Both the position numbers and the translations under genes were made by a program. Below the pieces are notes generated by a model, which was given only the letters and a program-made list of their open reading frames with translations, was not told the DNA's origin and did no database searches. 64,000 bases of DNA, from the NCBI GenBank assembly GCA_021774575.1, contig JAJFIX010000007.1, positions 62,001-126,000 of the forward strand, given 5' to 3'. How positions within the stretch are numbered: position 1 is the first letter of the stretch; each line of letters begins with the position of its first letter. Positions 1 through 64,000 of this stretch are shown here, piece by piece. Source of the stretch: Alphaproteobacteria bacterium. Lineage in GTDB: Bacteria; Pseudomonadota; Alphaproteobacteria; UBA6615.

Positions 1-171
1 AGGTTTATACATCTTTTATGAGAAATAATTGCAATCTAATCACGCATAGCGATATTATAATTGGGCGTGCGATATTTGGTAAGGCGGCGCTTGCACATTC
101 GGCACGCATCGGAAATGATATCGTTCCATAATTTGCTAATCATACCCCAATTCAGATCGAAAGAGGCCACA

Positions 172-564
172 ATGTCGCTGAAACTTTATGTCCCCGACAC
201 CATTGCACCACCCGCTGCTCATTATGTGCACGGTATCGAAGTTCCCGCCAATGCAAGATGGCTCTATACGGCGGGCCAGGTCGGCCTGACTCCGGATGGC
301 GAAATGCCCGAAGGGTTTGTTGCGCAATCGCATCAAGTTTGGAAGAACACCATTGAAATCCTCAACGCTGCCAATATGGGTGTCGAGGATATTGTCAAGC
401 TCGTCGTTTATGCCCGTGATCCGGCGGACGTGAAACATCTTTCCGGCATCCGAAAGGAATATATGGGCGACCATATTCCTACATCGACATTTATCGGCAG
501 CATCGCGCTGGCCAATCCAACCTGGCTTGTCGAAATGGAGACGATTGCAGCCAAGGTGGATTAG
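172..564 (+). CDS. RidA (YjgF/YER057c/UK114) family protein
   Basis: A 130-residue protein, the usual length for the RidA fold. Archetypal RidA hydrolyses reactive enamine/imine intermediates made by PLP enzymes. The ATG at 172 is preferred over an upstream in-frame start because AAGAGG lies just before it and the family fold begins there. The C-terminal block (IPTSTFIGSIAL, then LVEMETIAA) aligns with the RidA signature, but the arginine usually found in its Pro-Ala-Arg-Ser/Thr motif appears absent. It may therefore belong to a Rid subgroup with another activity. It is convergent with the amidohydrolase next to it, and Rid proteins often sit beside catabolic enzymes. Family assignment is firm, substrate unknown. 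Confidence 0.88.
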   Translation: MSLKLYVPDTIAPPAAHYVHGIEVPANARWLYTAGQVGLTPDGEMPEGFVAQSHQVWKNTIEILNAANMGVEDIVKLVVYARDPADVKHLSGIRKEYMGDHIPTSTFIGSIALANPTWLVEMETIAAKVD

Positions 565-585
565 ACATGCGCCGGAATTAGGCCG

Positions 586-1650
586 CTACAACCCTAGCAA
601 TGCGGCTGCGTTGAGACCTTTAATCTTAGCGCGGTCGCCGTCGCTCAGGCCTTCGACCCGGTCGACGAGGCCGTTCGGATCGTCTTCTCCCATGTCGTAG
701 GGATAATCGGTGCCGAGGCAGATATGGTCGGAGCCGTATTTGCCGATCAGATAGCCGAGCTGGTCGGGTTCGAAAACCATCGTGTCGAAATAGAGTTTTT
801 GCAGATAGTGGCTCGGCGGATGAGGCAAGCCGGGCCCGGCGTCGGGGCGGGCGTTAAATCCGTGATCGTAGCGACCATGATAGGCGGGCATGAAACCGCC
901 GCCATGGGCGACGCAGATTTTCAAGCCCTGGTGGCGTTCCAGAACACCGTCGAAAATCAGATGTGCCACGGCAATCGTCGATTCCAGCGGATTACCGATC
1001 AAATTGATTAGGTAATGGTCGGTGAGCCGCTGGGGCTGAGTAAAATGGTCGGGGTGGATGAAGATCATAACGCCGAGTTCTTCGACCCGTTGATAGAATT
1101 TCTCCAGCCGCGGGGCGGAGATCTGTTCATCATTGATGTGGGTTGAAATTTCGATACCCTTGAATCCGAGCTCATTGACGCAGCGTTCAAGTTCGGCAAT
1201 TGCCAGCTCAGTGTTTTGCAGGGGCACCGTTCCAAGACCGACAAAGCGGTCCGGGTTCGATCCTACAATACCGGCGATATGATCATTTAGCTGACCCGAT
1301 ACTTCGCGGCCCAAATCGGGGTCGGCCCAATAAAAATATTGATATGGCGGCACCGACAAGGCGGCGATATCAACTCCGGACTTGTCCATATCGGCGAGAC
1401 GCTGCTCGACCGAGCTCATCTTGGCTTCAATGGTCGCGATCTGGTCTTGATTGACCTGACGCGTATGGTCATTGCCGCCGCCCAGGGCTTGAATGCCAAC
1501 CTTGTCGCGCTCTGCCTGCATTTTCTCGGCAATCGCGGACGAAGAAGCATGGGCATGAATATCAATGGTCAAATGTTTCGCGCCGTTCGATACGGTCGCC
1601 GCACCGTGGTCGCTGGCGGGGGCGGCGTGGGGTGTGCAGCTATATATCAT
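586..1650 (-). CDS. amidohydrolase family protein (ACMSD/decarboxylase type)
   Basis: A 354-residue metal-dependent hydrolase of the amidohydrolase_2 group, which includes 2-amino-3-carboxymuconate-6-semialdehyde decarboxylase and related non-oxidative decarboxylases. The metal-binding HxH is at residues 32-34 (IDIHAHA). Later metal or active-site positions are the His in IFIHPDHF, the His in VAHGGGFMP and the Asp in LGTDYPYDMG. It lies 41 bp beyond the end of the CoxL-like gene, reads the same way, and follows the zinc dehydrogenase as well. That arrangement suggests one minus-strand catabolic transcript covering about 0.6-5.1 kb. The substrate cannot be read from sequence; an aromatic or heteroaromatic acid is a guess from family members. 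Confidence 0.85.
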   Translation of the reverse strand: MIYSCTPHAAPASDHGAATVSNGAKHLTIDIHAHASSSAIAEKMQAERDKVGIQALGGGNDHTRQVNQDQIATIEAKMSSVEQRLADMDKSGVDIAALSVPPYQYFYWADPDLGREVSGQLNDHIAGIVGSNPDRFVGLGTVPLQNTELAIAELERCVNELGFKGIEISTHINDEQISAPRLEKFYQRVEELGVMIFIHPDHFTQPQRLTDHYLINLIGNPLESTIAVAHLIFDGVLERHQGLKICVAHGGGFMPAYHGRYDHGFNARPDAGPGLPHPPSHYLQKLYFDTMVFEPDQLGYLIGKYGSDHICLGTDYPYDMGEDDPNGLVDRVEGLSDGDRAKIKGLNAAALLGL

Positions 1651-1691
1651 TGGGTCAGGGTCCTTCGGGCATGATGAATTGATTGGAAGAG

Positions 1692-4028
1692 TTATTTACC
1701 GGTCTCTTGGATGGCGCGCCAGACCCTTTCCGGGCTTAGCGGCATATCGATGCTGGTAACGCCATATGGGGCGAGCGCGTCGAGGACCGCGCTGACGATT
1801 GCCGGTGGGGCGCCGCAGGTACCGCCTTCGCCGGCCCCCTTAACACCCAAATCATTTGTCGTGCAGGCAACTTCGTTTGCCGCGAGGGTCATTTGTGCCG
1901 GGATATCGTAGGCATGCGGCATGGCGTAATCCATGAAGGTCGCCGCCATCAGCTGGCCGGTATCCGGATCATAGGCCGCTGTCTCCATCAAGGCTTGGCC
2001 GATACCCTGGGCAATGCCGCCTTCGGTCTGACCATGGACGATCATTGGATTGATCAGGACGCCGGTGTCGTCAACTGCTGTATATCGGTCGACCGATACC
2101 ACACCGGTCTCGGTGTCGATCTCGACTTCGGCTATATGGCAGCCATTGGGGTAGGTGAAAACCTCCGCATCGCGTTTATAGCGGCAGGTTTCATCGAGGC
2201 CCGGCGCCATATCGGCAGGCAAATTGGCCGCGTCTTGGGCGATCGCGGCGATTTCGGCAAGCTCTATGCTGGCTTCGCCCGCGCTGAATATTCCATCGTT
2301 AAAATCGAGATCGCCCTCATTGGTCTGCAGTGTGTGGGCGGCGATTACGGCGGCCTTGGCGATCACTTGGTTGCAGGCGCGGACCAGGGACGTGCCCCCC
2401 ATCTGGGCACCGCGAGAGGCGGTGCTGCCCTTGCCGAACGGCACTTCTTTTGTGTCATAGGCATGGATGACACGAATATCTTCAAATGGAAGTCCGAGTT
2501 TATCGGAAATCACTTGGGCAAATGCCGTGGCATGGCCTTGGCCGTGGGAATGCATGCCGGTGCGCGCCACCACAGAGCCGTCGGGTTGAATTTCAACCCG
2601 ACCCTCCTCGACGGGAATGCCGCCCGATGCCTCAACAAAATAGCCGATACCGATGCCGCGCGCTTTACCTTGGGCTTGGGTCTTGGCGCGTCGCTCGGCA
2701 AAACCCTGCCAGTCGGCGAGTTCGACCGCCTTTACCTGCGTTCCGTGGAAATCGCCGGAATCGATCAGCAAGTCTTGGGTTGTTCGATAGGGGAAGGCAT
2801 CGGTTGGGATGAAATTCCGCCGCCTGATTTCGAGACGGTCAAGCCCGGTCAGCCGTGCCGCCTCGTCCATCAGACGCTCCATAATATAACTGGTTTCCGG
2901 CCGCCCGGCGCCGCGATAGCTGTCGACGGGCACAGTGTTGGTGAAGGCCAGACGGACGCTATTATAGAGCGCCGGCACGATATAGGCGGTGCCGGTGCTG
3001 CGCGGCCCAACCAGCGTCTGTATCATCGGCGCAAATTCGAAATGGAAGGCGCCCATATTGGCAATATTGTCGATCCACAGGGCCTGGATTTTACCGTCGC
3101 CGTCGAGGGCGAGTTTGGCCGATGTCACATTGTCGCGACCGTGATTATCGGTGACCATGGTTTCGGTCCGATCGCCGGACCATTTGACCGGGCGGCCAAG
3201 CTTTTTTGCCGCCCAGGCAACACCGATCATCTCCGGCAGGGTCTTTGATCGCACGCCAAACCCACCGCCGACATCCCGGGAAATAATGCGAATGCGGTCG
3301 GGTGCAACATTGAAAATTTTCTGGGTCAGCGTGTCGTGAATTCGGTGAACGCCCTGGCTTGGCGTATACAGCGTTAAAATATCGCTGCCACGATCATAAT
3401 CGGCCAGAGCGGCGCGGGGCTCCATCGGATTGGCAATGAGGCGATTCTGCACGAGGCTCACTTTGGCGACCTTGGGCGCCGCGTCAAAAACCGCCTGCAC
3501 CGCTTCTTTGTCGCCACGTTCCCAATGCAGGCCGCAATTGCCTCCCGGACAGTCGGGCCAGATCAACGGTGTCTCCGGCGCAAGGGCCGTACCGGTTGCG
3601 ACAACCGGCGCCAGGTCTGCAAAATCGATATCTATAAGTTCAGCGGCATCTTGGGCTTGGGACTGGGTTTTGGCGACGACCATGACGATGGCTTCGCCGA
3701 CAAAACGGGTTCGGTCGCTCGGAAAAACCGGTCGCGGCGGATCGTATTGGGGTGCGCCGGTCTGATCCTCAACCCGGACCTGACACGGGATATGGCCAAT
3801 GCCGTCGGCGTCCAGGTCGGCACCGGTATAAATGCCGATTATCCCCGGCATGGAAGCGGCCGTCTCCGTCGAAATAGCCTTAAGCTCAGCATGGGCCAAA
3901 GGCGAGCGAACGAAGACCGCATGCAGTTGATCAGGTAAGCTAATGTCGTTGGTATAGCGTCCCTGCCCGCTCAAAAGCCGTGGATCTTCTGTGCGGCGTA
4001 CCGATTGGCCGATACCAAACTTGGTCAT
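1692..4028 (-). CDS. xanthine dehydrogenase/CoxL-family molybdopterin-binding subunit, form II type
   Basis: A 778-residue large catalytic subunit of a molybdenum hydroxylase. The N-terminal Ald_Xan_dh_C-like part starts IGQSVRRTEDPRLLSGQGRYT, with the molybdenum-cofactor domain after it. Visible motifs are VGGGFGVRSK, SYRGAGRPE (the form II CoxL-type loop, unlike the AYxCSFR loop of true form I CO dehydrogenase) and GVKGAGEGGTCGAPP, which carries the catalytic Glu. No FAD (CoxM) or iron-sulfur (CoxS) subunit adjoins it, so partners must be encoded elsewhere or be shared. It is paralogous to the protein at 13.9 kb. Likely role: hydroxylation of an aldehyde or N-heterocycle, substrate unknown. 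CO oxidation should not be assumed. A 451-codon antisense open frame inside it is a shadow. Confidence 0.9.
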   Translation of the reverse strand: MTKFGIGQSVRRTEDPRLLSGQGRYTNDISLPDQLHAVFVRSPLAHAELKAISTETAASMPGIIGIYTGADLDADGIGHIPCQVRVEDQTGAPQYDPPRPVFPSDRTRFVGEAIVMVVAKTQSQAQDAAELIDIDFADLAPVVATGTALAPETPLIWPDCPGGNCGLHWERGDKEAVQAVFDAAPKVAKVSLVQNRLIANPMEPRAALADYDRGSDILTLYTPSQGVHRIHDTLTQKIFNVAPDRIRIISRDVGGGFGVRSKTLPEMIGVAWAAKKLGRPVKWSGDRTETMVTDNHGRDNVTSAKLALDGDGKIQALWIDNIANMGAFHFEFAPMIQTLVGPRSTGTAYIVPALYNSVRLAFTNTVPVDSYRGAGRPETSYIMERLMDEAARLTGLDRLEIRRRNFIPTDAFPYRTTQDLLIDSGDFHGTQVKAVELADWQGFAERRAKTQAQGKARGIGIGYFVEASGGIPVEEGRVEIQPDGSVVARTGMHSHGQGHATAFAQVISDKLGLPFEDIRVIHAYDTKEVPFGKGSTASRGAQMGGTSLVRACNQVIAKAAVIAAHTLQTNEGDLDFNDGIFSAGEASIELAEIAAIAQDAANLPADMAPGLDETCRYKRDAEVFTYPNGCHIAEVEIDTETGVVSVDRYTAVDDTGVLINPMIVHGQTEGGIAQGIGQALMETAAYDPDTGQLMAATFMDYAMPHAYDIPAQMTLAANEVACTTNDLGVKGAGEGGTCGAPPAIVSAVLDALAPYGVTSIDMPLSPERVWRAIQETGK

Positions 4029-4076
4029 GGGTTTTCCCGAAAGCTGAAATTGCGAGATGTTGTCGCCCGTCCGCTC

Positions 4077-5114
4077 TTAGGACGCAACTATCAAAGCGGC
4101 GCGACCGGTCACCGCCCCTTTTTCCACCAATTCATGGACGACCTCAGCCTCCGCCATCGGGCGAATTTCGGTGACGAGTGGCCATACCTCGCCCCGGGCG
4201 ACGAGCTGCAGGGTTTCCAGCACCTCCTGCTTGGTCGCGTATTTGCTGCCCAGGAGGTCTTGTTCCATGAACAGCATGTTTTTAGCGCTGGCCGAGAAAT
4301 CCTGTCCGGCACCGCCAAGTGTGACCAGCCGACCACCAGGGCCAAGGGACTGGGCAGCGGCTTCAAGGGTGGAGCGTGACGATACAAAGTCGATGGCGAC
4401 ATCGACCCCTAGCCCATTGGTTTGCTCCATCAATTGGGCGGCAGTGTCGCCGTCGTTTGGATTGATCATGGTGTCGGCGCCAGCTTCAAGACAGGCGCTA
4501 AATTTGTCGGTGGCGATATCGACCCCGATGACTTTTGCGGCGTGGGCCCATTTTGCCATCATCAGCATGTGGATACCGACGCCGCCGCCAGCACCAAATA
4601 CCGCGACCGTGTCGCTCGGCGCGACGCGGCCCCGGCGCAAGACTTTATAGGGGGTGGCAATGGCGTCCATGATGACGCCGATATGGGCTGGGTGGGCCCG
4701 GTAATCGAGACCTTCGGGCAATTTTAGAAAACTATTTGCCGGCAATTTTATGTATTCGGCGTATCCGCCATCGACCTCGCGCCCAACATTTCCGGCGAGA
4801 TTTTCGCACAATGTTTCCCGATTGGACCGGCACCATCGGCAATAACCGCAAGTGAGGTAATAGTAGGAGGTGACCGGGTCGCCGATTTTCAGGCTCGTCA
4901 CCCCAGTGCCTAATTCAACAATCTCGGCGGTGATTTCATGGCCGATGATGCGCGGGTAATCGACCGGCAACCGCCCCGCCTTGATGTGTTGTATGGTCAG
5001 CCCTGACCCGCAAGCCAGGACCTTTGCCACTGCCTCGCCGGGGCCGGGCTTTGGGTCGGGCACATCTTGCAGAACAAACGGCGTGTTGGCGGCGTTTAGG
5101 ACCAGCGCTTTCAT
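4077..5114 (-). CDS. zinc-dependent medium-chain alcohol dehydrogenase
   Basis: A 345-residue MDR-superfamily dehydrogenase. It shows the GroES-like catalytic domain with the Cys in LACGSGL and the GHE motif in RIIGHEITAEIVE. The four-cysteine structural zinc lobe is present (CGYCRWCRSNRETLC). The Rossmann domain carries VAVFGAGGGVGIH for NAD(P) binding. The ATG at 5114 follows a GGAG about ten bases upstream. It reads in the same direction as the CoxL-like and amidohydrolase genes, 48 bp before the former, so an alcohol-to-aldehyde-to-acid sequence is plausible: dehydrogenase makes an aldehyde, the molybdoenzyme oxidises it. That pathway order is inference. The specific alcohol is unknown. 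Confidence 0.9.
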   Translation of the reverse strand: MKALVLNAANTPFVLQDVPDPKPGPGEAVAKVLACGSGLTIQHIKAGRLPVDYPRIIGHEITAEIVELGTGVTSLKIGDPVTSYYYLTCGYCRWCRSNRETLCENLAGNVGREVDGGYAEYIKLPANSFLKLPEGLDYRAHPAHIGVIMDAIATPYKVLRRGRVAPSDTVAVFGAGGGVGIHMLMMAKWAHAAKVIGVDIATDKFSACLEAGADTMINPNDGDTAAQLMEQTNGLGVDVAIDFVSSRSTLEAAAQSLGPGGRLVTLGGAGQDFSASAKNMLFMEQDLLGSKYATKQEVLETLQLVARGEVWPLVTEIRPMAEAEVVHELVEKGAVTGRAALIVAS

Positions 5115-5237
5115 TTTGGATGATCTCCGGGGTTTTTTGAATTTTTCAATTTATAACAGCAAATTTGGTGTAGGGTCCGCCGTTTTCATGACCCTGGCCA
5201 TGATTTTTGCCAAAAACTTGCCTTTTCGGAGCGCTAG

Positions 5238-6146
5238 ATGACCGTTCGCATATATGCCTTGATTGCCTTCACGGTCATTGCCTGGGGTATCAATTGGCCG
5301 TTCATGAAAATGGCATTGGAAGATATTTCTCCGGTCTGGTTTGCCGCTTTGCGTGTGGGGATTGCGGCTGTTTTCTTTTTTGCCATATTTGCTGCTAAGC
5401 GCCGAATACCGTTGCCTAGCAGGCATGATTGGCCGGTCCTGTTGACCCTGGCGATCCTTCAGCTCTGCGGCACAATGGGGCTGGTTCACGTCGCCCTTGC
5501 TTGGGTCGAGCCGGGCCGTTCGGCCATCCTCTCCCACACGCATCCCTTATGGGCCGCACCCATGGCGGTGATTTTTCTGCGCGAGACCCTGACCTGGATA
5601 CGGGTCGGCGGCATAGTGCTTGGCATATTTGGCATATTGGCGGTGTTTAATCCGATATCTCTGGACTGGACAGCCGATAACGTCCTGCTCGGTCATTTCC
5701 TGCTTTTATGGTCGGCCTTCAATCTGGCGGCGGGAATGGTCCATATGCGCGGCCATAAATGGCGCAGCTCGCCGATTGAAATTATGCCGTGGGCGAATTT
5801 GCTCGGGATGCTCATTCTGTCGGCAATAGCCTATGGGGTCGAGGGGCCGGTTGATCCAAACTGGACGCCGCGACTGATAACCATACTTTTCTTTAACGGC
5901 GTTTTTGTCGGGGCGCTTGGTTTCCTCGCCTATACCCATGCCGCGCGCGCCGTCCCCTCGGCAAAACTTGCGCTCTATCTGCTGGCGACGCCGGTTCTCG
6001 GGCTGCTCGCCTCATCGGCTGTTCTGGGTGAAGCGCTAACGCCGGAAAAAATTATCGGGCTGGTACTGGTCAGCGTCGGGGTTGTGCTGGTTACGGTCGG
6101 CGATCTGCTTAATCGACGATCTGGCGTCGGCGTCGTGACGTCGTAA
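5238..6146 (+). CDS. DMT superfamily (EamA) transporter
   Basis: A 302-residue inner-membrane protein with two EamA repeats, each made of about five hydrophobic helices, which is the usual layout for drug/metabolite transporters of 10 segments. Typical features are the N-terminal AWGINWPFMKMAL, the mid-repeat EPGRSAILSHTHPLW and the second-repeat ending LLATPVLGLLASSAVLGEAL. It is divergent from the alcohol dehydrogenase, sharing a short promoter region of about 120 bp. Its 3' end overlaps the convergent EamA gene by 38 bp. It probably exports a small metabolite; the substrate cannot be inferred. Confidence 0.88.
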   Translation: MTVRIYALIAFTVIAWGINWPFMKMALEDISPVWFAALRVGIAAVFFFAIFAAKRRIPLPSRHDWPVLLTLAILQLCGTMGLVHVALAWVEPGRSAILSHTHPLWAAPMAVIFLRETLTWIRVGGIVLGIFGILAVFNPISLDWTADNVLLGHFLLLWSAFNLAAGMVHMRGHKWRSSPIEIMPWANLLGMLILSAIAYGVEGPVDPNWTPRLITILFFNGVFVGALGFLAYTHAARAVPSAKLALYLLATPVLGLLASSAVLGEALTPEKIIGLVLVSVGVVLVTVGDLLNRRSGVGVVTS

Positions 6147-7050
6147 AATATATGCCGGCGACGACGACGGCTATGCCGGTGAAATGATAGCTGAAAAGGT
6201 TTTCCCCAAGGAAGATGACGGCAAAAATTGTGCCCAAAACCGGCATCAGAAAAAAGAAAAAGCCTGCCATATTAGCGCCCACCCGGGCGACCGCGAGATT
6301 CCAGCAAAAAAAGGCGAGCACCGACGGCCCCGAGGCGACGTAAAGTATACTCAATACCGCTTCCTTGCTGAACGGCATGGGCCGATCGACGATACTCTCG
6401 ATTGCATGGGCCGGGGCGAGGATGAGCAAACCGATCATGGTGATCGCCAGCAATAGGCTGCGAATACCGATTTCCGGTGGCAGTCGTTTTAGCGAAATTG
6501 AATAAACGCACCAGAACCAGATGGCGGTTAGGATCCACAAGTCGCCGCGATTAATTTCCAGCTCCTTCAACAGGTCCAGGTCGCCCCGGGTCACAATCAC
6601 CAGTACACCGAGAAACGCCACCAACATTCCAAAGCTCTGTCGCTTGGTGATCAGTGTGCGCAATAGGATCCAACTGGTGATCACCATGATGGCCGGCCCG
6701 ACTGCGTTTAACAGCACGGCGTTGGTCGCCTCGGTCGATTGCAATCCGACATAAACCAAAGCTTGCTGCAGCACCGTGCCGGTTAATGCCAGGACGATCA
6801 GGAGCTTCCACTGGCGGCGCAGTATCGGCCAGTCACGGACGAAGGAGCGCCAGCAAATCGGCAGTAAAATGATGAACGCCGTTGCCCAGCGCCAAAATGT
6901 CAGACCCCATGGCGGCACCTCGACATGTATCGCGCGCCCGACCACCCAATTGCCTGACCAGCATGCCATTGCTATGACCAGCATGGCATAGGCAATGAGC
7001 GTTTTACGGTCGATTTTTGCGTGGCCTTGGTGATCTTGGACTACGGCCAT
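6109..7050 (-). CDS. DMT superfamily (EamA) transporter
   Basis: A 313-residue membrane protein with two EamA domains: WSGNWVVGRAIHVEVPPWGLTF near the N-terminus, then LQSTEATNAVLLNAVGPAI, and in the second repeat ASGPSVLAFFCWNLAVARVGANMAGF followed by FLMPVLGTIFAVIFLGE. A basic C-terminus (RRRRQIVD) ends it. It faces the transporter at 5.2 kb and the two coding ends overlap by 38 bp. It is only distantly similar to that neighbour by eye, so this need not be a recent inverted duplication. It is divergent from acetoacetate-CoA ligase. Substrate unknown. Confidence 0.88.
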   Translation of the reverse strand: MAVVQDHQGHAKIDRKTLIAYAMLVIAMACWSGNWVVGRAIHVEVPPWGLTFWRWATAFIILLPICWRSFVRDWPILRRQWKLLIVLALTGTVLQQALVYVGLQSTEATNAVLLNAVGPAIMVITSWILLRTLITKRQSFGMLVAFLGVLVIVTRGDLDLLKELEINRGDLWILTAIWFWCVYSISLKRLPPEIGIRSLLLAITMIGLLILAPAHAIESIVDRPMPFSKEAVLSILYVASGPSVLAFFCWNLAVARVGANMAGFFFFLMPVLGTIFAVIFLGENLFSYHFTGIAVVVAGIYFTTSRRRRQIVD

Positions 7051-7183
7051 AGCTGGTGGGCTTCCTTATTCAAGGGAGGGATTGCCGATTTGGTTATTTG
7101 ACGACGGAACCTAGTTGCTTTTATTGATAAGGCAGGGTCGGTGCAAGGCCGAGCCGTATGTCCCAGTTTCAAGGTAATTTGAG

Positions 7184-9133
7184 ATGAACCAGCCTAGCGC
7201 TACGCCCCTTTGGGCGCCTTCACAAACCCGTATCGATGGTGCGCGGATCACCGAGTTTATGGCTATGGTCAATGATAAATGGGGGGCAGACTGTAAGACC
7301 TACGCTGATCTCTACGAATTTTCGATTACCGAGTTAGAAAAGTTTTGGCTGTCGGTTTGGGATTTCGGTGGGGTTATTGCCGAGGCGCGTGGCGACCGGG
7401 TTCTTGCGGACCCTAAGAAAATGCCGGGCGCGACTTTTTTCCCCGATGCGCGTCTGAACTTTGCTGAAAATATACTGCGTCGGCGTGATGATGCCGATGC
7501 GCTGGTTTTCTGGGGCGAAGATAAGGTTCGCCGCCGGATGTCTCATGGGGATCTCTACGATCTGGTTTCGCGCATTGCCCAGGCGATGGTGGCGATGGGG
7601 GTCGGTGAAGGCGATCGAGTGGTCGCCTATTTGCCCAACATGCCCGAAACCATTGCGGCCATGCTGGCGGCGGCGTCGCTAGGTGCAATCTGGTCTTCCT
7701 GTTCCCCGGACTTCGGTGCCGAGGGGGTCCTCGACCGGTTTGGCCAGGTGGAGCCGAAACTCCTCATAACCTGTGACGGTTATTTTTATAATGGCAAGAC
7801 CCACGATATTGGCGAGCGCGTCACTCAAATTATGGCGGCGCTGCCGAGCATCGAGAAGACGATCTCTGTCGACTATGCCAGCCTGCCGTCGGCACCGGGC
7901 ATTGTGTCACTGGACGATTTTATCGGCCCGTATGAACCAAAAGAAATTGCGTTTCGGCAAATGCCGTTTAATGCGCCCCTCTATGTGCTTTTTTCATCGG
8001 GGACCACGGGCCAGCCGAAATGCATTGTCCACGGCGCGGGCGGAACTTTATTGCAGCACTTGAAAGAGCATCAGCTTCTTTGTGATATTCGGCCCGATGA
8101 TCGAGTGTTTTATTTTACCACCTGTGGCTGGATGATGTGGAATTGGCTGGTCAGCGGGCTCGCCTGCGGCGCGACTCTGCTGCTCTATGATGGCGCGCCA
8201 AGCTATCCGAATATGAATGTTGTGTTCGATTTTATGGATGCTGAAAACGCCACTTTTCTCGGCACGTCGGCAAAATTTATCGATGCCCTCAATAAAGCTG
8301 GGACCGAGCCAAAATCGACCCATGATTTGGGTTCGATCCGCACTTTGGCCTCGACCGGTTCGCCGCTGGTTGCCGAAGGTTTTGACTATGTTTACGAAAA
8401 AATTAAGGGGGATATTTGCCTTTCCTCGATCATTGGCGGCACCGACATTGCCGGTTTATTTGCCGGCGGCAACCCAATCGGCCCGGTCTGGCGGGGGGAA
8501 ATTCAGGCGCTGTGCCTTGGCATGGCGGTCTCGATTATGGACGATGAGGGGAATGCACTCCGCGAGGAAAAAGGCGAGCTATGTTGCGTCAAGCCGTTCC
8601 CCTCGATGCCGGTGGGGTTTTGGGGTGACGAAGATGGGTCGCGCTATCACGCCGCCTATTTCGAAACTTTCGAAAACATCTGGGCCCATGGCGATTTTGC
8701 CGAACTCACCGCCCATGACGGGCTGATTATTTACGGACGGTCCGATGCCACCCTTAACCCCGGCGGGGTGCGGATCGGTACGGCCGAAATTTACCGCCAG
8801 GTCGAGGCGCTAAACTCGGTCGAAGAAGCGCTGGCAATTGGTCAGGAATGGGGCGGTGACGTACGGATCATTTTATTCGTCAAATTGCGCGATGGGATCA
8901 CATTGGATGGGACGTTAGAGGCCGAGATTAAGGCGCAGATCCGCCGTGGGGCGACACCGCGCCATGTACCGGCGCGGATTTGCCAGGTCGGCGCTATTCC
9001 ACGAACAAAGAGCGGCAAAATTGTTGAACTCGCGGTGCGCGAAATTATTCATGGTCGGCCGGTTAAAAACCTACATGCGTTGGCCAATCCCGAGGCGTTG
9101 GAAGAATATGCCCAATTTGATCTGACGTCGTAG
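7184..9133 (+). CDS. acetoacetate-CoA ligase (acetoacetyl-CoA synthetase)
   Basis: A 649-residue acyl-adenylate-forming enzyme of the length typical for acetoacetate-CoA ligase (EC 6.2.1.16), which activates acetoacetate with ATP and CoA for lipid or polyhydroxybutyrate metabolism. The ACS N-terminal region contains [11 protein letters not shown] and [14 protein letters not shown]. The AMP-binding P-loop is [21 protein letters not shown] (a hallmark of this subfamily), followed by [15 protein letters not shown]. The hinge [15 protein letters not shown] and the C-terminal catalytic Lys in [14 protein letters not shown] complete the adenylation fold. It stands alone between divergent and convergent genes, with a GC hairpin after its stop. 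Confidence 0.93.
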
Positions 9134-9145
9134 CGTGCAAATAGA

Positions 9146-9181
9146 TGCCGCCGCCCCGGGGGTGAACCCGAAGCGGCGGCA
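9146..9181 (+). terminator. GC-rich hairpin after acetoacetate-CoA ligase
   Basis: TGCCGCCGC at 9146-9154 pairs exactly with GCGGCGGCA at 9173-9181, 13 bases after the ligase stop codon. No run of T follows on the plus strand, so this is either a Rho-assisted end or only an RNA-stabilising hairpin. Confidence 0.4.
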
Positions 9182-9281
9182 ATAGGACGGGCAGGCGACG
9201 TGACCGGGTGACAGGATGCACGAGGTTCCCGGTCCACGGGGCTGGCTGCCAAGCCGGAACCCGCAATCGCATGAGCCCGCC

Positions 9282-9707
9282 TTATCTCCTGCCGGTACGT
9301 CCGCCACCACCTCTGCCGCCCCGGCCACCATCGCGACCGCGAAAATGCGAGCCGCTGTCGTAGCAGGGGATGGTGATTAGCCCGAAGCCACCATGACGAC
9401 CACCGTGGCGACCACCGAAGCGAACGAGGGGCGAGCAGCCACGGCGTTGCGTCCGTCGGTGGCTGCGGCCATAATTGTTAAAGCGATGTCCGCGCCGGTA
9501 ACGGTTGCCATATGCGGGAAATCCGGATCCGAAGCTGAAACTAAAATGTTGTGCTAGTTGCACGGGGGCGACCGGCGCGACGGTGGTGGCCCGCGAATCC
9601 CTTGCCTCGAATGGGGCTGGCAACGCAGTTGCGGGTAGGCTCGTCATGGCGAGAATTGCCACGGCGAGCAGGGTTTGACCGGTGATCCGATAATGTTTGG
9701 GTTGCAT
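9282..9707 (-). CDS. small secreted Gly/Arg/His-rich protein of unknown function
   Basis: A predicted 141-residue protein. The ATG at 9707 is chosen because GGAGAGG precedes it at good distance; an in-frame ATG at 9722 is possible. The N-terminus is a signal peptide (hydrophobic LLAVAILAMTSLPATALPA). The mature part is strikingly basic and low-complexity: YRRGHRFNNYGRSHRRTQRRG, GGRHGGRHGGFG and a C-terminal GRDGGRGGRGGGG. One Cys pair (RGCSPLV, TIPCYDS) could form a disulfide. I recognise no family. It sits immediately downstream of the histidine kinase gene in the same orientation, 137 bp away, which hints at an envelope role but does not prove it. Confidence 0.6.
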   Translation of the reverse strand: MQPKHYRITGQTLLAVAILAMTSLPATALPAPFEARDSRATTVAPVAPVQLAQHFSFSFGSGFPAYGNRYRRGHRFNNYGRSHRRTQRRGCSPLVRFGGRHGGRHGGFGLITIPCYDSGSHFRGRDGGRGGRGGGGRTGRR

Positions 9708-9844
9708 CACATACCTCTCCATAATTGATCATTTTTTTGCCAAATTTTAGCTTTTGGTATGGGGAGATAGTGGCGCTGACCCGCTGAACCCAATCTGAAT
9801 GCATCGTTCATCTCGGGTTCAGGTAGCTGAATGAGGTTTGGATG

Positions 9845-11203
9845 TTACTCAGGCGCGGGGAGACTTAGCTTCACGCTGAGCCCACCTAGCTCGGCGCGGC
9901 CCAATTCTATGGACCCACCGTAAATTTCTGCTATGTCGGCAACGATTGCGAGCCCGAGGCCCGAGCCGGGAACCGTCTCATCGAGGCGCTTACCACGCTG
10001 CAAGACTTCGATACATTCTTCGGGCTCCAGTCCCGGCCCATCATCATCCACGGTGACGAGCAATTGGCTTTGCTGACTTCGTTGCGCCGTCATTTGAATA
10101 TCGGCGTGGGCCCATTTGCAGGCATTGTCGAGCAGATTGCCGAGCATTTCCTCAAGGTCCTCCCGCTCACCACGAAAGCACGCGTTGGGGTCGCCAGTAT
10201 AGGATATCTCTACGCCGCGGTCCCGGTGGATCGTGTGCAGGGCGCGGGTCAAATCTGCGACCACCGGTTCAAATTCGGTCCGGATAGCGCGAAGGTTGTT
10301 GCCCGCCGCCATTCTGGCACGGGCCAGCTGGTGGTCGATCTGGGCGCGCAGCTTATCGACTTGAGTTTTGACCGTATCGGCCAACGGCCCCTCGGATTGC
10401 TCGGCTTCGTTGAGCAGCACCGAAAGCGGCGTCTTGATCATATGAGCAATATCGCCGGCATTGGCCCGGGCCCGTTCGACCAATATATCGGTCTGATCGA
10501 GCAGGGCATTGAGCTCGCGCGCCAGCGGGTCGAGTTCAACCGGATAATTGCCCTCGATCCGGTCCGCGCGGCCGGTGCGAATATTATTTAACGCATTACC
10601 CAGGTCGCGCAGGGGCCGCATGCCGAACCGCTGCTGCACGATAATGAATAAGATAAAGCCGATGACGATTAGCCCCAGCAGCCAGGGGCCGAGAATTTGT
10701 AAAGACCAGATTAAGGCGCTGTTAAACTGGCTCGCTTCGGCAGCCAATTCGGCCCGGTCGACGGCGACGGTGAAATACATGAACATGTCGGTGCCAACTG
10801 GGCTGGCCCGCTGGGTGACAAAACGCAATTCCCGACCGCTGGTCAATGTCAGCACCGCGTCGTTGCTGACTGCACTGGCGCCCGACGGAATTTCTAAGAC
10901 ATGCTGGAATAAGGACGGGGATCGCAAATAGGGATCGGGTATGTCACCGATTTGCCAATACCAGCCCGACAGAACCTGATCGAACCTTGGGTCGGCGAGA
11001 CTGGGGCCGGTCATTTCGCCGTTCTCGTCAACCACCGTCGTGCTGACCATTTGGGCAAGATAGGTTTGCAGACGGGTGTCGAAATTTCTCTCGACATAGG
11101 CGGGAAACAGGGATGCCTGCAACAAACCGCCGACGATCAGGATAAGGACACTCCAGAGAATGGCCGCTGTCGCCAGTCGCAGCGTCAGCGAGTTAAATTT
11201 CAT
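9845..11203 (-). CDS. sensor histidine kinase, PhoQ-like
   Basis: A 452-residue membrane sensor kinase. Two hydrophobic segments, near residues 8-28 and about 168-190 (LLGLIVIGFILFIIV), flank a periplasmic sensor domain of roughly 140 residues. A HAMP-like linker follows, then the dimerisation/phosphoacceptor box with its His in GDIAHMIKTPLSVLLNEA. The ATPase has an N box (NLLDNACKWAH), a G1 box (DDDGPGL) and a G2 box (GSGLGLAIV). The start overlaps the end of the response-regulator gene by 4 bp, so the two are translationally coupled. Divalent cation or cationic-peptide sensing is the known role of PhoQ, but the ligand here is unknown. Confidence 0.9.
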   Translation of the reverse strand: MKFNSLTLRLATAAILWSVLILIVGGLLQASLFPAYVERNFDTRLQTYLAQMVSTTVVDENGEMTGPSLADPRFDQVLSGWYWQIGDIPDPYLRSPSLFQHVLEIPSGASAVSNDAVLTLTSGRELRFVTQRASPVGTDMFMYFTVAVDRAELAAEASQFNSALIWSLQILGPWLLGLIVIGFILFIIVQQRFGMRPLRDLGNALNNIRTGRADRIEGNYPVELDPLARELNALLDQTDILVERARANAGDIAHMIKTPLSVLLNEAEQSEGPLADTVKTQVDKLRAQIDHQLARARMAAGNNLRAIRTEFEPVVADLTRALHTIHRDRGVEISYTGDPNACFRGEREDLEEMLGNLLDNACKWAHADIQMTAQRSQQSQLLVTVDDDGPGLEPEECIEVLQRGKRLDETVPGSGLGLAIVADIAEIYGGSIELGRAELGGLSVKLSLPAPE

Positions 11204-11865
11204 GGGGCGGGCTCGGCTATCCTATATCCCAATCCACGCACGGTCTGGATGATTTCCGTGCCGAGTTTTTTGCGCACCCGGCCGACGAAAACTTCAATAG
11301 TATTAGAATCCCGGTCAAAATCCTGGTCGTAGAGATGCTCGGTCAATTGCGTCCGCGATATCACTTCGCCTTGATGGTGCATGAGATAGGAGAGCAATCT
11401 GAATTCCAGCGCCGTCAACTTGATGGCGGTGCCATCGACGGTGACCCGAGCCGCCCGCCCATCCAAATGCACCGGACCGCAGGTCAGTTCTGAACTGGCA
11501 TGGCCGGTGGATCGGCGAAGGAGGGCGCGGAGGCGGGCCAAGACTTCTTCGGTATGAAACGGTTTGGCGACGTAATCATCGGCACCGGCATCGATGCCGG
11601 CAACCTTATCGGTCCAGCGGTCGCGGGCGGTCAAAATCAGCACCGGCATCACACGGCCCTGGGCCCGCCATTTTTCGAGTACCGAGACACCGTCCAATTT
11701 TGGCAGTCCGAGATCCAGGATTACCGCGTCATAGTCTTCTGTTTCGCCGAGGAAATGCCCTTCTTCGCCGTCATGGGCAATATCGACCGCATAACCGGCG
11801 TCTTTCAGGGCGCTGCCAAGTTGGTTCGCCAATTCGACCTCATCTTCGACTATAAGCAGGCGCAT
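11200..11865 (-). CDS. response regulator, OmpR/PhoB family (PhoP-like)
   Basis: A 221-residue regulator with an N-terminal receiver domain: acidic pocket in IVEDEVELANQL, phosphoacceptor Asp in AVILDLGLPKLDG (about residue 51) and conserved Lys in DDYVAKPFHTEE. A C-terminal winged helix follows (LTALEFRLLSYLMHHQGEVISR, then NTIEVFVGRVRKKLG and VRGLGYR). It is first in a two-gene unit with the kinase and overlaps it by ATGA-type coupling. The PepSY-like gene lies 34 bp upstream in the same direction and is probably co-transcribed. Confidence 0.93.
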   Translation of the reverse strand: MRLLIVEDEVELANQLGSALKDAGYAVDIAHDGEEGHFLGETEDYDAVILDLGLPKLDGVSVLEKWRAQGRVMPVLILTARDRWTDKVAGIDAGADDYVAKPFHTEEVLARLRALLRRSTGHASSELTCGPVHLDGRAARVTVDGTAIKLTALEFRLLSYLMHHQGEVISRTQLTEHLYDQDFDRDSNTIEVFVGRVRKKLGTEIIQTVRGLGYRIAEPAP

Positions 11866-11899
11866 GACAGTTCCCGATCGGTGATTCTATTTGGGTTGC

Positions 11900-12226
11900 T
11901 CATTCAGGCAGGCGAACGATGCGACCCGTTGTGGCGTCGGCAAACTGGTTCACGACATTATTTCCGGGCTTGCTGAGTAATCGAAAACCATAGAACCAAC
12001 GCTCTTCCAGGCAAAAGACCTGGACGCCCAAAATATCACCCTGATTGTTAATGCCGCTGCGGTCAATGACATCCTCCAATGGCAGAATGGCACCCTGTCT
12101 GACCAAGTCGGTAACACATTGCTGGTCGCAAACATCGAGCGCCATCGCCGTCGAGACCAACGGCGCGAAGGGGGCGGCCAATAGTGCGACCCAAAGCAAC
12201 AGGCTTATGGTAAATTTCTGTATCAT
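11900..12226 (-). CDS. PepSY-like periplasmic protein next to the two-component system
   Basis: A 108-residue protein with a signal peptide (LLLWVALLAAPFAPLVSTAMA). The mature part resembles a single PepSY-type domain: a helix (RQGAILPLEDVIDRSG), strands containing GDILGVQVFCLEERWFYGFRLLS, and the terminal DATTGRIVRLPE. Two Cys (VCDQQC) and a third in the strand region may be redox-active or bridged. Genes of this kind often precede PhoPQ-type pairs in proteobacteria, and here it lies just upstream of one in the same orientation. Its probable role is modulation of the sensor or of periplasmic proteolysis, which is inference. Confidence 0.68.
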   Translation of the reverse strand: MIQKFTISLLLWVALLAAPFAPLVSTAMALDVCDQQCVTDLVRQGAILPLEDVIDRSGINNQGDILGVQVFCLEERWFYGFRLLSKPGNNVVNQFADATTGRIVRLPE

Positions 12227-12390
12227 GAGCGTAATTTATAACGAATTACCTGAATGAGCGATGAACGGTTGCGTCGGCTTGGGCCAGTGGCTTTACATCT
12301 GGTGGGTTTACATCCTAATGCGTCTATTTTAAGCAACAAAACGAGTTGGCGAAAGCCAGCTTCCTCAATTACCCGCAAATGGGGGTGCAA

Positions 12391-12846
12391 ATGGTCGGTT
12401 TTATATCGCGACTAAGCGGCGGAAAAGCCGCTTTACAGACCGAACATCAAATCGCCGGCCCTGCCGACGTGCCTCTTTCGGGCGTAACCGAGGCGAACCA
12501 GGCCGGGGCTGGACGGGCCAAAAGCGGTTCATTTATCTCAAATGGCCTGGACGTCGTCGGCAATATTGAGAGCAAGGGCGATATCGAAATTTGTGGACGG
12601 GTCACCGGCGATGTCACTGGCCGGGGTATTTTGCTGGCCGCCACCGGCATTGTCGAAGGATCGATAATTGCCGATACTATTGACGTTCTAGGTCACGTCA
12701 ACGGACCGATTACAGCGATTACAGTGACCCTGCGAGCCGATTCTAGGGTGACCGGCAAGATCACGCACCACGAAATAATTGCGGATAATGATGCGGTAGC
12801 CGAGGGGCTTAAACCGTGGCAACCGTTGCAATTCTTCACCGGTTAA
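12391..12846 (+). CDS. bactofilin family protein
   Basis: About 151 residues, a polymer-forming cytoskeletal protein built on a right-handed beta-helix. The ATG at 12391 is preferred because GGGGGTG lies just upstream; ATG 12379 and TTG 12346 are in-frame alternatives. The core shows repeating hydrophobic/Gly turns: LDVVGNIESKGDIEICGRVTGD, then GIVEGSIIADTIDVLGHVNGPI and SRVTGKITHHEI, as expected for the bactofilin domain. Bactofilins form filaments without nucleotide and position cell-wall or polysaccharide enzymes. A second, more strongly basic-tailed bactofilin follows 299 bp downstream in the same direction. Confidence 0.85.
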   Translation: MVGFISRLSGGKAALQTEHQIAGPADVPLSGVTEANQAGAGRAKSGSFISNGLDVVGNIESKGDIEICGRVTGDVTGRGILLAATGIVEGSIIADTIDVLGHVNGPITAITVTLRADSRVTGKITHHEIIADNDAVAEGLKPWQPLQFFTG

Positions 12847-12902
12847 CTGGTCGATCCGAGCTTTGCCTTTGGATTTCATCCACCTCATTCACGTAATTTA
12901 CT

Positions 12903-12925
12903 AAAAAAAAGAGTCCGGCGACTCC
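12903..12925 (-). terminator. intrinsic-terminator-like hairpin reading leftwards between the bactofilin genes
   Basis: Read on the minus strand, GAGTC-GCCG-GACTC is followed directly by eight T residues, a compact Rho-independent terminator shape. No minus-strand gene lies to its right: both neighbours are plus-strand genes. It may end a small antisense or intergenic RNA that starts between about 12,930 and 13,140, or it may be chance. The same interval also has a tandem repeat of about 18 bp (GACAGGGAACGC twice, near 13,036-13,072). Confidence 0.35.
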
Positions 12926-13145
12926 GTGTCGGTGGGGAATCTATACGCAGACTGATTGCTGCCCGGTTGCCGAAGAGATATCCTGGTGGCGGAGATCAGG
13001 CGGCGCGGTATCCAAGATCACGGTCGTCCACACTGAGACAGGGAACGCTGCGGGACAGGGAACGCCGCTGGAAAATGCGATTGGTGAGTGTTAGCTGGGA
13101 CACGGGTCGTCGCCCCGGCAGTCATTGAAGGGAGCAGGAGGTTCC

Positions 13146-13775
13146 ATGTTTTCAAAGTCAGAAAAATCCACGCCACAAAATGCCGGACCGGTTACGAGCG
13201 AACCCAGCGCGCGCGGGCCGAAGGGATCACCCAAGCCGACGAATGTGCCGTCGATTGTCAGCCAGGATATGCGGGTCATTGGCAGTCTAAATAGCGACGG
13301 CGAAATTCAAATTGACGGACAGGTCGAAGGCGATATCAGTGCTAAATTTGTTACAATTAGTCCCGACGCCTTGATCGAAGGTTCGATCACAGCCGAAACC
13401 GTCCATGTCAGCGGCACCGTATCGGGCCAAATTGATGCCACCTCGGTGGTTATTGCAAAGCAGGCGAAAATCAAGGGTGACGTGCTGCATCAAACCATTG
13501 CAATTGAATCCGGCGCCTATATCGAAGGGTTTTGCCGGCCGCGCGGAACAAATGGCACGGTGGTTGAAAGCGCGCCGACGAAGGCCTCTCAACCAACTAC
13601 CCTTCGGCCGAAGCCATTGAAGACCGCAGTGAAAGCAACGCAAACGCCGCAAAATACCGGCGATAAGGACCTTCTTGCCGAAGGGGCGCCTTTTGTCAAA
13701 GTCGCTGACCTCAAATCTGCTGCAGCCGATAGCACGCCAGAATCCGTGGCCGCGCGGCTCACCAGCCGAAACTAA
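13146..13775 (+). CDS. bactofilin family protein with extended C-terminal tail
   Basis: A 209-residue protein. The ATG at 13146 has an excellent GCAGGAGG ribosome site; an upstream TTG is disregarded. After a polar N-terminus the bactofilin beta-helix runs from about residue 38 (MRVIGSLNSDGEIQIDGQVEGD) through LIEGSITAETVHVSGTVSGQID to ESGAYIEGFCRP near residue 130. The remaining roughly 75 residues are a disordered, Lys/Pro/Thr-rich tail (KASQPTTLRPKPLKTAVKATQT), likely used for partner binding. The paired arrangement with the preceding bactofilin suggests co-polymerisation, which is inference. A strong terminator follows. Confidence 0.88.
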   Translation: MFSKSEKSTPQNAGPVTSEPSARGPKGSPKPTNVPSIVSQDMRVIGSLNSDGEIQIDGQVEGDISAKFVTISPDALIEGSITAETVHVSGTVSGQIDATSVVIAKQAKIKGDVLHQTIAIESGAYIEGFCRPRGTNGTVVESAPTKASQPTTLRPKPLKTAVKATQTPQNTGDKDLLAEGAPFVKVADLKSAAADSTPESVAARLTSRN

Positions 13776-13781
13776 GATTTA

Positions 13782-13807
13782 CCGTCGGCAAGGGCTATCG
13801 CCGACGG
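13782..13807 (+). other. hairpin directly after the second bactofilin
   Basis: CCGTCGGC at 13782-13789 pairs perfectly with GCCGACGG at 13800-13807, starting six bases after the stop codon. It lacks a T-run and stands just ahead of a second hairpin that has one. The two may act as a tandem terminator or the first may stabilise the 3' end. Confidence 0.45.
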
Positions 13808-13825
13808 AAGAGATCGATTAGGAAT

Positions 13826-13859
13826 GCCGGTGCCCAGTGCGGGTGCCGGCTATTTTTTT
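13826..13859 (+). terminator. Rho-independent terminator after the bactofilin gene
   Basis: A ten-base-pair stem (GCCGGTGCCC with GGGTGCCGGC, two G-U pairs) closes a five-base loop and is followed by TATTTTTTT. This is a canonical intrinsic terminator. It ends the bactofilin transcript 37 bp before the CoxL-like gene at 13,896, so that gene needs its own promoter in this very short space or is read through the terminator. Confidence 0.8.
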
Positions 13860-13895
13860 GTTGGTCGAAAATCGTTTCAGCGGGAGAGTTAGGCA

Positions 13896-16193
13896 ATGGC
13901 AAAATTTGGTATCGGTCAAGCCGCAACGAGACTGGAAGATCGACGTCTGCTGACCGGTACCGGCAAATACGCCGACGATATGCCCGCCACCGATTTTGCC
14001 CATGCATTTGTTCTGCGCTCACCCCACGCTCACGCGCTGATCAAATCCATCGATAGTGCCACCGCTGCATCACAACCGGGGGTGTTGACGATACTCACTG
14101 GCGCCGACGTTGCCGCCGACGGACTTGGGACAATCCGATGCCGGTCGGGCCTCGAGAATCGCGACGGTACGAGCCGGGGTGATACCGCCTGGTCGATTTT
14201 GGCCCAAGGACGGGTCCGGCATGTTGGTGACCCGGTCGTATTGGTCGTTGCTGAAACGCTGGCGGCAGCGCGAGATGCCGCCGAGCTTGTCGATATAGAT
14301 TATGAAATATTGCCCGCCGCCGTTGATACGCGAAATGCCGCGCAACCTGGCGCGCCGATGGTTTGGGACGACATAAAAGACAATATTTGTTTTGATTGGG
14401 GCCAGGGCGATCAAAGCGCGACGACCAAGGCATTTGACCAGGCGGCTCATATTGTCGAGTTGGAGCTCGTTAATAACCGGATCGTTGCCAACCCGATGGA
14501 ACCCCGCGCGGCTGTGGCGACCTATCTACCAGATACCGGCCGGGTGGAGCTCACCACCCCGAGCCAAGGCACCCATATATTACTGGAACAGCTCGCCGAC
14601 GATATTTTCAAAACCGACCCGAGTGAATTTCGTATTCTGAGCGGCGATGTCGGCGGCGGTTTTGGCATGAAGATTTTCATGCATCCCGAGCAGCCTCTGG
14701 TCGTTTGGGCGGCGCGGCGGCTGAAGCGATCCGTACGCTGGACGGCAGATCGCAGTGAGAGTTTTTTGAGCGATGTACAGGGCCGCGATCACGTGACAAA
14801 GGCTCGGCTGGCTCTCGACGCTGAAGGAATTTTTACCGGTCTGGAGGTTGCCACCCACGCCAATCTTGGTGCCTATCTGTCGAATTTTTCCCCCTTTGTC
14901 GCAACGGCGGCAGGGGTATGTATGTTGGCTGGTCTCTATAAAACACCGGCAATTTTCGTCAATGTAATTGGTGTCATGACCAATACCGTGCCGATTGACG
15001 CCTATCGCGGCGCTGGGCGACCGGAAGCTATTTATGTGATCGAACGGCTGGTTGATAAGGCGGCACGCGCTCTTGGCTACACCCAAGATGAACTGCGGCG
15101 GCGTAATTTCGTTCAGCCCCAGGACCTACCATACGCAACCCCCCTAGACACGGTTTATGACAGTGGTGATTTTGCCGCCTTACTTGATCGGGCCAAGGAA
15201 AAAGCCGATTGGGACGGTTTCGTCGCTCGCCGCCGGGACGCGGCTGCAAACGGGCGCCTCAGGGGCATCGGTCTGACAAGTTATGTCGAAAAATGTGGCG
15301 GCGGTAATCCCGAAACAGCCGATGTCGTTTTTAATGATGACGACACGTTGACGATTTATATTGGCACCCAAACCAACGGCCAGGGCCATGAAACCGCCTA
15401 TACCCAGATCATGTCTGATCGTTTGGACATTTCTGCGGACCGGATAAAAATTGTTCAAGGCGACACGGATTTCGTGCCGCCGGGCATGACCGGCGGGTCG
15501 CGGTCAGTAACCGTTGGCGGCCCCGCCGTCGCGTTCGCCGCCGGTGAAATTATCGAAAAAGGTATCACTGTTGCAGCCGAGGAATTGGAAACGGCCGCCG
15601 CCGATATTGTCTATAAAGACGGTGCATTTTCCATTGTCGGCACCGACCGAAAGCTTTCGCTTTTCGACGTCAATCGACTGGCGGGTGAGAGCGGCCTTGA
15701 TACGGTTTATGCTCATACACCCGATGCAGCCACCTATCCCAACGGCACTCATATCTGCGAGCTTGAAGTTGACCCGGATACCGGCGATGTCGAGATTATC
15801 GGCTATACGGCGGTTGATGATTTTGGTGACGTGATCAATCCACTGCTATTGGCCGGTCAAGTCCATGGCGGGGTTGCCCAGGGAATTGGCCAGGCGTTGA
15901 TGGAGCACGCATGCTATGACGGTGAGAGCGGCCAGCTTTTGGCCGGGTCGCTGATGGATTACACGTTGCCCCGTGCCGATAATATGCCGCATTTCGATTT
16001 TTCGACGCTCAATTTTCCATGCACGACCAATCCGTTGGGGATCAAGGGCGCAGGTGAAGCCGGGGCGATTGCCGCCCCTCCGGCGGTGATAAATGCACTT
16101 GTCGACGCGTTGGAGCCCAAAATCGGCGCTGTCGACATAGACATGCCAGCCACATCTGCCTATCTGTGGAGCCTGATAAACGGCGGCATTTGA
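13896..16193 (+). CDS. xanthine dehydrogenase/CoxL-family molybdopterin-binding subunit (second paralogue)
   Basis: A 765-residue molybdenum hydroxylase large subunit. It begins MAKFGIGQAATRLEDRRLLTG with GGGAGAG before the ATG. It has VGGGFGMKIFMHPEQ, the form II-type AYRGAGRPE loop, and GIKGAGEAGAIAAPP with the catalytic Glu. It is clearly related along its length to the protein at 1.7-4.0 kb, including the opening residues and the VDDFGDVINPLL region. Neither gene has an adjoining FAD or 2Fe-2S subunit. It is followed at 16 bp by cysQ in the same direction. Substrate unknown; probable aldehyde or heterocycle oxidation. Confidence 0.9.
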   Translation: MAKFGIGQAATRLEDRRLLTGTGKYADDMPATDFAHAFVLRSPHAHALIKSIDSATAASQPGVLTILTGADVAADGLGTIRCRSGLENRDGTSRGDTAWSILAQGRVRHVGDPVVLVVAETLAAARDAAELVDIDYEILPAAVDTRNAAQPGAPMVWDDIKDNICFDWGQGDQSATTKAFDQAAHIVELELVNNRIVANPMEPRAAVATYLPDTGRVELTTPSQGTHILLEQLADDIFKTDPSEFRILSGDVGGGFGMKIFMHPEQPLVVWAARRLKRSVRWTADRSESFLSDVQGRDHVTKARLALDAEGIFTGLEVATHANLGAYLSNFSPFVATAAGVCMLAGLYKTPAIFVNVIGVMTNTVPIDAYRGAGRPEAIYVIERLVDKAARALGYTQDELRRRNFVQPQDLPYATPLDTVYDSGDFAALLDRAKEKADWDGFVARRRDAAANGRLRGIGLTSYVEKCGGGNPETADVVFNDDDTLTIYIGTQTNGQGHETAYTQIMSDRLDISADRIKIVQGDTDFVPPGMTGGSRSVTVGGPAVAFAAGEIIEKGITVAAEELETAAADIVYKDGAFSIVGTDRKLSLFDVNRLAGESGLDTVYAHTPDAATYPNGTHICELEVDPDTGDVEIIGYTAVDDFGDVINPLLLAGQVHGGVAQGIGQALMEHACYDGESGQLLAGSLMDYTLPRADNMPHFDFSTLNFPCTTNPLGIKGAGEAGAIAAPPAVINALVDALEPKIGAVDIDMPATSAYLWSLINGGI

Positions 16194-16209
16194 TGATGAA
16201 GGAAAGTAT

Positions 16210-17001
16210 GTGACTGACGTATCGCAACTGCTAGAGCCGACCATCCAGATCGCACGCGCCGCCGGGGCGGTTATTGCTGAGATTTATCGCCGCGATTTTT
16301 CCGTTATGACTAAAGATGATGGATCGCCAGTCACCGAGGCCGACCTGGCGGCAAACGACCTGATCGTTGCCGAATTGGCCAAGCTCACGCCCGAAATAGA
16401 TATCGTCTCGGAAGAAGGTAACCAGCCTGGGTCGGGGGGAGACAAAAGCATATTTTGGCTCGTCGACCCGCTGGACGGAACCAAGGATTTTCTGAAGAAG
16501 AATGACGAGTTCTGCGTTTGCATTGCTCTAATCCAGGATAAGTTTCCTGTGCTAGGGGTGATCTATGCACCGGCTACCGGGAGGACCTATGCCGGGGGGG
16601 GGCCGGGGCTGGCGACGGTGACCCAAGCCGATGGATCGACCCAGGCGATGTCGTGCCGCGCACCCGACGCGAGCGGTCTGGTTCAAGCTGTTTCTCGATC
16701 CCGGCCCGATGAGTGCAATGTCACCGAATATGCGCCCGACGTTGTGCTGAAAGACCGGATCGTTTCCGGTAGTGCGCTGAAATTTGCTCTTGTCGCCGAG
16801 GGGCGCGCCGATGTTTACGCCAATATGGGCGGGTCGTGTGAGTGGGATACCGCTGCTGGTCAAGCCGTCATCGAGGCGGCCGGGGGTAGCGTGACGACCT
16901 TGGAAGGCGTGCGCCTAGATTACGGTAAAGAAACGCGCCTTAATCCGACCTTCATAGCCGCTGGCCGCGATGCTGAAAGCTGGCTGCCAAATATCGACTA
17001 G
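16210..17001 (+). CDS. cysQ: 3'(2'),5'-bisphosphate nucleotidase CysQ
   Basis: A 263-residue inositol-monophosphatase-superfamily enzyme. It removes the 3' phosphate from PAP/PAPS, the by-product of sulfate assimilation. Metal-binding signatures are SEEGN, the canonical DPLDGTKDF motif (about residues 86-94) and CEWDTAAGQAVIEAAGG near the C-terminus. The GTG start at 16210 is the only candidate close to the previous gene that keeps the full N-terminal helix. Its stop codon abuts the ATG of tsaC, indicating co-translation. Inositol-1-phosphatase activity is an alternative for this fold, but the spacing of motifs favours CysQ. Confidence 0.9.
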   Translation: MTDVSQLLEPTIQIARAAGAVIAEIYRRDFSVMTKDDGSPVTEADLAANDLIVAELAKLTPEIDIVSEEGNQPGSGGDKSIFWLVDPLDGTKDFLKKNDEFCVCIALIQDKFPVLGVIYAPATGRTYAGGGPGLATVTQADGSTQAMSCRAPDASGLVQAVSRSRPDECNVTEYAPDVVLKDRIVSGSALKFALVAEGRADVYANMGGSCEWDTAAGQAVIEAAGGSVTTLEGVRLDYGKETRLNPTFIAAGRDAESWLPNID

Positions 17002-17997
17002 ATGAGCGTGAAACCCAACCCAACGCTTTCCACCAGTGATGCGGATATTGCCATTGCCGCAGGGCATTTGCGGGCTGGTGGGTTGGTCGCCTTTCCGACT
17101 GAGACCGTCTACGGGCTCGGCGCCGACGCCACCGATGACACTGCCGTAGCGCGAATATATTCGACCAAAGGGCGTCCCCAAATAAATCCGCTGATCGTTC
17201 ATGTGTCGGACCGCTCAATGGCGACGCGTTTTGCCGTTATGACCACCATGGCGGCACAATTGGCTGATGCTTGCTGGCCGGGTCCGCTGACGCTTGTTTT
17301 ATCGCGCCGTGAGGGGGCCGGTGCCTCGCCGGTATCGCGAATGGTCAGCGCTGGGCTCGATAGTGTTGCGGTTCGTCTGCCAGCCAGCGACCTTGCCCGT
17401 CGACTTATCAGCACAGCGGGATGCCCGCTGGCCGCACCGAGCGCCAATGTTTCGGGAACTTTGTCGCCGACCCGGGCAAGCGATGTTCGGTTTCCGCCAC
17501 CACCGGATGGACCGCTGGTAATCGATGGCGGCGCGTGCTCTGTCGGTATTGAATCGACCGTTGTCGATTGTACGGGGGTGCGGCCGGTCATTTTACGGCC
17601 GGGCGCGCTGACTGGTGAGGATATCAAGGCGGCGACTGGAATTGAAATCGGCGCAGCGACGGGGGGTGACCTGAGCGCCCCTAAATCACCGGGCCAGCTC
17701 GCGGCCCATTATGCACCGGCGACCCCGGTTAGAATGAATGCACACACGGTTGCTGGGGACGAAGCCCTGCTGGCGATCGGCGCCTCACCGCTGGTTGGCG
17801 CCGCGCAAACCCTCAACCTTAGCCCGACCGGCGATCTTGTCGAGGCCGCGGCGAATTTTTTCGCCATGTTGCATGAACTCGACCGTGGCAAATATAGCGG
17901 TATCGCCGTGATGGAAATCCCCGAAATCGGGCTCGGCGCCGCGATCAATGACCGGCTCCGCCGGGCGGTGATTTCATTTGCCACAAAAATAGATTAA
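17002..17997 (+). CDS. tsaC: L-threonylcarbamoyladenylate synthase, Sua5 type
   Basis: A 331-residue enzyme that makes threonylcarbamoyl-AMP for the universal t6A37 tRNA modification. The N-terminal YrdC domain has GGLVAFPTETVYGLGADA, then KGRPQINPLIVHV and APSANVSGTLSPT. The length and the second domain (SPGQLAAHYAPATPVRM, then the Sua5 C-terminal fold) place it with the longer Sua5 proteins rather than the short TsaC type. The ATG directly follows the cysQ stop codon with no gap. The FAD-linked oxidase starts 10 bp after its end, so three to four genes probably form one transcript although their functions are unrelated. Confidence 0.92.
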   Translation: MSVKPNPTLSTSDADIAIAAGHLRAGGLVAFPTETVYGLGADATDDTAVARIYSTKGRPQINPLIVHVSDRSMATRFAVMTTMAAQLADACWPGPLTLVLSRREGAGASPVSRMVSAGLDSVAVRLPASDLARRLISTAGCPLAAPSANVSGTLSPTRASDVRFPPPPDGPLVIDGGACSVGIESTVVDCTGVRPVILRPGALTGEDIKAATGIEIGAATGGDLSAPKSPGQLAAHYAPATPVRMNAHTVAGDEALLAIGASPLVGAAQTLNLSPTGDLVEAAANFFAMLHELDRGKYSGIAVMEIPEIGLGAAINDRLRRAVISFATKID

Positions 17998-18007
17998 ACC
18001 GCGTGTC

Positions 18008-19438
18008 ATGAGTAGCCGCAAAAATCCTAGCCTGTCGGCGGAATTAGTCGAAAAATTGGTCGATTGTGTCGGCCCAGGCCAGGTGATTTGCGAGTCCGGT
18101 GAGCTAGAACCCTATGCGCGCGAGGCGCGGGGCCTGTTTGAAAGTTCGCCGGGCGCGGTTGTTCGACCCAAATCCACTCGAGAAGTCGCTGATATAATCA
18201 AACTTTGCGCTGCCGCCGAAACCGGCGTCATTCCCCAGGGCGGTAATACCGGTTTGGTTGGCGGCAGCGTGGCCCAGGGTGAAGTCATCCTCAATCTCGA
18301 GCGAATGAATAGAATCCGCGATATCGATGCGGCAAATTTCACCATGACCGTCGATGCCGGCGTATTGCTGGCCAATGTACAGGCCGCCGCTGCGGCGCAA
18401 GAACGCCTGTTTCCTTTGAGCCTGGCGGCCGAAGGCAGTTGCCAGATCGGCGGCAATATATCGACCAATGCCGGCGGCACGTCGGTTTTGCGATATGGAA
18501 ATATGCGAGATCTCGTACTGGGGTTGGAAGTGGTTCTGCCCGACGGCGAAATCTGGAATGGGTTGCGCTCGCTGCGCAAAGACAATACCGGCTATGATTT
18601 AAAACAGCTTTTTATCGGTGGCGAAGGCACCCTTGGCATTGTTACCGGTGCGGTGCTGAAGCTTTTTCCGGCCGCAAGCCGTGAGACGGCTTTGGTCGCA
18701 CTTTCTGATCTTAATGGCGCCTTGAGTTTTTTTATGTGGGCCCGCGGGCGATCCGGGGATGCGCTGACCGCCTTCGAACTGATACCCCGGATTGGACTGG
18801 ATCTCGTGGTTGCGCATATTCCAGGGCTGGCCGACCCGTTTGATGCGCCCCACGAACTATACGCCTTAATCGAGATTTCTTTGCCCGATAGCGGGGCCGC
18901 AGTCCTGGAAGATATACTGGGCGAGGCTTTGGACGGCGATCTTATCAAAGATGGCGTATTGGCATCCTCCCAGGCGCAAGCCGTTGAGTTGTGGAAAATC
19001 CGCGAATCATTGCCCGAGGCGCAAACCAAGGAAGGCGCGAGCATCAAGAACGATGTCGCCGTCCCGGTTTCGAAAGTGCCGGAATTCATCTCTCAGGCAA
19101 CCAAGGAAGTTGAGAAGGCTTGCCCCGGTATTCGGGTTGTTGCCTTTGGTCATTTGGGGGATGGCAATATTCATTTCAATTTGACCCAGCCAGTGGGTTC
19201 GGATGGCGCAATTTATCTGGAGCGATGGGATGAATTGACCGGTTTAGTAAATGATGTGGTTGCAAGTTTTAGCGGCAGTTTCAGCGCCGAGCACGGCATC
19301 GGTTTAATTAAACGCCATGAATTGGTGGCACGACGAGACCCGGTTGAGTTGGCGCTCTTGGGGGCGGTGAAAAACGCCCTTGATCCAAAAGGTTTGATGA
19401 ATCCTGGAAAAATGCTCATCGTCGATGTTGACCAATAG
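18008..19438 (+). CDS. FAD-linked oxidase, D-2-hydroxyacid/2-hydroxyglutarate dehydrogenase type
   Basis: A 476-residue flavoprotein of the GlcD/D-lactate dehydrogenase family. The PP-loop for FAD is GVIPQGGNTGLVGGSVAQG (about residues 75-93), followed by CQIGGNISTNAGGTSVLRYG. The C-terminal FAD-oxidase domain has GHLGDGNIHFNL, where the His residues bind a metal, and the active-site FSAEHGIGLIKR. This pattern fits D-2-hydroxyglutarate dehydrogenase-like enzymes, which pass electrons to a quinone or electron-transfer flavoprotein. The exact hydroxyacid is not determinable. It is last in the run that begins at 13.9 kb. Confidence 0.88.
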   Translation: MSSRKNPSLSAELVEKLVDCVGPGQVICESGELEPYAREARGLFESSPGAVVRPKSTREVADIIKLCAAAETGVIPQGGNTGLVGGSVAQGEVILNLERMNRIRDIDAANFTMTVDAGVLLANVQAAAAAQERLFPLSLAAEGSCQIGGNISTNAGGTSVLRYGNMRDLVLGLEVVLPDGEIWNGLRSLRKDNTGYDLKQLFIGGEGTLGIVTGAVLKLFPAASRETALVALSDLNGALSFFMWARGRSGDALTAFELIPRIGLDLVVAHIPGLADPFDAPHELYALIEISLPDSGAAVLEDILGEALDGDLIKDGVLASSQAQAVELWKIRESLPEAQTKEGASIKNDVAVPVSKVPEFISQATKEVEKACPGIRVVAFGHLGDGNIHFNLTQPVGSDGAIYLERWDELTGLVNDVVASFSGSFSAEHGIGLIKRHELVARRDPVELALLGAVKNALDPKGLMNPGKMLIVDVDQ

Positions 19439-19674
19439 GGTGGGATCGGGAAATAATTGTCGATAAAGTCCGGTCAGAGATGTTAATGATCGATTGTTTG
19501 GGGCTTGATGCCCCGATGAATGTGGATAACTCGCCGGTCTCCGGCGGTTTTAACTGTGACGTGAGATGCGAATCATCGAACCAGAGGCGCACAATATTGG
19601 CAAGCGAGGTGCTGCATTAATGCAGCGCGCAGCACATTTTGTGCTGTCTTTCTTGCAGGTGCGTGAAATTCGAG

Positions 19675-19890
19675 ATGGTGGAGACTCTTACGTTGCAGCC
19701 ATTTTTGCAGCTCCCCTTTTTGCAGCTTCTTTGTGCATTCAAACGCTCGGGCGACTTCGTGGCGGTCTTGCGCCGCGACTTATTTGCCCCTGATTGCGTG
19801 TCGGCCTTTTCCCAAGGCTCATCAATCAGGGGAAATAGCGCCATATGTGATTGGATTAACATAAAGATGCAGAAAAGGAGACGGTCATGA
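19675..19890 (+). CDS. putative leucine-rich leader ORF upstream of leuA
   Basis: A 71-codon frame beginning MVETLTLQPFLQLPFLQLL: seven of its first 19 residues are Leu, encoded between 19,675 and 19,731. Leucine-rich leaders controlling leuA by ribosome-mediated attenuation are known in proteobacteria. The frame does not stop soon after the Leu run, as classical leaders do. It runs on to a TGA that overlaps the leuA ATG as ATGA, which could allow translational coupling. The start has only a weak GAG upstream. It may be a true leader, a coupled small ORF, or chance; an upstream in-frame start at 19,639 also exists. Confidence 0.4.
   Translation: MVETLTLQPFLQLPFLQLLCAFKRSGDFVAVLRRDLFAPDCVSAFSQGSSIRGNSAICDWINIKMQKRRRS
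19787..19832 (+). promoter_or_regulatory. RNA hairpin in the leuA leader
   Basis: CCCCTGATTG at 19787-19796 is exactly complementary to CAATCAGGGG at 19823-19832. Inside it GCCTT (19804-19808) can pair with AAGGC (19814-19818). The structure lies between the leucine codons and leuA. No T-run follows, so it is not a plain terminator; it could be one arm of an attenuation switch or act on ribosome access to leuA, whose AAGGAG site lies about 40 bases downstream. Confidence 0.45.
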
Positions 19891-21476
19891 CCGCCTCAAA
19901 TAAAACGACAGATCAAATAGCTGGCAACCAAGTTGCTGGCGACAGGGTGGCTATTTTCGACACGACCTTGCGCGACGGCGAACAATCGCCTGGCTGCTCG
20001 ATGAATTTGGACGAGAAACTGCGGGTCGCGGCGACCCTTGAGGAGTTGGGCGTCGATATTATCGAGGCTGGATTTCCCATCGCTTCAAATGGTGATTTCG
20101 AAGCGGTGCGCCGGGTCGCAAATATGGTCAAGTCCTGCTCGGTCGCTGGGCTCGCCCGCGCGCACCCTAAGGATATAGACCGATCCTGGGAGGCGCTTCG
20201 CGGTGCGGCGCGCCCACGCATTCATACATTCATTGCGACCAGTCCTTTGCACATGAAATATAAGCTGCAAATGACCCCCGAAGATGTTCACCAGGCTGTC
20301 GTTGACAGTGTCGGGCGGGCGCGCAATTTGTGCGATGATGTTGAATGGTCGTGTGAGGACGGTACGCGAAGTGATCATGATTTTCTCTGCCGGACAGTGG
20401 AAAGCGCGATCAAGGCCGGGGCATCGACGATCAATGTTCCCGATACCGTCGGCTATACGGTGCCCACAGAGTTTGCCGCGCTCATCGCGATGCTTTACGA
20501 ACGAGTGCCCAATATTGATCAAGCGGTGATCTCGACCCATTGCCATAATGATTTGGGGTTGGCGGTAGCCAATTCACTCGCTGGTGTTGGTGCCGGTGCG
20601 CGCCAAGTCGAATGTACGATCAATGGGCTGGGTGAGCGCGCAGGTAATTGCGCGCTGGAAGAAATTGTCATGGCCTTGCGCACGCGCGCCGATGCCCTGA
20701 CCTGCACGACGGGTATCGATACGACCAAGATTGCACCGGCCAGCCATCTCGTTTCGACGATCACCGGGTTTCAGGTGCAGCCGAATAAGGCCATTGTCGG
20801 TGCCAATGCGTTTGCCCATGAGTCGGGCATTCATCAGGATGGATTTCTGAAAAATTCGGAAACCTATGAAATCATGACGCCTGAATCGGTTGGGCTGAAG
20901 GCTTCGACCCTGGTGATGGGTAAACACTCGGGACGTCATGCCTTTCGCGAAAAGCTGAAAGAATTGGGCTATTCGGATTTGGGCGATAATGCCATCAATG
21001 ACGCCTTCAGTCGGTTCAAGGATCTTGCCGATAAAAAGAAGGATATCTTTGACGAGGATATTGTTGCCTTGGTCGATGATGCCGCGTTGCGCGGGAACGA
21101 TCGGATTAAATTCCTGTCCCTGCAGGTGATTGCCGGATCCAAAGGTCCGCAGACGGCGGAACTCGAACTAGAAGTCGAAGGTCTGATCGTGAAAACAAAG
21201 ACCGAAGGCAATGGTCCGGTTGACGCGATTTTCAATGCGATACATGAACTCTGCCCCCACGATGGCCAATTGCAGCTCTATCAGGTGCATGCGGTGACCG
21301 AAGGGACTGATGCTCAGGCCGAAGTTACGGTTCGACTCAGTGAAAATGGTAAATCGGTAAATGGAATGGGAGCCGACGCCGACACGCTGGTTTCTAGCGC
21401 ACGGGCTTATATTCATGCGCTCAATAAGCTGGTTGTGAAGCGGGGCAAGGGTGTGCCCGAGGCCATATCGGCTTGA
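19887..21476 (+). CDS. leuA: 2-isopropylmalate synthase
   Basis: A 529-residue first committed enzyme of leucine biosynthesis, condensing acetyl-CoA with 2-oxoisovalerate. The HMGL-like barrel shows [17 protein letters not shown] with the metal-binding Asp, then [15 protein letters not shown] with the two metal-binding His, and [13 protein letters not shown]. The C-terminal half (about 400-529) is the LeuA allosteric domain for leucine feedback. Length and motifs fit the long LeuA type 1. An AAAAGGAG ribosome site precedes the ATG. The 448-bp region upstream holds a leucine-rich frame and a hairpin. Confidence 0.96.
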
Positions 21477-21487
21477 ATAAGAATTAA

Positions 21488-21526
21488 ACCCGACACACAA
21501 GGGGCGTTAACCCTTGGGTGTCGGGT
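21488..21526 (+). terminator. hairpin after leuA
   Basis: ACCCGACAC at 21488-21496 pairs with GTGTCGGGT at 21518-21526, and an inner CAAGG/CCTTG extends the stem after one mismatch. It lies 12 bases after the leuA stop. No T-run follows, so it is a probable but not certain end of the leuA transcript ahead of mreB. Confidence 0.5.
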
Positions 21527-21562
21527 CGGCGGTTACAATTAGCGCGCTGAGGAGCAGCGTAA

Positions 21563-22648
<1,086 letters not shown>

Positions 22649-22699
22649 TTTGTACTGACGGCCCCGTAACCTGGAACAAAGGGGGCGGCAGAGGAAGAT

Positions 22700-23659
22700 A
22701 TGGACTGGGAGAAACTGAGACTAAATCGGCGACCGGCGCGTGTCGGTTTAATTTCGCCGGCTGTGGCACGTCGCTGGCCGCAGCGCGTCTCGCTGGTCTT
22801 GTTCCTTGGCCTGACTTTCATGCTTATTCTTTTTTCCAAAGCGGAAACTTTGGTCGTGGAGCGGGCACGAAGCGCTGTTGACGATGTGTTCGCACCGGTG
22901 TTTTCGGTGCTCAGCGTGCCGGTTCAAGTGGCGCGTGACGAGTTGATTGACCTTGGGGAAATTTTTTCCGTGCATGATCGCAATCGGCAACTTGCCGAAG
23001 ATAATAGGCGCTTGCGCGAGTGGCAGGAATTGGCCCGCTATCTCCAGACCGAAAATGCCCGCCTGCGCGCTGAGCTGGGTACGGTCGAAGAGGCCCAGAT
23101 GAATTTTGTCACAGCTCGGGTGATTGCCGATGGGTCTGGTGCCTTTGCCCGTTCGTTGTTGGTCAACGCCGGCGCGCGGGATGCGGTCGATGATGATATG
23201 CCGGTGGTTGCTGCTGGAGGTCTGGTCGGCAGGGTGGCGGGCGTGGGGTCGCGATCTGCGCGAATATTGCTGCTAACGGACCTCAATAGTCGCGTCCCGG
23301 TCACGGTTGGGTCCGGCGACGAACGCGCCATTCTCGCCGGCAATAATAGCGATCGAACAAGCCTGGAATATCTGCCCGACGACACGGGCGTTTTGGTCGG
23401 CGATTCCGTCGTTACCTCGGGTCACGGCGGCGTCTTTCCGCCGGGACTGGCTGTTGGCAGGGTGATAGGCGTTCGTGGCAATAGTGTTGATGTTGAAACG
23501 ATTGTCGATTTTGCTCGACTGACCCATGTGCGTATCTTGCAGGTAATGCCGGTTTTGGGGCCGGAGCAAGATGGTGTGCTGCTAGGCACCATTCCCCTTT
23601 CGGTGCAGGGATCGGGTCAAGAGGTTTCTGCCGACGCGCCCGAACGCGTCACGCCCTGA
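22700..23659 (+). CDS. mreC: rod shape-determining protein MreC
   Basis: A 319-residue bitopic membrane protein linking MreB filaments to penicillin-binding proteins. A basic cytoplasmic start is followed by one transmembrane segment (VSLVLFLGLTFMLILF, about residues 32-48). A coiled coil comes next (DRNRQLAEDNRRLREWQELARYL, about 94-125), then the paired beta-barrel domain with FARSLLVNAGARDAV, GLVGRVAGVGSRSARILLLTD and VVTSGHGGVFPPGLAVGRV. The tail is acidic and polar. Gene order and motifs leave little doubt. Confidence 0.95.
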   Translation: MDWEKLRLNRRPARVGLISPAVARRWPQRVSLVLFLGLTFMLILFSKAETLVVERARSAVDDVFAPVFSVLSVPVQVARDELIDLGEIFSVHDRNRQLAEDNRRLREWQELARYLQTENARLRAELGTVEEAQMNFVTARVIADGSGAFARSLLVNAGARDAVDDDMPVVAAGGLVGRVAGVGSRSARILLLTDLNSRVPVTVGSGDERAILAGNNSDRTSLEYLPDDTGVLVGDSVVTSGHGGVFPPGLAVGRVIGVRGNSVDVETIVDFARLTHVRILQVMPVLGPEQDGVLLGTIPLSVQGSGQEVSADAPERVTP

Positions 23660-23684
23660 ACGACCGGGAAGAAGGAGCCCGTCA

Positions 23685-24200
23685 ATGCCGGCCCGTAACG
23701 CCGCTATTTGGATGCAACGGATCGGGCAGGGATTGCCCGCAGCGACGACTTTGTTTTTTGTGATTTGCGCAGCCCTACCAATTCGTTTGCCGTTTTATGC
23801 TGCTATCGCGCCGGCCTTCGGCCTTATCGCCATATATTTTTGGACAACCCAGCGGCCTGAATTATTGCCGAACTCCGTCGCTTGTTTGGCCGGGCTTTTG
23901 CAGGATATTTTGCTGGGCACCCAGCTTGGGGTGTTCATGCTGGTTTTCTTGGTAACCCGCGCCCTTGTTTTCAATGGTCGGGCGGCTGTTCTGGGACGGC
24001 CCTTTTGGGTTCTTTGGCTTGGTTTCGGCATGGTTTCAATATCGGCCTTGATGATCGCGTGGACCCTTGTCGAAATATTGTCCGGATCGAATAATGGTTT
24101 TGGGACGGTTGCCTTGACCGCGGTCAGCCCATTCGTCGTTTTTCCGTTTTTCGTTTGGCCGTTGTTTCGTCTCGATGGGCTGATCGTGCAGGTCGAATAG
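23685..24200 (+). CDS. mreD: rod shape-determining protein MreD
   Basis: A 171-residue inner-membrane protein of the elongasome, with about five to six hydrophobic segments (for example FFVICAALPIRLPFYAAIAPAFGLIAIYF and LVFLVTRALVFNG). The family is poorly conserved, but length, hydropathy and the LLQDILLGTQLG region fit MreD, and it lies exactly between mreC (25 bp) and mrdA (3 bp). An AAGAAGGAG ribosome site precedes it. Confidence 0.9.
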   Translation: MPARNAAIWMQRIGQGLPAATTLFFVICAALPIRLPFYAAIAPAFGLIAIYFWTTQRPELLPNSVACLAGLLQDILLGTQLGVFMLVFLVTRALVFNGRAAVLGRPFWVLWLGFGMVSISALMIAWTLVEILSGSNNGFGTVALTAVSPFVVFPFFVWPLFRLDGLIVQVE

Positions 24201-24203
24201 GTC

Positions 24204-26132
24204 ATGCAGCAGAACGACAATGATCGCCAGATACGGTTCACCCGCCGGGCGGCAATTTTGGCTGGCGGTCAGGCGATGCTGTTTGGTGCATTGACCGGTC
24301 GGCTCTATTACCTGCAGGTGCTGGAAGCTGACCGTTATAAATTGCTGGCTGAAGAAAACCGCATCAATGTCAGGCTAATTCAACCGCGCCGAGGGCGCAT
24401 CGTTGATCGGTTCGGGGTGCAACTGGCAGATAACCAGCAAAGTTATCGGGTGCTGCTGACCGCTGAACAAACGTCGAATGTCGACGATACCCTTGCCGCC
24501 ATCGCGCCAATTATCGGTCTGGATTTTGCAACGATAGACCAAATTCGCGATGATATAGGGCGCCAGAGAAACTTTGTGCCGGTGGCCATCGCCGAATTTT
24601 TAAGCTGGGAAGAGGTCGCGCAAATTGAGGTCAACGCCCCCGACTTGCCGGGCATTTCCATTGATGTTGGGGATCGCCGTTTTTATCCGCAAGTATCGGA
24701 GGCGGCCCATATTCTAGGCTATGTTGCCCGAGTTGGCCCCGAGGATCTAACCGGTGACCCGTTGCTGGAAACTCCGGGTTTTCGCATTGGGCGGGCCGGC
24801 ATCGAGCGCAGCTATGACGAAAGCTTGCGCGGCCGGGCGGGATCGCGCCAACTCGAAGTCAATGCCAGCGGGCGTGTGGTCCGCGAAATCGGCCGCACGG
24901 AGTCTGAAAAAGGCCGTGATCTGGTACTTAGTTTGGATATGGCACTGCAGAGTCTTGCCGGTGAAAAACTGGGCGAGGAGAGCGGCGCCGTCGTCGTCAT
25001 GGATATTCATTCCGGCGAAGTCCTGACGCTGGCATCGGCCCCGAGCTTCGATCCAAATAAATTTGCCGAAGGCCTGAGCACCAGCGATTGGGCGGCACTT
25101 TCCGGTGATGAGCGCGCGCCAATGCGCAATAAGGCGATCGCCGGCGAATTTTCGCCCGGTTCGACCTTCAAGCTCGCCGTTGCCCTGGCTGGGCTTGAGG
25201 AAGGTGTTATTCATCCCGACACCAGTTTTGTCTGTCCCGGCTATAAGGAGCTTGGCAATCGGCGCTTTCACTGCTGGCGGCGCGGCGGCCATGGTCGGGT
25301 CGACCTAAACCAGGCAATCGCGCAATCCTGCGACGTATATTTTTACGAATTGGCCGAGCGTCTCGGTATCGACCGCATGGCCGAAACCGCAGAGCGGCTG
25401 GGGTTAGGCCGGGAATTTGATCTCGATATTCCCGGTGAGCGACCGGGGTTGGTGCCGACCAGAGCGTGGAAGCGGGCGGTTATCGGTGAACGGTGGGTTG
25501 GCGGCGAGGACCTTGTGTCTGGGATCGGCCAAGGTTTTTTACTGACGACGCCGTTGCAATTGGCGGTGATGACGGCGCGGGTCGCCAATGGCGGCAAAGC
25601 AGTCGTGCCGCGGTTGATCGCGGCGGCAGATGTTCATTTGCCCGAAAGATTGCCCGACGCCGATCCGAGGACGCCCATCGACATTCTCAACCGGTCGGAT
25701 GTGCCCCGCGATGCAATTTCCGGAGGCGGAGCGCAAGCGCCGTCGCTTGGTTTCGATCCACGCTATCTTGCGGCGGTTCGCCGGGGCATGGAGACGGTGA
25801 TCGCATCGCCGAGAGGAACCGCATACCGCTCGCGCATTGGCGTGCCGGATATGGAAATGGCCGGCAAGACCGGCACCGTCCAGGTTCGCCGAATTACCCA
25901 AGCAGAACGCGATACCAGGGTGTTGCGCAATGACGAACTGCCCTGGCGGTTGCGCGATCACGCGCTTTTTGTCGGATATGGCCCGGTCGATAATCCGAAA
26001 TACGCGATTTCCGTTGTTATCGAACATGGCGGCGGCGGATCAACGGCCGCCGCACCGGTTGCTCGCGATGTCATGGAATTGACCCTGCGACGGGACCAGG
26101 CGCGCAGCGCTGACCCGGTCAGAGAAGGTTAG
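24204..26132 (+). CDS. mrdA: penicillin-binding protein 2 (elongasome transpeptidase)
   Basis: A 642-residue monofunctional class B PBP that cross-links lateral wall peptidoglycan with RodA. An N-terminal transmembrane anchor (about 15-35) is followed by the dimerisation domain beginning RRGRIVDRFGVQLADNQQSY. The transpeptidase domain has the active-site serine in GSTFKLAVALAG, the second motif SCD in QSCDVYFYELAERLG (Ser-x-Asp as in other MrdA proteins) and the KTG triad in MAGKTGTVQV. The start codon lies three bases after the mreD stop. The C-terminus is unremarkable. Confidence 0.96.
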   Translation: MQQNDNDRQIRFTRRAAILAGGQAMLFGALTGRLYYLQVLEADRYKLLAEENRINVRLIQPRRGRIVDRFGVQLADNQQSYRVLLTAEQTSNVDDTLAAIAPIIGLDFATIDQIRDDIGRQRNFVPVAIAEFLSWEEVAQIEVNAPDLPGISIDVGDRRFYPQVSEAAHILGYVARVGPEDLTGDPLLETPGFRIGRAGIERSYDESLRGRAGSRQLEVNASGRVVREIGRTESEKGRDLVLSLDMALQSLAGEKLGEESGAVVVMDIHSGEVLTLASAPSFDPNKFAEGLSTSDWAALSGDERAPMRNKAIAGEFSPGSTFKLAVALAGLEEGVIHPDTSFVCPGYKELGNRRFHCWRRGGHGRVDLNQAIAQSCDVYFYELAERLGIDRMAETAERLGLGREFDLDIPGERPGLVPTRAWKRAVIGERWVGGEDLVSGIGQGFLLTTPLQLAVMTARVANGGKAVVPRLIAAADVHLPERLPDADPRTPIDILNRSDVPRDAISGGGAQAPSLGFDPRYLAAVRRGMETVIASPRGTAYRSRIGVPDMEMAGKTGTVQVRRITQAERDTRVLRNDELPWRLRDHALFVGYGPVDNPKYAISVVIEHGGGGSTAAAPVARDVMELTLRRDQARSADPVREG

Positions 26133-26139
26133 CAGGGAA

Positions 26140-27285
26140 ATGGCGCGTCGTTCAGGGTTCGGGCGGGCGGAAGCCGGTCTTTTGGAAAAACTTTTGCGGC
26201 TCGATTTGCTGCCGATTATTTTACTCCTCGTCGTTGCCAGCATTGGGGCAATGATGCTTTATTCGGCGGCCGGGGGCAATATGGATCCCTGGGCGCGGCG
26301 ACAGCTAATCCGGTTCGGCGTGGCGCTGGTGGCGCTCATCGTCGTTGCGGTTATCGATCTGAGGCACTGGCTTCGATATGCCTATGCCGTCTACGCAATC
26401 GGCATCGCGAGCCTGGTGCTGGTTGAACTGATAGGTACCTTTGGCGGCGGCGCCCAGCGTTGGCTTGATCTGGGTGTGATCCGGCTGCAGCCGTCGGAGT
26501 TTATGAAAATCGCCGTGGTGCTGGTGCTGGCGCGGTATTTTCATTATCTCGAACAAGATAAAATCGGTCGGCCGCATCACTTGCTCGTTCCGCTCTTGCT
26601 CATTGGCGCACCGGCCGCGCTGATCCTGCGCCAGCCGGACCTGGGCACGGCGATGCTTATCATTATACTTGGCGGGGCGATTTTTTGGCTGGCCGGGGTG
26701 CGTTGGTGGAAATTTGCCGCTCTAGGTAGTCTCGGCTTGGCCGCCATCCCAGTCGCTTGGTCACAATTACAAGCCTATCAGCAACGTCGGATCCTCACCT
26801 TCATCAACCCCGACCGCGACCCTTTAGGTGCGGGATATCACATTTCCCAATCAAAGATCGCCCTGGGTTCGGGCGGCGTATCGGGCAAGGGTTTTTTGCA
26901 AGGCACCCAGAGCCACCTAAATTTTCTACCGGAAAAACAGACCGACTTTATTTTCACCATGTTTGCCGAGGAGTTCGGCCTGCTCGGCGGCATCGGCCTG
27001 ATGCTGTTATTCGCTTGCCTCATCGCTTACGGCATATTTGTTGCTGTGCGCTGCCGCAATCAATTTGGCCGTCTATTAGCAATGGGCCTCTCCACCTCCT
27101 TTTTTCTCTATGTGTTCGTCAACATTGGCATGGTGATGGGCCTGCTGCCGGTGGTCGGCGTCCCGCTCCCCCTGATCTCCTACGGCGGCACAGCCCAACT
27201 CGCCGTGATGATCGGCTTCGGCCTCATCATGAGCGTCCACCTACATCGCGACCAATATGTCATCCACCCCGGCCGCGGCGTCTAA
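26140..27285 (+). CDS. rodA: rod shape-determining glycan polymerase RodA
   Basis: A 381-residue SEDS-family peptidoglycan glycosyltransferase working with PBP2. It has about ten membrane segments. Family blocks are GGAQRWLDLGVIRLQPSEFMK, LRQPDLGTAMLI, the catalytic-loop region GKGFLQGTQSHLNFLPEKQTDFIFTMFAEEFG, and LPVVGVPLPLISYGGTAQLAVM. It starts 7 bp after mrdA and closes the rod-shape operon. The last 200 bases show runs of C-rich codons, possibly only local variation. The broken tRNA-like sequence begins 73 bp after its stop. Confidence 0.96.
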   Translation: MARRSGFGRAEAGLLEKLLRLDLLPIILLLVVASIGAMMLYSAAGGNMDPWARRQLIRFGVALVALIVVAVIDLRHWLRYAYAVYAIGIASLVLVELIGTFGGGAQRWLDLGVIRLQPSEFMKIAVVLVLARYFHYLEQDKIGRPHHLLVPLLLIGAPAALILRQPDLGTAMLIIILGGAIFWLAGVRWWKFAALGSLGLAAIPVAWSQLQAYQQRRILTFINPDRDPLGAGYHISQSKIALGSGGVSGKGFLQGTQSHLNFLPEKQTDFIFTMFAEEFGLLGGIGLMLLFACLIAYGIFVAVRCRNQFGRLLAMGLSTSFFLYVFVNIGMVMGLLPVVGVPLPLISYGGTAQLAVMIGFGLIMSVHLHRDQYVIHPGRGV

Positions 27286-27358
27286 CCGTGCCCGGTCACG
27301 GAACCCATCGACACCACCCCCAGTCTTTACTATACGGCCTCACAACCAAAACCGGTGT

Positions 27359-27399
27359 GGGCGCATAGCTCAGTTGGCAGAGCAGCTGACCCTTAATCT
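27359..27399 (+). tRNA. truncated tRNA-Lys-like 5' half
   Basis: GGGCGCATAGCTCAGTTGGC and the following bases to 27,399 match the acceptor strand, a complete D arm (GCTC...GAGC) and the 5' side of the anticodon arm (AGCTGA, then loop CCCTTAA). The loop would give a CTT (Lys) anticodon but with C instead of the invariant U33. After 27,399 the sequence diverges: no 3' anticodon strand, T arm or acceptor complement follows. The gene is therefore broken inside the anticodon stem, a common crossover site of tyrosine integrases, and an integrase pseudogene starts 143 bp further on. Confidence 0.65.
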
Positions 27400-27541
27400 A
27401 AAGTGGCTAGAACTTATACCCGCACATATATGAACATTTTCGTAGGAATTCTGCGGGTTTTTAGCTATTACATGTCCATGGTTGAACATGCCGTATACCC
27501 CTTATACACGAGATTTATGTGACTAACTGTGACTAAGAGCG

Positions 27542-28676
27542 ATGCGTCTGACTGATCTCGCGATTAAGACATTGCCACTGCCACTAAGTGGGCAGAGGGC
27601 GTACTGGGATGACCGGACCCCTGGATTTGGAATTCGGATTTCGCAAGGTGGCGCTCGCTCCTTCGTCGTGATGTATGGTGACCGAAGACGGCTGAAGACG
27701 ATCGGGCGATATCCAGGCTTGTCGCTTGCGGGCGCACACAAGGGGCGCGGCGGCTGTTAGCGGTCTATTCGTCAGATCCAGAGCCGAAGCGGACGATGAG
27801 TTACGAGACGGCGGCCACTGTCTTCTTAAATGAGTGGCGCGACAGAACACGACCGAAGACGCTAATAGGATACAGGCTCTATCTTAACCGGTTCGGTTTT
27901 CAGAAGAATGTCTCGGAAATCACTCGAGGCAATATCCATAGCGTTCTGGCCATGCTCAAAGATAAACCGGCAGCCCAAAATCAAGCCTTCACGGTAATGC
28001 GGTTGTTCTTCAACTGGGCGCTCCGAAATGAGCTTGTCGACAAACATCCAATGCGTGGTGAGCGCCGACCGGCCACGGTTTCCTCGCACGATCGGGTGCT
28101 AACCGAACCGGAATTGACCGCAGTGCTCTGCGGGGCGACAAGCTGTCCTTTCGGCACGATCGTCAGGCTGCTAGTCCTGACCGGGCAGCGCCGTGGCGAG
28201 ACCGGTGCCTTGCGGTGGGATCGGATTGACGAAGAGGAGCAGCCAATCAACCTTCCCTCATCCACTACCAAGAATAAGAGGGCCCACAACTTCCCCTATG
28301 GCAGTCTGACGAAGTCTGTTCTGGCTGCGATTCCGCGTTGTTCGCCTCTCCTCTCCTCTCCTCTCCTCTCCTCTCCTCTCCTCTCCTCTTCGAATCCGAC
28401 GAAGGCACAGCATTTTCGGCGTGGAGCAAGTCAAAAAGACACTTCGGCAAGCAGGTTGAAATTCCAGCGTGGACGTTGCACGACCTACGTCGGACTTTTA
28501 GTTCCACCCATGCCATGCTCTGCACACCGATTCACGTAACCGAAAAATTGCTCAACCACGTCTCGGGCAGCGTATTTGGCGTTGCGGCGATCTATAACCG
28601 CCACAGCTATCTGAAAGAGATGCGGGCGGCTGTGGAGACATATGAGGCCTATATTGCTAATCTAGTGCCGCTCTAG
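27542..28676 (+). pseudogene. P4-type tyrosine integrase, broken by two frame disruptions
   Basis: The N-terminal arm-binding (DUF4102-like) domain is read from 27,542 (MRLTDLAIKTLPL, DRTPGFGIRISQGG, TIGRYPGLSLA). The frame is lost at the G-run 27,742-27,745, where one extra G would restore ARRLLAVYSSDPEP. The core-binding and catalytic parts then run from about 27,750, including box I (LTGQRRGETGALRW). A tract of nine CCTCT units at 28,345 shifts the frame again. Box II follows intact in the third frame (LHDLRRTFSS, LLNHVSG, YNRHSY with the Tyr). All catalytic residues survive, so inactivation is probably recent. It sits beside the broken tRNA, as expected for a P4-type integrase. Confidence 0.85.
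28345..28389 (+). repeat. pentanucleotide tract (CCTCT)9 inside the integrase gene
   Basis: Nine perfect copies of CCTCT occupy 28,345-28,389. With two copies the reading would be CSPLLFESDEGTAFSAW, which joins the integrase halves smoothly, so two is probably the ancestral number. Any number equal to 2 modulo 3 (2, 5, 8, 11) keeps the frame; nine does not. Such tracts change length by strand slippage. Confidence 0.9.
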
Positions 28677-28692
28677 GGTTTATCACCCACAA

Positions 28693-28730
28693 GCATCATG
28701 ATGCTCCGCATTAGGAGTATCATGATGAGA
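28693..28730 (+). promoter_or_regulatory. palindromes at the alpA start, candidate operator
   Basis: GCATCATGATGC at 28,693-28,704 is a perfect 12-bp palindrome. Its core ATCATGAT recurs at 28,719-28,726, 24-25 bp downstream, overlapping the start codons of the AlpA-type gene. Two spaced copies over the start region look like an autoregulatory operator. An AGGAG ribosome site lies between them. Confidence 0.5.
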
Positions 28731-28922
28731 CTTTTATCGAAGCGGCAGCTCAAGGAGATGGTGCTTTGCTCGCCCCAACACATTGCCAGGCTGGAGAAGC
28801 CTGGGAAGTTCCCCAAGCAGGTACAACTCGGCTCGAACCGAGTGGGATGGGTCGAGGCCGAGGTATTGGACTGGCTCAAGGAGCGTATTGAGCGCAGAGA
28901 CGAGTCTACCGATATCTCTTGA
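28722..28922 (+). CDS. AlpA family phage/integrative-element regulator
   Basis: A small DNA-binding protein of 65-66 residues (start ATG 28,722 or 28,725 after AGGAG; a longer in-frame start at 28,698 lacks a ribosome site). It has the MerR-like winged helix of AlpA proteins: RLLSKRQLKEMVLCSPQHIARLE, then KFPKQVQLGSNRVGWVEAEVLDWLKERI. AlpA-type proteins control excision or integrase expression of P4-like elements. Its place just after the integrase remnant supports that, and it suggests this part of the element is still coherent. Confidence 0.85.
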   Translation: MMRLLSKRQLKEMVLCSPQHIARLEKPGKFPKQVQLGSNRVGWVEAEVLDWLKERIERRDESTDIS

Positions 28923-28930
28923 ATTGGAGA

Positions 28931-28963
28931 GGGGTGGTTGGCCCGGTTCGGTTTGACCACCCC
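28931..28963 (+). terminator. hairpin after the AlpA-type gene
   Basis: GGGGTGGT at 28,931-28,938 is exactly complementary to ACCACCCC at 28,956-28,963, eight bases after the stop codon. The following sequence is A-rich without a T-run, so efficiency as a terminator is uncertain. Confidence 0.45.
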
Positions 28964-29388
28964 ACTGATTCAAAATAACCCGGTGGCTTGCGCTTGACAG
29001 GGTGCGTGGTGGCAGCCCCGGTTGCTTATGCATTCGATCATGCGTTCCCGTATGCATAATCGGTATGCAGAAGCATTAAGGTCCGTTGATGAACATGCCG
29101 GAACAAGAAATGTTGTTAGATTGCCGCGACTTAATTCTCTTTTTCTATTGAGAAATATGTGGACGGGGGGCCAACGGCGTTTATTTGTATTGGCGTTACT
29201 GTCAGCTGGTTTGTGCAGAGGGCGTTGAGTAAAGAATATTCAAGGGCACATACCAACAAATAGGTGAAAACTGTGACTCATACCTGGTCATGGCGAACGT
29301 GTACGGGTGAACGTCTATCGTCTAGTCTCATATTCAAATGCCTGAAACGGTTTACACGAGCGTCGATAGGATTGGCTAGCGGAAGCGC
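28964..29388. other. intergenic region without an assignable gene
   Basis: No convincing gene is seen. A 68-codon plus-strand frame at 29,022-29,228 has no family resemblance and no ribosome site. The stretch 29,025-29,080 repeats ATGCAT/TATGC-type words several times (ATGCATTCGATCATGC, TATGCATAATCGGTATGC), possibly a protein-binding cluster. The region probably holds promoters for the replication-relaxation gene. Confidence 0.4.
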
Positions 29389-30177
29389 ATGGTCCGATCG
29401 CCGCCGACGTTCCGGGTTAAATTGACCAAGCGCGATATCGCATGGCTGCTGGCATTACACCGGCACGGTATGCTGTCGGCCTCCCATTTACACGAGTTCA
29501 CAAAGGCGGATATGCGAAGCGCGCGTAGTGCGCGGTATCGCCTGCGCCAACTCTTGGACAGCGGCTATCTAGATCGCCCGTGGCAGCAACAAGATACGGC
29601 GTTCGCGCTTAATAATATGATGGTCTATGCACTCACGGAGGCAGGGGAGACAGCCCTAGGTGCACGGAACCTCGTTCCGGCAAAAGCGCAAGCGCCGTCC
29701 CGCCCTTGGGCTCATTCCCTGATGGTGTCGTCAATAACAGCGTCGATAGAGCTCGAGGCCGGTAAACACGGGGTTCGGTTTATCGGTCAGGATGGGGTTT
29801 TCTCACGATCCGGAGCATCCCCTGGCGCCAAGGTTCGGTTTGCGCACGGTGGGCAGGCCCATTTCGGAAAACTCATTCCTGATCGGCTGTTCGGCTTGCA
29901 ATATCAAACCGACAAAGGAGCGGTCTATCGTTTTTTCCTGTTGGAGGCAGATAGGGGGACAGAGCCACACCGCGCGGCAAATTTTGCCAGAAAATCACAC
30001 GTTAAGACCATTCTGCAATATCGAGAGTTCATCGGTTGTGGCATGTATCGAAGGTACTACGGCCTATCTGCCAATATTCTGGTCCTGCATGTAACTCGCA
30101 GTGCCGTGCAAATGAACAATATCATGGGGGTCATTGATGAGTTCTGCGGTGGCGGAATTTTCTACATGCTATTCTAA
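29389..30177 (+). CDS. replication-relaxation family protein
   Basis: A 262-residue protein resembling the Replic_Relax family of plasmids and integrative elements. The N-terminal winged helix is KRDIAWLLALHRHGMLSASHLH, then RYRLRQLLDSGYLDRPW. Later blocks typical of the family are HSLMVSSITASIELE, LIPDRLFGLQYQT and FFLLEADRGTEPHRA (an acidic nuclease-like patch), with KTILQYREFI after them. Members are thought to act in replication initiation or DNA relaxation of mobile elements; the biochemical activity is not well established. It stands alone between gaps, on the same strand as the other element genes. Confidence 0.75.
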   Translation: MVRSPPTFRVKLTKRDIAWLLALHRHGMLSASHLHEFTKADMRSARSARYRLRQLLDSGYLDRPWQQQDTAFALNNMMVYALTEAGETALGARNLVPAKAQAPSRPWAHSLMVSSITASIELEAGKHGVRFIGQDGVFSRSGASPGAKVRFAHGGQAHFGKLIPDRLFGLQYQTDKGAVYRFFLLEADRGTEPHRAANFARKSHVKTILQYREFIGCGMYRRYYGLSANILVLHVTRSAVQMNNIMGVIDEFCGGGIFYMLF

Positions 30178-30313
30178 AATGCGCCGGAGTTCGTGGAATA
30201 TTCGAAGCCACCAAGACTGATGCCGTGGCTGTTTTCGGCTGCATGGCTGCGCAGCAACTTAGCGCCAATCGATATTTGCCGGCCCTAGATTATCGGGCTG
30301 CTCCTCAAGCGAT

Positions 30314-30595
30314 TTAGCCCGCTGACCGCTGGCAGGCCGCGTTCGATACGGGATAACCGTCGCCGGCCCTGACGCCCTTGGCTTCGAACGCTGCAGTGAT
30401 TTTCGTGTCGAAGAAGTCAAGCGCCAACACTTTGTTTTTTATTCCCGCGCGATCGAGTTCGGTTACGATTAGGTCGATAAACCGAACGACCGCAGCCTCA
30501 TGCGCCGAGGCGCCCATTGTCGGAGCAATCCGCCCATGGGGGTTATCGGGCGTTAGGACCGGGGGGAGGGGGGGGATATAAAAAATGAGGAACAA
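30314..30595 (-). pseudogene. possible fragment of an M24-type (creatinase N-like) protein
   Basis: A 93-codon minus-strand frame. LTPDNPHGRIAPTMGASAHEA and VLALDFFDTKITAAFEAKG followed by AGDGYPV look like part of the N-terminal domain of an M24 metallopeptidase-like protein, judged from memory of the family. No metal-binding domain follows: the frame ends after SNAACQRSAG. A run of six and eight C residues near its start (30,561-30,575) makes the beginning uncertain. It is read against the surrounding element genes and is likely debris. It could instead be an unrelated chance frame. Confidence 0.35.
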
Positions 30596-30684
30596 CCCTA
30601 TGCAAAGTATGATTATGACGATGATTTGGTCGAAAAACTGTGCTATTTGTGGTTAACTGGATGGTTGATGAGATGAGGAATAAA

Positions 30685-31281
30685 ATGGCCAAAGCGAAGC
30701 GAGGCGCCACCCCGAAGGCGCCGATCGATACCGATACTTTAAGGGCTGCCGGTGGCTCTACGAGCGCTGAGTTTGGGAACCAAGTAATTGGCCAAACAAT
30801 CCAGTCGATTTATCCCGGAAGTAGCTCTGTCGGGGCAGCAGAAAAACACGATATTTTTCTTGGCATCAAGACGCTGGCATGTATTCGCCCGGAAGACGAA
30901 ATAGAAGCTATGCTTGTTGCCCAAATGATCGGATCTCACAATGCGGCCATGGAATGCCTCCGCAGAGCGGCGCTCCAACAGCAAACATTCGAAGGCCGTG
31001 ATGTTAACCTGAAGCATGCGGCCAAACTTCAATCGATCTATGCGCGACAGCTTGAGGTTTTGGATAAGCGTCGGGGTAAAGGTCACCAGCAAGTCACCGT
31101 TAAACACGTGCATGTTGAGTCCGGTGGCCAAGCGATCGTCGGAAATGTCGGCACGCCAAACGATGAGACGAAAGGTGGGCGGCGTAAGAAACTTCAACCG
31201 GATGCAATTGCAAATGAGCCAGGAGACATCATGGATTTGCATGTTTCGGAGAAGATACCAACCCGGAAGCGCATTTCCTAA
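30685..31281 (+). CDS. hypothetical protein of an integrative element
   Basis: A protein of 198 residues from the ATG at 30,685, which follows GATGAGGAATAAA; earlier in-frame ATGs lack a ribosome site. The N-terminus is basic (MAKAKRGATPKAP). The central part is predicted helical (HDIFLGIKTLACIRPEDEIEAMLVAQMIGSHNAAMECLRRA, then LKHAAKLQSIYARQLEVLDKRRG). A KHVHVESGGQAIVGNVG segment and a disordered basic tail follow. I do not recognise a defined domain. Similar proteins are seen in alphaproteobacteria beside the small HGG-motif protein that follows 9 bp downstream here, so the two probably form one unit. Confidence 0.65.
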   Translation: MAKAKRGATPKAPIDTDTLRAAGGSTSAEFGNQVIGQTIQSIYPGSSSVGAAEKHDIFLGIKTLACIRPEDEIEAMLVAQMIGSHNAAMECLRRAALQQQTFEGRDVNLKHAAKLQSIYARQLEVLDKRRGKGHQQVTVKHVHVESGGQAIVGNVGTPNDETKGGRRKKLQPDAIANEPGDIMDLHVSEKIPTRKRIS

Positions 31282-31290
31282 AATCGCACA

Positions 31291-31560
31291 ATGACAACTG
31301 ATCACCAGCGCAACACTGGACCAATGTTGGTGAGTTCACGTTGCGGGGCTAAAACACGAAGCGGCAGACCCTGCAAATCACCGGCAGTTGGTGGCAAAAA
31401 GCGATGCAGGATGCACGGAGGAGCCGAAGGTTCTGGCGCACCCAAGGGCAACAAGAACGCCTTGAAACATGGTTATTATACGAGAGAGTCCATCGAAGAG
31501 CGCAAGCGCCTGAGCGCTTTTATTCGCGAGGCCAACAGCACTCTTGATGAGCTCAAATAG
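31291..31560 (+). CDS. small HGGxSTG-type protein
   Basis: An 89-residue basic protein with the signature CGAKTRSGRPCKSPAVGGKKRCRMHGG, then GSGAPKGNKNALKHGYYT. The four Cys/His residues of the first segment probably bind zinc. The motif is widespread in phages and integrative elements, often listed as a HGGxSTG-domain protein, with no established function. It starts 9 bp after the preceding hypothetical gene and is likely co-transcribed. The C-terminal helix ESIEERKRLSAFIREANSTLDEL may mediate partner contact. Confidence 0.75.
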   Translation: MTTDHQRNTGPMLVSSRCGAKTRSGRPCKSPAVGGKKRCRMHGGAEGSGAPKGNKNALKHGYYTRESIEERKRLSAFIREANSTLDELK

Positions 31561-31596
31561 CCAATGTTCTCTTGGCCGGAAGCATGAGCAAGGGGC

Positions 31597-31839
31597 TCAT
31601 TTAGGTCGGGTCCGCAGACGAACACCGGGCCCATCATTTGGGGTGCCGATAAACTCAATACCATTTTTCTCTAGCGTCGCTTTGACAGCCTCAATAGTCC
31701 GCATATTGCCGGCCGGAATTCCGTCGGCCTTTTCGAATTTAATCACAGTGTTGACATTTACTCCCGCCTTCTCGGCAAGCGTAGCTGATGACCAGCGCAA
31801 AAATGCCCGTGCAGATCGAATTTGTAATCCAGTTAACAA
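31597..31839 (-). CDS. XRE-family helix-turn-helix regulator
   Basis: An 80-residue Cro/CI-type protein. The HTH is IRSARAFLRWSSATLAEKAGVNVNTVIKFEK, followed by AVKATLEKNGIEFIG, a C-terminal pattern typical of short XRE regulators. It is divergent from the recombinase gene across a 75-bp AT-rich space that contains an inverted repeat over a -10 box. A repressor role over the recombinase and itself is the natural inference. Confidence 0.85.
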   Translation of the reverse strand: MLTGLQIRSARAFLRWSSATLAEKAGVNVNTVIKFEKADGIPAGNMRTIEAVKATLEKNGIEFIGTPNDGPGVRLRTRPK

Positions 31840-31868
31840 GCTGGCTCCAAAATAGTTGTTTTCACTAA

Positions 31869-31893
31869 ATAAATAGTATAATAATCTATTTAT
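31869..31893. promoter_or_regulatory. inverted repeat over a -10 box between XRE regulator and recombinase
   Basis: ATAAATAG at 31,869-31,876 and CTATTTAT at 31,886-31,893 form eight-base arms spaced by nine bases. TATAAT at 31,877-31,882 sits between them and is a perfect -10 for the recombinase at 31,915; a fair -35 candidate is TTGTTT near 31,855, at a short 15-16 bp spacing. A regulator bound to the arms would block the promoter. Confidence 0.55.
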
Positions 31894-31914
31894 GTGTACC
31901 TATAGTGATATACC

Positions 31915-32961
31915 ATGAATCGCGCGAATCTCGAAAATCGTTTTGGACAGTCACCGTGGAGCCCAACTCCGCCATGGCGGAGTCCAGCGTCTAGAAATTT
32001 TTCCGCCAATGATCTCGACTTACTCATCTCGGAACTTTTCCAAGAACTTGAAGGGGCCTATGCGCCGGCGACCCTGAGCTCGTACCGCAGTGATTTCGAA
32101 TGTTTCAGGCGCTGGTGTATGAGCTCTGGTCATGACTCCCTTCCGGCTAACCCAGGTGCGATTGCTGACTTTATCGCCGCCGAAACAGAAAGAATCAGTC
32201 CCGCAACCGTCCGCCGCCGCGTTTCCGCGATTAGCACCCTACACGTTCTCGCCGAAGTCCCAGACCCCACCAAATCACGAGCTGTTCGTCTGGCTCTACG
32301 TCGTATGTTTCGACTTAAAGGGCGGCGTCAGAGCCAAGCCCTTGGCCTCACCGCTGACCTTCGTGATAAGTTGCTTGCCGCCACTACCAACGATTTAATT
32401 GGCCTCAGAGATCGTGCCCTCGTCTCGATCGCCTACGACACTCTACGAAGACGGTCCGAACTTGTCGCTCTGAGAATAGATGACCTTCAACCAGTAGACG
32501 AAGGCGGCGCAATCATCCTCGTTCGTCATTCCAAATCCGATCAAGAGGGCGAAGGCAAATACGCCTACGTCGCCCCTCAATCCCTGGACCATTGCCGCCA
32601 ATGGATTCAAGAAGCGGAGCTAGACCGCGGCCATCTCCTTCGCGCCGTCGACCGACATGGCCGCGTTGGCGAAACCCTCTACCCAGGATCTGTCGGCCGG
32701 GTTTACAAAAAATTGGCCCGCAACGCAGGTCTCCCCGACGAAACAGTGCGGCGCCTATCCGGCCACTCAGCACGAGTCGGCGCCGCCCAAGACATGGCCG
32801 CAGCCGGCATAGACATCATAGCTATCATGCAAGCGGGTGGCTGGCGCACGCCAGATATCGTGGGTAGGTATATTGAGAATTTGGATGTGATGCGCGGCGG
32901 TAGATATCGGTTGGAGGTCTATCAGCAAGAACGTGATTCGAGAAATGGGCGGCGTCTCTAA
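31915..32961 (+). CDS. tyrosine recombinase/site-specific integrase
   Basis: A 348-residue recombinase. The SAM-like core-binding domain covers about residues 30-120 (LEGAYAPATLSSYRSDFECFRRWC, SPATVRRRVSAISTLH). The catalytic domain shows the first Arg in YDTLRRRSELVALR, the His/Arg pair in LSGHSARVGAAQDM, a Trp replacing the second His in QAGGWRTPDIVGRYIEN, and the nucleophilic Tyr in that last block. Unlike the nearby P4-type integrase it is intact and lacks the arm domain. It is divergent from the XRE regulator. It may move this element or a separate one. Confidence 0.88.
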   Translation: MNRANLENRFGQSPWSPTPPWRSPASRNFSANDLDLLISELFQELEGAYAPATLSSYRSDFECFRRWCMSSGHDSLPANPGAIADFIAAETERISPATVRRRVSAISTLHVLAEVPDPTKSRAVRLALRRMFRLKGRRQSQALGLTADLRDKLLAATTNDLIGLRDRALVSIAYDTLRRRSELVALRIDDLQPVDEGGAIILVRHSKSDQEGEGKYAYVAPQSLDHCRQWIQEAELDRGHLLRAVDRHGRVGETLYPGSVGRVYKKLARNAGLPDETVRRLSGHSARVGAAQDMAAAGIDIIAIMQAGGWRTPDIVGRYIENLDVMRGGRYRLEVYQQERDSRNGRRL

Positions 32962-33237
32962 ATTGATTTAGGATCCAATATGCAAAAATATGCTGAGCGG
33001 AGCGCACCGCACCGCGCCGCACTTCTAATTACAATATAACGACATTTTTTCCACTACAGGCTCAAATGCGCGCAGAGGTGTCAATCCGTAAAATAATGTG
33101 GGGGGAATTTTTCTATAGGCAATGGCGGCTCCTGGCCAATTTCTCCAAGAAATTAGAGATGTTGAAAAGTAGGATTTTCTCGGCATGATATCTGAGGGGT
33201 TTTGATCGAGACATAACGATATAGCGATGCACAAATC

Positions 33238-34110
33238 ATGGGGATAATGAAACGGACGGAGCGCGGTGTGTCGGTATTTGAGCTGAGCCACGAGCATGGA
33301 ATGAGCAGCTCCAGATTTTATAAATGGCGCTCGGGGTTTGGTAGCATGGATGCATCTCTGATTGGCGAGGTGAAGGATCTGGCGGAGTTGAACCGTCGGC
33401 TTAAAAAAATGTATGCCAAGATGAGCGTGTAGAACGAGCTTCTTACGGAGGCGCTTGGAAAAAAAGTGTTATTGCGGTCTCAGCGCCGCGAAATGGTCGT
33501 TCATTCGGTCGCACTGCACAGGGTCATTATTGCACTGGCCCTCAGGTATTTTTCCATCAGCGAGACCTGTTTTCGCTACCTGTGCAAGTGGATTGACGAG
33601 AATGGGATAATTGCCGAATGGCTCGTGAACCCTACGAGCAACCATCGGTCTTGAGAGGATTATGTTTTTTGTATCTGCTCAACTCCAAGGGGTTCGACAG
33701 GAACCACAAACGGGTTTACCGCATCTATTGCGGGCTGGAGCTAAACCTGCGGATAAGGCCCAAGAAATGCCTGAAACGCCATAAGCCGGACGCACTGGCT
33801 GTGCCTGACAATCCGAACCATACATGGTTGACGGAATACATGGTAGATCAACTGGAGGACGGGCGATACATCCGGCCGCTGAACCTACTGGACGACTTCA
33901 ACAGCGAAGGGCTCGGCATCGAAGTGGGCTTCTCGCTGCGTGTCGAACGGTTTGTGCGTAGGTTGCGCCGGATCATTGAATAAAGCGGGCAACCACAGAC
34001 AATTGGGGTGGACAACGGGCCGGAATACATCAGTGGAATGTTGATGAGCTGGGTTGAGAGAAACGCCATTCACATTGAACATATCCAACTCGGCAATCCA
34101 TCGCCGAAGC
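33238..34110 (+). pseudogene. IS3-family transposase remnant (orfA and orfB)
   Basis: The orfA part (33,238-33,430) has the HTH KRTERGVSVFELSHEHGMSSSRFYKW and ends in an in-frame stop at MSV, where related elements read on into NELLTEALGKK. The orfB part continues in broken frames: [56 protein letters not shown] (D of the DDE triad changed to E), [21 protein letters not shown] and VDNGPEYISGML. At least three frame breaks or stops occur. Homology ends near 34,110, where a different IS3 fragment begins. The 276 bp before it hold no gene, only a short GCACC-type repeat at 32,994-33,023. Confidence 0.8.
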
Positions 34111-34129
34111 GGCCATATTATTTGGTTGC

Positions 34130-34530
34130 GCCGGAGTGTCTTGCCTCCTCAAAGATATGCAAAGCTTTATCGGTTTCTGTTAAAGTATTTAGGGGCCAAG
34201 ACACCTGTTCATCCGATCCGACAAATGGTCCTGAGTTCGTTGCTGGCACCCTCCAAACATGGCTGAAGAAGTTAGAAATCAAACCGATCCAAATCTATCC
34301 AGGCAGCCCCTGGGAGAACGGCTACAACGAGCGTTTCAACGGTACCTTACGCCGAAAGGCGCTGAACGCCGAGTGGTTCTCAACCATCCGCCAAGCTCAA
34401 ATTGTCATCTGAAAATGGATCAGGCAGCACAATCATATCCGCCCGCATCAGGCCCTAATCATGCGACCATCGGTCCCCGAAATTCTTCTACAAAATGGCA
34501 TATGAAGGTGGGGCTTTACAAGCTGAACCT
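34130..34530 (+). pseudogene. second IS3-family transposase fragment
   Basis: Only the C-terminal part of a transposase integrase core is present: NGPEFVAGTLQTWLKKLEIKPIQIYPGSPWENGYNERFNGTLR (with the catalytic Glu in the last part), then NAEWFSTIRQAQIVI, a stop, and KWIRQHNHIRPHQALIMRPSVPEILLQNG in the next frame. The upstream YLGAKTPVH piece is in another frame. The GSPWENGY motif marks a subgroup different from the neighbouring remnant. It ends 50-80 bp after asnB's own end on the opposite strand. Confidence 0.75.
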
Positions 34531-34581
34531 AATACCATTTTAGTTTCAAGTAAAAATAGATAGAGTATGTGAAAATGATAT

Positions 34582-36390
34582 CTATGATAGAATATTATTT
34601 CCTTGAGTCGAATCAAGATAGGTATGCATCGCCCAGCGACGAAAGCCGCGGTTACTTGAAGTTTTTTCTGTGGAGCCCAGCCAGTCTTGCATCGGTGTGC
34701 CAAATCCTGTTTTTGGACGCTCAAAAACTTCTGCAGGCAAGGCGACATTGGGTACATTGCGCAAATCTTCTTTGACTGGGGCAAAGTTCGGCCGTGCGAT
34801 ATATGGCGCCAATGAACGAAACAGTGAAATATCAACCAATGGCACACGAATTTCCAATGAATGAGCCATGCCTGCCCAATCTGAGTCACGTAGCAACATA
34901 TTGCGCATGTAGACGGTTAACTCCAGCGCGCTGACGCGTGCGCGATTCGTCGGTAAGTCTGTGAGAATTTCATCGAGTCTGATAAATGGCTGTAGCGTTG
35001 CCCAACCTTCGCGCAACATGTCTTTATCAAGGAACTTTGTAAGTTCCCATGGCATAAACAGTGATCGCCGAAGAACGTATGCGCCGGAATAACGACCACC
35101 ATATTCAAACAGGCCTGCATATTTAGGCGACGTAAAACGTCGAATTATGGGCGCAGACAACACCCGAAACAACCGTCCCAAGCCAGGCACCTTGCCCGGA
35201 ATTCCGATTCGTGAAACAGATTTTGGAACTTGCCAAAATGTGGGATAGCTTCCGAACAGTTCATCGCCACCTAGTCCCGATAGCGCAACTTTCAGGCCAG
35301 ATCTAGCAGCACCACGAGCAACCAAGTATGTATTGACACCGTCTATACTCGGTTGATCCATGCTTCCTAGAAGGTTTGGTAATTCGTCGATGAAATCCTC
35401 TTTCGAGATCCACTGCGCATGATGCGTACAATTGTAGATTTCTGCCACATTGGCAGCGAGCGGGGTCTCGTCGCGATCGCTGTTTCTGAATTCCTCGAAT
35501 GCAAGGGTGTGGGCCTCGATATTTGGCGATATTTCCGACGCTAAAGCAGCGAGAATACCAGAATCCACGCCAGCTGACAGGAAGAGTCCTACAGGAACGT
35601 CGGAGACAAGATGGTGTCGCACACTGTCTCGAACTGCTTCGTGCAAAATTTCTGCTATCGGTTTAACTGTAATATCTTCGGAGCCCGCTCTCCTAAATTC
35701 ATCCGAAACACTAAAAAAGGGGACAGGTGGTCGTGGCCCATTTCCATCCACCCACATTGTATGGCCGGCCTGTAGAGCAACCAAATTTCGATACAATGTG
35801 AAAGGCTCTGGAACATTGCCCCAAAGAAAGAAACCAACATGCCCCGCCGGCTCAGGTGCAACGTCGAAACCTGCACCGCCAATAAGCGCCTTGACTTGCG
35901 ACACAACACGAATTACCCGTCCGTCATTATGGTAGTATAACGGCTTTATCCCGAACGGATCACGTGCCAGAAATAATCCTTGCCGTTTCTTATCCCAAAT
36001 CGCAAACGCAAACATTCCCCGTAGGATATGAACAACTTCAGCTCCGTATTCTCTGTATGCATGCAGGATGACTTCGGTATCACTTTGGGTGCGAAACCGA
36101 TACCCTTTGGCGCTAAGCAAGTCCCTAACTGCCCTGTAATTGTATATTTCGCCGTTGTAGACAATCCGTAGCTGCCCGTCCGCTGTTTCCATCGGTTGGC
36201 GACCGGAGTCGGTTGGGTCAATGATCGCCAACCGACGATGCGCCATACCCAATCGCTCGTCCTTCGATAGCCAAAGTCCCTTCCCATCGGGACCACGGGG
36301 CACCATACAATTGTTGATCCGTTCAAGTTCATGCAATGAAACATTCTTAGCGCGCTTATTATAGGCAAATATGACTGCTATTCCGCACAT
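34582..36390 (-). CDS. asnB: asparagine synthase (glutamine-hydrolysing) family amidotransferase
   Basis: A complete 602-residue protein. Residue 2 is the catalytic Cys of the class II glutaminase domain (MCGIAVIF), with MVPRGPDGKGLW, RLAIIDPTDSGRQP and GEIYNYRAVRD behind it. The synthetase domain has the PP-loop LFLSAGVDSGILAALA and LSGLGGDELFGSYPTFW. In polysaccharide clusters AsnB-like enzymes of this type can amidate sugar uronic acids instead of aspartate; that role is an inference from its surroundings of transposase remnants and a Wzx/Wzy cluster. It is the only intact gene between 33 and 40 kb, on the minus strand. Free asparagine synthesis is the alternative. Confidence 0.9.
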   Translation of the reverse strand: MCGIAVIFAYNKRAKNVSLHELERINNCMVPRGPDGKGLWLSKDERLGMAHRRLAIIDPTDSGRQPMETADGQLRIVYNGEIYNYRAVRDLLSAKGYRFRTQSDTEVILHAYREYGAEVVHILRGMFAFAIWDKKRQGLFLARDPFGIKPLYYHNDGRVIRVVSQVKALIGGAGFDVAPEPAGHVGFFLWGNVPEPFTLYRNLVALQAGHTMWVDGNGPRPPVPFFSVSDEFRRAGSEDITVKPIAEILHEAVRDSVRHHLVSDVPVGLFLSAGVDSGILAALASEISPNIEAHTLAFEEFRNSDRDETPLAANVAEIYNCTHHAQWISKEDFIDELPNLLGSMDQPSIDGVNTYLVARGAARSGLKVALSGLGGDELFGSYPTFWQVPKSVSRIGIPGKVPGLGRLFRVLSAPIIRRFTSPKYAGLFEYGGRYSGAYVLRRSLFMPWELTKFLDKDMLREGWATLQPFIRLDEILTDLPTNRARVSALELTVYMRNMLLRDSDWAGMAHSLEIRVPLVDISLFRSLAPYIARPNFAPVKEDLRNVPNVALPAEVFERPKTGFGTPMQDWLGSTEKTSSNRGFRRWAMHTYLDSTQGNNILS

Positions 36391-36559
36391 TTTTTTTACT
36401 TACGATGATGAATTTATATTATCGCATCTAAATGAAGTTCGACCATTAGCCCATTATTTCTCTGTCGTCTAGTTCTATATGTTTGGGTTGCTGAGCAGGT
36501 TCCGGCTTCCGAAACAGTTTGCCAGCGTTGCTAACGTGTATGATTTATGAATATCATGC

Positions 36560-36790
36560 CGCCACTGACACCTGTGTTTTTTGTCAATGAGATCGCCCGG
36601 CGTCTCTCGGTCAAGCATGGGGTGTGGCTGGCCGGTATTGTAAAATGCCATCCACTGTCGATGACAGGCCTGGAATGTAAAGTGTTGGTCAATTCGTGGA
36701 GATTGACAATCTCGTATTTCATGGACCGCCAAAGGCGCTGAATCAAGATACTGTCCATTAGCTGGCGCACCGATGACGACTGTAACCTTC
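36560..36790 (-). pseudogene. C-terminal remnant of an IS3-family transposase
   Basis: Read leftwards, MDSILIQRLWRSMKYEIVNLHEL (catalytic Glu position replaced by Gln) and then, in another frame, CHRQWMAFYNTGQPHPMLDRETPGDLI match the end of an IS3-type integrase core. The two parts are out of register, so at least one frameshift is present. The upstream part of the gene is missing because an IS481 element begins at 36,791; that element probably inserted here. Confidence 0.7.
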
Positions 36791-37342
36791 GATTGCTCGC
36801 GAGACATCCGACATTCAATTTCAGATTTATTGCTTTTCACTAAGCAATTTGTAAGGTGCTTTTCCACTGCAGCGCCGTGGGTTATGTTGAAGTTGTAAAA
36901 CCGCTTCCATTCATCGAGTCTTGCATCAAGATCCACATCCCCTTTGTAGCTCAGAAGTGGTAAAACTCAATTCTGGTCGGATCGATGCTATTGTTCGACT
37001 TTGCCATTGAGCTGTGGTGTGCCGCATTTGATGTATGCTTGCCTGATCCCCAAATCTTCGACATGCCAGTGGAATTTTGCCTGGAGTTCATGGCCGCTAT
37101 TCGTCCGTATTCTACGGATACGGAACGGGAACCTTTCGATGGCGTGATCGATAAAGTCGATGACGTTTACGTGAGTATGTTTTCCATACATTTTGAGTGT
37201 CCGAACACGTGTGGCATTATCGATAAGGTATATTGAAAGAGGCGTACTTTCTGTAACCGTCCGGCCAACCCGCTCTAACGCGCCTTGCAAATGAGGGTTA
37301 ATGTCCGCTTAGTTTTGATGGACACTAACGGGATATTTTCGT

Positions 37343-37701
37343 GTGACGGATCGGCGGAGGCGCAGGCGTTGGAATGAGTCCGAGAAGCGTATGATCTGCG
37401 ATCAGACGCGGCTTGCAGGCGTTTCGGTATCGCAGGTTGCACGTCAGTCGTTATGACGTGAACGCCAATCAGATTTTCAACTGGCTTAAGGATCCCCGCT
37501 TTGCGGCAGCTGAGGCGGACGATAAGGCGGCCTGTTTCCTGCCGGTCGAGATTGTGGCCTCTGGCCCGCACACCGACAAACGCCCTATGGCTTGCGACGG
37601 CGAGATCGAGATTGCGCTTACCGGCGGTCCATCGTCTGAGCATTAGCGGTATTTACGATCCCTATGCGCTCGCGCGTTTGATCCGGAGCTTGGCCGGGTG
37701 A
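37343..37701 (+). pseudogene. IS66 accessory protein TnpA, frameshifted
   Basis: The HTH-containing protein begins from a GTG at 37,343 (RRWNESEKRMICDQTRLAGVSVSQVARQ). One extra T near 37,448 moves the frame to YDVNANQIFNWLKDPRF and CFLPVEIVASG. One extra C near 37,631 moves it again to [23 protein letters not shown]. The natural end at 37,701 overlaps the tnpB start by four bases. Two single-base insertions make it inactive. Confidence 0.8.
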
Positions 37702-38045
37702 TCCCGGTTCCCACAAACACGAGGGTTTGGCTGGCGGCCGGGGTGACGGACATGCGCAAGGGCTTCGCTGGTCTGTCGGCACAAGCGGAGAAGGTTCTCA
37801 AGGCGGCCCCGTATTGCAGTCATCTGTTTGTGTTCCGGGGGCGCCGGGGCGATTTGATCAAGTTGACCTGGTTCGAGGGCCAGGGAGCGTGTCTGTTTAG
37901 CCAACGGCTTGAGAAGCGTAGGTTCGTGTGGCCTGCGACGAAGGACGGCAAACTTTGCCTGACGCCGGCCCAGTTGTCGATGCTGCTTGAAGGGCTGGAT
38001 TGGCGCACGCCACAATGGACCTGGCGGCCCCTGACGACGGGTTGA
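37698..38045 (+). CDS. tnpB: IS66 family accessory protein TnpB
   Basis: An intact 115-residue protein of normal length for IS66 Orf2. It has the conserved [47 protein letters not shown] and [10 protein letters not shown] blocks, with [13 protein letters not shown] near the end. Its role is accessory to IS66 transposition and not well understood. The ATG overlaps the end of tnpA. It is the only gene of this element still open, which fits chance survival rather than function. Confidence 0.9.
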
Positions 38046-38120
38046 GTAAACCGTGTATTTTCAATGGATTGGCTGCGTTGTGGGATTCCCTTCAGCCCCT
38101 TCGTCTGATAAATTCTCGCT

Positions 38121-39646
38121 ATGTTCGACGACTTCAACAAGCTGCCCGACGATCCCGCCCTGTTGAAGGGACTGATCGCCTCGATGGCGTCTGAGCTGAC
38201 GAGCCGGGATGTTCTGATCGCAAAGTTGAAGTATCAACTTTCGGGCCTTCGCCGCCAACAGTTCGGCGCGCGTTCGGAGAGCCTCGACCAGCTTGAGCTG
38301 ACCCTGGAGGAAGAAGAAATCGCGCGGGCGGCGGAGGCACCTGCGCCTCTGCCGGAGAGTGCCCCCGATTGTATCGACGGGAAGAAACAGCCAAAACGGC
38401 GTCCGTTGCCCGATCACCTGCCGCGCCGCGAGACGGTGCTGGGGATCGGCGAAGACTGCGCCTCGTGCGGTGGCAAGCTGCGCCGGCTCGGCCAGGATGC
38501 GACCGAGGAACTGGAGTATGTGCCGGGCGGGTTTGTCGTGAACCGAATCGTACGTCCTCGAACGGCCTGTTCGTGTTGCGAGAAGATCAGCCAAGCCGCA
38601 TTGCCGTCGCGCCCAATTGAGCGCGGGCGTCTCGGGGCCGGGGCTGTTGGCCCATGTTCTGGTCAACAAATACGCCGACCATCTTCCGCTTTATCGGCAA
38701 AGCCAGATATTCGAACGCGACGGGATCGATCTGGAGCGCTCAACGCTCGCCGATTGGGTGGGTAAATCGACCGCGCTCCTGGAACCGCTGGCCAATGCTA
38801 TTGGCCGCCATGTCCTGCGCGGTCAGGCAATCTTCGCCGACGATACGCCGGTAAAGATGCAAGCACCGGGGACGGGCAAGACAAAGACGGCGCGGTTCTG
38901 GGCCTATGTCCGCGATGAACGGCCATGGTCTGGGATGGGGCCGGCGATGCACCCCCGGCGGCCTGGTATCGGTTCAGCATCGATCGCAAGGGCATGCGGA
39001 CGAGCGAACATCTCAAAGACTATTCGGGCTGGATGCATTCCGATGGCTATGCCGGGATCGAGCAACTCTATCGAACAGGCCGGATCAACGAGGTCGCCTG
39101 CATGGCGCATATCAGGCGTACGCTCGTCGATGTGCACAAAGCCCAAGGCTCTGCTATCGCCGAGGAAGCAATCCGACGGATCGCCGGGCTCTATGCCATC
39201 GAGAAAGAAGCGCGTGGTTCACCGCCCGATGTTCGGCGGCGGCTCAGGCAAGAAAAGGCAAAGCCCGTTCTCGACGATCTTGAACATTGGCTTGGGCTCC
39301 AGCTCACACGGATATCCGGCAAAACGCCGCTGGCGCTGGCAATCCGCTATGCCCTAACCCGCATCAAGCGGCTCAGGCCCTATCTCGCGATCATGGCTTT
39401 CTGGAACTGGATAACAATACCGCCGAAAGAAGCATGCGCGCTATCGCCATAGGCCGTAAGAATTGGCTCTTTGCCGGGTCGGAACGGGGCGGCAGGTCGG
39501 CTGCTATCGCCTACACGCTGATCGAAACCGCCAAGCTCAATGGTGTCGATCCGCAGGCATGGCTCACCGACACGCTCGACCGCATCGCCGATCACAAAAT
39601 CACACGTATCGACGAACTCCTGCCTTGGCGTTACGCTCAAGACTGA
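38121..39646 (+). pseudogene. IS66 transposase TnpC, multiple frameshifts
   Basis: The protein starts at 38,121 (LPDDPALLKGLIASMASELTS, then LKYQLSGLRRQQFGARSESLD, a leucine-rich coiled region). The zinc-finger-like part is CASCGGKLRRLGQD and CSCCEKISQ. The frame moves near 38,600 to VLVNKYADHLPLYRQSQIFERDG and FADDTPVKMQAPGTGK. It moves again near 38,930 to the central catalytic part (YSGWMHSDGYAGIEQLY, EVACMAHIRRTLVDVHK), and again near 39,400 to [28 protein letters not shown]. Three shifts across an otherwise well preserved DDE transposase indicate decay by small indels. Confidence 0.87.
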
Positions 39647-40226
39647 GCGTAACAGCACGAACCCATCAGCGTCAGAGCGGGCTCACCGGACGGAGACTAC
39701 CATCTTACCCATTTTACCGTTGAATGTCAGGAACTTGACATCCATCTGAATGTGATGTCCGGGAACTTACTTGTTAAACCTTTTGGTGTGGATTTTTCTC
39801 ATGCACATGCTCCGCGGAAAGCGAATGAAACCATTGCGCTCGGGTATGCGTGAGACCGTCGCATCCGATAATTCGATGCTGTGATAACGTTCCAAATATA
39901 AAACAAACTGCATCGGGTCGAGATGGTATTTGCGCCGAAGATGAAGAACTTTCTCCTCGATCTCATTCGGTGGTTTATTGGCATGCATTTGGGGATCGCA
40001 GGCCGGTTGATCAGGCCCTCTTCTCCATCTTTTGGGAATGCAGCTTTCCACCGGTAAAAGCTAGTTCTGCCAATGCCAAAATAATGGCAGGCTTTGGCAA
40101 CATGCCCTGTTTCCTCAGCACGTTGCAATGTGCGCATTTTGCGTTGTATCTCGCGCCGATCCTTGCTCATGAACATCTCCTTTATTCCAAATGAGGGAGG
40201 TTAAAGAAAATGTCTCGCAAGTAACA

Positions 40227-40573
40227 ATATATCTAAAGTGCTAGCGGCCTGAGAATAGTACTACAATACCGACTGTTCTCTCTCGGAGCCGGATGGAATA
40301 TCATCGACGGAGTTCATGGCTGTGCAGCCGGCACAGATGGGAAAATCAACCGGCCAGCTTCCCTTTTAGATAGAAGGTGATCAGTTTTCAAATCACTGTT
40401 TTGAGGGGGAAGCTCATTGTCAACCTGTAGAAGTATACGGTGCTTCCCAAGTTTTGTAATTGCATGATTGTTCAGGTAGAATAATGGCTAGGTTGGCCTC
40501 ATAAACCCCGGTTGCGTAAATAATATTATCAACCCGCGAGAGCGGGTGCCTTTTTTTGTGAAAGTAACAAATA
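40227..40573. other. intergenic region before the flippase gene
   Basis: No gene is supported here: a minus-strand frame covering 40,420-40,746 runs into the flippase coding region and has no family features. The region is AT-rich and presumably contains the promoter of the Wzx-Wzy pair. CCCGCGAGAGCGGG near 40,531-40,545 forms a short stem followed by TGCCTTTTTTTG, a terminator-like element just upstream of the flippase start. Confidence 0.45.
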
Positions 40574-41947
40574 ATGTATAGTGGCCTAAAGCAAAGACTG
40601 ATGAAAGGCGTTTTGGCGAAGGGTTTAGGCCATGGCTCGCTAAATGCTATCAGACTCGCCGAAGTACCTCTGTTTCTATATTTTTGGGGAGCGGAGTTGT
40701 ATGGCGAATGGCTGATACTTGCCGCACTCCCCATGTATATTGCCATGAGTGACTTTGGTTTTTCAGGGGCGGCCGGCAGAGAAATTACTATGTTAGTCGG
40801 CAGCGGAAATCGAATTGAGGCATTGTCCGTCTTTCAGTCTATATCGATTCTTATAATCGGCTTGCTTGGCGCGTTGATCATTATACCGTTATCTATTTTG
40901 GCGGTTCTACCAGTAGAGAAATTATTTAATTTAACACAAATTGAACCAATAACATTTGTTATGGTGGCAGCCCTATTAAGCATTACCAGCTCTCTTTCTG
41001 TCTACATGAAATTATTGCTGGGAGTCTATAGTTCAGAAGGTTACTATTCGAGGGGTTTTTTGTTTATTACTTTTACTCTTTCTGGGCAATTTGCTTGCGT
41101 TGCCCTAGCGGTCGCTTCAGGGGCAGGCCCATTGACTGTAGCTATAGTGACTTTGTCGACTCAAGTTATCGGCCTGTTTATCATGAATTTATCGGCTTAT
41201 AGAATTGCGCCATGGCTTCAATTTGGCATTTCTAACATTAATTATGATAAAATTCGCAGTCTGGCAAAACCCTCATTCGCGGGTATGGCCATGCCTTTTG
41301 GTCAGGTGGCGACTCACTCTGGCATTAGGCTGATCATAGGCCTAATTCTTGGACCTGTATTCGTTGTTTCATTTGTGGCTCACCGACAACTGGCGCGTTT
41401 AGTTACTTTCGTAGCGACTTTCGCCCAGCCTTTCGAGGTCGAGTTGAGCAGAACATACAGCAGTGGAGAGATGGGTGATTTTATTTTATTATCCCAAAAA
41501 ACACTCCAGGTCCTTCTTTGGGCGCTGTTGCCCGTTGTGCTGCTGTCATGGCTTGTCGCCTCGAATGTCTTCCATATATGGCTAGGGGGACGGATCAGTT
41601 TTAACTCGACTTTGTTCAACATACTACTGGTAGCATCCTTTCTTGAAGCGCTATGGTACATTGTGTTTTCCCCGACTCTCGCAATTAACGAACACGTCTC
41701 GCCCGCAATAAAATACGTATTAATCAGCTCGGTGCTTATTCCACTTGGCTATTTTGCGTGCAAATTATCAGGGTTAGGCGCGGTGGCAGGCGTATTGGTG
41801 CTAACAGAAGGAATCATGTTGGCTGTTGTTGTGCAGAAGTTATTGTCTCTCTCCAGACAGAAATTTTGGCACTGGCTAAAGCAAGTTACTAGGTTTCCTT
41901 CGTACGCTATCCGGAGGCTAATAAATATTGACGCGAAGGATGCGTAA
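40574..41947 (+). CDS. wzx: polysaccharide flippase, Wzx-like (MOP superfamily)
   Basis: A 457-residue integral membrane protein with about twelve hydrophobic segments, first near residues 30-65 and the last around 370-425. It fits the polysaccharide biosynthesis/MATE-like flippases that move undecaprenyl-linked repeat units across the inner membrane. Typical features are an early LYGEWLILAALPMYIAMSDFG block and a charged cytoplasmic C-terminus. Sequence conservation in the family is low, so the call rests on hydropathy, length and neighbours: a Wzy-type polymerase gene follows 2 bp downstream. The gene is markedly AT-richer than the core genes, a common sign of transfer for these loci. Confidence 0.82.
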   Translation: MYSGLKQRLMKGVLAKGLGHGSLNAIRLAEVPLFLYFWGAELYGEWLILAALPMYIAMSDFGFSGAAGREITMLVGSGNRIEALSVFQSISILIIGLLGALIIIPLSILAVLPVEKLFNLTQIEPITFVMVAALLSITSSLSVYMKLLLGVYSSEGYYSRGFLFITFTLSGQFACVALAVASGAGPLTVAIVTLSTQVIGLFIMNLSAYRIAPWLQFGISNINYDKIRSLAKPSFAGMAMPFGQVATHSGIRLIIGLILGPVFVVSFVAHRQLARLVTFVATFAQPFEVELSRTYSSGEMGDFILLSQKTLQVLLWALLPVVLLSWLVASNVFHIWLGGRISFNSTLFNILLVASFLEALWYIVFSPTLAINEHVSPAIKYVLISSVLIPLGYFACKLSGLGAVAGVLVLTEGIMLAVVVQKLLSLSRQKFWHWLKQVTRFPSYAIRRLINIDAKDA

Positions 41948-41949
41948 AC

Positions 41950-43245
41950 ATGCACCATCCAAAATATCAATCATTGTCCAAATATAAATACCGACGTGGA
42001 AAATTCGAAAAAAAAACGCAACGCTACTCAACAAGTTATACGGTCACGGTGTTAGCGATCGCTGTATGTATTGCTCTTGTAGTTCTTCCAATATTGTCAT
42101 TGTCCGAACCACAGTTGGCGTTCCAAAATGGAAGAGTTAGTTTTGTCGCACAACCGACCAGTATTTACGAATACGCAGTAGTAGTGTTATTGCTGGCAGC
42201 ATTTCTCCAAAAACCCATGCTTTACATAAATACGATTTCAGTCAACTTAAAAACTGAACCATTTTTTGCGATCTATTTATCAATCGTAATTCTTATTGCG
42301 ATAAATTCGTTATTGATCGGTAGTTTTGGAGCTTTTAGCCAGTCAATTGTTCTTCTTATATATTCATCATCGTTTGTCGTATTGCTCAGCGCTGAAGAGC
42401 ACGAAAGAAGAAAATTTTTGTACTATTTTTCAGTAGTTCTTCTCATTTTTATCATTATATCGGGTGTTTTGTATTGGCCCCCCAGCAACCGTTGGATGGG
42501 TGGTATCCACCCGAATAATTACGCTCAGCCGTTGCTAATTTTTGCTACCATAATTCTGATCAATACAAGGATTTTTCGGTTTATTGGAGTTCCCTTAGTA
42601 GTGTTTCTCATTCTCAGTGTTAGCAGCAGGTATGCGTTGTTCTCAATAGTTGTACTGTTAATGATATTTGGCTTTCTAAGAATAGCCGGAAGTAGAGGAA
42701 GGTATTCTCCGATTGCCCTCGCTGTCTTTTTTATATTGGTATTGTTCCTACTTACCATTGGTTATGAATTTGGGTTTGTTAACGACGTTCTGAAACTGGA
42801 TAACCGGTCCAGGGGGCTGACCTCAGGTGCGTCTGGGCGGATTGATTTGCTGCAATATTTTGTCCCTCAACTCGAACAAAGGCCGTTTACGGGATTTGGG
42901 TTCAGACAAAAGGGTGAATATTTTGGAGTGCATAATGGTTTTTTAAATACTGTTTTGGAAAATGGCCTTATTATTGCCGCAATGCTATTTTTTTTGGTTG
43001 CGATAAAATATTTAACTTGGTTCCACAGAATTGCCTTGGGTCGATATGGTAACGATTTCGCGAGTAGGGAACAGTTAACAGGATTCTGTATATTTACTAT
43101 GGTTCTTGTCTCCGCGGTATTTCAACCCCAATTAATTAACTTTGGTGATATTATGGGTGTCATGATGATTTTTTCTTTTGTATTTCCAATCGGGCTGGCT
43201 AAACCTGGGAGGGGCAGTAGCCAGGTTGGGAAAAAAAGCGTTTGA
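41950..43245 (+). CDS. wzy: O-antigen ligase/polymerase (Wzy/WaaL-like)
   Basis: A 431-residue membrane protein. A basic cytoplasmic N-terminus (YKYRRGKFEKKTQRYS) is followed by about ten to twelve hydrophobic segments. A larger extracytoplasmic loop near residues 275-325 contains SGRIDLLQYFVPQLEQRPFTGFGFRQKGEYFGVHNGFLNTVLENG. The GFG...HNGFL pattern in that loop is the hallmark of the Wzy_C/O-antigen ligase family. It polymerises or ligates lipid-linked repeat units; because a flippase precedes it and an autokinase is nearby, a polymerase role is favoured. The gene is AT-rich like wzx. Confidence 0.82.
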   Translation: MHHPKYQSLSKYKYRRGKFEKKTQRYSTSYTVTVLAIAVCIALVVLPILSLSEPQLAFQNGRVSFVAQPTSIYEYAVVVLLLAAFLQKPMLYINTISVNLKTEPFFAIYLSIVILIAINSLLIGSFGAFSQSIVLLIYSSSFVVLLSAEEHERRKFLYYFSVVLLIFIIISGVLYWPPSNRWMGGIHPNNYAQPLLIFATIILINTRIFRFIGVPLVVFLILSVSSRYALFSIVVLLMIFGFLRIAGSRGRYSPIALAVFFILVLFLLTIGYEFGFVNDVLKLDNRSRGLTSGASGRIDLLQYFVPQLEQRPFTGFGFRQKGEYFGVHNGFLNTVLENGLIIAAMLFFLVAIKYLTWFHRIALGRYGNDFASREQLTGFCIFTMVLVSAVFQPQLINFGDIMGVMMIFSFVFPIGLAKPGRGSSQVGKKSV

Positions 43246-43450
43246 CCTTTGTGATGACGTATAGTCGGCCAATTTTTACTTGAGTTTGGGGGCCTTGAAG
43301 CGCTCCCTAAAGTTGAGTTGTCCGGCTTGATATTTTCCGAGTTTCATAATTGTAGTGGAAAACTCTCCACTGCAGTGGCATGCAGTTCTACTGGACTTGC
43401 CCGTAAAAAGTGGAAGGACTTTTGATAGATTATTCTTATCAGGAGGACCC

Positions 43451-43835
43451 TATGAGTACACCAATACGACAGGAGTTCACGGTCGATTTTAGGCGTGAAG
43501 CGGTGTGGTTTACGTTGGCAAGCAGTAAAATGATCCGCCATGTTTTCGACGATTTTTGGCATTGGCCTTTCGACGTTGACGCGCTGGAAACGGCAGAATC
43601 ACGATGCTGATTTACTGGCTGGCCCGCATGACGATGTCGGCATGGAACTGTCGTGCCGGCGTAAGCAGAACGAACTTCTGCGCCAGGAACGTGCTCAACT
43701 AAGATGGGCCACAGTCTTCTTTGGCGAGGAGGCAAGTCGATGAGGTTCGAACTCATTGTTGCGGTGACGGCTAGGCAGCCATTCAACAAGCGCCGACCGT
43801 TCCTCATCGAACGCGACTTTGAGTATCCATTTTTT
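43451..43835 (+). pseudogene. IS3-family remnant (orfA and start of orfB)
   Basis: MSTPIRQEFTVDFRREAV, with AGGAGG before its ATG, begins an orfA. It loses frame at about 43,540 and continues as FGIGLSTLTRWKRQNHDADLL, then KQNELLRQERAQLRWATVFFGEEASR, a leucine-zipper-like end. MRFELIVAVTARQPF at 43,741 resembles an orfB start and then decays. It sits between the Wzy gene and the oxidoreductase gene, so insertion sequences have reached the polysaccharide cluster itself. Confidence 0.7.
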
Positions 43836-43899
43836 TGACGACGGCCAAACAGTATTCTGTTACGAGACTATGATATGATCGTTTTTTAGGGTAATTCTT

Positions 43900-45570
43900 T
43901 TGATAGAGAAATCTCTTAAAGCCATTCCGGAATTAATGAAGGCTGACGTCTGCATTGTAGGTGCAGGTCCCGCCGGCTTGGCGCTTGCCCTCGAACTTGA
44001 GAGAAAAAACCTCACGGTGAACTTAATTGAGAGCGGCAATTTCGGTTTCTCAAAGAAAAATCAGGAACTATCAAAAGCCCTTTATGTAGATAAACTACTC
44101 CACATGCCGATGGAACACGCAGTCCGACGACAGCTAGGTGGAACCTCCGCAATATGGGGGGGGCGCTGCATTCCCCTTGATCCCGTGGATTTTCAAAAAC
44201 GGGATCATGTTCCGAATTCAGGATGGCCAATAGAATACGCTGAAATTGCCAAATATTATGAACCAGCCTGCGTTTTTGCCGAATGCGGCGGACCGGATTT
44301 TAGTGCGAAAACCGTCTTCGGCGAAGATCGTGAGGGAATTGTACCGGGTTTGCCAGACGATGCGTTCTTGTCATCCGCGCTCGAGAGATGGAGTCTTCCC
44401 AAAAATTTTGGTGCCAGGAATCTTCGCCATCTGCGTGGTTCGCAAAAGATTACCGTGATCTTGAATACAACCTGCTTGGCCATATTTCTCGAGCCAAACC
44501 TACAAGCCGTCCGCGCCATTAAAGTTGCCAGCACGAGCGGCGATATACAACGTACATTTAGCGCAAAACACTATGTTCTGGCTTGCGGCGGACTGGAGAC
44601 GACCCGATTACTTCTTAATTCGGATCAACATTATGAATCTGGCCTTGGTAATATCAGCGGAGCCCTCGGAAAATATTATATGGGCCATATTTCCGGAAAG
44701 GTTGCGACCGTTCATTTTACGGGGCCAGCGAAGAATACAGCGTATGACTTTGAACGTGATTCGGATGGTGTCTATTGTCGCAAGAGATTCGTACCCACGG
44801 AAAAGACCCAAGAAACGCATAAATTATTAAATGGGGCCATTTGGTTGGACAACCTTCCCATGTATAAAGCCGACCATGAAGATAGTATCTTGTCGGCTGC
44901 ATACTTGGCACTCTCTAATCCGCTCTCCCGAGGATTGTTGGCGACAGAGGCCATTGCCAGGGGCGCAACCCAGAATACTCGAAATCATGAATTTTCTGCA
45001 CACCTCAAAAACATCGTGACGGACGTCCCAAAAATTCTCAGATTTCTACCTAACTTTCTTTATCACAGATATATTCCCCGTCGCCGTCTTCCTGGTTTTT
45101 TCCTCCAAAACAGTGGAAACCGCTACGCCTTACATTATCACTGCGAGCAAATACCCTCGGAGCGCAGTCGCGTTTACCTTTCGAGTGAGTGCGACAGGCT
45201 AGGAATGAGGCGGCTTACCGTGGATCTAACCTACTCAAAGGCCGACATCTCGAGCGTAAGGCGGTCCCACGAATTGTTGGATCAGCATTTGAGACAGTAT
45301 GGTATAGGTTATCTCGAGTTCGATGGCGCAAATTTGAATGGTCTCATCAAGTCGCAGGCGCGCGACGGGATTCATCAAATAGGAACAACAAGAATGTCGT
45401 CGAGCCCCTCTCTAGGCGTCGTGGACGAAGACTGTAAAGTGCATGGACTTGACAACCTATACGTCGCTAGTAGCTCTGTTTTTCCAACATCCGGTCAAGC
45501 AAATCCAACTCTGACACTAATCGCCCTAGCTATTCGAGTAGCCGACCATTTGGCATCCAAATTAAACTGA
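43900..45570 (+). CDS. GMC-family FAD-dependent oxidoreductase
   Basis: A 556-residue flavoprotein. The N-terminal dinucleotide fold is ADVCIVGAGPAGLALALELERKN (about residues 15-37). The FAD-attachment region is RRQLGGTSAIWGGRCIPLDP, and a second FAD site is HYVLACGGLETTRLLLNS. The C-terminal GMC domain has IHQIGTTRMSSSPSLGVVDEDCKVHG with the catalytic-type His, and SGQANPTLTLIALAIR. A TTG start at 43,900 follows TTAGGG; ATG 43,936 is possible. GMC enzymes oxidise alcohols or sugars. Followed at 22 bp by an aldo/keto reductase, it may form a sugar-modifying pair, which is inference. Confidence 0.87.
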   Translation: MIEKSLKAIPELMKADVCIVGAGPAGLALALELERKNLTVNLIESGNFGFSKKNQELSKALYVDKLLHMPMEHAVRRQLGGTSAIWGGRCIPLDPVDFQKRDHVPNSGWPIEYAEIAKYYEPACVFAECGGPDFSAKTVFGEDREGIVPGLPDDAFLSSALERWSLPKNFGARNLRHLRGSQKITVILNTTCLAIFLEPNLQAVRAIKVASTSGDIQRTFSAKHYVLACGGLETTRLLLNSDQHYESGLGNISGALGKYYMGHISGKVATVHFTGPAKNTAYDFERDSDGVYCRKRFVPTEKTQETHKLLNGAIWLDNLPMYKADHEDSILSAAYLALSNPLSRGLLATEAIARGATQNTRNHEFSAHLKNIVTDVPKILRFLPNFLYHRYIPRRRLPGFFLQNSGNRYALHYHCEQIPSERSRVYLSSECDRLGMRRLTVDLTYSKADISSVRRSHELLDQHLRQYGIGYLEFDGANLNGLIKSQARDGIHQIGTTRMSSSPSLGVVDEDCKVHGLDNLYVASSSVFPTSGQANPTLTLIALAIRVADHLASKLN

Positions 45571-45592
45571 GACGCATTGGCAGCTGGGAAAA

Positions 45593-46582
45593 ATGAAACG
45601 AGTTAGTCTGGGGCCATTGCCCATTAAAGTATCCAGGATCGGTTTCGGCTGCGCGCCAGTATTGGGCCGTGTTGGCAAGGGTGACTCACTATATGCGATG
45701 GGCCAAGCCTTTGATCGAGGTGTGACTCATTTTGATGTAGCCCGCTCTTACGGATATGGTGAGGCAGAGGGGGTTCTCGGGAATTTTGTTTCAGACAAGA
45801 GGGACAAAGTTACGATAACGACCAAGTTCGGTCTGGTTCCTGCCAGAAGCAGCAAAATTGTCAACTTCGCAAAACCGGTGGTCAGACGTCTTATTCAGAC
45901 GATACCGGCTCTCGCAAGCAAGGCGCGACGACATTCGTTAAAATTTTCACCCACACGATCCTATGATGTTCCGGGCGCAAGGGAGAGCGTCGAGAAGAGC
46001 CTTCGATCCCTGAAAACAGATTATTTGGATTTTATCCTAATTCATGATTGTGAAAACGCGACCGAGATTGGCGACGAGTTGCTCCTTTTTCTCGAAAAGC
46101 TGAAAGTGGAGGGCACGGTAGCGGCGTGGGGATTAGCTTCTACTTACGACTCTGCGGGAGCGATTAGCGCCCTCCTACCTCGTAAGCCTGATATTATCCA
46201 ATTTGGCAGATTATTTGGCAACGAAATGAACTCGTGGGACCAAGAACTCGGAGAGACCCCCCGGTTTCTGCACAGCCCCTTTGGTGGTAGAAATATGTCG
46301 GAAGTTTGGTGTAGATTATGGAAAGACAAGCGATTGCAGCATTGGGCAAAAACAAACGACATTGAAATCGAAAACAAGTCGAGCCTATATCGTCCGCTTC
46401 TTGAGAGCGCACTTTATGAAGCGCCTCATCAGATCCTCATCGCTTCCATGTTTCAGGAAGCTCATATCGACGAAAACACACAAGCCTCAAGCAACCCAAA
46501 ATTCGAAAGCGCTCAATTAAAGAGCTTTATCGCTGTCCTCAGAGAAATATTAGGAGACGTCCATCCTAAGTTTGTCGAATAG
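45593..46582 (+). CDS. aldo/keto reductase family protein
   Basis: A 329-residue (beta/alpha)8 barrel oxidoreductase. The catalytic tetrad is visible: Asp in FDVARSYGYGEAEGVLG, the Tyr of that block, Lys in VTITTKFGLVP and His in DFILIHDCEN. NADPH-binding elements at the C-terminus are less regular than in typical members. Its ATG is preceded by GGGAAAA. It follows the GMC oxidoreductase closely, suggesting a sequential oxidation and reduction of a nucleotide sugar or glycan precursor. Its 3' end overlaps the convergent FkbM gene by 17 bp. Confidence 0.85.
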   Translation: MKRVSLGPLPIKVSRIGFGCAPVLGRVGKGDSLYAMGQAFDRGVTHFDVARSYGYGEAEGVLGNFVSDKRDKVTITTKFGLVPARSSKIVNFAKPVVRRLIQTIPALASKARRHSLKFSPTRSYDVPGARESVEKSLRSLKTDYLDFILIHDCENATEIGDELLLFLEKLKVEGTVAAWGLASTYDSAGAISALLPRKPDIIQFGRLFGNEMNSWDQELGETPRFLHSPFGGRNMSEVWCRLWKDKRLQHWAKTNDIEIENKSSLYRPLLESALYEAPHQILIASMFQEAHIDENTQASSNPKFESAQLKSFIAVLREILGDVHPKFVE

Positions 46583-47294
46583 CCTGGAGATGGGACGAAT
46601 CCAACCACGATGTATCAAACCCGGCTGCCGTAAGTATTTTATTAATATTATTCGGAGCCAACGGCCGGCCCATTTTTTCAAGCAAGCCAAAATGAACCTC
46701 GACGAATATGGCCTTGAGTTCCGGCTGTCTGATCAGTTTCTCCATGCCAAGCAAAACTTCTTCCTCAAAACCTTCAACGTCGATTTTTAGTACGTTAGGT
46801 ACATGACCGGTGGATTGAAAATAATCGTCGAAGCAGATCATCGGCACCGATACCAGATCTGAATCCAAGGAAAAATTTCTGTCTCTGGCCCGCACCTGAT
46901 GCGTGGCAGCCAACGGGTCAGCGTCCACTTGTAACTGTACCTCTCCTGATAGGCTTCCAACCGCGACGTTTTCAAGGATAACATTGGGTAAATCTGGGAA
47001 TAATTCCGACAGTACCCGAAAGCACGCCGGCGCAGGCTCAAACGCAACAACGGTGCCGGTTGCTGTCACCTTATTGGCAAACTTCTTGGTGTAGAAACCA
47101 ACATTTGCCCCAACATCCCAGACCCTATGGCCTGGTTGAATGGCGCAAAGTATCGCATTTTCAAATGTCTGTTCATAGCTCTTGCCGGATTTAAAGAAAA
47201 TTCTATTGGCAATACGGAGGGGGTACAATAGCCCTGTTTTCCTGGCAAATGTGCGCGCCCGGGTTTGAAAATTACTGTCGTATCTAATGGCCAT
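46566..47294 (-). CDS. FkbM family methyltransferase
   Basis: A 242-residue SAM-dependent methyltransferase. The SAM site is VWDVGANVGFYTKKFANKV, followed by VVAFEPAPACFRVLSEL. FkbM hallmarks are the later PNVLKIDVEGFEEEVLLGMEKLI and AIFVEVHFGLLEKMG. Family members O-methylate sugars or glycans, among other substrates. It lies on the strand opposite to the oxidoreductases and reads towards them. Within a polysaccharide cluster the probable target is a glycan hydroxyl. Confidence 0.87.
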   Translation of the reverse strand: MAIRYDSNFQTRARTFARKTGLLYPLRIANRIFFKSGKSYEQTFENAILCAIQPGHRVWDVGANVGFYTKKFANKVTATGTVVAFEPAPACFRVLSELFPDLPNVILENVAVGSLSGEVQLQVDADPLAATHQVRARDRNFSLDSDLVSVPMICFDDYFQSTGHVPNVLKIDVEGFEEEVLLGMEKLIRQPELKAIFVEVHFGLLEKMGRPLAPNNINKILTAAGFDTSWLDSSHLQAIRQT

Positions 47295-47568
47295 TTGTTA
47301 GTGCTTTCAAAAAGTTCTTTATGTTTCATGATACTCATTTTCACCGCGCAAGCCATCCAGCGCGATGTGTCTAGCGAACATCGCCTGCGTCCGGTGGAGC
47401 GAATGTCCGTGGTTGCCCTGTTTGCACCCGTCAGTCTTGTCAGCTAGCTTGCGTTTCCTTCGGTCTTTACGATGAGCCAAAATCCCCATCTGATGCAAGC
47501 ACGCCATTTTGGTTCACAGGCGCAGACGTTGGACCGGCTGTCCTATATCAGCCGAGTGGGGGGCTGAA

Positions 47569-48468
47569 TCAGAGCTTTACGTCATATTTTTGCCCAATCG
47601 CATCGACCAATTTGGTGTCTTTGGCTCGCGATATCACCTGCATTTCATAAAGTTTTAACTCTACCAGCATCCGGTACCAGTAGGCTTGCATGAAGTGAAA
47701 GAAAAAGCCCTCCTTTCCGTCCAAAAAACCCAACCCCAATATGTAGCGGTATAGGAAATATAGTGTTGGGCGCACCACGGCGGGCAGTTTCATGTACAAA
47801 TTTTCCTTTGTAGTTCTTTTGATTAAAGCACGTCCCACCAGGTTATGATTATCGTTATCAGTTTCGCCTCCGTCTCGCTTTAATATCCGTGCGACTTCGA
47901 ACATTTCTCTAGTCGCGTAAGAATTATGTTTGTTTATCCACCAATTCACGTCATGTAAATTTTCATCGACCAGGTCCCCTTTCAGAGTCACAGTTTTGCC
48001 GCCATCGATGACAATGTGTTCGTCCTGCCACCGTTGCTCCATTCGCCCGCGCCCGGTTCGCCATATGCGCAGTACGATATGTGGGTAGAAAAAACCGTGG
48101 CGAATTTGGCGGCCCAAAAACACTATCTTTCGTCGCAGAGTTATCCCCGTCACTACGGCAGACATATTTGGAACGCAGCCAGCAATTTCGTCGCGCAACG
48201 CTGGCTCGAGATACTCGTCGGCGTCAAAGCGAGCTGTCCAATCGGTCGTTATGGTACAGTTATCGAGTGCCCACTGAAATTGCACCGCATGGTTCGTCCA
48301 TGGATTTTGGAATATTTCTGCTCCCAGTTCCGTTGCAATTTCAACAGTCCGGTCGTCTGAATTACTATCGACCACAATGACGCGATCCATCACAGACTTT
48401 ATACTGTTTATGCAGCGCGCAATGTGCCGTTCCTCGTTATATGTCAAGATTACTGCGGTGATTGACAT
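47569..48468 (-). CDS. glycosyltransferase family 2
   Basis: A 299-residue GT-A glycosyltransferase. The N-terminus is ITAVILTYNEERHIARCINSIK, followed by RVIVVDSNSDDRTVEIA. The metal-binding motif DADEYLEP lies at about residue 81, and the later WQDEHIVIDG contains the general base-type Asp/Glu. A hydrophobic C-terminal stretch (LYFLYRYILGLGF) may attach it to the membrane. It resembles the WaaE/KdtX type that adds sugars to lipid A core or polysaccharide. It stands alone; about 270 bp without a gene separate it from the FkbM gene. Confidence 0.87.
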   Translation of the reverse strand: MSITAVILTYNEERHIARCINSIKSVMDRVIVVDSNSDDRTVEIATELGAEIFQNPWTNHAVQFQWALDNCTITTDWTARFDADEYLEPALRDEIAGCVPNMSAVVTGITLRRKIVFLGRQIRHGFFYPHIVLRIWRTGRGRMEQRWQDEHIVIDGGKTVTLKGDLVDENLHDVNWWINKHNSYATREMFEVARILKRDGGETDNDNHNLVGRALIKRTTKENLYMKLPAVVRPTLYFLYRYILGLGFLDGKEGFFFHFMQAYWYRMLVELKLYEMQVISRAKDTKLVDAIGQKYDVKL

Positions 48469-48689
48469 GAAGTTATCCTATCTCCCGGAAGTCATATTCT
48501 TTGCCCCAGATGCCTGATCCAAAACGCGACTTAACAGCATCTTCATGCAGACAGACTGATAGTTGCGCCGATTGAGTCTACAATATGCGTATTTCGCGTA
48601 ACGGTTCCAATTATCTAGAGCATTTTTCTATATTTATTCAAACTTAGGGAATTTCATCGGCTCGGGGTGATTTGATTCGCAATTTGGGC

Positions 48690-49316
48690 TGGAGTACGAG
48701 GCCGTGACTTTCCGCCGCGCAGCACTGTGCAAAGATACTTCTATACTTGGCGTTCGGATGGCACATTGGTAGCTATCAACCATTTTCTTCTGATGATAGT
48801 GCGCGAGGCAGAAGGCCGGGACGCAACCCTCTGCTGGCATGATCGACAGCCAGTCGGTGAAGATCACCAAAAGTGGCGGTCCTCGCGGCCTTGACGCGGG
48901 TAAGAAGATCAACGGTCGTAAGGGTCATATCATTACCGATATCAGTGGATTACTGGTCGGCGCCATCGTCCATGAGGCCGACATCCGCGACCGGGATGGT
49001 ACCGCAGCCCTACTGAGCTCGATCCAATCGGTTTTTCCCTGGTTGCGCCATGTGTTCGCTGACGGCGGAATGCCGGGCCGAAGCTCCGGGGCGCAATCGT
49101 CAAACTTGAGAAATGGCTGTTGGAAACCGTCAAGAGATCCGATGCGGCAAAGGGCTTCGTCTTGTTGCTAAGACGGTGGGTCGTCGAGGGTACTTTCGTA
49201 TGGCTCGGTCGGAACCGACGCCTCGCAAATGACTTCTAGGCATGCATCGAAAGTGCTGAGGCTTGGATCGTGATCGCCAGTATCCAGATCCTCCCACGCA
49301 GAATCTTGAAAATTTG
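48690..49316 (+). pseudogene. IS5-family transposase remnant
   Basis: The start of the protein is missing. GRDFPPRSTVQRYFYTW and NHFLLMIVREAEGRD lie near 48,700-48,820. The next frame has MIDSQSVKITKSGGPRGLDAGKKINGRKGHIITD and [28 protein letters not shown], the IS5 (IS427-type) DDE core. A frameshift near 49,080 leads to [23 protein letters not shown] and ESAEAWIVIASIQILPRRI. A stop in ANDF and several frame breaks make it non-functional. Confidence 0.85.
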
Positions 49317-49461
49317 AAATCACCCAATTCTTTTCGAGTCAGACTCTTAGAGAAAAGCTATAAATTTGAAATCGGATGTCCCGCGAGTTACCGCAGGTTA
49401 CATATTTGGCGATGTTTGAAAAAAAAATAGACTTTCGCTTTGATAGAGAGAAATTTATAAA

Positions 49462-50613
49462 ATGAATATCATTATCTTCTCTCATTCTTATCTGGATCCG
49501 GAAAACCGAAAAAACCTTTTAGCTCTATCAAGACTTGCTAACGTGACATGTGTTTTACCAAAACATGCTCCGGTTCTAATTTTCAATGATTACGAGTTCC
49601 ATCCAGACGGAAATGATTCTGATATTTTTTTCCCACTTAAGTTTTTGCGGTTAAGTAAGTCGCAATATTTGCTCAGAGGGCTATCAGAAATATTCCGATC
49701 ACGCCAGCCAGACGCAATAATCGTTGAATATAACCCTTGGTCAGCAATGTTTATTCAGACCCTTATATTGAGGTTTCTATTTTGCCAGAAGGCCAAATTG
49801 ATTTGCATGGTAAAAAAGAACACGTACAGTAAGGTCGGGCTCCACGGCTATATAAAAGACCAACTTGCTCGTTTTACACTATCACGGGCAGATCATATCC
49901 TGGCAGCGAGCAATATGGCCTCTGACATGCTAAAGGGTGTTTTCAAAATTCCGTCAGAGAAGTTATCGGTGTGCCACCATTTGGGCGTTGACACGAACCT
50001 ATTTTGTCCATCTCATGACATGGTGACAATCTCAGGTCGCGCGATAAATATTGGTTATAGCGGTAGATTTGACGCCGGAAAGGGAATAATAGACTTGTTT
50101 GAAGCCGTTCAGATTTTGCAAGAAAACAAATCGCGGCAAATTAATTTGAAGTTATTGGGACAGGGCGCTTACAGCAAGAAACTAGATGAAAAATTGGAAA
50201 AATTATCCTGTGATCACTCTTGGTTTTCATTGCACCCGCCGGTGGCGCATACCGAGGTCGCACGTTTTTTACAGGATCTTGATATATTTGTGTTGCCCTC
50301 TCGGCGAATGCCCGATCACCAGGAACACGATGCACACGCCTTATTAGAAGCATTGTCGGTCGGTGTTGTTTGTGTCGGTACTTATTCGGGCATCATACCA
50401 GACATACTCAAAAATGGCGTCGGACGACTTGTTAGGCCTGAACGACCTAAGGAACTAGCAGGAGTGTTGTGTGAATTGATCGAGAATGACGGGGTGCGCG
50501 TCACTGTTGGTCGGAATGCGAGGGATTTTGCGCGAAGGACTCTTGAGTTGGATGTAATTGCAGAACGTAAAATAGAAGTCATAGGAAAGATTATTGATAA
50601 TGAGTTCAAGTAA
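49462..50613 (+). CDS. glycosyltransferase family 4
   Basis: A 383-residue GT-B retaining glycosyltransferase. The N-terminal acceptor domain is IIIFSHSYLDPENRKNLLAL. The C-terminal nucleotide-sugar domain has NIGYSGRFDAGKGIIDLFEAV and the EX7E-type motif HEHDAHALLEALSVGVVCVGTYSGIIPD. It starts the methyltransferase pair: the next gene begins before or just after its stop codon. The gene is AT-rich, like wzx and wzy, so probably acquired with them. Confidence 0.87.
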   Translation: MNIIIFSHSYLDPENRKNLLALSRLANVTCVLPKHAPVLIFNDYEFHPDGNDSDIFFPLKFLRLSKSQYLLRGLSEIFRSRQPDAIIVEYNPWSAMFIQTLILRFLFCQKAKLICMVKKNTYSKVGLHGYIKDQLARFTLSRADHILAASNMASDMLKGVFKIPSEKLSVCHHLGVDTNLFCPSHDMVTISGRAINIGYSGRFDAGKGIIDLFEAVQILQENKSRQINLKLLGQGAYSKKLDEKLEKLSCDHSWFSLHPPVAHTEVARFLQDLDIFVLPSRRMPDHQEHDAHALLEALSVGVVCVGTYSGIIPDILKNGVGRLVRPERPKELAGVLCELIENDGVRVTVGRNARDFARRTLELDVIAERKIEVIGKIIDNEFK

Positions 50614-51253
50614 AGGCCCCAACATGCATTACAGCGCTAAGGAGGCTTATCAACATGAATCCTTTGCGCATAATTATGAAAGAGTAAGGTTTTCCGGCCT
50701 TATGGGTAAATACCGGAATAATCTTGAGCAGAAGGCAGTCGGTAAATTGGTTGAAATGTTACCGTCCGATATTTCGATCGCGGATTGTCCATGTGGCAAT
50801 GGTAGATGGTGGCCTGTTCTCGCGACGAGGGCGCGCCGAATAGTGGCAGTTGACGTTTCGGAAGGTATGCGTCGATATGCGAGCGAAAGGGCGCGTCAGT
50901 CTTCGATCGACATTGTTGTACTGGGGGGTTCTGCCGAGGACCTGCCCGTGGAAGACGAGAGCGTGGATTATGTATTCAGCCATGCGCTAACTAAGCATTT
51001 GCCGGTGCCAGTACAATACCAAGTGCTTGCGGAATATTCTCGAGTCTCGAAAATGGGAGTGATTTGTTCGTTCGGCGTGTTTACGCATCTTTCATATGAA
51101 TTTTGGCGCCGACGGCAACTTACAGAATCCTATCCGATTTTTTTCGAAGAACTGAAGTGGATGGCTGATTGGGCTGGATTAGAAATTCGCAAAATGATTC
51201 GATGTACAACACCGATTGGCGTGGAGAACGTAGTGTTATTCGAGAAAATATGA
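50600..51253 (+). CDS. class I SAM-dependent methyltransferase
   Basis: A methyltransferase of about 210-217 residues. The ATG at 50,600 overlaps the preceding glycosyltransferase by 14 bp, while ATG 50,624 has a better AAAGG ribosome site; both are in frame. Motif I is IADCPCGNGRWWPVLATRARR, post-I is IVAVDVSEGMRRYAS, and VEDESVDYVFSHALTKHLPV is motif II-like (the usual Methyltransf_11 pattern). The motif I line has Pro-Cys-Gly-Asn instead of the common Gly-x-Gly, a mild oddity. Substrate is unknown, possibly a glycan or lipid carrier intermediate. Confidence 0.82.
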   Translation: MSSSKGPNMHYSAKEAYQHESFAHNYERVRFSGLMGKYRNNLEQKAVGKLVEMLPSDISIADCPCGNGRWWPVLATRARRIVAVDVSEGMRRYASERARQSSIDIVVLGGSAEDLPVEDESVDYVFSHALTKHLPVPVQYQVLAEYSRVSKMGVICSFGVFTHLSYEFWRRRQLTESYPIFFEELKWMADWAGLEIRKMIRCTTPIGVENVVLFEKI

Positions 51254-51297
51254 GAATTTCCCCCGCCAACGTTGTTGGCTAGGCGTTCCGTCTGTCT

Positions 51298-52506
51298 CTA
51301 TGTCAGGCGCTGGTCCAAGTCGTTGGCGATAGCAGGCCCTGCCTGTAGGCAGCGGTAATTTTGCTCCAGGACGCCAGCAATTCTAGGCCAGCTATACGCT
51401 TCACTGACTAGTAACTGGCCACACCGGCCCATTTCCTCTGCGCTATGCGGCTGTTCTATTAGGTCATTTATCGCATCGGAAAATTTCAGAACATCGCATT
51501 GCGTCACTATGCCTGCCTTTGCCTCTGCAACGGCAGGCCAAATATTGACTTGGTCAGAAATCACCACAGGCAACCCGCTACCCATGGCCTCAATTACGGC
51601 GATTCCAAAATTTTCGCTGTAAGACGGTAAGACAAAAACATAGGATTCGCCAAGTGCCGCCATCTTCATCTCGCCGTGCAGCATACCGACGAAGGTTGTT
51701 ATCTCGTTAATCCCTTCCGCGTCGATCCATTTACGAACTTGTTTACCATAGCCGTCGGTATCCGGCCCGGCCAATACAAGGTGTATGTCGTCTCGATTCG
51801 CGGCGATCCTGGCAATGGCCGGAACAAGAATATCGAGACCTTTCTTGAAATTGATTCGACCAAGAAACAAAATGATCTTTTTGCCACCAATATTTGGGAA
51901 GGTTTGGCGGAACAAGTTACTTTCTGTGGTTGGGCGGTGGTCATGCAATTGGAGGCCCAATGGCACCACAATTCCTTTTCCAAAATGCAGCGATTTTCGC
52001 GCCAGTGTCATTTCCTGGTCGGTCGTAAAATTGACAGCTGCTGCGTGTTTTAGGTTGCGACGTTCAAACAGCCACTCCAGCAACAATTTCCGGTAACGAT
52101 GGCGGTTAAATATGTAGGGGTCCATTGAGCCGCAGGGGCGCATCAAGTAGGGCACGTCATATTTTCGGCAATAGTGGCCCATTACCGCGCTATGAAAAAG
52201 GTGCAGGGAATGGCTGTGCACAATATCAAAATCGGGTATGCGGCCTCTCAGTGCCCGCCAGAGAGCGACAGAGGTACATTGCCAACCCGATAAAGTATTG
52301 GCACGGAAATAGTGGACATCCACGCCATTCAAATGGACTGGTCGGTCAGTCGGAACGTGCATTCGACCTTTCGGACCATCTTGGTCCGTAGTAAAAATTT
52401 CGACGTGATGGCCTCGAGCCGCGACGGCTTGAGCCATTTCCAGGCAAGCCTTCGATGGCCCGCCATGCACGGGGGCAAGGCTTGAAATGACGTGTAGAAT
52501 TTTCAT
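51298..52506 (-). CDS. glycosyltransferase family 4
   Basis: A 402-residue GT-B enzyme. The ATG at 52,506 is chosen because the fold starts there (MKILHVISSLAPVHGGPSKACLEMAQ); the open frame extends about 42 codons further upstream without family features. The acceptor domain contains VHSHSLHLFHSAVMGHYCRKYDVPYLMRPCG. The donor domain has KIILFLGRINFKKGLDILVPAI and the EX7E motif YSENFGIAVIEAMGSGLPVVIS. It reads opposite to the neighbouring methyltransferase, with 44 bp between their 3' ends. Confidence 0.87.
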   Translation of the reverse strand: MKILHVISSLAPVHGGPSKACLEMAQAVAARGHHVEIFTTDQDGPKGRMHVPTDRPVHLNGVDVHYFRANTLSGWQCTSVALWRALRGRIPDFDIVHSHSLHLFHSAVMGHYCRKYDVPYLMRPCGSMDPYIFNRHRYRKLLLEWLFERRNLKHAAAVNFTTDQEMTLARKSLHFGKGIVVPLGLQLHDHRPTTESNLFRQTFPNIGGKKIILFLGRINFKKGLDILVPAIARIAANRDDIHLVLAGPDTDGYGKQVRKWIDAEGINEITTFVGMLHGEMKMAALGESYVFVLPSYSENFGIAVIEAMGSGLPVVISDQVNIWPAVAEAKAGIVTQCDVLKFSDAINDLIEQPHSAEEMGRCGQLLVSEAYSWPRIAGVLEQNYRCLQAGPAIANDLDQRLT

Positions 52507-53084
52507 AGAATTAGATTGTATCCTTGCCCAAGAATTACCAACTCCACCGTTTGTCAGAGTTCGCCCGATAGGCAGAATATCCCATCTGCCCCATGCCGAG
52601 CAGCCAGCGTTTGCCTCCTCCAGCTGCAACAACCCTCGAAATGCTCAACAGTAGGACCGCCCTCCGGTACACGTTAGAACTTCTGGGTGCCACGGTGCAA
52701 CTCATATATACCACTAGTGGTTCCGGCTTAACGGAAGAGGCCGTTGTGGGAATCCCAGCGCGGCGCGTACATGTGAGTCTTGCTTATGTTCCTGGGAATG
52801 TCGATTACCTTCGATCTCGACAAATGTTGTCTTCTTGTAGGCGTGGTCCAGGTCCACGGTGCTACCCGGAAACGTCTGTGGCCACACGTCATTATTCATT
52901 TAGGCGCGGCTGGGGCACAGGAGGACATGCGTTGGACAGATATATCGATTACTTGAGTCCGGCGCTGGTAAGAGCTTACCAGGGAGAAATGCGCCGATTG
53001 CTTTCTGCGCTACAAATTCGTCGATCTCGCATTCCGCCTTCGGGCCCAGACGTGGCAAGAAACGTGGTTGATCCGACACTGACG
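52507..53084. other. region without an identifiable gene
   Basis: About 580 bp separate the GT4 start from an IS5 fragment. A 164-codon plus-strand frame at 52,593-53,087 has no resemblance to a known family, no plausible ribosome site and an unusual composition. It is probably debris adjoining the IS5 remnant. The region should also contain the promoter of the leftward glycosyltransferase gene. Confidence 0.4.
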
Positions 53085-53400
53085 TAAGGGGGGCAAGAAC
53101 CGTAAATGTTATATAGTCAACGACATCGCCGTGTGCTGGTTAGCATTGCCCTTCATGGTGCTGATATTCAGGATCATGATGGTGCACTCATTCTCCTTAA
53201 CTCCAATACTTCGACCTATCCGTGGCTGAGGCATGTCTTTGCCGATGGCAGCTATACCGGCCGAAACTTAACGGCCGATTGGAAACATCGGCCATCGGAC
53301 AATCGCGACCGTCTTGCGATCCTATACCGCCAAGGTTGAATGAATTTGATGGCTGTTGGGTGGCATGGTATATCAATCGTTCGCAGCATAGTGAATGGTA
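53085..53400 (+). pseudogene. second IS5-family transposase fragment
   Basis: GKNRKCYIVNDIAV in one frame, then IALHGADIQDHDGALILL and [17 protein letters not shown] in the next, match the central DDE part of an IS5 transposase. A weaker TIATVLRSYTAKVE region with stops follows near 53,300. Both ends are missing and the frame is broken. It is not a copy of the remnant at 48.7-49.3 kb: residues differ at many positions. Confidence 0.75.
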
Positions 53401-53546
53401 GTTTCGTCTTGGGTACTAGGGTTTTGTAGTTCCTCTCAGTATTCGAAGAGCTGATGAAGATTTCTTGCGCGTGTTTATTTTTACGAAATTACTCTAGCGC
53501 GTCGATCAAAACGCGAAATGGAGTTTTTGGATTCTGGTGGATATAG

Positions 53547-54308
53547 GTGGATGGGTTGTCTGATTTCATTAGAAAAGCACGAAAGCTGGCACGCTTGGTA
53601 AGTGCGCCTGTTTATCGGAGGGGCCTCCTACACGGTGTGGCCGCAGCGGTGGAACATGCCGCCGTTGTTCGAGCCATTTCGCCCCGCACCATCCTTGACG
53701 TCGGGGCCAATAGGGGGCAATTTTCGCTGCTCGCACTTCGCGAAGCGCCGTGGGCATCGATTTATGCATTTGAGCCACTCCTAGAAGCAGCCAATTGTTT
53801 CGATCGCTTAATGGGCAAATTCGACCAGGTGAAATTTTTTCGGACAGCCTTGGCGTGTGATCGGGGTGTTGCAAAAATGCATGTTTCCGGCAGTTCTGAT
53901 AGTTCTTCGTTGCTGGAAATTTCATCTCTTCAGATGAGGCATTTTCCAGGTACGGAGGAAGTTGGAACGGAAGAGGTTCCCATAGGAGCTCTCAGCGATT
54001 TCATTTCGTCCGAAAAAATGGTTTCCCCGTCTCTGTTGAAAATTGATGTCCAGGGCGGCGAGCTTGGCGTGCTGAAATCGGCCACCGCACTATTCCCCAA
54101 TCTAGACTGGATTTATGTTGAGGCCTCGTTTGTTCAGCTCTATGAGGGCCAGCCTTTAGCCGATGAGGTGGTAGCATATCTCGCGGAATTTGGGTTTGCT
54201 ATACAGGGCGTACATAATGTCAGCTATGCCAAATCGGGAAAGGCGTTGCAGGCCGACTTCCTATTTGGGCGCGCTGCCGCCGCTGAATCCGAGGAGCGCG
54301 GCGTATAG
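53547..54308 (+). CDS. FkbM family methyltransferase
   Basis: A 253-residue SAM-dependent methyltransferase, start GTG 53,547 after TATAGGTG. The SAM-binding part is RTILDVGANRGQFSLLALRE, followed by IYAFEPLLEAANCFDRL. The FkbM-type second half is SLLKIDVQGGELGVLKSATALF and WIYVEASFVQLYEGQPLADEVVAYLAEFGF. Its stop codon is followed directly by the ATG of the next glycosyltransferase, so they are co-translated. A glycan O-methyltransferase role is likely. Confidence 0.87.
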   Translation: MDGLSDFIRKARKLARLVSAPVYRRGLLHGVAAAVEHAAVVRAISPRTILDVGANRGQFSLLALREAPWASIYAFEPLLEAANCFDRLMGKFDQVKFFRTALACDRGVAKMHVSGSSDSSSLLEISSLQMRHFPGTEEVGTEEVPIGALSDFISSEKMVSPSLLKIDVQGGELGVLKSATALFPNLDWIYVEASFVQLYEGQPLADEVVAYLAEFGFAIQGVHNVSYAKSGKALQADFLFGRAAAAESEERGV

Positions 54309-55559
54309 ATGCGGATCCTCATCCAAGGACCAAATTTTTCGCCGGAACTTATAGGTAGTGGCAAATATACCGGTGAAATGGCGGCATGGCTTGCCAAAAA
54401 CGGCCACCAAGTACACGTGATCACCACACCTCCCCACTACCCGGCCTGGCGCATAGCCAATGGGTATCGTCGTTTCTGGTTTACGCGTGAGAACTATGAA
54501 AATCTGACCATTCTGCGCTGCCCAACCTACGTGCCGTCAAGACCAACTGGGTTGCGCCGCGTACTATATATCGTATCGTTCGGGTTGGTCAGCGGCATTG
54601 CTGTCCTGTGGGATGCTCTCCGTTTGCGACCGGCTCTCTTTATAAATATCGTTCCGACGCTCGCGGCGGCACCATCTTGTCTGGCTGCATCTAAGGTTGT
54701 TGGCGGCCGTTCTTGGCTTCATGTCCAGGATTTGGAAGTTGACGCCGCATTTTCGACTGGCCTAGTAAAAGGCAGATGGAAGAAAAAAGTAGCACTTTCA
54801 GTCGAACGTTTTCTGCTCCGGCGGTTCAATATTGTATCGACAATCTCGCGCAGCATGATCGTGGCTCTGGCAAACAAGGGCATTTCGGAAACCGATATTG
54901 TTCTCTTTCCGAACTGGGTGGATGTGGACGAGATCTATCCGCTCGCCAACCGAACTGCGCCTAGGTCGGACTTTAACTTGCCAGAAGAAGTGTTTATCGC
55001 GCTCTACGCTGGCAATCTCAGCGCGAAGCAAGGGTTAGAGATGTTTGTCGAACTCTCAGCTGCAATGGCCGACGAAAAAGAATTTATGCTCGTCATAGCT
55101 GGCGATGGCCCGATGCGTAAATTTCTCACGACAGCGTTGATAAACGTCGAAAATGTACGTTTCTTGCCGCTCCAACCTGCTGAAAAACTTAACGCGCTTT
55201 TGAATTGCGCCGACGTGCACTTGCTGCCCCAAAAACCGGAGGTTGCCAATTTGGTCTTGCCTTCCAAACTGGCGGGCCAGCTCGCCTCTGGTCGGCCTAT
55301 TGTCGCTGTCGCGGAGCCCGGTTCAGACTTGGCGCAAGCAGTGGATGGGTGCGGCGTGGTTGTAGATAGGTCGGATGGCCACGAGATGGCGGAGGCAATT
55401 CAGGGATTGATGTCTAGTCCCGAAGCTTATCGGCAGATGGCAATCAACGCCCGCAATCGTGCCGTCGAAAAATGGGGAAAAGAGGCCACCCTTTCCGCCT
55501 TTGCTGCTAAGCTGCAAGTTGTAATCAAAGACGCTAAACACCAAGGCGACCAGCGTTAG
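54309..55559 (+). CDS. glycosyltransferase family 4, WcaI-like
   Basis: A 416-residue GT-B glycosyltransferase resembling the colanic-acid WcaI type. The opening MRILIQGPNFSPELIGSGKY, then MAAWLAKNGHQVHVITTPPHYPAW, is characteristic. VGGRSWLHVQDLEVDAAF lies in the middle. The donor domain has YAGNLSAKQGLEMFVEL and VHLLPQKPEVANLVLPSKLAGQLASGRPIVAV in place of a strict EX7E motif. It is the last glycosyltransferase of the cluster, abutting the FkbM gene. A terminator-like hairpin follows. Confidence 0.87.
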   Translation: MRILIQGPNFSPELIGSGKYTGEMAAWLAKNGHQVHVITTPPHYPAWRIANGYRRFWFTRENYENLTILRCPTYVPSRPTGLRRVLYIVSFGLVSGIAVLWDALRLRPALFINIVPTLAAAPSCLAASKVVGGRSWLHVQDLEVDAAFSTGLVKGRWKKKVALSVERFLLRRFNIVSTISRSMIVALANKGISETDIVLFPNWVDVDEIYPLANRTAPRSDFNLPEEVFIALYAGNLSAKQGLEMFVELSAAMADEKEFMLVIAGDGPMRKFLTTALINVENVRFLPLQPAEKLNALLNCADVHLLPQKPEVANLVLPSKLAGQLASGRPIVAVAEPGSDLAQAVDGCGVVVDRSDGHEMAEAIQGLMSSPEAYRQMAINARNRAVEKWGKEATLSAFAAKLQVVIKDAKHQGDQR

Positions 55560-55582
55560 TCCGAATCTATTACCTAAATTTG

Positions 55583-55630
55583 ACCCACAATAGAGCTGAT
55601 CCGCGACGGCGCCTTGTGGGTTTATTTTAG
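55583..55630 (+). terminator. terminator-like hairpin after the WcaI-like gene
   Basis: ACCCACAA at 55,583-55,590 pairs with TTGTGGGT at 55,614-55,621, and TTATTTTAG follows. The loop is long (23 bases) and may hold a small inner stem. It probably ends the FkbM-GT4 transcript. Confidence 0.5.
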
Positions 55631-56041
55631 GCTGGCTACGAATAAATTTTATGCAGAATCGTCTTATAGCTACTTTGACATTTCCGGACGGATGCTAATG
55701 CTTGTATTGATTTGGATAACCGTTGCGGAGATTGAGGGGAGACAGGGCCTGAAAGTACTCATATCGAGCGCCCAAGATATGCGGCTAGAAATCATCAGCA
55801 TATGTCGGACCAATTATTTGGGGAGATAACTTGACGAAAGTCTTGTAGCCTACGGTTACGACCGGTGCGCTAATAGCGTACCCCTAACGCCCGATAACCG
55901 GCTGACCCATCGGCTGAAGTTGGGGCCTTGCGCCCGAACTCAACAATATGTTGATAGATCAACAAAAAACGCAAGCTAGAGCTTTCTTCGCCGCAGCCCG
56001 ATATGATTGGTCTACGACCAGAACGTGGCATTTTCCAATGG
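55631..56041. other. intergenic region between the glycosyltransferase cluster and the metallophosphatase
   Basis: About 410 bp with no supported gene; a 71-codon frame at 55,614-55,829 begins within the terminator stem and has no family features. Composition shifts here from the mosaic cluster back towards the core. No tRNA half or repeat matching the left junction was seen. Confidence 0.4.
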
Positions 56042-56812
56042 TTAAGCATTGCCCGTACGGGTAGACACCCGGTCAGCTTCTAACCGTGCGGCCGTGAGCC
56101 GGCCGGTAATATAGGCGCCGGTGTCGACGCCGATACGAATATTGCTGTGGCTCGGTTCCAAGCTAGCCGAATGACCATGTACAACCACGTGCCCGAAGGG
56201 CCGGTTGTGGTTCAAGAACTCATCGCGACTCCACAGCAGATCGTTGTCGACTTGCTGGTCGATCGGCACGCCGGGGCGAAGGTCCGCGCGCACAAAGCAA
56301 TAGTCGCCATAGTGTGCATAGAGCTCAAGCGCTTCAAAAAACTGCAGATGGGCAAGCGGCAGCTTGGTTGCAAATTGCTCGTGCGCCGTTTTCCAAGCCG
56401 GCTGATCAAACATCTTGTTTGGCGGATTGACACCATAGGCTCTTAGCGTGTCGGCGCCGCCATACTGTGTCCATTGGGGGCCGGCATCACCATCGCGCAG
56501 GAAATCGAGCCGTGTGGCCTCGTGGTTTTCTTTCAGGAACCTAGGTTCAGACGGGGCGAGTGCATCGGACAGAAGAAAATCGATGACTGCCTTCGAACCG
56601 AAACTGCGATCAATATAATCGCCGAGAAATAACAACACCGGCTTGGCCGCGGTTAGGTCAAGATCCTCGACGATATTGGCAATGAGGTCGCGTAGCAAAT
56701 CATCGCGCCCGTGTATGTCACAAACGGCGTATAGGATCATTTCATCGGGCACGCGGGCCACCGAAGACCGCAGCTTTTTGCGGGCTGAAAACAGTTTGGT
56801 GAGCAATGCCAT
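56042..56812 (-). CDS. metallophosphoesterase (PPP-type serine/threonine phosphatase-like)
   Basis: A 256-residue protein from ATG 56,812, which follows GGAG at good spacing; the open frame extends upstream without family features. Metal-binding signatures of calcineurin-like phosphatases are YAVCDIHGRDDLLRDLI (DxH), LLFLGDYIDRSFGSKAV (GDxxDR) and FLKENHEATRLDFLRDGDAG, which replaces the usual GNHE with ENHE. VVVHGHSASLEP (GH) and IGVDTGAYITGRLTA close the motif set. It resembles phosphatases found near polysaccharide loci, where they may act on tyrosine- or serine-phosphorylated proteins or on nucleotides. The Gly-to-Glu change in GNHE is notable. Confidence 0.83.
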   Translation of the reverse strand: MALLTKLFSARKKLRSSVARVPDEMILYAVCDIHGRDDLLRDLIANIVEDLDLTAAKPVLLFLGDYIDRSFGSKAVIDFLLSDALAPSEPRFLKENHEATRLDFLRDGDAGPQWTQYGGADTLRAYGVNPPNKMFDQPAWKTAHEQFATKLPLAHLQFFEALELYAHYGDYCFVRADLRPGVPIDQQVDNDLLWSRDEFLNHNRPFGHVVVHGHSASLEPSHSNIRIGVDTGAYITGRLTAARLEADRVSTRTGNA

Positions 56813-57014
56813 TTGTCTCCAATTATATGGGTGCCGGTAAGCTCTTCGATGATCGTATGACAGCAAAGCGGTGTCGAATTCAATCAACCGTGCGGCTATA
56901 TTTGGATTGCAGGCCTGTCCTTCGACGATCGCCCCCGGTAGAATTCTTGCAAACAAGATCTCCGGCTGTACGACTGCGTGACTGTACCAATAGTTGAAAA
57001 TAAGGTGGAACGCC

Positions 57015-57389
57015 ATGCGGCAAGGTCGACTTCGATATTTGGCCTTGGGGTTATGGCTTTTGGCTGTCGGCGGCGTGGCAATTTTTTCCTTATTGCCGCA
57101 ACTGGCGCCACCTGCAGACCACCATTTCGATAAAATATTGCATTTTGGCGTTTATTTTTCACTTGCTGGGTGGGCCGCGATTACCCTGAAACGGGTGGCG
57201 CCGGTCTTGATCGCCGCGCTGTTTCTAACCCTGATCGGCGTGGCGGTCGAGGTTGCCCAGGGATTTGTTTTGGGCCGCATGGGGTCAAGCGCCGACGCAC
57301 TAGCCAACGCCAGCGGCGTGGCTGCGGCAATTTGTATCAAATTGATCGCAGGCCGCTTCTCCCGTGCATTTTGGCGCCCGCCAGAGTGA
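57015..57389 (+). CDS. VanZ-like family membrane protein
   Basis: A 124-residue membrane protein, start ATG 57,015 after AAGGTGG; an upstream TTG frame is rejected. It has about four hydrophobic segments and the VanZ-type signature DKILHFGVYFSLAGWAA, with AVEVAQGFVLGRMGSSADALANASG in the second half. VanZ-like proteins are common beside polysaccharide loci; their biochemical role is not established. Five palindromic repeats begin directly after its stop codon. Confidence 0.8.
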   Translation: MRQGRLRYLALGLWLLAVGGVAIFSLLPQLAPPADHHFDKILHFGVYFSLAGWAAITLKRVAPVLIAALFLTLIGVAVEVAQGFVLGRMGSSADALANASGVAAAICIKLIAGRFSRAFWRPPE

Positions 57390-57398
57390 AAATTTGAT

Positions 57399-57529
57399 CA
57401 CAAATTTGTGAAATACCTCGTATTTTGTCACAAATTTGTGAAACACTTCCTAATTGAGCACAATTTCGCAAACAATTCGCAGTTGATCACAAATTCGTGA
57501 AGCATTTCGCAATTAATCACAGGCTTGTG
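57399..57529. repeat. five palindromic 12-bp boxes at a 30-bp step
   Basis: Box 1 (57,399) and box 2 (57,429) are the perfect palindrome CACAAATTTGTG. Box 3 (57,459) is CACAATTTCGCA, box 4 (57,488) CACAAATTCGTG and box 5 (57,518) CACAGGCTTGTG. Steps are 30, 30, 29 and 30 bp. Each box is followed by GAAATAC/GAAACACTT-like and TTGATCA/TTAATCA-like flanks that also repeat. The array ends 143 bp before the sugar-transferase gene. A multi-site operator is the simplest reading. Confidence 0.85.
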
Positions 57530-57672
57530 AAACACTTGTTAATTGAATCGACTCAAACTCGGTGGGATAGTCTGAACTCCAATAGTCGATGTTCGTCAAT
57601 TAGGGCTAGCTCCGGTGAAGGTTTGCTTGAAACCTCCGAACTGGTGGCCGTATATGAGGTTCTAACAGAGTT

Positions 57673-59139
57673 ATGGTCTTGGCGGGGTTGCCCTCCAGAA
57701 ACCTCCCCGGGTATCGGGGTGTAAAGCTTTCGGCAGGCCAAAAATGGCGCCGGACACTTGCCAAATCGATAACACCGAAGATGATCTCCGATCTGTTCGC
57801 GTTTAGCGACGCTGCGGTTATTTTGATAGCTTCGGTGTTAGCCAAGTACATTTATCTCGACCTTTATCTGGGTGCCTTTCCGGCGCTCGGCGAATATCTA
57901 ACCATTGGCATCGTCCAAGCGGTTCTTGCGGTGATCTTGTTTAAAAGACGGGGCCTATACGAAGTTGATATATTTCGAGAGGGCATACCGTTTGGGATCC
58001 GCTCCGTGTTCGTCGCGCTGTTCCTATCTTTCGTATTGCTGATCGCGTTCGGCTATTTACTCCATGTAGCGCAAGTTTATTCGCGTGGCTGGATAGTCGT
58101 TTGGGGCGGCTTGAGCTTGATCGGCGTGGTTGGCGTGCGGGCCACTGGTGCCGGGATCCTTAGGGCGCTCGTCCGCCGGGGCTATTTCAATCGGCGCATT
58201 GCGGTTTTGGGCAGCAAGCAAAACTGCCGGTCCTTTGTCGAATCGCTTGGGGTTATTGGGTTCGAGAACATCGGCGTGTTTGGCGATAGCGATGACGACG
58301 AAAAAGGGGGGCTGAGCGATTTAATGGATCATTGCCTTTCCAACCCGGTCGACACCATCGTCGTGACGACGCCTCCCTCAGAGCACAATAAAGTCGCACG
58401 CATAATTAGTGAATTCGCCCCGTTGGCCACCCATGTCTGCCTCCACACCGATTTTATTGGCAGGCATCTACAGCGCGCTGCCATTCGCCGCCTCGGCGAC
58501 ACAAATGTGATTGAAATCCAAAATTCCGCGCTAGTGGGATGGAACGTCTGGCTAAAGCGGGGCATCGATATCTGCATCAGCGCCCTGGCTTTGCTTGCGC
58601 TGGCACCGTTGTTCGGCTGCATCGCCTTGGCTATCAAACTGGATAATGCTGGTCCGGTATTCTTCCGCCAGAGGCGGCACGGGCTCAATCACCGAATTAT
58701 CAGCGTAGCTAAATTTCGCTCCATGACTGTGCTTGAGGACGGGACCGCCACTTCCCTAAAGCAGGCGACGAAAAACGATGCCAGAGTCACTCGGGTGGGA
58801 CGGTTTTTGCGCAAAACCAGCCTCGACGAATTGCCGCAGCTATTCAATGTTCTTGTTGGTGACATGTCACTGGTTGGGCCGCGACCCCATGCCCTGGTTC
58901 ATAATAATGAGTACGGCCGGATCATCGAGCACTATGCCAACCGACACAAAGTCCGGCCCGGTTTGACCGGTTGGGCTCAGGTCAATGGCTGGCGGGGCGA
59001 AACGGCGGATCCGGAAAGAATGAAGAAACGTGTTGATTTCGATTTGGAGTATATCGACACCTGGTCCGCGTGGCTGGATTTAAAGATTATTTTCTGGTTA
59101 ACCGGGAACGCCTTGTTGAAAGGCGAGAACGCTTACTAG
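57673..59139 (+). CDS. undecaprenyl-phosphate sugar phosphotransferase (WcaJ-like polyprenyl glycosylphosphotransferase)
   Basis: A 488-residue membrane enzyme that starts repeat-unit assembly by transferring a sugar-1-phosphate to undecaprenyl phosphate. Several N-terminal hydrophobic segments and a CoA-binding-like central domain ([27 protein letters not shown]-like) precede the C-terminal catalytic domain. That domain has [21 protein letters not shown] as its re-entrant membrane helix, then [48 protein letters not shown] and [15 protein letters not shown]. This is the priming enzyme for the polysaccharide pathway. The ATG at 57,673 fits the hydrophobic start. The repeat array lies upstream. 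Confidence 0.92.
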
Positions 59140-59399
59140 GTACCGAACCGCTGCTCCTTTGAGCCGCTAGTCTGCTAAAACGCGTATGTTGATCAAGGTC
59201 TTTTCTTTAACGTAATCAAATGGTTGTACCGATTATCAATTTAATGTTATTCTCGCTATGGTGTGCTGCGAATTGCCTTCTGGTCTGGCATTGCAAATCT
59301 AGGAAAAATCGTGTTTGGCGATGCGTTGGTTCTTAGAAAATTGACCCTAAGATGGCAGCTTTCTGACACGGGCATGCTGAGGTTTGAGTCTGTCTCGGC

Positions 59400-60977
59400 A
59401 TGATGGAGTTTGCTAAAATGGTTATTCGATACGTGATTCGCACTTTTGCTGCAGTGACTCTCGGTGGAGCGGCCGTTGGTTTTACTGGCGCGTGGGCGGA
59501 TGCCTCTGCAGAGATTTTTCGCGGAAGCTGGTACGAGCATCCTGCCTATAAGGCGACGCATCATGAGGATGATAGTGCCCCCGCAGCGTCACGATCCGAG
59601 ACCTTGGTAGAGCTTGTCTTGGTGCCTTCGGACGAGGTGGAAGCGGAAATGGCAACAACCAGCCGGGACTCTGATGAGGCCGGTGTGGACGAACTAGTCC
59701 TCGGTGGCGGAATTTCCGTGCCAGCGTCAGGTCTGCGAAATTATCTTGTTTCGCAAGGTGGTGGCGAGAGGCGCAGTTCGAGAGGTGACGGGTCTGCGCC
59801 GTCGCGCAATATCAGCGTTGCCGAACGGCCGCGTCCCTCTTTCGACCCGAAGGGTGTGCGCGTCTCATCATTCATGTTCCTACCCACAGTGACGACAGAG
59901 TTTGAATTCAACGATAATATTTTCGCGACTGAATTTGATGAGCAGGGCGATGTCATCATGACAATCAGCCCCAAGATCGATATTCAGTCTCAGTGGTCCC
60001 GTCATTCTCTTGCTGCCGGGGCATACACCGATTACGCGCATTATTTTGACATCGACGATGAGAGCAACATCAACTACGGATTCTTTGCTGACGGTGAATT
60101 GGAAGTATTGCGTACAACGACCGCGAGCGCGGGATTTCGCTATGACGTTGAGCATGAAGCGCGATCGTCCTCTAGTTCGGCTGGCGGCACTATCGAGCCG
60201 ACCGAGTTTGACAAGCTCACCGCTTACGCCGCTGCGTCCCAAGAGCTCAATCGACTCCGTTTCGCCGGGCGATTTGAAGTGCAGACCTACGATTATGACG
60301 ACGGTGTAACGCGCACCGGAATGGTGGTCGACCAGGATGATCGGGATCGTTATGTCCTTGCGGCGGGGCTTCGCAACGAATACGCAGTTAGTCCGGATAC
60401 GTCGGTTTTTGTCGATTTGGGTTGGAACGAGCGTTCCTACGATTTACAGCCGCCAACTGTACCGCTTGATCGCGATTCTTGGGGGTATGAGATTCTCTTT
60501 GGTACAAACTTTGATTTCTCACGACTGGTTCGTGGTGAATTGGCAGTGGGTTATACCAGCCAGCATTTCGAAGGTGCGACATTGAGTAATCTAAATGGTG
60601 TGACGGCGCGCGGCGGTGTCGAGTGGTTCCCAACCGGTCTGACAACTGTTGGGTTCGACATATCGCGCGAAGTATCGGATTCCGGCGTTCCGGGATCAGG
60701 TGGAATTTTTGCGACAAACACAAATTTGCATGTTGACCACGAGTTGCTGCGCAACCTCGTCGTCAATGGTGGAATTGGATTTTTACTTGAAGAATTCGAC
60801 GGCGTCGATCGGGACGATACAAATTATAATTTAACCACGGGCGTGAAATACTTGCTCAATCGCAATGCCGAAGTCGGGGCCTCCTATAGATTTGAAAAAC
60901 GCAGATCGTCGGGCGCATTGGCGGGAGCCGATCACCAGATCAATAGCGTCTTCCTATCCGCAACCTTGAAGCTGTAG
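59400..60977 (+). CDS. outer-membrane beta-barrel protein of the exopolysaccharide locus
   Basis: A 525-residue secreted protein. A signal peptide (VIRYVIRTFAAVTLGGAAVGFTGAWADA) is followed by an acidic, low-complexity stretch of roughly 110 residues. The rest shows alternating beta-strand patterns with many Tyr/Asp turns (SLAAGAYTDYAHYFDI, GELAVGYTSQHFEG, GASYRFEKRRS) and ends in a hydrophobic strand SVFLSATLKL, like porin-type barrels. It resembles the OMP_b-brl_2 proteins often found in EpsL-type polysaccharide loci. Probable role: export channel or outer-membrane part of the secretion apparatus. No Wza-type domain is seen, so an alternative exporter is likely. Confidence 0.8.
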   Translation: MMEFAKMVIRYVIRTFAAVTLGGAAVGFTGAWADASAEIFRGSWYEHPAYKATHHEDDSAPAASRSETLVELVLVPSDEVEAEMATTSRDSDEAGVDELVLGGGISVPASGLRNYLVSQGGGERRSSRGDGSAPSRNISVAERPRPSFDPKGVRVSSFMFLPTVTTEFEFNDNIFATEFDEQGDVIMTISPKIDIQSQWSRHSLAAGAYTDYAHYFDIDDESNINYGFFADGELEVLRTTTASAGFRYDVEHEARSSSSSAGGTIEPTEFDKLTAYAAASQELNRLRFAGRFEVQTYDYDDGVTRTGMVVDQDDRDRYVLAAGLRNEYAVSPDTSVFVDLGWNERSYDLQPPTVPLDRDSWGYEILFGTNFDFSRLVRGELAVGYTSQHFEGATLSNLNGVTARGGVEWFPTGLTTVGFDISREVSDSGVPGSGGIFATNTNLHVDHELLRNLVVNGGIGFLLEEFDGVDRDDTNYNLTTGVKYLLNRNAEVGASYRFEKRRSSGALAGADHQINSVFLSATLKL

Positions 60978-61052
60978 GATCGTTGGATCCGGTCGGCCGA
61001 ATATACTCTATATTTGCCGCCCATTATCAATTCGACGTCAGGTAGGCGCCAA

Positions 61053-63323
61053 GTGAATCGACAAACAATTTCTACATCTGGGCCGGTCGATCAGAGAGTG
61101 GCTGGTACGCTGCCAATGTCCATGGATGATCACGGTTTCATTGATCCGTTAAAATTGATAGCCATTGTCCGCCGTCGGCTGACTCTGGCGGCCATTGTTG
61201 CAGGTGCGGTTTTTGCAATCGCGGTTCTGGTCATATTCCAGTTAACGCCAAAATATACCGGCACGGTAGAGCTCATTGTCGACCCGCGACAGCAGCAAGT
61301 CGTCGATATTGAGTCCGTCCTTTCCGGTTTGCCGCCGGACTCAGCTGTCGTCGATACCGAAGCGCAAATCATTCGGTCCCACGCTCTGGCCGAGCGCCTC
61401 GTCGACGAATTCGGCCTGATGGCGGATGGCGAATGGAATAGTGCGGTGGCGGAGAAGTCGGGCGGGCCAATCTCTTGGGTTCGGGATGGGCTGTCAACTG
61501 TTGCCGGATTTTTTCGATCGCTAATTCCGTCAGACGTGCAAGGGGCTCTGAGCCCTGAGCAGGAGGCACGAGTAGCGCATGCGGCCACTATCAATGCTGT
61601 ACGGGACGCTGTTACCGTCCGGCGGTCTGGACTCACACATGTCATCGTGGTTTCGGTCGAAAGTCGTAACGCAGAGCAGGCGGCAAAGCTCGCAAACGGA
61701 TTTGCTGACCTGTATCTCGTCGACCAATTGGAGGCTCAATTCGAGGCGACTGAGGTCGCAAACAATTGGCTGAATAGCCGGCTTGGCGATTTGGCCGATC
61801 GGGTTCAGGCTGGTGAACGTGCTGTCGAGCTGTATCGAGCTCAGGAAGGATTGCTCGACGCCGAAGGGTCGACATTTACCCAGCAGCAAATAGTCGATTT
61901 GAACGGCCAATTAATTATTTTGCGAGCAGAGCTTACTGAGCGCGAGGCGCGGCTGGCTGCCGCACGACGCCAGATTAGTAGTGGCGGCGGCGAGGCAGTT
62001 TCAGAAGTTCTCTCCTCCGAGGTAGTCAGGGATCTGCGTGCGAAACAATCAGAAATTCTACGCGAGCAGGCTGATTTAACCAGCCGCTATGGCGAACGGC
62101 ATCCCGAGGTGCAACGGGTGCGACGCGAGCTTAGCGATCTGGGAACATCGCTCGATCGCGAAATTAGGCGTATCGCCTCCGGCCTGGAGAGCGAAGTCAA
62201 TGTCGCCCGCCAACGCCTAGCTTCGCTGGACACAAGTGTCGAAAACGAGCGCCGCGAATTGATACGTAACAACACCGCAATGGTGCGATTGCGCGAATTG
62301 GAGCGGGAAGCCGGGACCGACCGTGCTCTGTATGATTCGTTCCTAACCCGGTTCAAACAAACCAACGAGTCCGCCAGCCTTCAACAGGCGGATGCCCGCA
62401 TCATCTCGCGCGCATCGGTCCCGGTATCGCCGAGTTTTCCAAACATTCCATTGGTCGGTTTACTGGCAGTCATGATCGCTGGTATGGCCGGTGTGGCGGC
62501 GATCTTCGGTGCCGAGATTCTGGAAACGGGTCTGCGTGGCTCTGAAGACGTGGAGCGCGAGCTGGGTATGCCCCTTTTGGCCTCGGTTCCTAAGCTGCCA
62601 AAGGATAAGGCTGTGGGCAGGCAGCCTTCAGAATACATTGCGGATACGCCCTTATCTGGATATGCAGAGGCGTTCCGCGCACTGAACGCTGGAATCACCT
62701 ATTCAAATGTGGACAGGGAAACAAAAATCGTTGTTATTACCTCTGCACTTCCCGATGAAGGAAAAACTGTCTCTGCCCATTGCTTGGCGCAGATATCACA
62801 GATGCTGGGCAAGAAAACGATCCTGTTGGACTGCGATTTGCGCCGCCATAGTTTGACCGAATATCTGGACAAAAATGTCAGTGGTGGGTTGCTGGAGGTC
62901 CTGACTGGCGAGCTACCTCTAGATAACGTCGTGGTCACTGACCCCAAGACGGGCCTGGATGTGCTGCCGGTGGCAACGGGCCATTCGACGCCCCGGGACA
63001 TTTTCGGGTCGCAGCAAATGCAAACGTTGATGTCTCATTTGCGGGAAAATTACGATTTTGTCGTGATCGACACAGCGCCGCTGCTGGCTGTCACTGAAAC
63101 GCGCACACTTGCCGCCGATGCGGATGCCGTTGTGTTGCTCGCAAAATGGGATAAGACACATCGCAAAGCGATTAAAGCGGCGCTCAATATTCTTATTTCT
63201 GCTCGTGCACCTGTTGCCGGTATCGTATTGAATGTGGTCGATATGGATGCCCAGGAACGTTACGGCTACGGCGATAGCGGGTATTTTTATAAGAATTATA
63301 AAAATTATTACACCGACGGATGA
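61053..63323 (+). CDS. polysaccharide co-polymerase and tyrosine autokinase (Wzc-like)
   Basis: A protein of about 756 residues (GTG 61,053; TTG 61,014 and ATG 61,116 are alternatives). Two transmembrane segments (LAAIVAGAVFAIAVLVIFQL near the N-terminus and LVGLLAVMIAGMAGVAAIF in the second half) bracket a periplasmic Wzz domain with long coiled coils. The cytoplasmic BY-kinase has Walker A SALPDEGKTVSAHCLAQ, Walker A' KTILLDCDLRRH and Walker B DFVVIDTAPLLAV. The C-terminal tyrosine cluster (about seven Tyr in the last 25 residues, GYGDSGYFYKNYKNYYTDG) is the autophosphorylation site. It sets chain length and export with the outer-membrane protein before it. Confidence 0.92.
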   Translation: MNRQTISTSGPVDQRVAGTLPMSMDDHGFIDPLKLIAIVRRRLTLAAIVAGAVFAIAVLVIFQLTPKYTGTVELIVDPRQQQVVDIESVLSGLPPDSAVVDTEAQIIRSHALAERLVDEFGLMADGEWNSAVAEKSGGPISWVRDGLSTVAGFFRSLIPSDVQGALSPEQEARVAHAATINAVRDAVTVRRSGLTHVIVVSVESRNAEQAAKLANGFADLYLVDQLEAQFEATEVANNWLNSRLGDLADRVQAGERAVELYRAQEGLLDAEGSTFTQQQIVDLNGQLIILRAELTEREARLAAARRQISSGGGEAVSEVLSSEVVRDLRAKQSEILREQADLTSRYGERHPEVQRVRRELSDLGTSLDREIRRIASGLESEVNVARQRLASLDTSVENERRELIRNNTAMVRLRELEREAGTDRALYDSFLTRFKQTNESASLQQADARIISRASVPVSPSFPNIPLVGLLAVMIAGMAGVAAIFGAEILETGLRGSEDVERELGMPLLASVPKLPKDKAVGRQPSEYIADTPLSGYAEAFRALNAGITYSNVDRETKIVVITSALPDEGKTVSAHCLAQISQMLGKKTILLDCDLRRHSLTEYLDKNVSGGLLEVLTGELPLDNVVVTDPKTGLDVLPVATGHSTPRDIFGSQQMQTLMSHLRENYDFVVIDTAPLLAVTETRTLAADADAVVLLAKWDKTHRKAIKAALNILISARAPVAGIVLNVVDMDAQERYGYGDSGYFYKNYKNYYTDG

Positions 63324-63985
63324 TCGACCGAGGGCAAGCGAAATCGATAATTTTGCAGAGCTTGGGCTGGCTTCTGCCTACGACATGTCTCGTTGCTGCA
63401 GGTGGTGCTGCCACCTTTGGCCTCTGGGATTTACGCGCCGACAAAGTCGAAGCCGGCTTGACTAGGGCAGAGGCCGCCAGTTCATCTGATGGGGCCCGAA
63501 GTGCCGCAATAGCTGAGATTGCTGAATTGCTGGCGGATGGGCGGCTTACGGGCAGATTGCATCACCAAGCAGCGCGGTTGGCCCTCCTCGAGCGCCCGCA
63601 AGATTATGATCGGGTGCGTGTGGAAACTCTAGCCGGGTTAGACCGGAACCCGGCACAAGGAGACGCATGGGCGCGGCTGGCTCTCGTCGATCTTCTCGAA
63701 ACAGGGCGCCTAAGCGCGGAGGGTCAGAGTGCCCTGCTTAACTCGTTTCTTACGTTTCCACATGGTGATCTACCTTTTCAGCATTGGCGGATGGAGTTTG
63801 CCCTCAGCCTATGGCACAACCTTGATGATGAAACGCGCTCGGTGGTAGGTCAGGCTTTGCATGGTTATGGAACGCCCCGTAGTCGAAGCTGGTTAATGGA
63901 GCTAGCAACACGCCTAAGGGAGCGCCGAGCCGAGCCGGATGCGATCGAATTGGTTGAGCAAGTTCTTACTGCGTCACAGGACTAG
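63320..63985 (+). CDS. small membrane-anchored protein of the exopolysaccharide operon
   Basis: A 221-residue protein with one N-terminal transmembrane segment (LGWLLPTTCLVAAGGAATFGLW) and a helical periplasmic or cytoplasmic domain. The repeated helices (AAIAEIAELLADGRLTGRLHHQAARLALLER, ETLAGLDRNPAQGDAWARLALVDLLE) have the TPR-like spacing of a scaffold. The ATG overlaps the stop codon of the kinase gene (ATGA), so it is translationally coupled and belongs to the operon. I do not recognise a named family. A partner or adaptor of the export complex is inferred from context only. It ends 15 bp before the window ends. Confidence 0.75.
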   Translation: MIDRGQAKSIILQSLGWLLPTTCLVAAGGAATFGLWDLRADKVEAGLTRAEAASSSDGARSAAIAEIAELLADGRLTGRLHHQAARLALLERPQDYDRVRVETLAGLDRNPAQGDAWARLALVDLLETGRLSAEGQSALLNSFLTFPHGDLPFQHWRMEFALSLWHNLDDETRSVVGQALHGYGTPRSRSWLMELATRLRERRAEPDAIELVEQVLTASQD

Positions 63986-64000
63986 CGTCCCGCGTGCTTG

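Follow-up and report, generated by a model that had tools for sequence, protein, structure and literature searches.

The multi-site operator is a familiar kind of feature, in which tandem inverted repeats, with half-site centres about one helical turn apart, stand before a key gene and serve dimeric helix-turn-helix regulators; a half-site spacing of about one helical turn fits a dimeric protein of this kind. In alphaproteobacteria, the XRE regulators PraR and CdxA control surface and adhesion genes. Adhesion, surface and symbiosis genes are under the control of PraR homologues (PMC4149787, PMC10688885). SELEX gave CAAC-N5-GTTG as the PraR consensus, and the reb promoter of Azorhizobium carries three PraR sites (both PMC5527310).

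The locus described here lies in a 64,000-nucleotide stretch of an alphaproteobacterial genome, hereafter the window, within the gap between a VanZ-like gene and the gene of a priming sugar transferase. It shares with the described operators the tandem inverted repeats, the half-site spacing and the position before a key gene, and differs from the usual ones in having five sites, a 30-bp step and repeated flanks, and in that its sites are not aligned along a single face of the helix. The PraR consensus differs from the box of this array, although a homologue of these XRE regulators is encoded 15 kb away. The features, in window positions, were as follows.

56994–57389, plus strand: gene of a VanZ-like membrane protein, ending 8 bp before box 1 (PF04892 below cutoff, NF037970 above cutoff)
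57394–57546, no strand: tandem array of about 5.1 units of 30 bp, consensus TTGATCACAAATTTGTGAAACACTTCGTAA (Tandem Repeats Finder score 138, with shuffle controls)
57398–57411, no strand: box 1, perfect palindrome TCACAAATTTGTGA
57428–57441, no strand: box 2, perfect palindrome TCACAAATTTGTGA
57458–57469, no strand: box 3, degenerate GCACAATTTCGC, with a one-base deletion
57487–57500, no strand: box 4, TCACAAATTCGTGA, 6 of 7 pairs
57517–57530, no strand: box 5, TCACAGGCTTGTGA, 6 of 7 pairs, arms TCACA/TGTGA kept, centre altered
57543–57571, plus strand: weak sigma70-like candidate TTGAAT-N17-GATAGT (8 of 12 positions matching), abutting the array end; speculative
57627–57656, plus strand: alternative sigma70-like candidate TTGAAA-N18-TATATG (9 of 12 matching); speculative
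57673–59139, plus strand: undecaprenyl-phosphate glucose phosphotransferase (WcaJ type), presumed controlled gene (TIGR03023, PF02397, PF13727)

The array consists of about five head-to-tail units of 30 bp, each with a central box of the form TCACA-N4-TGTGA. The five boxes reported in the earlier note were found, with the two perfect 12-bp palindromes CACAAATTTGTG at 57399 and 57429, both of which extend to the 14-bp palindrome TCACAAATTTGTGA. A clear palindromic core is present in four of the five repeat copies. Box 3 is barely palindromic (4 of 6 pairs) and gave the lowest unit score in the profile search (18.8 bits); in box 5, the centre AAATTT has become AGGCTT with the arms unchanged. The centre-to-centre steps measured 30, 29, 30 and 30 bp, against the 30, 30, 29 and 30 given before, the difference being the placement of the one-base deletion in unit 3. 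Where the earlier note had boxes with partly repeated flanks, the 30-bp unit repeats in full, and the array is not a set of five boxes in unrelated spacers. The array shares with CRISPR arrays short repeats at a regular step and differs from them in the lack of unique spacers, the repetition of the full unit and a likeness between units of only about 70%, so it was correctly held not to be one.

The array is genuine and far removed from random expectation. It is the top tandem repeat of the window (5.1 copies, period 30, 70% matches, score 138). Its self-identity at lag 30 was 0.63, and 5000 dinucleotide-preserving shuffles never exceeded 0.47, whichever lag between 15 and 60 was taken. A score for periodic palindromes reached 30, with none of 300 shuffles going above 24, and the repeated inverted half-sites exceeded chance expectation in both Tandem Repeats Finder and the shuffle controls. 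An 11-bp sub-period (0.42) stayed within the shuffle range. With 10.5 bp per turn, the box centres point at 0, −51, −137, 171 and 120 degrees, i.e., they rotate by about 51 degrees per step, and they come into phase only with a helical repeat near 10.0; the proposal that the boxes share nearly the same helix face is thus poorly supported.

The array occupies most of the AT-rich gap (33.5% G+C vs 53% for the window) between the VanZ-like stop codon at 57389 and the transferase ATG at 57673, which lies 143 bp past the last box, in agreement with the distances given earlier. The identification of the neighbour as a priming sugar transferase also held, with a TIGR03023 score of 444 bits above the cutoff of 410.75. 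A divergent calcineurin-like phosphoesterase gene precedes the VanZ-like gene, and the transferase is followed 3' by genes of a BBP2_2 beta-barrel protein, a Wzc-like chain-length/tyrosine-kinase protein and a 221-aa protein with no Pfam match; past the window edge, a Wzy-like ligase, a PEP-CTERM/EpsE-like export protein and further proteins are encoded in the same cluster. No clear promoter was found in the gap, only the two weak sigma70-like candidates, and no ORF spans the array, which excludes a coding repeat.

The same genome carries a paralogous polysaccharide cluster on another contig (C16:55000-64800, L099) with identical gene order: phosphoesterase, VanZ-like, WcaJ-type transferase, BBP2_2-like, Wzc-like and 221-aa-like protein, named by similarity to the window translations. 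The two transferases are 61% identical across the protein. The VanZ–transferase gap of the second cluster, about 90 bp long, contains no such boxes, and therefore the array belongs to only one of the two cluster copies. A 12-bp match, AATTGAATYGAC, after VanZ in both paralogs was considered as a common promoter end and was rejected, as 417 of 1000 shuffles gave an equally good one.

Throughout the 3.5-Mb genome, the exact motif TCACA-N4-TGTGA occurs at four sites, three of them within the array, and the reversed control pattern at none. The earlier note had suggested a scan for further box sites across the genome; for the exact motif, only one, at C25:448926, lies outside the array. Likewise, searching with a 30-bp profile made from all five units recovered only those five with E below 0.01, so the array is a single-copy feature, restricted to one promoter region, and not a dispersed or mobile repeat. 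Allowing two mismatches gave scattered single sites; those examined were mostly intragenic, and the one at C16:83189 (L100:9189-9202), TCACGAAATTGTGA, stands alone some 100 bp ahead of a large glycosyltransferase gene and was also the best profile match beyond the array (12.2 bits, E 0.9). One-mismatch boxes, this single site included, were dismissed as further sites: that at C25:275414 overlaps nothing but a doubtful ORF that closely follows a methylase gene, and those at C31:223840 and C37:13743 lie within similar coding sequences and are probably homologous codons. No other promoter in the genome, a regulator's own included, was found to carry a convincing group of these sites, a recurrence to be expected of many but not all operators.

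Additionally, exact and near-exact patterns, which diverged arrays could escape, revealed no comparable array in 24 family, 385 class and 398 phylum genomes; with paired-box patterns, the 385 class genomes gave one unrelated single box. Paired perfect boxes were absent from viral contigs, and a plasmid or phage origin was set aside: plasmids gave no match, and phages just one of 26 bp, put down to chance. No transferase ortholog was present in 24 genomes of the order, the best match apart from the paralog in the same genome being 35% identical, and the related transferase loci, including the alphaproteobacterial L069, carry neither VanZ nor the array. A literature search for the box sequence and related terms found nothing relevant.

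Where a chain of such sites lies just ahead of a gene, an operator or activation region is the simplest reading, and we give slightly better than even chances to the array serving a dimeric DNA-binding protein as a private multi-site operator, or an upstream activating array, of a single promoter. The array, its periodicity, its inverted half-sites, its position and its restriction to this promoter are observed; protein binding, its cooperativity, the promoter position and the sense of the control we infer. One dimeric helix-turn-helix protein would recognise TCACA-N4-TGTGA, several dimers could bind adjacent sites upstream of or over the transferase promoter, and their joint binding might result in sharp switching, by repression or activation, of transferase transcription. 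The non-random periodic palindromes, the kept arms of box 5 and the location before a gene of the committed step of polysaccharide synthesis speak for the operator, as do the AT-rich setting, the presence of three of the genome's four exact sites in the array and the lack of coding sequence, Rfam match and dispersed copies. Position and repeated inverted half-sites are best fitted by the multi-site operator that the earlier note had proposed; a regulator, a regulon and a conserved orthologous array were not found. The claim is further weakened by the paralogous cluster, which presumably works without the array, by the column conservation of the boxes (0.76 vs 0.66 for the flanks; permutation p = 0.15, not significant with only five units), by the drift of about 51 degrees, a less than ideal arrangement for neighbouring dimers to cooperate, and by the unclear promoter. 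The nucleoid-type regulator suggested earlier found no support. The patterns TGTGA-N6-TCACA, TTGAT-N4-ATCAA, TTAA-N7-TTAA and WATCAA-N4-TTR, taken for CRP/FNR, CtrA and IHF, had no exact match on the plus strand of 57381-57673, where the first three are palindromic and the IHF pattern was scanned on that strand only.

The conservation values leave a decaying tandem duplication (minisatellite), in which a 30-bp AT-rich intergenic stretch holding a chance palindrome was multiplied without any regulatory role, as a serious rival, and the main one, since conservation in the boxes is not shown to exceed that in the flanks. We regard it as possible, if on the whole improbable. It accounts for the repetition of entire units, and the lack of the array in the paralogous cluster and in all other searched genomes is what a local, recent or neutral event would leave. 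At the same time, the two perfect 14-bp palindromes have persisted though the units differ elsewhere, and it is suggestive that the array lies directly before the transferase. Moreover, the units are merely 60–83% alike, with no gradient by distance, so the array is not recent. An action in RNA appears unlikely. In this reading, boxes 1 and 2 would form a hairpin of 14 bp following the VanZ stop, which would affect how the transcript between VanZ and the transferase is terminated or processed, or how stable it is. These boxes do form the only centroid helix, with a folding z-score of −2.0, but self-complementary DNA sites pair automatically in RNA, units 3–5 add no consistent structure, and the array has no T tract, no terminator call and no Rfam match, the last of which also removes a known RNA family from consideration.

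As to the protein that the proposed operator would bind, a gene on the same contig, 15 kb downstream, encodes an XRE protein with a detected HTH_3/XRE domain (L101:14739-15131, minus strand), which we take from its sequence to be PraR-like; it adjoins tRNA-Lys and lies outside the window (L101:14739-15207, i.e., C43:134738-135206). That the boxes are operators of this repressor seems very unlikely, in spite of its nearness to the cluster and of the inverted repeat CACAATCG-N14-CGATTGTG in its own upstream region, one half of which resembles the box half-site. This repeat may be due to chance, the genome holds six matches to the protein, itself included, and CAAC-N5-GTTG, whose spacing differs from that of the boxes, is absent from 57381-57673; because of this absence, the gene is only a lead.

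A bolder form of the operator reading, in which a previously undescribed regulator gives one of the two paralogous polysaccharide clusters its own sharp switch through a dedicated single-promoter TCACA-N4-TGTGA array, is put forward tentatively and is rather doubtful. If the array is an operator, it would show how duplicated polysaccharide clusters in one bacterium come under different control, with the same genes in the same order and a five-site control region on just one of them, and it could serve as a ready bait for the regulator. As a neutral repeat, the array would matter little.

Elsewhere in the window, nine exact CCTCT repeats (28345-28389) lie in a tyrosine-recombinase-like ORF (27796-28539) and are a candidate slippage or phase-variation tract. 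Two adjacent genes at 12346-13775 appear bactofilin-like, as judged by eye from their translations.
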